IMG/VR virus record: IMGVR_UViG_3300020450_000083
Coordinates: 1-25,468 of that record
DNA from: a virus
Length of the DNA: 25,468 nucleotides
Strand: one strand, 5' to 3'
Position numbers and translations under genes: made by a program
Part shown: piece after piece, positions 1-25,468 of the stretch
Layout of the letters: each line of letters starts with the position of its first letter
Numbering within the stretch: position 1 is the stretch's first letter
Notes under the pieces: model-generated
Database searches by the model: none
Told to the model about the DNA's origin: nothing
The model's input: the letters and a program-made list of their open reading frames with translations, nothing else

Positions 1-40
1 CATTTACTTCGTCTTTTATTACTAATTTACAACTGCTCAT
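1..40 (-). CDS. uvsW: Probable UvsW helicase, first 13 codons only (cut by window edge)
   Basis: An ATG at 38-40 on the minus strand opens a frame reading MSSCKLVIKDEVN that runs off the left edge without a stop. The short hydrophobic-charged start followed by DEVN resembles the N-terminal domain of UvsW helicases in marine T4-like phages, where UvsW is a DNA/RNA helicase that processes branched recombination intermediates. The ATG follows the TAG of the upstream 452-codon gene by one base, so the two genes are probably one transcript. Only 13 residues are visible, so the name is inferred from weak resemblance and from the T4-like context. It could be any downstream gene. Confidence 0.45.
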   Translation of the reverse strand, partial: MSSCKLVIKDEVN

Positions 41-41
41 T

Positions 42-1400
42 CTAAAGTTTTACTATAACACGATCTTGCCAATCCCAACTGCTTGGCTGATAGTCACTAT
101 AATACAACTTTTTTGGAAGATTTTCAAGAAGTCTTTTGAGATTGTCTGTACCAGTGGCGTAATGTCCACCACCTATTGCTACCAATGATGCTTTTGGTTT
201 TACCTTGCTTTTGATCAACGCTCTTGGTATCCTATTACGTACAAAAATTACTTTTGTGTTATCAGATATCAATTTAAACTGTTTGCTCATTTGATGCAAC
301 TCATACAGATTCTGAAAGAAGTCTTGTGGCTTTTGATTATCTACCAACCAATGTTTTTCGTCCGTAAACTTATCTATATCTTTTTTGTATATTGGCTCTT
401 TGACGTCGAACCCCCAAGAACAATCGTTCAGTATATCTATGTTGTGCGATTTGAAAACGTTTAACCATTCCCAACAATTCCTCACATCCTCTTCCATGTG
501 TATGTCTCCACTCACAGGCATGATCAAAGGAAAACAGTCTAACTCTATAAGTCCTTTAATAACTTCATGCTTTGCAAAAGTTTTTGAGTCTATCCATAAT
601 ATGTGATTGTTGTTGTGTGCTATCTTTTTTCCCACTATGGTCTGTGCTGGAACATCGATACCGTTTGATTTTATGTTGAAGTTCTTTAAAGAATCCAATT
701 GATGCAACGTTGGTTTGTTTTTTAAGTTGGTGTTCCAATATTCTTCTAAACTTTCTGGTGCATCACTCAATACAATTTCTCCACCAATTAGTCTTGCTGT
801 TGGCTTCCTGTGTCCCATTATCTCTTTTTTAATTTCTTCGTAATCATTTAATAGGCTATCGTCACTAAATTTAAAATCATATCTCACTGCTATCAGAGTC
901 AAGTAGTAAGCAGTAACATCGGTGTGTAAGAAAGTCCATTTTTTAGATTCACCATCATACTGTGCATACATTCCAGGTAGGCCACGTTTGTCTTTTACAC
1001 ATCTAATCAATTGTATTACTTTCTTGTTGTATGGAAATCGCATCTCGATTTTCGTAACATTGTTCTCGTCGATATACTTTTCAATGCTTTTATCAAAACT
1101 GATAACCCGGAAATCATCATCGTACTTGGGGTTGTCCAGCAAGTCTTTGATGTCCATTCCGTGTGCTTGGAATTTGGTAAGGTATCTCTTCAGTAAAACT
1201 AGAGCCAATTTGGCCTGCTTTTCAGTCCAAGCATATTGTGATTCAGCCAGTGATTTCACTGTTGATAGGTCTTTTGGGTGTGGCTTAATTACGGTTGTAT
1301 TTCCTATCATCGAAGGATTTGCCCAAAAATAATCGTTATATGCTAGTATTTTAAGTGCTTCGTTTATTGTTTTTGGTAAATCTGTGTGCATATTGTCCAT
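42..1400 (-). CDS. Uncharacterised 452-aa protein, possible nucleic-acid enzyme with HARP-like segment
   Basis: I do not recognise a named family. Residues 56-73 (YAWTEKQAKLALVLLKRY) form a predicted helix of the kind found near the N-termini of phage helicase-like proteins. Residues about 115-180, with FPYN, a W-containing turn and alternating strands, look like the HARP-like substrate-recognition module that precedes some SNF2 helicase cores. No Walker A or DEAD box is visible, so the protein is not an intact helicase. The C-terminus has a glycine-rich GGGHYATGTD motif (around residues 410-420) and ends DWQDRVIVKL. It is the first gene behind a strong sigma70-like promoter and directly precedes the putative uvsW, which suggests early expression and a role in DNA metabolism. 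ATG at residue 1 is used; Met4 is an alternative. No clear Shine-Dalgarno precedes it. Confidence 0.8.
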   Translation of the reverse strand: MDNMHTDLPKTINEALKILAYNDYFWANPSMIGNTTVIKPHPKDLSTVKSLAESQYAWTEKQAKLALVLLKRYLTKFQAHGMDIKDLLDNPKYDDDFRVISFDKSIEKYIDENNVTKIEMRFPYNKKVIQLIRCVKDKRGLPGMYAQYDGESKKWTFLHTDVTAYYLTLIAVRYDFKFSDDSLLNDYEEIKKEIMGHRKPTARLIGGEIVLSDAPESLEEYWNTNLKNKPTLHQLDSLKNFNIKSNGIDVPAQTIVGKKIAHNNNHILWIDSKTFAKHEVIKGLIELDCFPLIMPVSGDIHMEEDVRNCWEWLNVFKSHNIDILNDCSWGFDVKEPIYKKDIDKFTDEKHWLVDNQKPQDFFQNLYELHQMSKQFKLISDNTKVIFVRNRIPRALIKSKVKPKASLVAIGGGHYATGTDNLKRLLENLPKKLYYSDYQPSSWDWQDRVIVKL

Positions 1401-1424
1401 GGTATTTTAGATAATTACTAGTAT

Positions 1425-1452
1425 ATTATAGCATAATTGGTAAAGCAGTCAA
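1425..1452 (-). promoter_or_regulatory. Sigma70-like promoter for the 452-aa gene and uvsW
   Basis: On the minus strand TTGACT (1452-1447) is followed after 16 bases by TATAAT (1430-1425), with a TG one base before the -10 (extended -10). This is a near-consensus bacterial housekeeping promoter. The predicted start is near 1418, giving a leader of roughly 18 nt before the ATG at 1400. The -35 box lies within 3 bases of the oppositely oriented SprT start codon, so expression of the two genes may interfere. Confidence 0.7.
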
Positions 1453-1454
1453 CC

Positions 1455-1934
1455 ATGAAAAAGAAGAAAATAAACAAAAGTGTAAATGTCAAGAAACAAC
1501 TGAAGATCAAGTTGGAAAATACTCTGACTAGACACAGGAACGCAGTCGGCTTTAGACCCACAGAGGCCCAAGCATACAATTGGTTTAGGTATCTAAACAA
1601 GACACTATTCAACAGTAGATTACCAATGGTTCCGTTGTATATTAGGAATTTGCATAAAGATTGGGGTAGATGTGTGGCCAATTGGGACAATAGAAAAACA
1701 CCTAAAGGAAAATTTGATCAGAGAATTATACCTTACCATATCGAAGTTGAGTACTACATCGAACTACATCAAAAATTTCCTAAATGGAAAGATTTTATAG
1801 AAACGTTAGCACACGAAATGGTGCATCTATATCAAATGACATGGATCAAAGATCCTTATTCAAATCACAATGCAAACTTTTTTGCTTGGAGAGAAAAATT
1901 TAAAGCGTGTGGCCTAGGCCTGACTAGGTGTTAG
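1455..1934 (+). CDS. SprT-like zinc metalloprotease
   Basis: A 159-residue protein with the SprT/SPRTN-type zinc site: HEMVH at residues 120-124 (two His ligands and the catalytic Glu) and a downstream candidate third ligand His138 in SNHNANFFAW. The tryptophan-rich approach and lysine-rich N-terminus (MKKKKINKSVNVKK) suit a DNA-associated protease. SprT-like genes are common in marine phages; the cellular relative SPRTN cleaves DNA-protein crosslinks, but the phage role is unproven. ATG 1455 is preferred over an in-frame TTG at 1437, which lies inside the opposing promoter. It is the only plus-strand gene in the left 8 kb, and its last 21 bases overlap the end of the convergent DUF115-like gene. 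Confidence 0.85.
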   Translation: MKKKKINKSVNVKKQLKIKLENTLTRHRNAVGFRPTEAQAYNWFRYLNKTLFNSRLPMVPLYIRNLHKDWGRCVANWDNRKTPKGKFDQRIIPYHIEVEYYIELHQKFPKWKDFIETLAHEMVHLYQMTWIKDPYSNHNANFFAWREKFKACGLGLTRC

Positions 1935-2669
1935 TTCTTTCTTAAACTCCGCATAAGTTATAACTCTACTGTTACCTAAATCCGTTCCTGTCTGCAGGTG
2001 ATTCATATAATCAGGTGGATCGTCATGTACAACAGTGTAGTTGACGTAAGGTCTCATCTTCAACATGTCTCTGAATTGTTTTAGCCAACCTTCAAAAATT
2101 TTATCGTCGTGCCGTTCGCCATAACATTCTGTGTCCTGGTACATGTTGTTCAGTTGGTCCTTGCCGTACTCTCTGAAGTCATAGCCTAACAGATAGATGT
2201 TCTTGTGTCCATGCACACCGGCTGTCCAGAATGCCGCATTACCTGATATCCAGTGTGGGTTATTAGGAATGAGATGCAACATACCTTTGTTCTGTTTCCT
2301 GTTGACTTCCAGTGCCGGTGCATAGTGTATAGTCTTCAGGCCCACTTCGTCCTCACACATTTTCACTGACATCTTGGTGTCTACAGAAAAAATAAAATCA
2401 GGCATGAAGTCTCTGTACAATGCATTACACCCATATGTCTGTCCTGTTGCTTTGAGACTGTTAAGATCAAAATCTTTACGTGATGGTCCGTTACCTATGC
2501 AATAGGCATTGCCTCGAGGTACTGCCTTGACTTTGTCTTCGAAGAATTTCATCTCTCGTGTACGTTTGCCTTTTCTGATGATTGTATTAATACAAACTTC
2601 CTCTCCCTCATAGGGTTTCCATTCTATGGGTTTGACTTCAGGTTTTCCAGATAATGTTATAGTCTTCAT
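1914..2669 (-). CDS. DUF115/GT42-like protein (putative glycosyltransferase)
   Basis: A 251-residue protein. Residues 56-68 read YCIGNGPSRKDFD, followed by CNALYRDFMPDFIFSVD at 81-97. The pattern GNGPS, a short helix, then a Cys-Asn segment and a D at the end of a strand is the nucleotide-sugar-binding signature shared by Cst-type sialyltransferases (GT42) and the DUF115 family. Later segments (HWISGNAAFWTAG, IYLLGYDF) fit the same Rossmann-like core. Start ATG overlaps the previous gene's TGA (ATGA), so it is probably translationally coupled as the last gene of the seven-gene glycan operon. Donor and acceptor are unknown. The substrate need not be sialic acid, since many DUF115 proteins act on other sugars or have no known activity. 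Confidence 0.75.
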   Translation of the reverse strand: MKTITLSGKPEVKPIEWKPYEGEEVCINTIIRKGKRTREMKFFEDKVKAVPRGNAYCIGNGPSRKDFDLNSLKATGQTYGCNALYRDFMPDFIFSVDTKMSVKMCEDEVGLKTIHYAPALEVNRKQNKGMLHLIPNNPHWISGNAAFWTAGVHGHKNIYLLGYDFREYGKDQLNNMYQDTECYGERHDDKIFEGWLKQFRDMLKMRPYVNYTVVHDDPPDYMNHLQTGTDLGNSRVITYAEFKKELTPSQA

Positions 2670-3538
2670 TTAAGATATTTCTCCTCTAGTCTTTTCTTTA
2701 TCCTAGCCCATGGCAGGCCTGCCTCTATCTCGTCTTTGAACCATTCTGTGTAACTCAACCAGTTTGCCCAGTTCAATCTGCTAGGCATGGCCGGTGTGTT
2801 TATGTCTGCTAGTTTGATGTTACCGACATCATGGCACAGACTCGATTCGGAAACAAAGACAGGTATACCTCTGATGACGGCCTCCATTGCAGGGTTAGAA
2901 CTGTGGTTAACAACGGCCCATGTGCGTTCCAAAGTCACCTTGAAGTCTGTGTCGTCGTATGTCCTAAAATCTCTCTTAGGCATCCTCACTTTTACATTTT
3001 CAAAATCACTTTCCTTAAACTGTATCGTGTTTCTTGGGTGTGGTCTTACTAGTATCGGTCTTGTGGTGTACTTTCTGATTTCTTGTATCTGCTGTTTTAT
3101 CCACTTCTCCATTCTAGGAAGTCCTTTCCATTGTTCTGACGCATCGTGTTGTCCACATATGACGATCATGTCTCCTGTTGGATTCCATTGTTTTAGTGTG
3201 TGTTTGAAAAGTGGCCAACGTTTGTCGTCGAACTGTTGGTTGGCAAAATCTGCATCTCTGTTAATACCGTTTATTCCTATTTTAAAACTTTCGTTTCTTC
3301 TCAGTCCTCCTACTTCTAATACTATTACTGGCTTGCCTCTGCTCCTGTAGTCGTTCCAGATTCTTTTGTATTGTTCCATCCTGCCACGCCAGAGTACACT
3401 CCATATCACCGCCACGTCGGCATTGGCCGATTTATTTAGATATACAGTATCACCGGCGTCTTTGAGACTTTTAACGAAAGCGTCGAATATAGGTTTTGAA
3501 TTCAGTGGACCATACTCTGTCCATACTTCTAATCTCAT
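2666..3538 (-). CDS. GT-B-like capsule-type glycosyltransferase, paralogue A
   Basis: A 290-residue protein of a family that occurs four times in this window. The N-half has VIWSVLWRGRM and GKPVIVLEVGGLRR. The C-half has RPILVRPHPRN, then VVNHSSNPAMEAVIRGIPVF and an ADINTPAMPSR segment. The RPHP motif followed by a (T/H)xSS loop and GIPVF resembles the C-terminal nucleotide-sugar-binding half of GT-B enzymes of the capsule/Kdo-transferase and CDP-glycerol transferase type. That suggests transfer of a sugar or sugar-phosphate to a surface glycan, which is inferred. The start overlaps the upstream stop by one base (TAATG), so coupling is likely. It is closest to paralogue B by eye. Donor and acceptor are unknown. 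Confidence 0.75.
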   Translation of the reverse strand: MRLEVWTEYGPLNSKPIFDAFVKSLKDAGDTVYLNKSANADVAVIWSVLWRGRMEQYKRIWNDYRSRGKPVIVLEVGGLRRNESFKIGINGINRDADFANQQFDDKRWPLFKHTLKQWNPTGDMIVICGQHDASEQWKGLPRMEKWIKQQIQEIRKYTTRPILVRPHPRNTIQFKESDFENVKVRMPKRDFRTYDDTDFKVTLERTWAVVNHSSNPAMEAVIRGIPVFVSESSLCHDVGNIKLADINTPAMPSRLNWANWLSYTEWFKDEIEAGLPWARIKKRLEEKYLK

Positions 3539-4458
3539 TAGTTTCCTTGCTTTCCTTTTGCCACTTTGCTTACTATGTCATCTGCTTGTTTAGGGTCAAA
3601 CTTTATACCACCAAAGGGATCATAGGATTCTACATTTTGCCAGTATGACTCGTTCCTGTCACCACGCAAATCACTTTTACTACTTTTACCTTTGACTTTT
3701 CTCTTACCTTTCATGTGATCGATGTATGCACCTAATACACTGTTAATGAATACGTGATGCCCTTTGGCACCTGCACCTTTTCCTATATCTTCTCCGTCAT
3801 CAGGGGCAATACGTTTTATACACTGCCAGAACAGATAACTGTCATGCCATTCCAGTTCTTGAAATATTGTATCGTTGATATACATATCTGTCCAGTATTT
3901 CATGAATTGATCTGCTTTAGGATGTTTTGTATTGTAGCATACCCATCCACACTCCGGGTATTTTTCTCCACGTCCTAAAAAGTTAACAAGTTTTGTTTCG
4001 GGTAAAAGTCCCACAACAAACTCTTTTGTGATTGGTCTAAATGTATATGTGTCAGCATCTAGCCACAGCACATAGTCTGTGCTGGCATTCTTGATAGCAT
4101 GGTCAACAGCAAAAGTTTTATGGGCGAATCTAACAGCGTCCCATAGGTACGAACCTTTGCCACGATCATTTTTTCCGGCATTAGGATCTCTTCTCACGCC
4201 CCCGGCTATCTCGGTCACCTCACCGTTAGCAACAGGATCGTCCTTGTGCCTTTGTTTGAATTTGACCAGTTCTGGATTCGCTTCTTCTATGTTGATGTAT
4301 TTTATTTTTTTGTGCTCAAAGTTTGGTTTATCTCCTTCGTGGTATGCATGTATAATCACGTCGTCAGGCCAAAAATCAATATGACTTTGCAACATTCTCC
4401 TAGCATACGCATTCCATCTATTGGGAGGAAACGTGGTGATCACTGTCAGTGTTTTCAT
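3538..4458 (-). CDS. GT-A-like glycosyltransferase
   Basis: A 306-residue protein opening with a strand-rich N-terminus (MKTLTVITTF). DAD at residues 134-136, within VLWLDADTYTF, is the DxD metal and nucleotide-sugar site of GT-A glycosyltransferases. A segment around residues 155-180 (NFLGRGEKYPECGWVCYN) and HDSYLFWQC further on fit acceptor-side loops. The C-terminal 50 residues are basic and polar (HMKGKRKVKGKSSKSDLRGDR) and probably disordered or membrane/polyanion-facing. It sits between paralogues B and A with one-base TAATG overlaps on both sides, so it is made together with them. The sugar used is not predictable. Confidence 0.78.
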   Translation of the reverse strand: MKTLTVITTFPPNRWNAYARRMLQSHIDFWPDDVIIHAYHEGDKPNFEHKKIKYINIEEANPELVKFKQRHKDDPVANGEVTEIAGGVRRDPNAGKNDRGKGSYLWDAVRFAHKTFAVDHAIKNASTDYVLWLDADTYTFRPITKEFVVGLLPETKLVNFLGRGEKYPECGWVCYNTKHPKADQFMKYWTDMYINDTIFQELEWHDSYLFWQCIKRIAPDDGEDIGKGAGAKGHHVFINSVLGAYIDHMKGKRKVKGKSSKSDLRGDRNESYWQNVESYDPFGGIKFDPKQADDIVSKVAKGKQGN

Positions 4459-5441
4459 TATAGGCCTAACCTTTGTTTAAATCTTTTATAGACTGTGCCG
4501 TCTTTTATTTCTTGAATGCTCCACATCTTGTATCCGAGGTCGTTGACCCATTGTGTCCTATCAGGATATTCAGGAGTTTCTATGTTGTTGAGATTTGTGT
4601 TCGCTACAGGCCAACAGAGTGCAAGATCCGAGGTAACAAAGGTAGGGATTCCACGAATGCAGGAATCGACACTGGCAGTAGAATTGTGAGTAACAAAAGC
4701 ATGGCAATTATTTAAAGCCTCTTGGAAATGAAATCTATAGTGCTTTTTCTCATCTCCTGCAAAGTGTTTTTGTGTGAACTGTATTTCTACATCATCGGGC
4801 AGTTCTGCACTTCGTCCATCAATATTTGCAACATTGTTTGGATGTGGCCTCACAATAAATTTTCTATCTGTTATAGGTCTCAGTTTTTCATACACTCCAT
4901 TGAACCACTCGATAGGATCCATTTCGTTCATACTCCAGTTGTCCTTTGGTTGTAGTCCAAATAAGATAGGATCATCTTGATTTGACTTTCTCCATGGCTC
5001 ATACTTCACTTTAAATTTTTTAACCATCATTTCCCATCTATCACTAGGACTGTTATCTGATAAGAAGTCACCGTCATTCATTGGCGTGTACAATGACACC
5101 CTGAAGTGGTGGTCCGGAGATGTTGATACGTTTCCAAAACTTGACAGCAGTCCGCCATCAAATGTTATCAACGGAATCTTTTTTGCTCTGCAGTTGTTTG
5201 CAAGTTCTCTTCGTCTTCCTTTTGTGTGGTGCATCTGCCTATCTCCGCCGTAACCGAACATGGCCGCCATTGAGGCAGTTGGGATCATCTCACCCTCCAC
5301 AGTTGGCCCGGTCATGTGTTCATTCACTATGACTGCTTCGTCACCCGAGGCCTCTATGCCTTCTTTCAAGTGATACAAGAGATCATAACTGTTTCCCCGC
5401 TTACGATCCTTTACCGTCCTTCTAAATATTTCAACCTTCAT
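4458..5441 (-). CDS. GT-B-like capsule-type glycosyltransferase, paralogue B
   Basis: A 327-residue member of the same four-copy family and the longest of them. The N-half includes FGYGGDRQMHHTKG, RAKKIPLITFDGG and a presumed acceptor domain. The C-half carries RKFIVRPHPNN, VTHNSTASVDSCIRGIPTFV and a NIETPEYPDRTQW segment that align by eye with copies A, C and D. It is longer than copy A mainly through an insertion before RPHP. Its start overlaps the end of copy C by 11 bases, and its stop overlaps the next ATG by one base. The role in assembling a glycan is inferred from family resemblance and neighbours; the substrate is unknown. Confidence 0.75.
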   Translation of the reverse strand: MKVEIFRRTVKDRKRGNSYDLLYHLKEGIEASGDEAVIVNEHMTGPTVEGEMIPTASMAAMFGYGGDRQMHHTKGRRRELANNCRAKKIPLITFDGGLLSSFGNVSTSPDHHFRVSLYTPMNDGDFLSDNSPSDRWEMMVKKFKVKYEPWRKSNQDDPILFGLQPKDNWSMNEMDPIEWFNGVYEKLRPITDRKFIVRPHPNNVANIDGRSAELPDDVEIQFTQKHFAGDEKKHYRFHFQEALNNCHAFVTHNSTASVDSCIRGIPTFVTSDLALCWPVANTNLNNIETPEYPDRTQWVNDLGYKMWSIQEIKDGTVYKRFKQRLGL

Positions 5442-6240
5442 TGAGCATTCTCCAAGCAGTGCCGTCTGCCATTTCTTTAAGTGTCCAATTATTATATGCT
5501 AAACTTGAAAATAATGCAACTCTGTCGCCGTATATTGGGGTCTCAATCTTGCTGAAATCTGTTTCTGAAATGGGTGCGGCCGCACTATTGACAGGATCAC
5601 AGAATACAGGAACGCCATTGGTCAAACTGGCAACCATAGTGTTGGAATTGTACGTAACCATCGCATGATAATCATTCCAATTTATTTCGCTTTTATGCAC
5701 AGTCTTAGTTTCAATCTTAACAGTGGCACCTACATGGTCTTTAGCAACGATAGGATTGTAAGGTTTTTCTCTGATGTCAATTTCTCTATCTGTGTTTTCT
5801 TTTAATGTTTTAATAGTTTTATCTAACCAGTCTGTTGTATTAAAAAAATTTCCTATTGCATTTGTTGGGGGTAATACTAGAACTTTTTTTCCTTTTTTCC
5901 ATGGCTTCATGTCTTGCTTAAAATTTTTCTCATAACGATCCGAGGGCCTTTGTTGCAATATGTTTTGACAGTGTTTGTTTTTTGTTATCCTTAACCAGTG
6001 TGGTGTAACATGAGCATTAGTAAAGTAGCCATGGTCCATAAAGTAGAAATCTTTATTTTCCTTCTCACACTGTTTGTATATTTCGCCCGAGCCCGCGAGA
6101 ATTCCGTACATGGTCAACTGTTCTTTGGGCAGTTGTTTTAATTCACGGAAATGATAAATTTTTCCTTGTCCTGCTCCTCTGACAAAAGCATCTATATATC
6201 GTTGTGTCCTTGGTTTGGTAGTGTGTATGCCTGACAGCAT
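5431..6240 (-). CDS. GT-B-like glycosyltransferase, paralogue C
   Basis: A 269-residue copy, almost the same length as plus-strand copy D and its closest partner by eye. Shared features are a D-x-x-YF segment (MDHGYF here), HWLRITKNK, IDIREKPYNP in place of RPHP, then VTYNSNTMVASLTNGVPVF and KIETPIYGDRVALFSSLAYNNWT. The replacement of RPHP by REKP separates C and D from A and B, and probably reflects a different donor or acceptor. The start overlaps the stop of the 2OG oxygenase by one base. A function in glycan assembly is inferred. Confidence 0.72.
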   Translation of the reverse strand: MLSGIHTTKPRTQRYIDAFVRGAGQGKIYHFRELKQLPKEQLTMYGILAGSGEIYKQCEKENKDFYFMDHGYFTNAHVTPHWLRITKNKHCQNILQQRPSDRYEKNFKQDMKPWKKGKKVLVLPPTNAIGNFFNTTDWLDKTIKTLKENTDREIDIREKPYNPIVAKDHVGATVKIETKTVHKSEINWNDYHAMVTYNSNTMVASLTNGVPVFCDPVNSAAAPISETDFSKIETPIYGDRVALFSSLAYNNWTLKEMADGTAWRMLNEG

Positions 6241-6995
6241 TATCTTCTGTTTTCCTTTACTTCAAACATTTTACGCTTGGCGGCTCTGTTGAATTCAGCA
6301 ATGATATTAACACTTCTTCTATGTAGCATAGCATTTTGTCTAGCGGATACACTGTGTATACACTTCGTTGAGTTATTACAAAATGCAACTAGAGTGTTAG
6401 GTTTATATGGTACTGTCTTGACTATTTCACCCGCCTTGTCGCCAACGGCTCTACCACCATTTTTATTAACTTCTTGTATGTCAGCATCAGTCTTGTGTAT
6501 TTGAAACTCACCTCCTGTGCTTTGGTCATCCTTGTAAGGCATGTAAAGTAACGCCGCGTAAATTTCTCTAGGGTTGTCTATGTGTGGGGTTCTCGAACTA
6601 AAGTCAATAGGTTTGTGCATGACAGTCTGACAGTCTGTGCCAATCCAGTCGTCACCTTTGTCCCATCCTCTCGGACTCAAGGTATTCTCTAAATTTTCTA
6701 TGTGTGGTACAAGTCCACCAAATGCTTCTTGCATTTCCTTGTAGAAAGAAGACGAAGTATGATATTCCGTGAATTCTTTCCATGCATTGGAAACCTTTCC
6801 TGGCTTCAACATTTCATCTGCTTTGAGTCTGTGACAAATACCCGAGTCAAAAGGTTCGGTTGCCAACAGTTGATCCTTTGGCCATTCCCTTTCGAGACTG
6901 TCATAGATATCTTGTGGAAGTGCATCCTCGATTACGAAATGTGGATACGGTTCTAACACCAACGTTGGTTTTTTCTGTAGTACTGAATTGCTCAT
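6240..6995 (-). CDS. 2-oxoglutarate/Fe(II)-dependent oxygenase
   Basis: A 251-residue protein with the double-stranded beta-helix iron site: HID at residues 138-140 (HxD) and distal His214 in CIHSVSAR. An Arg in HRRSVN (225-230) is the expected 2-oxoglutarate anchor. Between them, STGGEFQIH (159-167) is the typical prolyl-4-hydroxylase-like strand. Such oxygenases are frequent in marine phages and hydroxylate proteins, sugars, lipids or nucleobases; here the setting among glycosyltransferases suggests modification of a sugar or its carrier. Its ATG overlaps the TGA of the GT61-like gene (ATGA), so the two are co-translated. Fold assignment is good; substrate unknown. Confidence 0.88.
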   Translation of the reverse strand: MSNSVLQKKPTLVLEPYPHFVIEDALPQDIYDSLEREWPKDQLLATEPFDSGICHRLKADEMLKPGKVSNAWKEFTEYHTSSSFYKEMQEAFGGLVPHIENLENTLSPRGWDKGDDWIGTDCQTVMHKPIDFSSRTPHIDNPREIYAALLYMPYKDDQSTGGEFQIHKTDADIQEVNKNGGRAVGDKAGEIVKTVPYKPNTLVAFCNNSTKCIHSVSARQNAMLHRRSVNIIAEFNRAAKRKMFEVKENRR

Positions 6996-8080
6996 TCTAG
7001 GTGCTCCATTATTTCTGGGATATTAATTTTGAAGTTGATCATGTCACTGAAACGTTTTATTCCTTTAGGCTTAGAGCCATTCTTTAAAGGAATTGGTTCT
7101 ACATCTGCCAAATATAACTTATGCTCTAGATCTAAATTATGTGATAACAAAGGATATACCTTTTTATGTATCATATTTTTATCTTGTATCTCTATGACTT
7201 TTGTTCCTGGTTGGCACCATAGCAAGTTAACTAATCCTGCTCCGTGAGCCGCAAGTATATGTGATGCTTCTGCAAAGGTTTTCATTTGGTTTCGTATTGG
7301 CATATTTTCTAAAGCAACAGTCTCCCAACCTTTTAATTTTAATAATAATTCATCGGAGTTCACTAGTTTCCTGGTCTTTGCTCCAGGCCTCAGCACTACT
7401 ATTTTCCTATGTGGCTTCACCCCTTTAAGATTTTTCAAACCTTTGAAGTGTCGTAGCCATGGAGCCAACGGCGGAACAATGACGCCATCCTTCGAATTAC
7501 TCATGCTTGGCACTAGCAGGTGTTTGAACTGCCATGTTTCTCCCTTGGGCATTGTCACTATCTTCACGTCAGGAAAAAGTGCTTTGCAAACTTTCTCAAA
7601 ATATGTACTGTGGTTTGCCATTATGAAACAGTATCTATTAAAATTCGTTGACCATCTTTTTTCCAACAGTCTGAATTTAGATATCACATCTATCCATATG
7701 TGCCACGGGTTCTTCCCACTTCCTTCATCTATTGGCAACCAAACGTAGGTATTAGTTTCGTTGAAACTTTCCTTCACTGGTGGCAGTTCGACAGACATGT
7801 TGTCTCCCCATTCCTTCCAGAGTGAATGTGTCTTTTGAGGTTTGCGTTTGCTCTGATGTGTCAGCGACCATACATATTCAGTTATCATTTTATTTTCTCT
7901 GGTCACTAGTAAAGGACAGGTATGGACCTTGCATTCATGGAACTCTGCTACGAAAGTTGGTAAACTTGTAAAGTGTGGGTCTATCGATTCGTGGTAAGGC
8001 ACTGTGTAGTTGTACTCAGGGTCAACCATTTCCCATCTATCAAGGAAATACTTCAGGGAGTTTATATTTTTTACTGACAT
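6992..8080 (-). CDS. GT61-like (DUF563) glycosyltransferase
   Basis: A 362-residue protein. Residues about 268-296 contain FAEASHILAAHGAGLVNLLW and PGTKVIEI, the HGAGL-anchored signature of GT61/DUF563 glycosyltransferases. NPWHIWID near 124-131 matches the preceding conserved block (a His followed by a hydrophobic strand) and LRPGAKTRKLVN the loop before the HGAGL strand. I chose ATG at 8080 (MSVKNINSLKYF). An in-frame ATG at 8182 would start 34 codons earlier but would lie inside the divergent SGNH gene and upstream of both promoters. It is the first gene of the seven-gene minus-strand operon, behind a TTGAAA-17-TATTAT promoter. Family members transfer xylose, arabinose or GlcNAc; the sugar here is unknown. 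Confidence 0.82.
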   Translation of the reverse strand: MSVKNINSLKYFLDRWEMVDPEYNYTVPYHESIDPHFTSLPTFVAEFHECKVHTCPLLVTRENKMITEYVWSLTHQSKRKPQKTHSLWKEWGDNMSVELPPVKESFNETNTYVWLPIDEGSGKNPWHIWIDVISKFRLLEKRWSTNFNRYCFIMANHSTYFEKVCKALFPDVKIVTMPKGETWQFKHLLVPSMSNSKDGVIVPPLAPWLRHFKGLKNLKGVKPHRKIVVLRPGAKTRKLVNSDELLLKLKGWETVALENMPIRNQMKTFAEASHILAAHGAGLVNLLWCQPGTKVIEIQDKNMIHKKVYPLLSHNLDLEHKLYLADVEPIPLKNGSKPKGIKRFSDMINFKINIPEIMEHLE

Positions 8081-8103
8081 TTTATTAATAATTATGTTAT
8101 AAT
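8074..8103 (+). promoter_or_regulatory. Sigma70-like promoter for the SGNH-FkbM operon
   Basis: CTGACA (8074-8079) and a perfect TATAAT (8098-8103) are separated by 18 bases. The predicted start is about 8110, one or two bases before the ATG at 8112. There is no room for a Shine-Dalgarno site, so the mRNA would be effectively leaderless. The -35 box overlaps the GT61 start codon. Confidence 0.6.
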
Positions 8104-8127
8104 ACACGATCATGATATTATTTTCAA
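8099..8127 (-). promoter_or_regulatory. Sigma70-like promoter for the seven-gene glycan operon
   Basis: On the minus strand TTGAAA (8127-8122) is followed after 17 bases by TATTAT (8104-8099). Each box has five of six consensus bases. The predicted start is near 8092, about 12 nt before the GT61 ATG at 8080. The -10 box overlaps the -10 box of the opposing promoter, so the two polymerases would compete for the same site. Confidence 0.5.
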
Positions 8128-8774
8128 ATGGATGTAGTTTTTTAACGCCCAGACCAAAAGACGGTGTGGAAACATTTACCACAAAGGTAATTGCGGAAAA
8201 TTATGGCATGGATCTAGCAAACTTGGCCATGGGAGGCAGGGGTAACACAAGGATAGGATTCTCCACTAAAGTTTGGGTAGAACAAAACAAGGACAAAGAT
8301 ATTTTTGCCGTTATAGGTTGGTCTAGTGCAGTCAGGAACGATTACATCACAGACGACGGGTGGAAAAAAGGACGTATACCAGGCACGGATCTTACTTGGA
8401 GGACCTGGAAGACATTAGATAATGTGAGTTTTATACGAAGTAATAAGGGGTGGGATATAGAAAACAATCTCACTATGAATTTCCTTGATAATGTTTTTGA
8501 CTTACAGAACTATTTTGAACGGAAGCGAATACCTTATGTCATGTACAACTCTCTGCCTAACGATTTTGGAAACGGCACAGAGGACTTCCATGTGATCAGA
8601 AATGCGATCAACATGGATAGATTTTTCAGTCCAAAGGTGAGCCACCTTGAATTCGTTTCTGATAAAAAATTAGTAGTGAGCCCACACGATCCTCATCCGT
8701 CGGCAGATGGACACAAACAATGGGCCGAACAACTTATGGAATTCATAGATGCTAACAATTTACGCACCATTTAA
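8112..8774 (+). CDS. SGNH/GDSL-like hydrolase
   Basis: A 220-residue protein with the ordered SGNH blocks: NGCSF at residues 6-10 (Ser9 candidate nucleophile), NLAMGGRGN at 37-45 (Gly and Asn of the oxyanion hole) and DPHPSADGH at 193-201 (candidate Asp193 and His195). The block close to residue 1 makes ATG 8112 the natural start. Relatives are esterases or acetyl-transferases that add or remove acyl groups on sugars and lipids. Beside glycosyltransferases and methyltransferases, a role in decorating or deacylating a glycan is reasonable but unproven. It is the first gene of the plus-strand operon, probably translated from a nearly leaderless mRNA, and its end overlaps the next gene by 26 bases. 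Confidence 0.8.
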   Translation: MILFSNGCSFLTPRPKDGVETFTTKVIAENYGMDLANLAMGGRGNTRIGFSTKVWVEQNKDKDIFAVIGWSSAVRNDYITDDGWKKGRIPGTDLTWRTWKTLDNVSFIRSNKGWDIENNLTMNFLDNVFDLQNYFERKRIPYVMYNSLPNDFGNGTEDFHVIRNAINMDRFFSPKVSHLEFVSDKKLVVSPHDPHPSADGHKQWAEQLMEFIDANNLRTI

Positions 8775-9561
8775 TAACAAGAACAGCAAGGCATATGAAG
8801 TGTTTGACGGTGTACAGAAGTCCTGGCCGGAACAAACTAAACTGTTAAACAATCAAACGGAAATAGAACCTGTAGCAAACAGCATGTTCTGGGGATTCGT
8901 TGGGAACAACAAAGCAATGGTCAAAAAACTTGAAGCACGTAAGCATCAGTTTTGGTTCACAGATACACCGTACTTTGGAAGATTTGACAACAACAATCTG
9001 AAACCTGACAATCATTATTGGCGTATTTGTAAAAATAAAATTCATGCGCCGTACATTAAGATGTGTAAATCTGATAGGTTTGATAAATTTGGAATTAAAA
9101 TTAAAGCACCTGACTTCAAAGGCAGTTATGTATTGGTATGTCCTAGTTCGGCCGGTATACATGATTATCTAGACAAACCAAACTGGACGAATGAAATTGT
9201 GGAGCAGATCAAACGATACACAGACAGGCCAATAAAAATTCGACACAAACCACGTGGTAGGGGAACATCAGGACCAAGTGAGGCAACAGTTCCATTATCC
9301 GAGGACCTTAAAGATGCTTGGGTGTGTGTAACAAGTTGTTCCATCGCGGCTGTTGAAGCACAGTGCATGGGCATACCTGTAATATGTGATGAAAAAAGTT
9401 TTGCTAAAGAAGTAGGAGGACAAGAACTTTCAGATATTGAAAATCCTTATTTTGTTGGCTGTGAGGATTGGCTTTATAGTCTGGCATATCAGCAGTTTAC
9501 ACCTGAAGAAATTGCCAACGGAAAAGCAGTGGAAATATTAATGGACAAAGGTCTGCTATGA
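8749..9561 (+). CDS. GT-B-like glycosyltransferase, paralogue D
   Basis: A 270-residue fourth member of the GT-B-like family, on the opposite strand from the other three. It has a TDTPYF segment, HYWRICKNK, IKIRHKPRGRG (the RPHP/REKP position), VTSCSIAAVEAQCMGIPVI and SDIENPYF with DWLYSLAYQQFT. These match copy C in order and spacing, which points to an old duplication followed by inversion or separate import. The ATG at 8749 sits 26 bases inside the SGNH gene with a GGAAT stretch upstream. Its TGA overlaps the next ATG (ATGA). Activity as a surface-glycan transferase is inferred. Confidence 0.72.
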   Translation: MLTIYAPFNNKNSKAYEVFDGVQKSWPEQTKLLNNQTEIEPVANSMFWGFVGNNKAMVKKLEARKHQFWFTDTPYFGRFDNNNLKPDNHYWRICKNKIHAPYIKMCKSDRFDKFGIKIKAPDFKGSYVLVCPSSAGIHDYLDKPNWTNEIVEQIKRYTDRPIKIRHKPRGRGTSGPSEATVPLSEDLKDAWVCVTSCSIAAVEAQCMGIPVICDEKSFAKEVGGQELSDIENPYFVGCEDWLYSLAYQQFTPEEIANGKAVEILMDKGLL

Positions 9562-10199
9562 GTATAGAACAACTATCTGGTGGTTTATGGGTGCCATCAA
9601 ATGATGCACAGATAGAACAATGGCGTGAAAAAGGTCACCCTTATATGCAGGATACCTGTCTTGACAAATTGATAGAGTGGTGCAAAACAAACGACAAGAA
9701 ATTTAATCATATAGTTGATATAGGAGCATGGTGCGGTACTTGGACGTTATCTATGCAACAGTATGCAAAAAATATTCATTGCTATGAACCTAACAACTTA
9801 CATTATGGATGTCTTGCAAGGAATATAACTCCATGCAGTCATGTGGAATCATATAACCAGGCAGTAGGCAACGAAGATGGGTTTGTAAAATTAACAGAAG
9901 AAAGTGCCACCCAGAACACCAGAGTGTTGCTAGAAAAAGGTGAAACAAAAATAAACAAATTAGATTCCTTAGGATACAAGGATGTAGATTTTATTAAGAT
10001 AGATGTCGAAGGCTTAGAAATGGAAGTACTCAAGGGTGCGGCAAGAACTTTAGATAACGTTGAATACCTGATGATTGAACTGAACGGAAACAGTGAAAGA
10101 TATGGCAGTAGTAAAAAAGACATAAAGGAACATTTGAAATCTCTAGGATTCAAAATATTGATAAAATCCTGGCCAGACATTGTATACACTAAAGCATGA
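9558..10199 (+). CDS. FkbM-family methyltransferase 1
   Basis: A 213-residue class I SAM-dependent methyltransferase. The SAM-binding loop is VDIGAWCGTW at about residues 53-62, followed by an acidic E77 in CYEPNN. IKIDVEGLEMEVLKGA at about 145-160 is the diagnostic FkbM block, with the D-x-E-G-x-E pattern. FkbM proteins O-methylate sugars or polyketides, and in phages and bacteria they often accompany glycan genes. The start has a good AAAGG ribosome site and overlaps the previous stop (ATGA). Both ends are coupled to neighbours, so it is part of the four-gene plus-strand operon. The methyl acceptor is unknown. Confidence 0.88.
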   Translation: MSIEQLSGGLWVPSNDAQIEQWREKGHPYMQDTCLDKLIEWCKTNDKKFNHIVDIGAWCGTWTLSMQQYAKNIHCYEPNNLHYGCLARNITPCSHVESYNQAVGNEDGFVKLTEESATQNTRVLLEKGETKINKLDSLGYKDVDFIKIDVEGLEMEVLKGAARTLDNVEYLMIELNGNSERYGSSKKDIKEHLKSLGFKILIKSWPDIVYTKA

Positions 10200-10813
10200 T
10201 GTACGAACATTTAAAAAAAATCAAAGCAGAACACAGTTTCTCACCGACAAAAATTTTGGATATAGGTGCAAACATAGGCATCTGGACTAAAAATGTAAAA
10301 TCAATATGGCCCGACGCAGAATATACTTGCATAGAAGCAGGTCCAAAATATGAGAAGCATTTAAAAGAAATTGCCCATAACTGTCACATCGCTGTGCTTG
10401 GTGATAGCAATAAAGAAATAAAAATGTATCTACGTGAAATAAACAAGGGAAGCAAAAAGAAGGTCACGTACACAAAAGGATCGACAGTGTTTGGTATTTT
10501 CAAAGACTATGAGATCAGACAGATGCAAACTTTGGATCAATTGGTTGGTAAGGACGCACAATTTGATTTGATCAAACAGGACGTCCAAGGTGCAGAAATC
10601 ATGATAATGAATGGTGCTCCAGATATATTCTCTCGTGCCAAATATGTAATACAAGAAGTTAATGTACACAAAGATCAAAAGTTCCCTGAGATGCCTTCAG
10701 AAAATGAGATGGATGAGTACATGTTTCAACTAGGATTCAATAACAGTGAAGTGATCGAACAGAAAGAAAATGTTGATCAGATAGATAAAATATATTTTAA
10801 TTTTACGAACTAA
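10196..10813 (+). CDS. FkbM-family methyltransferase 2
   Basis: A 205-residue second methyltransferase directly after the first and clearly diverged from it. LDIGANIGIW (21-30) is the SAM loop, E47 in CIEAGP is the ribose-binding acid, and LIKQDVQGAEIMIMNGA is the FkbM block with Gln replacing Glu in D-x-E/Q-G. Two tandem starts (ATG ATG) exist; the first overlaps the upstream TGA. The stop lies inside the 5' arm of a rho-independent terminator and overlaps the convergent GT8-like gene by 11 bases. Two different FkbM enzymes suggest two methylated positions or two sugars. Confidence 0.86.
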   Translation: MMYEHLKKIKAEHSFSPTKILDIGANIGIWTKNVKSIWPDAEYTCIEAGPKYEKHLKEIAHNCHIAVLGDSNKEIKMYLREINKGSKKKVTYTKGSTVFGIFKDYEIRQMQTLDQLVGKDAQFDLIKQDVQGAEIMIMNGAPDIFSRAKYVIQEVNVHKDQKFPEMPSENEMDEYMFQLGFNNSEVIEQKENVDQIDKIYFNFTN

Positions 10814-11477
10814 AAAGATTTATTAGTTCTTTTTTCCAGTCGTCACCATACTCACAGTCACGATACCCATCAAACCATGGACCACCTTCTGTGTAGTGCA
10901 GTATTTTTGGCGAGCCATCTCTAGGCTCCTTATACCAACCCACCAACCAGTTGTATTCTAATGGCAAGGATCCTATTTCGTTATCTTCTAACCAACTGAA
11001 CCTGTGTAGGAATTTTGGTGACTCTTCGTTCAGTAATTCTGGAGTTAATATCTTATTTTTAGGATGTTCGCAGTTCCAAAGTACCATACTGCTCCAGTTT
11101 TTTCTTGGATATACTGTTTGTGTTTGTCCGTCCATCTTCGTTGTCTCTTTTGGTGTGTAATCATGCTGTACACAAACCACTGCTTTAGAACTATCACAAT
11201 ATTTTACAAGTTCATGACTTGGAACTTTCCAAAGAAAATCACAGTCACAAAATACCGCCCACCCTTTGAAATCATTTAGGTATGGTACAAAAAATCTTGT
11301 GAATGTAAATTCAGTCGATGCAAGTTTATCTACAGGCCGTGTATACAGTCCTTGATCTCTCATCTGTTTCTGTTTTAATGGAATGACTTCTGCTGACGGG
11401 TCTCTTCTTTTAATACTGTGTTCACAGACTTGGTATGCTATATCTTCTCTGCTGTCGTGTCCAACGTATATTTTCAT
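10803..11477 (-). CDS. GT8-like glycosyltransferase
   Basis: A 224-residue GT-A-type enzyme starting MKIYVGHDSREDIAY. DCD at residues 78-80 within AVFCDCDFLW is the DxD donor/metal site. A His in LHYTEGGPW near residue 200 matches the C-terminal metal-ligand position of GT8-like enzymes. I use ATG 11477, which overlaps the TGA of the HAD gene (ATGA), rather than a start 12 codons upstream that would read back into that gene. It is the last gene of the operon that begins at gp32, not part of the glycan island's own operons. Donor sugar and acceptor are unknown. Confidence 0.8.
   Translation of the reverse strand: MKIYVGHDSREDIAYQVCEHSIKRRDPSAEVIPLKQKQMRDQGLYTRPVDKLASTEFTFTRFFVPYLNDFKGWAVFCDCDFLWKVPSHELVKYCDSSKAVVCVQHDYTPKETTKMDGQTQTVYPRKNWSSMVLWNCEHPKNKILTPELLNEESPKFLHRFSWLEDNEIGSLPLEYNWLVGWYKEPRDGSPKILHYTEGGPWFDGYRDCEYGDDWKKELINLFSS
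10807..10835 (+). terminator. Rho-independent terminator of the plus-strand glycan operon
   Basis: A perfect 7-bp inverted repeat, GAACTAA (10807-10813) and TTAGTTC (10823-10829), encloses a 9-base loop and is followed by six T (10830-10835). It begins within the stop region of FkbM-2 and lies entirely inside the last codons of the opposing GT8-like gene. There is no T-run on the minus strand after the stem, so it should work in the plus direction only. The stem is AT-rich, so strength is uncertain. Confidence 0.65.
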
Positions 11478-12103
11478 TTTCTTCCTGATACAATTCGATG
11501 TATGTCTTGCCAATTATTTACTCTGGTGATCTCAGGATGATCAAAGTCTCGATTGTATGGGTGGTCGATTAATATAGTCTTTAAACCGTATTTGAGCCCG
11601 GTTACAGCGTTCTTAGGCTTGTCCTCGACCCAATATAGTCCGGTGTTGTGAAACTCCGCTAACGCCGAATCTTTGTCTGCCCCTGTGTCTAGAATATGGT
11701 AATTTGTAAAGATGTGATCACCAAATAATTCACCTAAACGTTTTTTCCTTACTGTTTGTGCCGGGATATCAGAAGTCTGAGATGTTATTGGAATAAAAGT
11801 CCAACCTTCTGCGGCCAATAATTTTACCCATGTTTGTGAATCTGGCATTGGACATTGTGTAGCCATCCAAGCACTTTTATTGAATTCTCTTATCTCTTTT
11901 CGTATTTCCGGTATAGTCAATCCAAAACGTTCTGCCATTTCGTATGTGTTTTCTTTATTTGGCAATAGTTTGTATGGATATATTCTTTCTTCGTTATCGT
12001 TGTAGTATGAACGTTGTAACATCCAATCTGTGAAATGCTTTTCCCATTCTAGCAGTACGCCGTCCACATCTGTTAGAATTATTCTACTATTTGATATCGG
12101 CAT
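11474..12103 (-). CDS. HAD-superfamily phosphatase/5'-nucleotidase-like protein
   Basis: A 209-residue protein. Motif I is LTDVDGVLLEW, with Asp12 as nucleophile and Asp14 as acid. Motif II is the Ser/Thr in FIPITSQT, and WVEDKPKNAVTG followed by KTILIDHPYN supplies the acidic motif III/IV region. This is a complete HAD core with a helical cap between about residues 20 and 95. HAD proteins of this size dephosphorylate nucleotides or sugars. Its place between recombination genes and a glycosyltransferase fits either nucleotide salvage or sugar-phosphate handling. It overlaps the 153-aa gene by 17 bases upstream and the GT8-like gene by 4 downstream. Confidence 0.8.
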   Translation of the reverse strand: MPISNSRIILTDVDGVLLEWEKHFTDWMLQRSYYNDNEERIYPYKLLPNKENTYEMAERFGLTIPEIRKEIREFNKSAWMATQCPMPDSQTWVKLLAAEGWTFIPITSQTSDIPAQTVRKKRLGELFGDHIFTNYHILDTGADKDSALAEFHNTGLYWVEDKPKNAVTGLKYGLKTILIDHPYNRDFDHPEITRVNNWQDIHRIVSGRK

Positions 12104-12548
12104 CTTCCATTCCCGCTACTCTCAACTTAACAATATTTGTTATCTGCCATTGTTTTTGATCTAAACCTTTGGTGATGCCTAACCATTGATTTCTCATCAA
12201 TGCAAAGTCATTTATAATCTTGTCCATGTCTACGACATCGTCTTCGCCGTCAACATACTTCTCTGCATCTCTGCTTGATAATGCTCTGTTATAGTTTTCC
12301 AAATATTTTCTAAAAGTTTTTGATCTTAATCTTCTTAACTCTATGTTAAGGTATTCTAGTATTGCTTCGAGTTGCTGTAATTGACTAAATCTTTCTTCTA
12401 CTATTCCAGGAAGTGCGGCACTGGCTCTTTCGAGATTGCCATATATTCTACACTGCTTCTTAGCCTCTAGTAATTCTTTATCGAAATATGCTATGCAGTC
12501 TGGTATCTTTGCCAGGTTCCTACTTACTTCGTTATACCAATTTATCAT
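12087..12548 (-). CDS. Conserved-type helical protein downstream of uvsX, function unknown
   Basis: A 153-residue, almost entirely helical protein with two long charged stretches (about residues 24-45 and 50-85, rich in E, L, R and Q) and an acidic turn VDGEDDVVDMD near 115-125. I recall proteins of this type beside uvsX in T4-like marine phages, without an assigned function. Size, helical character and position would suit a recombination mediator in the role of T4 UvsY, but no UvsY signature is evident, so this is only a suggestion. The ATG overlaps the stop of the 76-codon gene (ATGA). Confidence 0.72.
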   Translation of the reverse strand: MINWYNEVSRNLAKIPDCIAYFDKELLEAKKQCRIYGNLERASAALPGIVEERFSQLQQLEAILEYLNIELRRLRSKTFRKYLENYNRALSSRDAEKYVDGEDDVVDMDKIINDFALMRNQWLGITKGLDQKQWQITNIVKLRVAGMEDADIK

Positions 12549-12775
12549 TCTTCATCACCGTATACTTCTTCCTCGTCATCTTCGAAAACAGTATTAATTG
12601 CTTCTTCCAACTTAGGATCATATTCTGCTGATGCTTTTATTTCGTCATGTTCCACGCCGATGTCTTCTAAACTTTTTATGAAGTCAATGGCCATATCTAA
12701 TTTTTGCCTTTCAGGGACGTAATGTATAATAGAACTCCATAGTCGTTCTATGTCTTCGTGCGTAAAATCTATCAT
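12545..12775 (-). CDS. Small acidic protein downstream of uvsX
   Basis: A 76-residue protein with no recognised domain. It is helical in the first 45 residues (MIDFTHEDIERLW) and ends in a strongly acidic tail (FEDDEEEVYGDEE). Acidic tails of this kind can mimic DNA or bind basic partners. It follows the uvsX stop codon with no gap (TAA then ATG) and overlaps the next gene, so it is expressed with UvsX and the 153-residue protein. The tight spacing is the main reason for calling it real. Confidence 0.68.
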   Translation of the reverse strand: MIDFTHEDIERLWSSIIHYVPERQKLDMAIDFIKSLEDIGVEHDEIKASAEYDPKLEEAINTVFEDDEEEVYGDEE

Positions 12776-13828
12776 TTATTCTTTTTCTTCTTCGGTTGTT
12801 TCAGCAGGTGCAGTTTCTTTGAACTCTCCCATTATCATATCTAATTTATCACCGACCCATGCTTTTCTGAACTCTATGTGTTCTTTACCTTTTGAATCAA
12901 CATATTTTAATCTGTTGCCCTGTTGTACAAGCAGACCTTTTTTCTCAAACAAGTCTACAAGTCCACTGTATGGATCCATGCCTGTATCGTAAGGAATTTT
13001 TACTTGCACACCTTCAAAAGGTTTGGCGTATCTTGTCTTCATAACTTTACAAGCGGCTCTGATACCTCTTACGTCTGTGACTTTGTTCCCTTTTTCGTCT
13101 TCTTTAAGTTTTAATTTCTTCATTGCAACGACAATACTTGATGCATAGATAAATCCTTGTCCACCCGATATCTTGTCATCTGGATCAAACATATCCTGTG
13201 ATGCGTATGTGTGATTGGTTGCTATAAGTCCTACGTTCCAACTTCCAAACATATTAACACAGTTTCTTACAAGTGCCGTTAATGCCTTAGGTTTTCTACC
13301 CAAGTCACCTTTCATCTCACCTGCTTCAAACTGATTAACATCTGTTGGTGTTAGTAACATACCCAAACTGTCTATTACAAATAGTACTTTAGGTGCACCT
13401 TCTTTGTTGTCTGCGTGTTGATCTTTGTAACCTTTCATAAACTCTGAAACAGTTTTTGCTACGTCATCAACCATTGACATACTTAATTTCATAAGTTTGT
13501 CTTCTGATGTGTCTACTTTTAATGCTTGTAGCCATTGTTCATCTAGTGCGTTTTCAGTATCGATCAGTATTACGAATATACCTTGATCCTGTGCATTCTT
13601 GATAATGTTTCCTGATGCTATGTAACTTTTGCCTGCACCTGATTCTCCCGCAAGTACAGTTACTTTGCCTAATGGAATTCCTTTGTTAAAATCACTAGTC
13701 ATCAAATAGTTTAATGCGTAATTTCCTGTTGATATCCAGTCTGTTGGATCACTAAATCCTATACCTAATCCTTGTATAGACTTTGTAATACTCTTTCTAA
13801 ATTTTGTTGCGTCAAATACTTTTGTCAT
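12776..13828 (-). CDS. uvsX: UvsX, RecA-like recombinase
   Basis: A 350-residue RecA/Rad51-fold recombinase that coats single-stranded DNA and drives strand exchange in phage recombination-dependent replication and repair. Walker A is GESGAGKS at residues 61-68, preceded by IPLGKVTVLA. Walker B is VLFVIDSLG at 148-156. NVGLIATNHTY and KISGGQGFIYASS match the loops that bind DNA and sense ATP. The C-terminus is acidic (ETAPAETTEEEKE), as in RecA-like proteins where it moderates filament formation. It is shorter than T4 UvsX (about 390 residues). A ribosome site (AAGGAA) precedes the ATG. It lies in one operon with gp32, whose product it must displace. Confidence 0.95.
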   Translation of the reverse strand: MTKVFDATKFRKSITKSIQGLGIGFSDPTDWISTGNYALNYLMTSDFNKGIPLGKVTVLAGESGAGKSYIASGNIIKNAQDQGIFVILIDTENALDEQWLQALKVDTSEDKLMKLSMSMVDDVAKTVSEFMKGYKDQHADNKEGAPKVLFVIDSLGMLLTPTDVNQFEAGEMKGDLGRKPKALTALVRNCVNMFGSWNVGLIATNHTYASQDMFDPDDKISGGQGFIYASSIVVAMKKLKLKEDEKGNKVTDVRGIRAACKVMKTRYAKPFEGVQVKIPYDTGMDPYSGLVDLFEKKGLLVQQGNRLKYVDSKGKEHIEFRKAWVGDKLDMIMGEFKETAPAETTEEEKE

Positions 13829-13833
13829 TTTTT

Positions 13834-14646
13834 TTAGTTCCTTTCTACTATTATATTCACTTTACTGTCTTTTGTCAAATGTTCTATGTTCGTTGACTCT
13901 ACTTTACCAATTGGCAATAAACCGATACCGTGTTTCTTTTCTAAATGATCTATTTTGTTGTCCTTGCACCAACTTATAAAATCATCTTCAAAAATATTCT
14001 CATTGTCCTCTAGGGCAATTTTAATATCAGCACCGATATAATGATTGTTTTTTGTTGCAGTATAATCGATTGGTAAGTCGTCGTGCCAAAGATCCATATA
14101 ACTTTTTCCTAGTTCGTTGTAGGCAAGGTAAACTTCGTTTTTTGTCATGTGAAACTGCACCAAATCATATTCCTCATCTGTTAGTTTAATTCGTGGCATT
14201 GTTGTTCTTGCTTTTGTCCATTGTATAGGTAGTGTACTTCTACCAGCACCATGTTCCAATGCATGTACACAAAAATTCAAATCTCTAATATTTTCTTTAA
14301 TATTCATGGGTGCAATTTTTATTAGTTTAGTTGGATTGTCGAAGTCACCTGATAGTTTTTCAAATGCAATATGCAGTATGTTGTATAAGTTCTGATCATC
14401 CCAATCTATTTGTTTTGGTATTTTTATAAATTCCGTTTTTAAAAAAGTGTTTATGTTTTGAACAGCATCTAACAGTATTTCCTTTATTTCATCTCTAGAT
14501 CTAAAGTTGAAAAACGTTCTTTTATGATCTATATCATCTCCGTCGCCCACATAAATGTTTTGAATCAGTTCTTTCCATTTGTGGGCGACAGAGTTATTGT
14601 AAAGGTCTATACGAAATGCGGGTATACCATCAATCTCGTATAACAT
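13834..14646 (-). CDS. Unknown 270-aa protein between gp32 and uvsX
   Basis: I do not recognise the family. The protein is mixed alpha/beta. It starts MLYEIDGIPAFRIDLYNN, has a helical centre (LYNILHIAFEKLSGDFDNP, CVHALEHGAGRS), and a polar C-terminal half with YIGADIKIALEDNEN and HLEKKHGIGLLPIG. Histidines and acidic residues are frequent (HALEHG, HDDLPID), but no known metal-site pattern is complete. In T4 the helicase loader gp59 lies next to gene 32. This protein shows no gp59 motif I can see, though it could fill a similar gp32-linked role. It sits 8 bases after gp32 and 5 before uvsX, so it is expressed with them. Confidence 0.75.
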   Translation of the reverse strand: MLYEIDGIPAFRIDLYNNSVAHKWKELIQNIYVGDGDDIDHKRTFFNFRSRDEIKEILLDAVQNINTFLKTEFIKIPKQIDWDDQNLYNILHIAFEKLSGDFDNPTKLIKIAPMNIKENIRDLNFCVHALEHGAGRSTLPIQWTKARTTMPRIKLTDEEYDLVQFHMTKNEVYLAYNELGKSYMDLWHDDLPIDYTATKNNHYIGADIKIALEDNENIFEDDFISWCKDNKIDHLEKKHGIGLLPIGKVESTNIEHLTKDSKVNIIVERN

Positions 14647-14654
14647 TTGTCAGA

Positions 14655-15641
14655 TTATTTTGCTTGTCTTGATCTAATCAACTTCAAGATGTCTTCTGCT
14701 CTCTTGGCACTGTCACCTGCAGGAGCCGTAGCCGCCGCTGGTTGTGGTGCTGGTGCACTTTCAGTTACAGGAGCCGCAGTCGGTGCCGCTTCTGCCACTG
14801 GCGTTGCCGCCGGAGCCGATGCTGTTGGCACTGCCACCTGTGGTTTACCTTGGTAAGCCATGCCTGCTGGCCTGAAGTACTGTCCATACTGCTCTAGATC
14901 ATAAGCCTCACCTTCTACAGATTTAGCAAATAATTCTGCAATTATTTTAACTTCTGCTTCTGATGGTTCTTTTGGTCTGAAGTCGCCTAGGTTGTGTAAC
15001 CCGTGTGTTTCGATTGCGGCTCTCTCTGCCTCGTCTAATGCACGTTCTCTTCTCGACCATTTTGATGTTGAGTAGTCAGCGTATCCACCTTTAGTTGTTT
15101 TAGTAATTCTAAAGTCAACACCTTTTACATAATCAGTTGGCATTTCTTCCATCTCTGGATCCATCAATGCACTTCTAATGATGTTAAAGATCTGAGGACC
15201 AATGATAAATCTTCTGATTGGGTTCTCAGGTTGTGTGTCTTCTGCTAGTGGATTTGTTGTTACAAACCCTTGGAAAATGTAACTTTTCTTTTTCCAGTAT
15301 TTTCTGCCCATGTCTTCCATGCTCTTGTCTTTGAACCATGGTCTAACTTCTGTTAGCACTGGACAAGTCTTTCCATACATCTCCATGCATGGTACTTGTA
15401 CCGTTACTGGTCTTGAGTCAGTCTGACCTTTGATACCTGCGAAAGGTAGTTTGATCATGTTTCTTTCAGTCCAGAAAAAAGTGTTGTTTGTATCCTTATC
15501 TGGTAAGAACCTAACTACTGCTTCTGATCCTTCTGATATGTTCCAGTGTGGGTAGATGGCGTTGTCTCCGCCTGTTGATGAAGTGGAGCGATTCACTTCT
15601 TGAGATTTTAGTTTCGCCCTTATTTCAGCCAATGATGCCAT
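14655..15641 (-). CDS. 32: gp32, single-stranded DNA-binding protein
   Basis: A 328-residue T4 gp32-type protein that covers single-stranded DNA during replication and recombination. The N-terminus (MASLAEIRAKLKSQEVNRST) carries the basic region used for cooperative binding. The OB-fold core includes VVRFLPDKD, VPCMEMYGKTCPV and RKYWKKKSYIFQGFV. Only Cys85 and Cys93 of the T4 zinc-binding cysteines are evident, so the metal site may be changed or lost. After about residue 270 there is a long Ala/Pro/Thr linker and then a basic helix (KRAEDILKLIRSR), in place of the strongly acidic tail of T4 gp32. A strong AGGAGG ribosome site precedes the ATG. Confidence 0.92.
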   Translation of the reverse strand: MASLAEIRAKLKSQEVNRSTSSTGGDNAIYPHWNISEGSEAVVRFLPDKDTNNTFFWTERNMIKLPFAGIKGQTDSRPVTVQVPCMEMYGKTCPVLTEVRPWFKDKSMEDMGRKYWKKKSYIFQGFVTTNPLAEDTQPENPIRRFIIGPQIFNIIRSALMDPEMEEMPTDYVKGVDFRITKTTKGGYADYSTSKWSRRERALDEAERAAIETHGLHNLGDFRPKEPSEAEVKIIAELFAKSVEGEAYDLEQYGQYFRPAGMAYQGKPQVAVPTASAPAATPVAEAAPTAAPVTESAPAPQPAAATAPAGDSAKRAEDILKLIRSRQAK

Positions 15642-15716
15642 AATGTAAGCCTCCTATTTTGCCTATGTTTGTTGTTTGTGCCTAAGTGTATATTAGACAT
15701 ATAGTACATAATATAC
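15642..15716 (-). promoter_or_regulatory. gp32 mRNA leader with AGGAGG site and possible 5' hairpin
   Basis: Upstream of gp32 lies AGGAGG, 8 bases from the ATG. Further 5' is an unpaired A/C-rich stretch (ACAAACAACAAACATA) and then a perfect inverted repeat, GTATATTA/TAATATAC, at 15716-15709 and 15695-15688 with a 13-base loop. A late-type start at 15716 would put this hairpin at the very 5' end. In T4, gp32 represses its own translation by nucleating on a 5' pseudoknot and spreading over an unstructured leader; this arrangement is similar in outline. The repeat also overlaps a possible -10 box, so it may simply be promoter sequence. Confidence 0.4.
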
Positions 15717-15738
15717 AACTATATTTATCAGTTGTCTA
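15710..15738 (-). promoter_or_regulatory. Overlapping promoter candidates for the gp32-uvsX operon
   Basis: Two readings overlap on the minus strand. One is sigma70-like: TAGACA (15738-15733), 17 bases, TATATT (15715-15710), with a start near 15703. The other is a T4-late-like GATAAATA (15729-15722), with a start near 15716. T4 gene 32 likewise has several promoters used at different times, so both could be real. Confidence 0.5.
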
Positions 15739-15767
15739 CTACTATTATTGGTAATATGGAGTTTTTA

Positions 15768-17882
15768 TTATGAAAGGTTGGCTAAAGTCTTGATTCTGTC
15801 CAGTTCCGTGTTGATCGCTTCTGCTTCGTCGTGTGCTTCTGCCGGAACTTCCATATCTTCTTCTGAGAAGAACTCTTCTAGTTGTAAGCCTGCCATCTCT
15901 ATGGCATCTTTAAGTGTGTATTCCTCATCACCTACTTTAAACTTATCTCCTGCCTTCATGCCTGCCGCTTTGGCTTTCTGTACTGCCTGTGCGAACTGAT
16001 TGCCCTCATTTGTTTTGTCTGAGTATCTTGGATCACCCTGCTTCATTCTTTGGTAAGCAGTTGTGTTCATTTTTTTGTCTGCTTTTGTTACATCAAGTTT
16101 AGTTGCGTTCTCTTTGTCTTTTTTTGCTATCTCAGGATCTCTTGGAAAATTTCCCATTTTAGCATATTCGGCCACTTCCATTTCGCCTGCTCTTAATCTG
16201 TCAAAGTTTTTTCTTAAAAATTCTGTTGCTTCCTTCTCGTCTTTTGATGAATATATTGTTTTTTCATTTCTGTCTAGAACGTTGTACATCATCTTACCGT
16301 CGTCTTCGCCCCTGCTCATTGACACGTAAGGCTTTATTCCGCCTTCGTCGATCATTGAGTCAACCCAACCTTCAAATGCTTCTGTCTCTTTTGCTTTGCC
16401 TTTTAAATCTTTCTTAGGTGCGAACGCTCCTGGTTCCATTCTCACTTGATCCGTGTAGCCTGGCTCCGACTGCATTTTCTTGTAGTCGTCGATGTATCTC
16501 TTTGCCAACTGTACTGCGATCTTCTTGTTCTTGATGTAGTCTGGACTAGGTTTGAATGCCGCTGATTTTTCTTGATCCATCTCATCTGCAACTCTAGAAG
16601 CAAAGTTTGCCACCCTGTCTTCCTCGCCTGATTTGGTTAATAGTCTTGATGCTATGTCTGATAATATAGAACTCAGCATTGTGTTCTTGTCTGTAAAGTT
16701 TGTTACTTTCAACATCTTGTCTGCTGAATCATCTTTTCTCAACACTAGTTTGTTGTCTGGGTCGTTCAAGAAACTCTGTACAACAGCACCGTGATCAACC
16801 GGTGGTTCTACCGGTGCATCAATTGGTTCTGCATCTGGTTCTAGTTCGTTAACTTGTTCTTCTTCTTTAGGTGCATTTTCCAATTCACTCATTATTCTGT
16901 TTATGATTGGTAGTGCATCTTCAACTCTGCTGTCTAGGTTTGTCATTGTAAACTTCTCTCTCATTTTGTTTACAGTTTCGTCGTCTAGTATTTGTTCTTC
17001 TGATGTTTTGAAATCCTTACTTGCATTCTCGTAGTGCGTTTGATTAGAAAGGTTCTTCATGTAACCTCTTAGGTTCTCTAGTTTCAATTTTGTCTGTTCA
17101 ATGATGTCACCTGCGTTGTCGTTCAATTGATCTTTGTTAGTGACATATCTTGAGAATGAATTTAATTTTGCGATGTCTTCTGAAGTTGAAACAATGTGCT
17201 GTCCAAACTCGTCATGTGGTCTTCCACCGTTTGCAACGTGTCTCATCATTGCTCTCGCACCTGCTAGGTGTGTAAGTGGATATTTGAATCTTTCACCGTC
17301 TTCGTTTTCGATGTATAATGATTGTATCTGTCTTGATCTTGCACCTGGCACAGTCTCGTCAACTTTGCCTTTGTGTCTGATTATTAATTTTGTCTTGTCT
17401 AGGTTCTCGTATGAACGTTTCGCTGTGCCTGTTAAACCTTCTTTAACTTCAACACCCGCTAATTTTGTAATTCTGTTTAGTTCTTCCGACATTTCGTCAG
17501 TATTTACCGTTTTGTTCGTATCTGCAAGATTTTCATAATCCTGCTTCGTTAGGTTGTTTTTGGTGATATCTCTAACATCGAACCTCAATTGGTGCTCTAC
17601 AGCGAAGTCTTTTAACTCCTTAAGGAAAGCATACCATTCGTCCTTGCTGTCCTCGTCTATTTTGTTCACTAGATCCCTGTTGTAGTACACTTTCATGTTC
17701 TCACCATCTGCTAGACTAACACTCACACTTCCAAACGTGTCTGCGTCTTCCTGGAATTCAAATTCAAAGAATACAGCACTTGCCGGATCCGCCGTAGCGG
17801 CACCGTTCTCGTCACCTAAACGTATGTTTGAAAACTGCGACCTAATCTTGTTGAATAAATCTACTGAGTTTTTTGGGTTCAT
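15768..17882 (-). CDS. Large conserved-type protein (704 aa), possible virion or packaging-related protein
   Basis: I cannot name this family; proteins of this type occur near gp17 in marine T4-like phages. Residues 1-115 form a compact alpha/beta domain (VFFEFEFQEDADTFGSVSVS, VYYNRDLV). The motif LNRITKLAGV is at 135-144 and LDRIKTLANLS closes the protein at 694-704. The middle is acidic and charged with likely disordered stretches, including EPDAEPIDAPVEPPVD near 350-370. The look is that of a scaffold, core or structural protein. Its ATG is 6 bases from a TAAATA box that follows the gp17 stop directly, so it has its own predicted late promoter. Confidence 0.8.
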   Translation of the reverse strand: MNPKNSVDLFNKIRSQFSNIRLGDENGAATADPASAVFFEFEFQEDADTFGSVSVSLADGENMKVYYNRDLVNKIDEDSKDEWYAFLKELKDFAVEHQLRFDVRDITKNNLTKQDYENLADTNKTVNTDEMSEELNRITKLAGVEVKEGLTGTAKRSYENLDKTKLIIRHKGKVDETVPGARSRQIQSLYIENEDGERFKYPLTHLAGARAMMRHVANGGRPHDEFGQHIVSTSEDIAKLNSFSRYVTNKDQLNDNAGDIIEQTKLKLENLRGYMKNLSNQTHYENASKDFKTSEEQILDDETVNKMREKFTMTNLDSRVEDALPIINRIMSELENAPKEEEQVNELEPDAEPIDAPVEPPVDHGAVVQSFLNDPDNKLVLRKDDSADKMLKVTNFTDKNTMLSSILSDIASRLLTKSGEEDRVANFASRVADEMDQEKSAAFKPSPDYIKNKKIAVQLAKRYIDDYKKMQSEPGYTDQVRMEPGAFAPKKDLKGKAKETEAFEGWVDSMIDEGGIKPYVSMSRGEDDGKMMYNVLDRNEKTIYSSKDEKEATEFLRKNFDRLRAGEMEVAEYAKMGNFPRDPEIAKKDKENATKLDVTKADKKMNTTAYQRMKQGDPRYSDKTNEGNQFAQAVQKAKAAGMKAGDKFKVGDEEYTLKDAIEMAGLQLEEFFSEEDMEVPAEAHDEAEAINTELDRIKTLANLS

Positions 17883-17888
17883 ATAGTG

Positions 17889-17896
17889 TATTTATT
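17889..17896 (-). promoter_or_regulatory. T4-late-like promoter box for the 704-aa gene
   Basis: AATAAATA on the minus strand, overlapping the TAA stop of gp17, with 6 bases between the box and the ATG. T4 late transcription starts about 6 bases after the box, so the predicted leader is about 1 nt. Confidence 0.5.
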
Positions 17897-19487
17897 AACC
17901 TGTGAACGATCCAAATATGGGCATCGGAGTTATCTCACTTGTCCTGTCAGTCCATTTTTCGAATATTTTAGGGTCAAAATCTGCTAGAACTTTCATCATA
18001 CGTGTCATAAGCAAACATGAGCTAACAAGGTCATCGTGTTGTCCCGGCTTTGCCTTGTAACTTAGGCCACTCGCCACAAAGTCTTTCATCTCGGAAATAA
18101 GCAGTTGCGAATTGATCTTCATTTTATCATTTTCCACAAGCTCTTTGAATTTTGTACATGCATCAATTTTATGTTTCGCGGTTGTGTTGAATCCTCTTCT
18201 GAACTTACGTCTGTGTCCTTTCCTAATTGGTTCTGATAAAAACATACCCATTATGTTTTCCTCACCTATGTCCATAACCCTCATGAGTGCGGCTTCACCT
18301 ATAGAATTATTTTCCATTGAATAGAATATCTGTGGAGTTGCTGTTGCGTCTTTCTCCATGATTGTGTCATGTATATGTTTGTTGATACCTTGCAGTATTC
18401 TCACTTGTTGATTCATTGGAGTTTGGTTGTGATGCCATTCGCCAATTTGTTCAAACGTTGGTAACTCGAACACCTGTATTGCGGCAAAGTCTCCACCCGT
18501 TCCCATACTAGGATCCAATGATACCATGTATGTGTGTCCCGGTGTTGGCCTTTTGAACCAACGCACTTGACCTGTTGTTTCCAACGGAGGAATACCTTCC
18601 ATGTCTGCAAGTACTAAACTTGATATAAGCGTCTCGTCAAAGATCAAGAATTCACATTCGTGTTCCCTCCTGAATCTTTCTTCACCTATTCTGGCTTTTT
18701 CTGCTTCCGCCCACGCTTCATCTCTGTCGGGGTGTTCATTCCAATGTGCCTTCATGGCATAGAAACCATTTGTTCCTATTACTTTGTCGTTTCCGTATTC
18801 ATCAAATCTTTTGTTTGCTTCTTTCCAAATCATAGCGAACTGATCTTCGTCACTGTTTGGTGTTGAAGTAATTAGACACTTACCTCCAGTTGATAGTGTT
18901 GGAGATAGTGAAGTCCAGAATTCTTTGGCTTTTTCTGGTGGTTGCACGAATGCGAACTCATCACAATATATTAATGTAAGTGACATACCCCGTCCTGTAT
19001 TTTCAGTTGTTGTGGTCGCCATTATCTTGGAACCGTTGTCGAACTCTATACTGTTCCTGTTGTATTGTGTAACGCCTGCCTTGATCCAACTAGGCAACAT
19101 CTCATAGGCATAACGCACCCTCGACATGATGTCCGATGCTCCTGCGTATTTGTGTGCCGCGATTAGTATCTGTGAATCTGGTTTGAACATGGCATACCAG
19201 ATAAGGTATCCCGATGCACAGGTAGTCTTTCCTGTCTGTCTTGGCAACATCGATATGCTGAATCTATGATCATTGTAGGCCTCTACTAACCTTTCTTGAT
19301 ATGGAAATGGTTGAAACTTCATTTCACCTTTTGTTGGATGTTGTATCTTCATGAAAGTTTTCATAAAGAACAGAGGTCCGGTTTTCGGGTCCATACACTT
19401 CTCAAGTTGTTCAACTTGCTCTTTGGTGTATTTGTGTTTCTTGTGCGCCTTTTTAATTTGGTCGCTATCTAATGATACATACGCCAT
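17895..19487 (-). CDS. 17: gp17, large terminase subunit (packaging ATPase/nuclease)
   Basis: A 530-residue DNA packaging motor. The ATPase has Walker A at 82-89 (PRQTGKTT), Walker B LIYCDEF with Asp176/Glu177, and coupling motif LITSTPNS near 205-212. The RNase H-like nuclease has Asp325 in VSLDPSMG, Glu392 in YSMENN and Asp485/Asp486 in GQHDDLVSS, the metal-binding set that cuts concatemeric DNA. It is shorter than T4 gp17 (about 610 residues), mainly at the termini. Two unknown genes separate it from gp16, unlike the adjacent 16-17 pair of T4. A late-type box lies just before its ATG. Confidence 0.96.
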   Translation of the reverse strand: MAYVSLDSDQIKKAHKKHKYTKEQVEQLEKCMDPKTGPLFFMKTFMKIQHPTKGEMKFQPFPYQERLVEAYNDHRFSISMLPRQTGKTTCASGYLIWYAMFKPDSQILIAAHKYAGASDIMSRVRYAYEMLPSWIKAGVTQYNRNSIEFDNGSKIMATTTTENTGRGMSLTLIYCDEFAFVQPPEKAKEFWTSLSPTLSTGGKCLITSTPNSDEDQFAMIWKEANKRFDEYGNDKVIGTNGFYAMKAHWNEHPDRDEAWAEAEKARIGEERFRREHECEFLIFDETLISSLVLADMEGIPPLETTGQVRWFKRPTPGHTYMVSLDPSMGTGGDFAAIQVFELPTFEQIGEWHHNQTPMNQQVRILQGINKHIHDTIMEKDATATPQIFYSMENNSIGEAALMRVMDIGEENIMGMFLSEPIRKGHRRKFRRGFNTTAKHKIDACTKFKELVENDKMKINSQLLISEMKDFVASGLSYKAKPGQHDDLVSSCLLMTRMMKVLADFDPKIFEKWTDRTSEITPMPIFGSFTG

Positions 19488-19494
19488 AGTGTAG

Positions 19495-19502
19495 TATTTA
19501 AC
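19495..19502 (-). promoter_or_regulatory. T4-late-like promoter box for gp17
   Basis: GTTAAATA on the minus strand, 7 bases before the gp17 ATG. The predicted start leaves a 2-nt leader, and no Shine-Dalgarno site lies between box and ATG. It lies in the 39-base gap after the 285-aa gene. Confidence 0.45.
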
Positions 19503-19526
19503 GCTGTGGTAAGGGGTAGAAAAGTA

Positions 19527-20384
19527 TTACTTTGCTTCTTTGTCTTTGATGGCTTTCTTCATTGGTTCTTTTTTATCGCCATCTTTGTCCATGTCCAAGA
19601 AGTCAGGTTTTGCTTCCATTTTAGCCGCTTTCTTGTAACTTTCTTTGAAAGCGTTGTATTGGTCTCTTAAACTGTTTGCAAGATCTTCTTCTGTAATTTT
19701 GTCTTCTGCCGCCATTGGGTTGTCACCACTAGCAACTTTTGGATAAGTTTTCTTCTGCCTGTTCATGCCACCTGATATAGTGTTAACTAGAGTGTCGGTG
19801 TCCATTGTTTTAGGTTCGTCTCTATCTCTGTCTCCCGGAGAGTTAGCAAATGTTTCTTCTTTCTGTTCGTCTTCTGGATTTTTAACAATATCTCTCATTC
19901 TAGCCATGTCCATTGAACCCGCGGCATCGTCTGTGTCCATTTGCTTGTTCATTGCACCTGGATCCATGTCTGAACCATGTTCAGGTTCATCTGCACCCAT
20001 CATGCCTGGTGTCACTTGTTGTACACCTGCTAGTTTTAGAATCTGCATCATCATTGATGCTTCTTCTGGGGAATCTGTTTTAATTTGTATTGCTTCTTTT
20101 ACAGTTTCTTTTTTCATTTCTTTGCCTTCCATAGAATCTGGTCTAGCATCATCGTCATCTTCGTCACCGTTGATTGCGTTGTAGAAACCTCTTAGGCTTT
20201 CACCATGTTTCTTTAAGAATTCATCTCTAGACATTTTTTCTGCTTCGCCGTGCAAGTAGTCTTTCATTCTACTTTCGTCGACTTTAGGATTTGTTTTTTC
20301 AACACTTTCCACTGCATCTTTAACCAATTCAGGTTTGCTTTCTGCTATTTCTTTTAATCTTTGTAATACGTCAATCATTTCCAT
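19527..20384 (-). CDS. Acidic low-complexity protein (285 aa), function unknown
   Basis: No recognised enzyme domain. It has a helical N-terminus (MEMIDVLQRLKEIAES), a conserved-looking segment RDEFLKKHGESLRGFYNAI at 53-71, an acidic run GDEDDDDA, and the motif MMMQILKLAGV at 111-121. Long Met/Asp/Glu-rich probably disordered stretches follow. The C-terminus has DMDKDGDKKEPM (264-275), close to an EF-hand-like calcium loop, and a lysine-rich tail. Composition suggests a scaffold, core or structural accessory protein. Tandem ATGs exist at 20384 and 20378. It sits 3 bases after the 200-residue gene and before gp17, an unusual place that suggests a packaging or head-assembly link. Confidence 0.75.
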   Translation of the reverse strand: MEMIDVLQRLKEIAESKPELVKDAVESVEKTNPKVDESRMKDYLHGEAEKMSRDEFLKKHGESLRGFYNAINGDEDDDDARPDSMEGKEMKKETVKEAIQIKTDSPEEASMMMQILKLAGVQQVTPGMMGADEPEHGSDMDPGAMNKQMDTDDAAGSMDMARMRDIVKNPEDEQKEETFANSPGDRDRDEPKTMDTDTLVNTISGGMNRQKKTYPKVASGDNPMAAEDKITEEDLANSLRDQYNAFKESYKKAAKMEAKPDFLDMDKDGDKKEPMKKAIKDKEAK

Positions 20385-20387
20385 AAC

Positions 20388-20984
20388 TTATTTCCTTTTT
20401 GGGTCTGGGTGTGGGTTAGTTGATTTACTGAAAGGACTTGGTGTACTTTCTGTTTCTTTAGTTTGAATATTTTCTTTTTCTTTTGGATTCTCTTTATTTT
20501 CCACTCTGTCTTTTAATAATTCTTTTAACAATCCCATGTTTGCTTTTGTTGAATGGAAATCTTCACCTTTGACTTTTGGTGCATCTTTCATTTCAAGATC
20601 TAATAATTTATTTTTGTATTCTGAATTTTTAGCAACTTGCATTTGATCTTGATATTCTTCTGTAGGTTCGCCTGGTTTCCTCACAACCATATGAGTTGCT
20701 GGAACTCTCAAAATGTCTGAAAGGTATTCTTTCATAACATTTGATGATGCTGGATAATTTGTTGTCACGTCAAAGATTGTAACCTGCTCATTGCTTAAGG
20801 CAGGAAAATCAAGCGGCAGTGTCATGATAGGTGTTTTCTTACCTGCTGACATGTTTGCAACTTCAAACTTCGCAAGTGCTGATTCTAGTTTAGAAGCGAA
20901 ATCGTCTGCCAACGTGCCTGCTACCTTTATTTTGTAGTCATACGACTTTGCTGATTCTGTTAGATAGTCTTTAAACGTGCTCAT
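20388..20984 (-). CDS. Unknown protein with capsid-targeting-like N-terminus
   Basis: A 198-residue protein of no recognised family. It begins MSTFKDYLTESAK, close in pattern to the T4 internal-protein targeting peptide (MKTYQEFIAEA), and its L-T-E matches the (L/I)-x-E cleavage rule of the T4 prohead protease gp21. After it come an alpha/beta domain (about 14-130; YDYKIKVAGTLADDF, VTIFDVTTNYPASS) and a polar, Lys/Glu/Ser/Pro-rich tail ending NPHPDPKRK. ATG 20984 is preferred over an in-frame TTG two codons upstream. A TAAATA box, whose first three bases are the gp16 stop codon, lies 6 bases before the ATG. Possibly a processed internal head protein; this is inference. Confidence 0.75.
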   Translation of the reverse strand: MSTFKDYLTESAKSYDYKIKVAGTLADDFASKLESALAKFEVANMSAGKKTPIMTLPLDFPALSNEQVTIFDVTTNYPASSNVMKEYLSDILRVPATHMVVRKPGEPTEEYQDQMQVAKNSEYKNKLLDLEMKDAPKVKGEDFHSTKANMGLLKELLKDRVENKENPKEKENIQTKETESTPSPFSKSTNPHPDPKRK

Positions 20985-20990
20985 ATGCAA

Positions 20991-20998
20991 TATTTAGT
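20991..20998 (-). promoter_or_regulatory. T4-late-like promoter box for the 200-aa-class gene
   Basis: ACTAAATA on the minus strand; its TAA is also the gp16 stop codon. Six bases separate it from the ATG at 20984, giving a predicted 1-nt leader. Confidence 0.45.
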
Positions 20999-21518
20999 CT
21001 TTTTTCAGTAGTTTCTTCATCAATTCGTTACGGTCAGATATGACGAAACCGTCGCTTTCCTCTATAGGACCACCGTCTTTATTGCCGTCTTTGTCCAGTT
21101 TCATTTTCTTCAACTGTAATTCCACCATTTTGAGCTTCTTGTCTATCTTGGAGCCCTTTGCGTCTATGGCGTTTCTGAGGAAATTACTTGCAACCTCAAA
21201 TATACGTCCAGAATAACGTGAATCAACATTCATGCCCAGGTCCATTAGGTTCTTGTAACTCTCTTCAGACTCTATGGCCAGTTTGTCTAGTTCTAGATCT
21301 GATAGTTCACCCAGTCCTTTTACCTGTGGTAGTGCGGCCGCAATCTTGTCAAATTCCGCATAACTTTTCTGTAGGTTCTTTGCTGTTTCAGGATCAACAT
21401 TTTTCATCACACTTTTAGTTTGATCCCTGTTGGCCCTTGCCTGTTCTTTTTTATCTACCTCTTTGAACGCTTCCTTAACATTTGGTAAATTAAGAATATC
21501 TTCTAACTTTTTTGTCAT
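20994..21518 (-). CDS. 16: gp16-like small terminase subunit
   Basis: A 174-residue protein with the features of T4-type small terminases, which form rings that recognise DNA and regulate gp17. It has a variable helical N-terminus, then YSGRIFEVASNFLRNAIDAK at 102-121 and a coiled-coil-like KKLKMVELQLKKMKLD at 127-142 forming the central oligomerisation helices, and a C-terminal peptide (DRNELMKKLLKKD). DKDGNKDGG at 142-150 is an acidic loop between the coiled coil and the tail, reminiscent of a calcium-binding loop. Assignment rests on this central helix pair and the gp4/gp17 neighbourhood. A TAAATA box is 5 bases before the ATG. Confidence 0.8.
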   Translation of the reverse strand: MTKKLEDILNLPNVKEAFKEVDKKEQARANRDQTKSVMKNVDPETAKNLQKSYAEFDKIAAALPQVKGLGELSDLELDKLAIESEESYKNLMDLGMNVDSRYSGRIFEVASNFLRNAIDAKGSKIDKKLKMVELQLKKMKLDKDGNKDGGPIEESDGFVISDRNELMKKLLKKD

Positions 21519-21523
21519 CGTCG

Positions 21524-21531
21524 TATTTACT
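21524..21531 (-). promoter_or_regulatory. T4-late-like promoter box for gp16
   Basis: AGTAAATA on the minus strand; its TAA is also the gp4 stop codon. Five bases separate it from the ATG, so the predicted transcription start is the A of ATG. Confidence 0.45.
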
Positions 21532-21967
21532 TACGTTTGCCGTTGTGGAATAGTTGTTCTTCTGACACTACCCTAAATCTAATTTTTCTTTGCTTTGCGA
21601 ACGCATTCGCGGCCTCCCATTTGGCCATGTTTATCACAACCTGTTTTTTCTTTGCTTGACTTTTACCTGCAGACTCCATGCTGGTCTGGCTCATGGGTTT
21701 TACTTCAACCATCTCTGCATGTTTGCGACCTTCCTTGTCTTGATACACAATGAAAAAATCCGGAACGTATACTGTGTACTTTCCTGTGAAAGGATGCCTG
21801 TATGGGATTTTGATTGATTCACTTGCCCACTGGTACACGTTAGGATGTTCATCACACAGTCTCATGAATGCGTGTTCCCAACTGCTTCTGTATGTTGGAG
21901 TTTTTGTGCCAACATATTTCTCGCTGTTCTTTGGAGAGAACTTACCTCTTGCGAATCTAGGTAACAT
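21527..21967 (-). CDS. 4: gp4, head-completion nuclease-fold protein
   Basis: A 146-residue protein matching T4 gp4 (about 150 residues), the head-completion protein that acts on the filled head before tail joining. It has a TnsA/PD-(D/E)xK-type nuclease pattern: Glu31 in SSWEHAF, Asp70 in VYVPDFFIVY and EVK at 88-90. A basic end (KRK) follows VSEEQLFHN. The catalytic set looks intact, so DNA-end trimming or a structural role is plausible. The ATG overlaps the previous stop by one base (TAATG). Confidence 0.87.
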   Translation of the reverse strand: MLPRFARGKFSPKNSEKYVGTKTPTYRSSWEHAFMRLCDEHPNVYQWASESIKIPYRHPFTGKYTVYVPDFFIVYQDKEGRKHAEMVEVKPMSQTSMESAGKSQAKKKQVVINMAKWEAANAFAKQRKIRFRVVSEEQLFHNGKRK

Positions 21968-22344
21968 TAGTCTATGATGTTTCTAGATACAGTCTCTTTT
22001 GTTGTGAGTGTTTGCCTGACACCTAATCTGCTAGACTTGTATCTGTTGGCATTTAATATTATGGTTATCAGTTCTGAAAGCAAAGATGGCTTTGCTTTGA
22101 CCAATTGGTCTAATATCTCTTGTGGTTTGATGTTGTCTATCTTTGCCTGTGTAAGGATCACATATGCTGTGGACTCTGCAGACGTTCTGGTGAATCCTCT
22201 CTTAACAAAAAAAGCCACAGTGCTGTCATACTCTCCAACGTTGAACTGATATTCCGATTGGTAGTTATCGGTCGTTAATTTATCTATCGACTTTTGTAGT
22301 CTGTCTTTATCCTTAGGTGGTAAGTTAGTGTAAAACTCTGCCAT
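21967..22344 (-). CDS. Small conserved-type virion-associated protein (125 aa)
   Basis: A 125-residue protein, MAEFYTNLPPKDKDRLQKSI at the start, with GEYDSTVAFFVKRGFTRTSAES, a long helix with LTQAKIDNIKPQEILDQL, and an end reading RLGVRQTLTTKETVSRNIID. Proteins of this pattern occur near tail and neck genes in marine T4-like phages, as I recall them, but I cannot name a T4 homologue. It is coupled at both ends by one-base TAATG overlaps to the tail-tube-like protein and gp4, consistent with a structural or assembly role at the head-tail junction or baseplate. Confidence 0.75.
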   Translation of the reverse strand: MAEFYTNLPPKDKDRLQKSIDKLTTDNYQSEYQFNVGEYDSTVAFFVKRGFTRTSAESTAYVILTQAKIDNIKPQEILDQLVKAKPSLLSELITIILNANRYKSSRLGVRQTLTTKETVSRNIID

Positions 22345-23735
22345 TATAATGATGCTTTCTCTGTTGCTATCTCAACATCTTGTGATTGTCTCGACACTTT
22401 TATATATCCTTCTGTGACCAATTTCCTAACGTCGGTTATGGCCTTGCTGGTATACACATTCTTAATACTGTCTGAAGCGGCCTCATACTCAATATTTGAT
22501 TCAGCAGGAGTAAGTCCTTTCCTTGAGCCAATGTCTTTATAGTATAGGCTTGCCGCTATCTCGTTTTTGGTCGCACTGTCTTTGGATACAAGTTTGAACA
22601 CCTCATCCGGTCCTAGGAAATTTACAGTATCTAGACCCGGTAGAGTTGTAACCATCGTGTTGTTTTGATTTGTTTTGTTGTCAGGAGTGCCTTTAGCACT
22701 GGCAATAAGAGTTCCAGCGGCCACCACAGCACCAACAGAAAATGCTCCTATAGGATTGTCTATGGTTCCTGCCTGTTTGCCAACTTCTAAGATACCTTTT
22801 TTTGCAATACCTTTCAGTTCTGCTTTGACATCTTTCTTCTTTATTTTTTTAGCATTGTTGTAGGTGTTTGATGCTGATAGAATGGCTCCTAGTATGTTAC
22901 CGTTTTGAACATTTCTCATCACTGATCCTATTCCGTCTACTACACCACCCGGTCCAAATATTGAATTTGTGCCGCCACCTAGTACAGTAAGTGGTGACGG
23001 TTCGTTGTCATACCTAACTGTTGCAAACCCAGGAACAGCATTTTTGTTGATTATGCCTGATTTGTAAATCACCGTTTCATATAGTACCTGCATTGTGTTT
23101 GATAAAATACCTCGACCGTCTGCTTGATCTAGGTTATCATGTGCGAAAGATCCTATAACAGGGTTGACCAAAGTCATTGAAGTAAATCTCTGTTTGTGTA
23201 GGACAAATATCTGTATGCCCCTAAGGTATGGTGCTTTTCTTTGCTTAGGCGTGTCCATACCAAACTTGTTAGTTCTTACAGACTCAATACCGTCGTATGC
23301 ATTATCTTTAGTACCGGCTATAACCGTGTCAGAGTTCATTGATATTGAATCTGCTATATGATATTCGTAATATTTCTTCCAGAAAGCATTGACAGTGTCT
23401 GCGTGGTCATCATGGAATGTTATGTTGACAGGGTCATAAGCGATTCTAGTTGCATTGTACATTTTTTTGTTGTACTGAGTTTTTTCCTCATAACTTAAAT
23501 TATACTTAGGTAAATCACAGGCCTTGACCAACATGTTGAGTTCGTATCTTTCCTGAGGACTGAATGCTCCCATGTGTTGAGATTCGTCTAGGTCAAAAAC
23601 TACATGGAACAGAAACTTCTGTTTTGGCATCAATTGATAGTTGTTATCAATATACAATCTAGATGCGTGTCTGTAGTCCTTCATACCTGGAAGGTTATCT
23701 TGGAATCCTTGTAAGAGATCGTTTATCTTTGGCAT
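22344..23735 (-). CDS. Tail-tube-like virion structural protein (463 aa)
   Basis: A 463-residue protein. The first half resembles the contractile-tail tube fold: KQKFLFHVVFDLDE, CDLPKYNLSYEEKTQYNKK, PVNITFHDDHADTVNAFWKKYYEYH, then LRGIQIFVLHKQRFTSMTLVNP and a MQVLYETVIY strand. This is the order of strands in gp19-like and baseplate tube-initiator proteins (gp48/gp54 class). The second half is Gly/Ala-rich with a hydrophobic stretch (AFSVGAVVAAGTLIASA) and a charged end, not typical of a plain tube protein, so it may be a tail-initiator, terminator or hub-associated protein. ATG 23735 is preferred to a GTG six codons upstream because a perfect late box lies between them. Confidence 0.75.
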   Translation of the reverse strand: MPKINDLLQGFQDNLPGMKDYRHASRLYIDNNYQLMPKQKFLFHVVFDLDESQHMGAFSPQERYELNMLVKACDLPKYNLSYEEKTQYNKKMYNATRIAYDPVNITFHDDHADTVNAFWKKYYEYHIADSISMNSDTVIAGTKDNAYDGIESVRTNKFGMDTPKQRKAPYLRGIQIFVLHKQRFTSMTLVNPVIGSFAHDNLDQADGRGILSNTMQVLYETVIYKSGIINKNAVPGFATVRYDNEPSPLTVLGGGTNSIFGPGGVVDGIGSVMRNVQNGNILGAILSASNTYNNAKKIKKKDVKAELKGIAKKGILEVGKQAGTIDNPIGAFSVGAVVAAGTLIASAKGTPDNKTNQNNTMVTTLPGLDTVNFLGPDEVFKLVSKDSATKNEIAASLYYKDIGSRKGLTPAESNIEYEAASDSIKNVYTSKAITDVRKLVTEGYIKVSRQSQDVEIATEKASL

Positions 23736-23740
23736 ACTGT

Positions 23741-23748
23741 TATTTATA
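23741..23748 (-). promoter_or_regulatory. Perfect T4 late promoter box for the tail-tube-like gene
   Basis: TATAAATA on the minus strand, the exact T4 late consensus, 5 bases before the ATG at 23735 and directly downstream of the gp19 terminator. The predicted transcription start is the A of the ATG, so the mRNA would be leaderless. Confidence 0.65.
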
Positions 23749-23753
23749 GTCAC

Positions 23754-23781
23754 AAAAAAAGCGCCTATAAAGACGCTTTTT
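23754..23781 (-). terminator. Rho-independent terminator after gp19
   Basis: A 10-bp stem (AAAAAGCGTC/GGCGCTTTTT on the minus strand, one G-T wobble) with a 6-base loop, ending in a run of T. The stem lies at 23756-23765 and 23772-23781, and seven A on the plus strand (23754-23760) supply the U-run for the minus direction. It closes the gp18-gp19 transcript; the A/T tracts on both flanks would let it work in both directions. Confidence 0.85.
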
Positions 23782-23811
23782 CTGTTATAATTGCTAACTT
23801 AATCTTGTCTA

Positions 23812-24438
23812 TTACTGTCCACCACCAGTACTTAATGTACCAATTGTTCTCGCAACTGCTGTTCCAATTCCTGTTCCTTGTGGAGTTTGAATAGCATTGT
23901 CATATCTAATTAACATTGTGATAGTAGCCGGCTCTGAAGTTTGGTATGCTAATGAGTTGTAGTTAACGTTCTCAATATATGCACCATATAACTCAAATGT
24001 TTCTAATACATTTGGTGCACTTGCTCCGTTACCACCGTCTAACATCTCAATTCTGCCTGTAAATTTGTAATCAATACCTGATGCCGCTGAACTTTGTTCA
24101 AAGAAATCAAATTGTTTCTGTATTTGTTCGCCAACAAGTTTCGTTACTGAGTTGTTAACGTCATCTCTTAAAGTGATTGTGATCGGTTCCCAACTGTGTT
24201 TACCAGCAGTGTAAACTTTTGAGTTGTATACATCTAGTGTCACTGTTTCAAAAGTCAGATTCGGTCTCGTTATGTCCATCACTTGTTTTGTAAGTTCTGA
24301 TCTCGGTGTTGATACTCCAAAATTTTCCAGGATCGCTCTAAAACGATATTGTAGTTTCGGCATCAACAAGCCTTGTGATGCACTACTCTGATCGTTTGCT
24401 AAAGGTACTGTAAATTTTGATAATGTTGATATTGCCAT
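23812..24438 (-). CDS. 19: gp19, tail tube protein
   Basis: A 208-residue tail tube subunit, hexamers of which stack to form the DNA channel inside the sheath. It begins MAISTLSKFTVPLAND. KLQYRFRAILENFGV, FETVTLDVYNSKVYTAGKHSWEPITITLRDD and IDYKFTGRIEMLDG are the central tube strands, and NVNYNSLAYQTSEPATITMLIRYDN is the closing region. It is longer than T4 gp19 (163 residues), with a Gly/Thr-rich tail. A GGAG ribosome site is 6 bases from the ATG. It follows gp18, as in T4, and ends before a strong terminator. Confidence 0.93.
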   Translation of the reverse strand: MAISTLSKFTVPLANDQSSASQGLLMPKLQYRFRAILENFGVSTPRSELTKQVMDITRPNLTFETVTLDVYNSKVYTAGKHSWEPITITLRDDVNNSVTKLVGEQIQKQFDFFEQSSAASGIDYKFTGRIEMLDGGNGASAPNVLETFELYGAYIENVNYNSLAYQTSEPATITMLIRYDNAIQTPQGTGIGTAVARTIGTLSTGGGQ

Positions 24439-24448
24439 GTGTTTCTCC

Positions 24449-24456
24449 TATTTATC
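24449..24456 (-). promoter_or_regulatory. T4-late-like promoter box for gp19
   Basis: GATAAATA on the minus strand, in the gap between gp18 and gp19, followed directly by the gp19 ribosome site (AGGAGA). Ten bases separate it from the ATG. A start here would leave only about 5 nt of leader without the ribosome site, so gp19 may rely on read-through mRNA from gp18 as well. Confidence 0.4.
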
Positions 24457-24461
24457 GAAAA

Positions 24462-25468
24462 TTAGTTCCCTAATTTTGCAATTTCTCCTGTGTTTTTGAT
24501 TCTTAATGGTATGTAAATGAACTCAACTGATTTGATCGGTTCAATTGCTATATCTACATACAATTCGTTTCTATCAATCCTTGTAGGTGTGTTGTTTGTG
24601 TCGTCACATACTACTAGGAAGTCATACAATGCTCTTTGACCAACTAGTTCTAACAAGAATGACTCTACTGCACCTTTGATTTCGTTTCTTGTTAATTCAT
24701 CGTTTGGTTCAAAAATGAATGGTTTAGCAATTGAATCTAGTTGTGATCTTAGATACACTGCTAATCTAGAAACGTTTATTCTGTCTAACGCCGAACTTGC
24801 TGATGTCTTAGTCAAGTTACCGAAGTTAACAATCCCTGCTCCTGAAAAGAACGTAATTGGGTTTACTTTAACTTCATGCATTGAATCTCTCACTGACTCC
24901 GTAACAGATATTGTTTCAAACTCTCCTGACGATATGTCAATGTAACCAACTGATGTAGCGTTATCAACAACACCTCTTCTTGTTCCTGATGGTGCGAACC
25001 ATGGGAAAGCGATGTTATCATTGTTTGCTAGTGTTCTCATCATCATGTGTGATGGTGGAACAACAATCGATTTACCTGTGTTGTCAGTTGTTGAACCCGA
25101 TGGATAAAACACACCTAAGTAATCACTTGCACTTACAAGTCCGTCTTCACCATTGTCTAGTGCTCCGGCAGAGTTGTTAGCCCAATCTTGTATTTTAGTT
25201 GATGTGCCCTCTAATCTCATTGGAGTGTCACCTACTACAAATGCAGTGTTGTTTCTGTCTGTGTTTAATCCGATCATGTTTGCGATCGCTTCCGGGTAAC
25301 CTGGACAAGCAATAACATTGAAGCCTCTTTGGTCTTCTCTGATTGCTTGGTTAGTGTCTATCTCAGATTTGATCTGTTCAACGATCACTTTTCTCTGTGC
25401 TTTTCTTCCAAAAGATCCAGAGCCGTCAGCGTTGTTGCTCGATTTAGTTACCCATCTGTCTGGGAAGT
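24462..25468 (-). CDS. 18: gp18, contractile tail sheath protein (5' part outside the window)
   Basis: The frame is open to the right edge and reads FPDRW then RKAQRK before the visible region, so the start is outside the window; an internal GTG at 25388 is not the start. The visible 335 residues match the tail sheath C-terminal and central parts: VIACPGYPEAIANMIGL, a DYLGVFYPSG block, the AFPWFAPSG strand, then RSQLDSIAKPFIFEPNDELTR, ESFLLELVGQRALYDFLVVCDD and a final strand that ends KLGN. The sheath contracts to drive the tube through the host envelope. gp19 follows 23 bases downstream. Confidence 0.95.
   Translation of the reverse strand, partial: FPDRWVTKSSNNADGSGSFGRKAQRKVIVEQIKSEIDTNQAIREDQRGFNVIACPGYPEAIANMIGLNTDRNNTAFVVGDTPMRLEGTSTKIQDWANNSAGALDNGEDGLVSASDYLGVFYPSGSTTDNTGKSIVVPPSHMMMRTLANNDNIAFPWFAPSGTRRGVVDNATSVGYIDISSGEFETISVTESVRDSMHEVKVNPITFFSGAGIVNFGNLTKTSASSALDRINVSRLAVYLRSQLDSIAKPFIFEPNDELTRNEIKGAVESFLLELVGQRALYDFLVVCDDTNNTPTRIDRNELYVDIAIEPIKSVEFIYIPLRIKNTGEIAKLGN

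Follow-up and report, generated by a model that had tools for sequence, protein, structure and literature searches.

The retaining beta-Kdo transferases KpsC (GT107), WbbB (GT99), and KrkA (GT140), in which the literature places the catalytic nucleophile in a QXXXD motif, and the Maf flagellin glycosyltransferases and GT42 sialyltransferases (DUF115), which use CMP-keto-sugars, are the described enzymes with which we compared a viral gene island. Maf can attach Kdo to Ser/Thr of proteins (PMC11339370). In phages, the LPS/glycosyltransferase genes of pelagimyophages have been interpreted, without a test, as modifying the O-chain (PMC7029224), and in mycobacteriophages phage-encoded transferases decorate virion proteins, according to Freeman 2023 as cited in PMC12619734. 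Decoration of the virion by phage transferases is likewise what we propose here, although our island, known from its genes and predicted folds, differs from the mycobacteriophage case in its CMP-keto-sugar theme, its Maf and KpsC folds, and a much larger kit.

The window, the whole stretch of 25,468 nucleotides that was analyzed, comes from an uncultured marine virus that infects bacteria, the host itself being one that we infer. It is a relative of Sinorhizobium/Agrobacterium jumbo phages. Its uvsX and terL have their nearest relatives in jumbo phages, and this rules out a T4-like pelagimyophage identity. The T4-type late promoter TATAAATA has one match in the window, with 1.5 expected. A sequence-only reading had described eleven sugar-enzyme genes at 1914-10813 in two divergent arms, and they are indeed there (Table 1). 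The ORF coordinates bear out overlaps of 1 to 26 bp between neighbors, which are 4, 1, 11, 1, 1, and 4 bp in the left arm (from the GT61 gene onward) and 26, 4, and 4 bp in the right arm. They also bear out the 31-bp gap between the arms, given the ATG start of the GT61 gene, as an upstream GTG at 8182 would make the arms overlap. This form of the gap, a possible two-way promoter judging from its sequence, is kept in most close relatives. The set of eleven is nevertheless incomplete, since a twelfth gene, C1, overlapping B4 by 11 bp, was left out. C1 belongs to the same kit, and Caulobacter phages have a C1-type gene in theirs.

Table 1. Features of the island, with positions in the window and the basis of each call
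Feature	Position	Strand	Basis
A1, DUF115, Maf/GT42-like transferase	1914..2669	-	fold and weak profile match
A2, KpsC-superfamily GT-B paralogue, invariant RPHP	2666..3538	-	hhalign, KpsC profile
A3, GT-A-like glycosyltransferase	3538..4458	-	invariant DxD (D134, D136)
A4, KpsC-superfamily GT-B paralogue, invariant RPHP	4458..5441	-	QPKDN in place of QXXXD
A5, KpsC-superfamily GT-B paralogue, REKP	5431..6240	-	AlphaFold model, PDB matches
A6, 2OG-Fe(II) oxygenase, P4H-like	6240..6995	-	PF13640 and HxD...H...R
A7, GT61 glycosyltransferase	6992..8080	-	PF04577; ATG at 8080
Divergent gap, candidate promoter	8081..8111	.	TATAAT-like sites, sequence and conservation
B1, SGNH hydrolase-like	8112..8774	+	DUF6071 and GCS...DPH
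B2, KpsC-superfamily GT-B paralogue, RHKP	8749..9561	+	hhalign to A5
B3, FkbM methyltransferase	9558..10199	+	TIGR01444
B4, FkbM methyltransferase	10196..10813	+	TIGR01444, PF05050
C1, GT8-like glycosyltransferase, twelfth gene	10803..11480	-	DCD motif, homologues

The block lies between uvsY and uvsW and is syntenic in about 147 distinct related contigs, while phage Phosso has no island between these two genes. Wherever computable, dN/dS of the island genes is 0.015-0.070, indicating purifying selection. Together with the synteny, this shows that the island is not a chance string of ORFs. Profile matches and invariant motifs agree with the family calls of the eleven genes, which form a carbohydrate-enzyme set whose two divergent operons stay linked in relatives; neither a placement of most genes outside carbohydrate-active families nor a lack of linkage in relatives, the two outcomes set against the sequence-only reading, was found. 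Among 86 contigs spanning the island, there are two linked, serotype-like allele sets, with two allele types of A5. This allele swapping was missed by the earlier reading, as were the twelfth gene and the CMP-keto-sugar theme. Apparent bacterial homologues in three metagenome-assembled genomes were discarded: two of the contigs (L084 and L086) are of phage origin and have uvsX/uvsY, and the third (L085) is a 5.7-kb fragment with island genes only.

At the core of the island are A2, A4, A5, and B2, which are true paralogues (hhalign, 99.3-99.7% for A2 against the others and 99.95% for B2 against A5). KpsC is reached from these proteins only via folds or profile-profile comparison, and a PDB sequence search with two GT-B profiles (labelled A1 and A3) gave no relevant match. 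The AlphaFold model of A5 (pLDDT 85) has 13 PDB matches at E <= 0.001; for this one model, all 13 are KpsC, WbbB, or KrkA, with a Z of 10.2 to Kdo transferases versus 6.9 for the next group. Overall, this predicted fold resembles these enzymes with Z of about 8-10, the profile match has a P of 2.3e-5 for A2 alone and of 1.4e-7 when profiles are combined, and a Ser motif is shared. The (K/R)XHP CMP-binding motif is present as invariant RPHP in A2 and A4, whereas A5 and B2 have RXKP. The phage proteins further differ from KpsC, WbbB, and KrkA in being shorter and phage-encoded, and in lacking QXXXD with its nucleophilic Asp in all four cases (QHDAS in A2, QPKDN in A4, PPTNA in A5, and SSAGI in B2). 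We therefore do not file them as members of GT99, GT107, or GT140. The Asp of a DGG/DHG motif was considered as nucleophile and dropped, since the literature places this residue in the QXXXD that the phage proteins lack. Retaining transfer of Kdo from CMP-Kdo may be their donor chemistry.

A1 points to the same class of donors, since it matches transferases of the CMP-keto-sugar-using Maf/GT42 family. Its predicted fold is closest to Maf (5mu5, Z 11.0) and to CstI/CstII (Z 9-9.6), with a best Foldseek E of only 0.003, and its profile finds GT42 chains in the PDB at E 0.006-0.01, plus one weak unrelated match at 0.19. The GNGPS and SG regions align with GT42, in an alignment that leaves out the catalytic His region. 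A1 also differs from Maf and GT42 in being a short single domain borne by a phage. It is present in all spanning contigs, which were selected on A1.

The other enzymes would extend and decorate the product. A7 is a clear GT61 member (PF04577, 2.2e-21, 77 bits versus a cut-off of 27) with relatives in 80 viral loci; no deposited phage came up when GT61 and SGNH were searched phage-wide. In A3, present in 86/86 spanning contigs and with a homologue in Mosig, DxD is invariant (70/70); its weak GT2 match (PF00535, E 0.001) is below cut-off, and neither its profile nor that of the SGNH protein matched a solved structure. C1 has an invariant DCD motif (71/71) and matches its Mosig and S-SCSM2R counterparts at 46-49%, the Mosig one matching PF01501 at 3e-7. 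B3 and B4, with an invariant DxG in the SAM motif, match TIGR01444 (3e-22 and 79.6 bits, and 2e-14 and 54.1 bits, respectively, versus a cut-off of 37.7), and B4, which also matches PF05050 (6e-14), is optional (36 of the 86 contigs). B1 matches DUF6071 below cut-off (5e-5, 23.5 bits versus 27), with the GCS and DPH of its Ser-Asp-His blocks invariant in 80/80. A6 is just under the PF13640 cut-off (2e-5, 25.8 bits versus 27), with a metal and 2OG site invariant in 53-54 of 54 sequences; we rejected its PHROG label, endonuclease V, as misleading. Since A6 is missing from about half of the islands (present in 45/86), is P4H-like with no TET/JBP match reported, and has as neighbors no nucleotide-modifying gene and transferases with the folds of glycan enzymes, whose targets are proteins, sugars, or lipids, we find it very improbable that the island hypermodifies DNA, with a base hydroxylated by A6 and then glycosylated for protection from restriction, even though DNA can be a substrate of glycosyltransferases and 2OG enzymes from phages.

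Genes for Kdo supply occur in relatives. A divergent relative has a CMP-Kdo synthetase (KdsB) inside the operon, overlapping the A5 homologue by 26 bp; KdsB is found again in L130/L131, and cyanophage S-SCSM2R has C1, KdsB, and KdsA. We favor a Kdo-type donor because of these genes, because fold and profile, two independent methods, both pick the Kdo-transferase superfamily, and because RPHP is invariant in A2 and A4 and A1 is itself in a CMP-sugar family. Against this stand the missing QXXXD and the rarity of KdsB (2/86 spanning islands). No CMP-sugar synthetase turned up in the 44 virus records closest to the window; the one in the operon is from a more distant relative. The same missing motif, the change of H to K in two paralogues, and the GDP-mannose dehydratase and epimerase cassettes of other islands would fit a glycan kit whose KpsC-like enzymes use other donors, e.g., CDP-alditols or UDP/GDP-sugars, which we consider improbable given the evidence for Kdo.

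The sequence-only reading held that the set could build a whole surface glycan. This is not borne out: we found no nucleotide-sugar synthesis, lipid-carrier starter, flippase, or polymerase gene and no membrane protein in the window. By hydropathy, no island protein has a transmembrane segment, which leaves out the membrane flippase and membrane transferase of gtr-type O-antigen conversion and argues for a cytosolic kit. Such a kit relies on activated sugars, for the most part those of the host. Our best explanation, which we hold tentatively at just short of an even chance, is that this soluble pathway glycosylates a protein made by the phage, probably one of the virion, with a methylated oligosaccharide of Kdo type. 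A1, A2, A4, A5, and B2 would take CMP-activated keto-sugars as donors, with CMP-Kdo the likeliest, drawn from the host pool (or, it would seem, made by phage KdsB in some relatives); C1, GT61, and GT-A enzymes would attach further sugars; and FkbM, 2OG, and SGNH enzymes would modify the product. As acceptor we consider Ser/Thr of a virion protein, glycosylated during assembly, the most likely, and the result may be a swappable, serotype-like coat. We infer the donor sugar, the acceptor, the sequence of steps, and what the phage gains. A protein acceptor is suggested by the ability of Maf to put Kdo on Ser/Thr.

Whether the target is host envelope or virion had been left undecided, and sister kits tilt the answer to the virion without settling it. 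The kit recurs in unrelated phages and, in neighborhoods that were collected by similarity and not evenly sampled, is several times next to genes for capsid, tail, or terminase, namely in Caulobacter phages, in two podoviruses (ctDrO704 and ct7QV12), and in one prophage. In Caulobacter phages CcrColossus (gp126-gp131) and CcrSC (gp169-gp174), a DUF115 gene, a KpsC-like pair, a C1-type GT8 gene, and a methyltransferase gene run in one direction; these kits are compact, immediately follow a tail gene and precede lysis genes, and, unlike our island, have GT9 and lack GT61, SGNH, and 2OG enzymes. The Mosig island shares C1 (46-47%), KpsC-like (including B2 relatives, also found in Caulobacter phages), A3-like, and FkbM genes with ours, whereas both it and the pelagimyophage genes belong to another phage lineage, form a smaller set, and sit in another place. 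Counting against the virion, kit genes do not adjoin virion genes in the window lineage, Mosig, DLP6, or S-SCSM2R, and one bacterial genome has genes for FkbM, 2OG, and KpsC-like enzymes close to a putative integrase.

Modification of the host envelope is a close rival, to which we give a real but smaller chance. The same enzymes would work on the cytosolic side, extending or capping host LPS, or a different lipid-linked glycan of the surface, before it is exported. Receptors would thereby be hidden, and the dying cell would adsorb neither progeny nor competing phages. This agrees with the action of KpsC, WbbB, and KrkA on capsule or O-antigen glycans in the literature, the interpretation given to pelagimyophage glycosyltransferases, the serotype-like allele sets, and the bacterial genome just mentioned. 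It fits poorly with the missing membrane protein, flippase, and polymerase, with sister kits inside capsid/tail/terminase modules, and with S-SCSM2R, which brings KdsA and KdsB although Kdo is absent from the LPS of those marine Synechococcus strains that were examined. A broader version of the virion reading, which we regard as rather unlikely, is that Alphaproteobacteria phages share a dedicated cytosolic protein O-glycosylation, where 1) a Maf-like initiator starts the glycan by linking a Kdo-type sugar to a virion protein, 2) divergent KpsC-superfamily enzymes that lack the known nucleophile lengthen it, and 3) cassettes swap the decoration in a serotype-like manner.

Phage glycosyltransferase islands are common in viruses of the ocean, where "LPS-related" is their usual label. 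In the present case, gene neighborhood, fold, and profile converge on CMP-keto-sugar, Kdo-type chemistry and on a kit with sister sets in phages of unrelated lineages. Since some kit-bearing phages are cultured on Caulobacter, a virion coat can be told from a host-surface change in the laboratory. If the virion reading is true, phages would have, in serotype-like switching of their coat, a counterpart of the surface antigens of bacteria; if Kdo-type O-glycosylation is true as well, this would be a first pathway for virus glycoproteins of Kdo type, and the Kdo-transferase fold would gain a new mechanistic branch.

Gene calls on the window recovered all eleven genes of the island, with the overlaps that the sequence-only reading had described. 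The gap between the two arms, from which transcription may run both ways, retains a conserved A+T core in which both strands carry TATAAT-like sites. The same 25.5-kb virus record encodes tail sheath, tail tube, head-closure, terminase, ssb, uvsX, and uvsY. Its uvsX is 70% identical to that of Sinorhizobium phage Phosso and 69% to that of Agrobacterium phage Atu_ph07, and its terL is 55% identical to that of PA5oct and 47% to that of Phosso. Since both genes are nearest to jumbo phages, T4-like pelagimyophages are ruled out as closest genome kin. Gene order terL-ssb-uvsX-uvsY-uvsW is preserved in Phosso, where the uvsY–uvsW interval holds only three annotated ORFs and no island gene was found, so that the island has a definable place in the backbone. 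At its edge, in nearly all relatives, lies a SprT-like metallopeptidase gene (PF10263, 1e-8), which in the window overlaps A1 tail to tail by 21 bp and is divergent from the gene for a 452-aa conserved protein between island and uvsW, for which no Pfam or PHROG match was found. The window is a fragment from an uncultured virus, and the kin of its backbone and of its enzyme set (the kit) suggest an alphaproteobacterium as candidate host. Contigs L086, L084, and L085 of this phage group are binned in MAGs labelled Rickettsiales, Verrucomicrobia, and Flavobacterium, i.e., phage sequence inside bacterial bins.

Searching viral contigs with the GT61 protein (A7) returned 80 loci, and a second search with a divergent B2 returned 80 more, the sets overlapping partially; after deduplication, island genes were found on 147 contigs. 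Among the 86 spanning contigs, chosen for holding A1, A2, A7, and B2, genes outside these criteria are also present almost throughout: A3 (GT-A-like) and A4 in all 86, A5 in 85, SGNH and FkbM-B3 in 77 each, and C1 (GT8-like) in at least 68, a lower bound because contigs end early. Other genes are optional, namely 2OG oxygenase (45), NAD-epimerase (38), AsnB-like (37), FkbM-B4 (36), GDP-mannose dehydratase (GMD, 10), radical SAM (8), and a second SGNH (8). The AsnB-like gene (asparagine-synthase-like, glutamine amidotransferase), between A4 and A3 in L019 and 36 other spanning contigs, possibly provides a sugar amidation step. Catalytic signatures are invariant in alignments of relatives. Comparing the window with two close relatives gave dN/dS values of 0.015–0.070 wherever computable, similar to those of uvsX and uvsY, the exact values being rough because dS is close to saturation. 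The PHROG 274 label "DNA endonuclease V" on the 2OG oxygenase family looks wrong and could mislead annotation.

Four GT-B copies (A2, A4, A5, and B2) are homologous by profile–profile comparison (probabilities 99.1–99.95). When the A5 AlphaFold model (pLDDT 85) was compared with the PDB, all 13 matches with E ≤0.001 were the Kdo transferases KpsC, WbbB, or KrkA, with a best Z of 10.2 where the next group reached 6.9; matches among predicted viral proteins include CcrColossus K4JVV7 and Tetraselmis virus 1 "capsule polysaccharide biosynthesis" proteins. In an independent comparison, the four families were merged into one profile, which matched bacterial KpsC modules over 202 columns (P = 1.4e-7), versus P of 0.03–0.4 for unrelated island families. 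The CMP-binding motif of Kdo transferases, (K/R)XHP (PMC12887879), is invariant in A2 and A4, with RXKP instead in A5 and B2. The four thus look like CMP-keto-sugar transferases, as judged from a predicted fold, profile matches, and motifs. Because QXXXD, the nucleophile motif and a defining feature of retaining Kdo enzymes (PMC10148158), is absent from all four, we do not file them in GT99, GT107, or GT140. The A1 model (pLDDT 81) matches Maf flagellin glycosyltransferase (Z 11.0) and the GT42 sialyltransferases CstI/II (Z 9–9.6), and its profile finds GT42 chains in the PDB (E 0.006–0.01) besides one other weak match (E 0.19). Maf enzymes can move Kdo from CMP-Kdo onto protein Ser/Thr (PMC11339370). 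Together with the four KpsC-like copies, A1 brings to five the island transferases that point to CMP-keto-sugars.

If the donor were CMP-Kdo, some islands might encode CMP-Kdo synthetase (KdsB), and we checked this prediction. The 44 virus records closest to the window yielded none. In L086 (NZHE01000029.1), a divergent relative that is likewise an IMG/VR virus contig and carries uvsX, uvsY, and ssb, a KdsB gene comes directly after the A5 homolog, overlapping it by 26 bp. With 196.7 bits, the product clears the cut-off of one KdsB subfamily (NF003952, 193 bits); it falls under the cut-offs of the other KdsB models and has only KdsB among the PDB matches listed. KdsB also occurs in L130, and L131 has a copy with 68% identity. 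The KdsB-bearing divergent islands of L086 and L131 are rearranged, with A4 and A5 on the opposite strand and SGNH and FkbM absent. Cultured cyanophage S-SCSM2R has a C1 homolog (49%), KdsB, KdsA, and two 2OG oxygenases inside 7 kb, and carries KdsA and KdsB although the marine Synechococcus strains examined have no Kdo in their LPS (PMC4515613). With KdsB in only 2 of the 86 spanning islands, most would draw on host CMP-Kdo.

Features of the window and of compared loci, with kit contexts in other genomes
Genome	Feature	Position (strand)
Window	Conserved protein gene	42-1400 (-)
Window	SprT-like metallopeptidase gene	1437-1934 (+)
Window	Island	1914-10813
Window	2OG oxygenase (A6)	6240-6995 (-)
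Window	31-bp gap	8081-8111
Window	C1	10803-11480 (-)
L019	AsnB-like gene	10979-12721
L086	KdsB-bearing island	4145-10319
L223 (bacterial)	FkbM, 2OG oxygenase, KpsC-like genes beside putative integrase	3466-8600
CcrColossus	Tail protein, A1-like, two KpsC-like, C1, methyltransferase, GT9, then endolysin, holin, spanin	
CcrSC	As in CcrColossus, as far as its lysozyme gene	
Podovirus ctDrO704	Methyltransferase (annotated FkbM) and C1, between major capsid protein and virion structural protein	
Podovirus ct7QV12	A3 homolog, methyltransferase, KpsC-like gene, immediately ahead of terminase, portal, capsid	
Prophage	Protease, capsid, KpsC-like, FkbM, C1	

The product could be placed on the virion or on the host envelope. 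Hydropathy revealed no transmembrane segment in any island protein, and nothing similar to a lipid-carrier starter, flippase, or polymerase was found among them. The kit was found again in unrelated phages, in contexts gathered through similarity, a sampling that is not unbiased; in Mosig, DLP6, S-SCSM2R, and the window lineage, kit genes do not adjoin virion genes. Weighed against these non-virion contexts and the bacterial genome L223, the lack of membrane parts and the sister kits beside virion genes tilt a still unsettled balance to virion decoration, a tentative reading about as apt to be right as wrong, over a change of the host envelope, a close rival that we consider somewhat less likely.

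A5 and A3 each occur as two deep types, A5 being ~75–90% or 37–44% identical to the window. The A5 type of a contig goes with its A3 type (53/3 versus 0/29; Fisher 1e-19, uncorrected for relatedness), with 2OG associated with type I (3e-10) and GMD found only with type II (6e-6). Median identities of A1 and B2 are near 80% in both type groups and those of A2 60–77%, and among contigs with uvsX ≥93% identical to the window, A5 identity spans 41%–90%. This pattern resembles the cassette exchange of bacterial surface-antigen loci, here among members of a single phage lineage.
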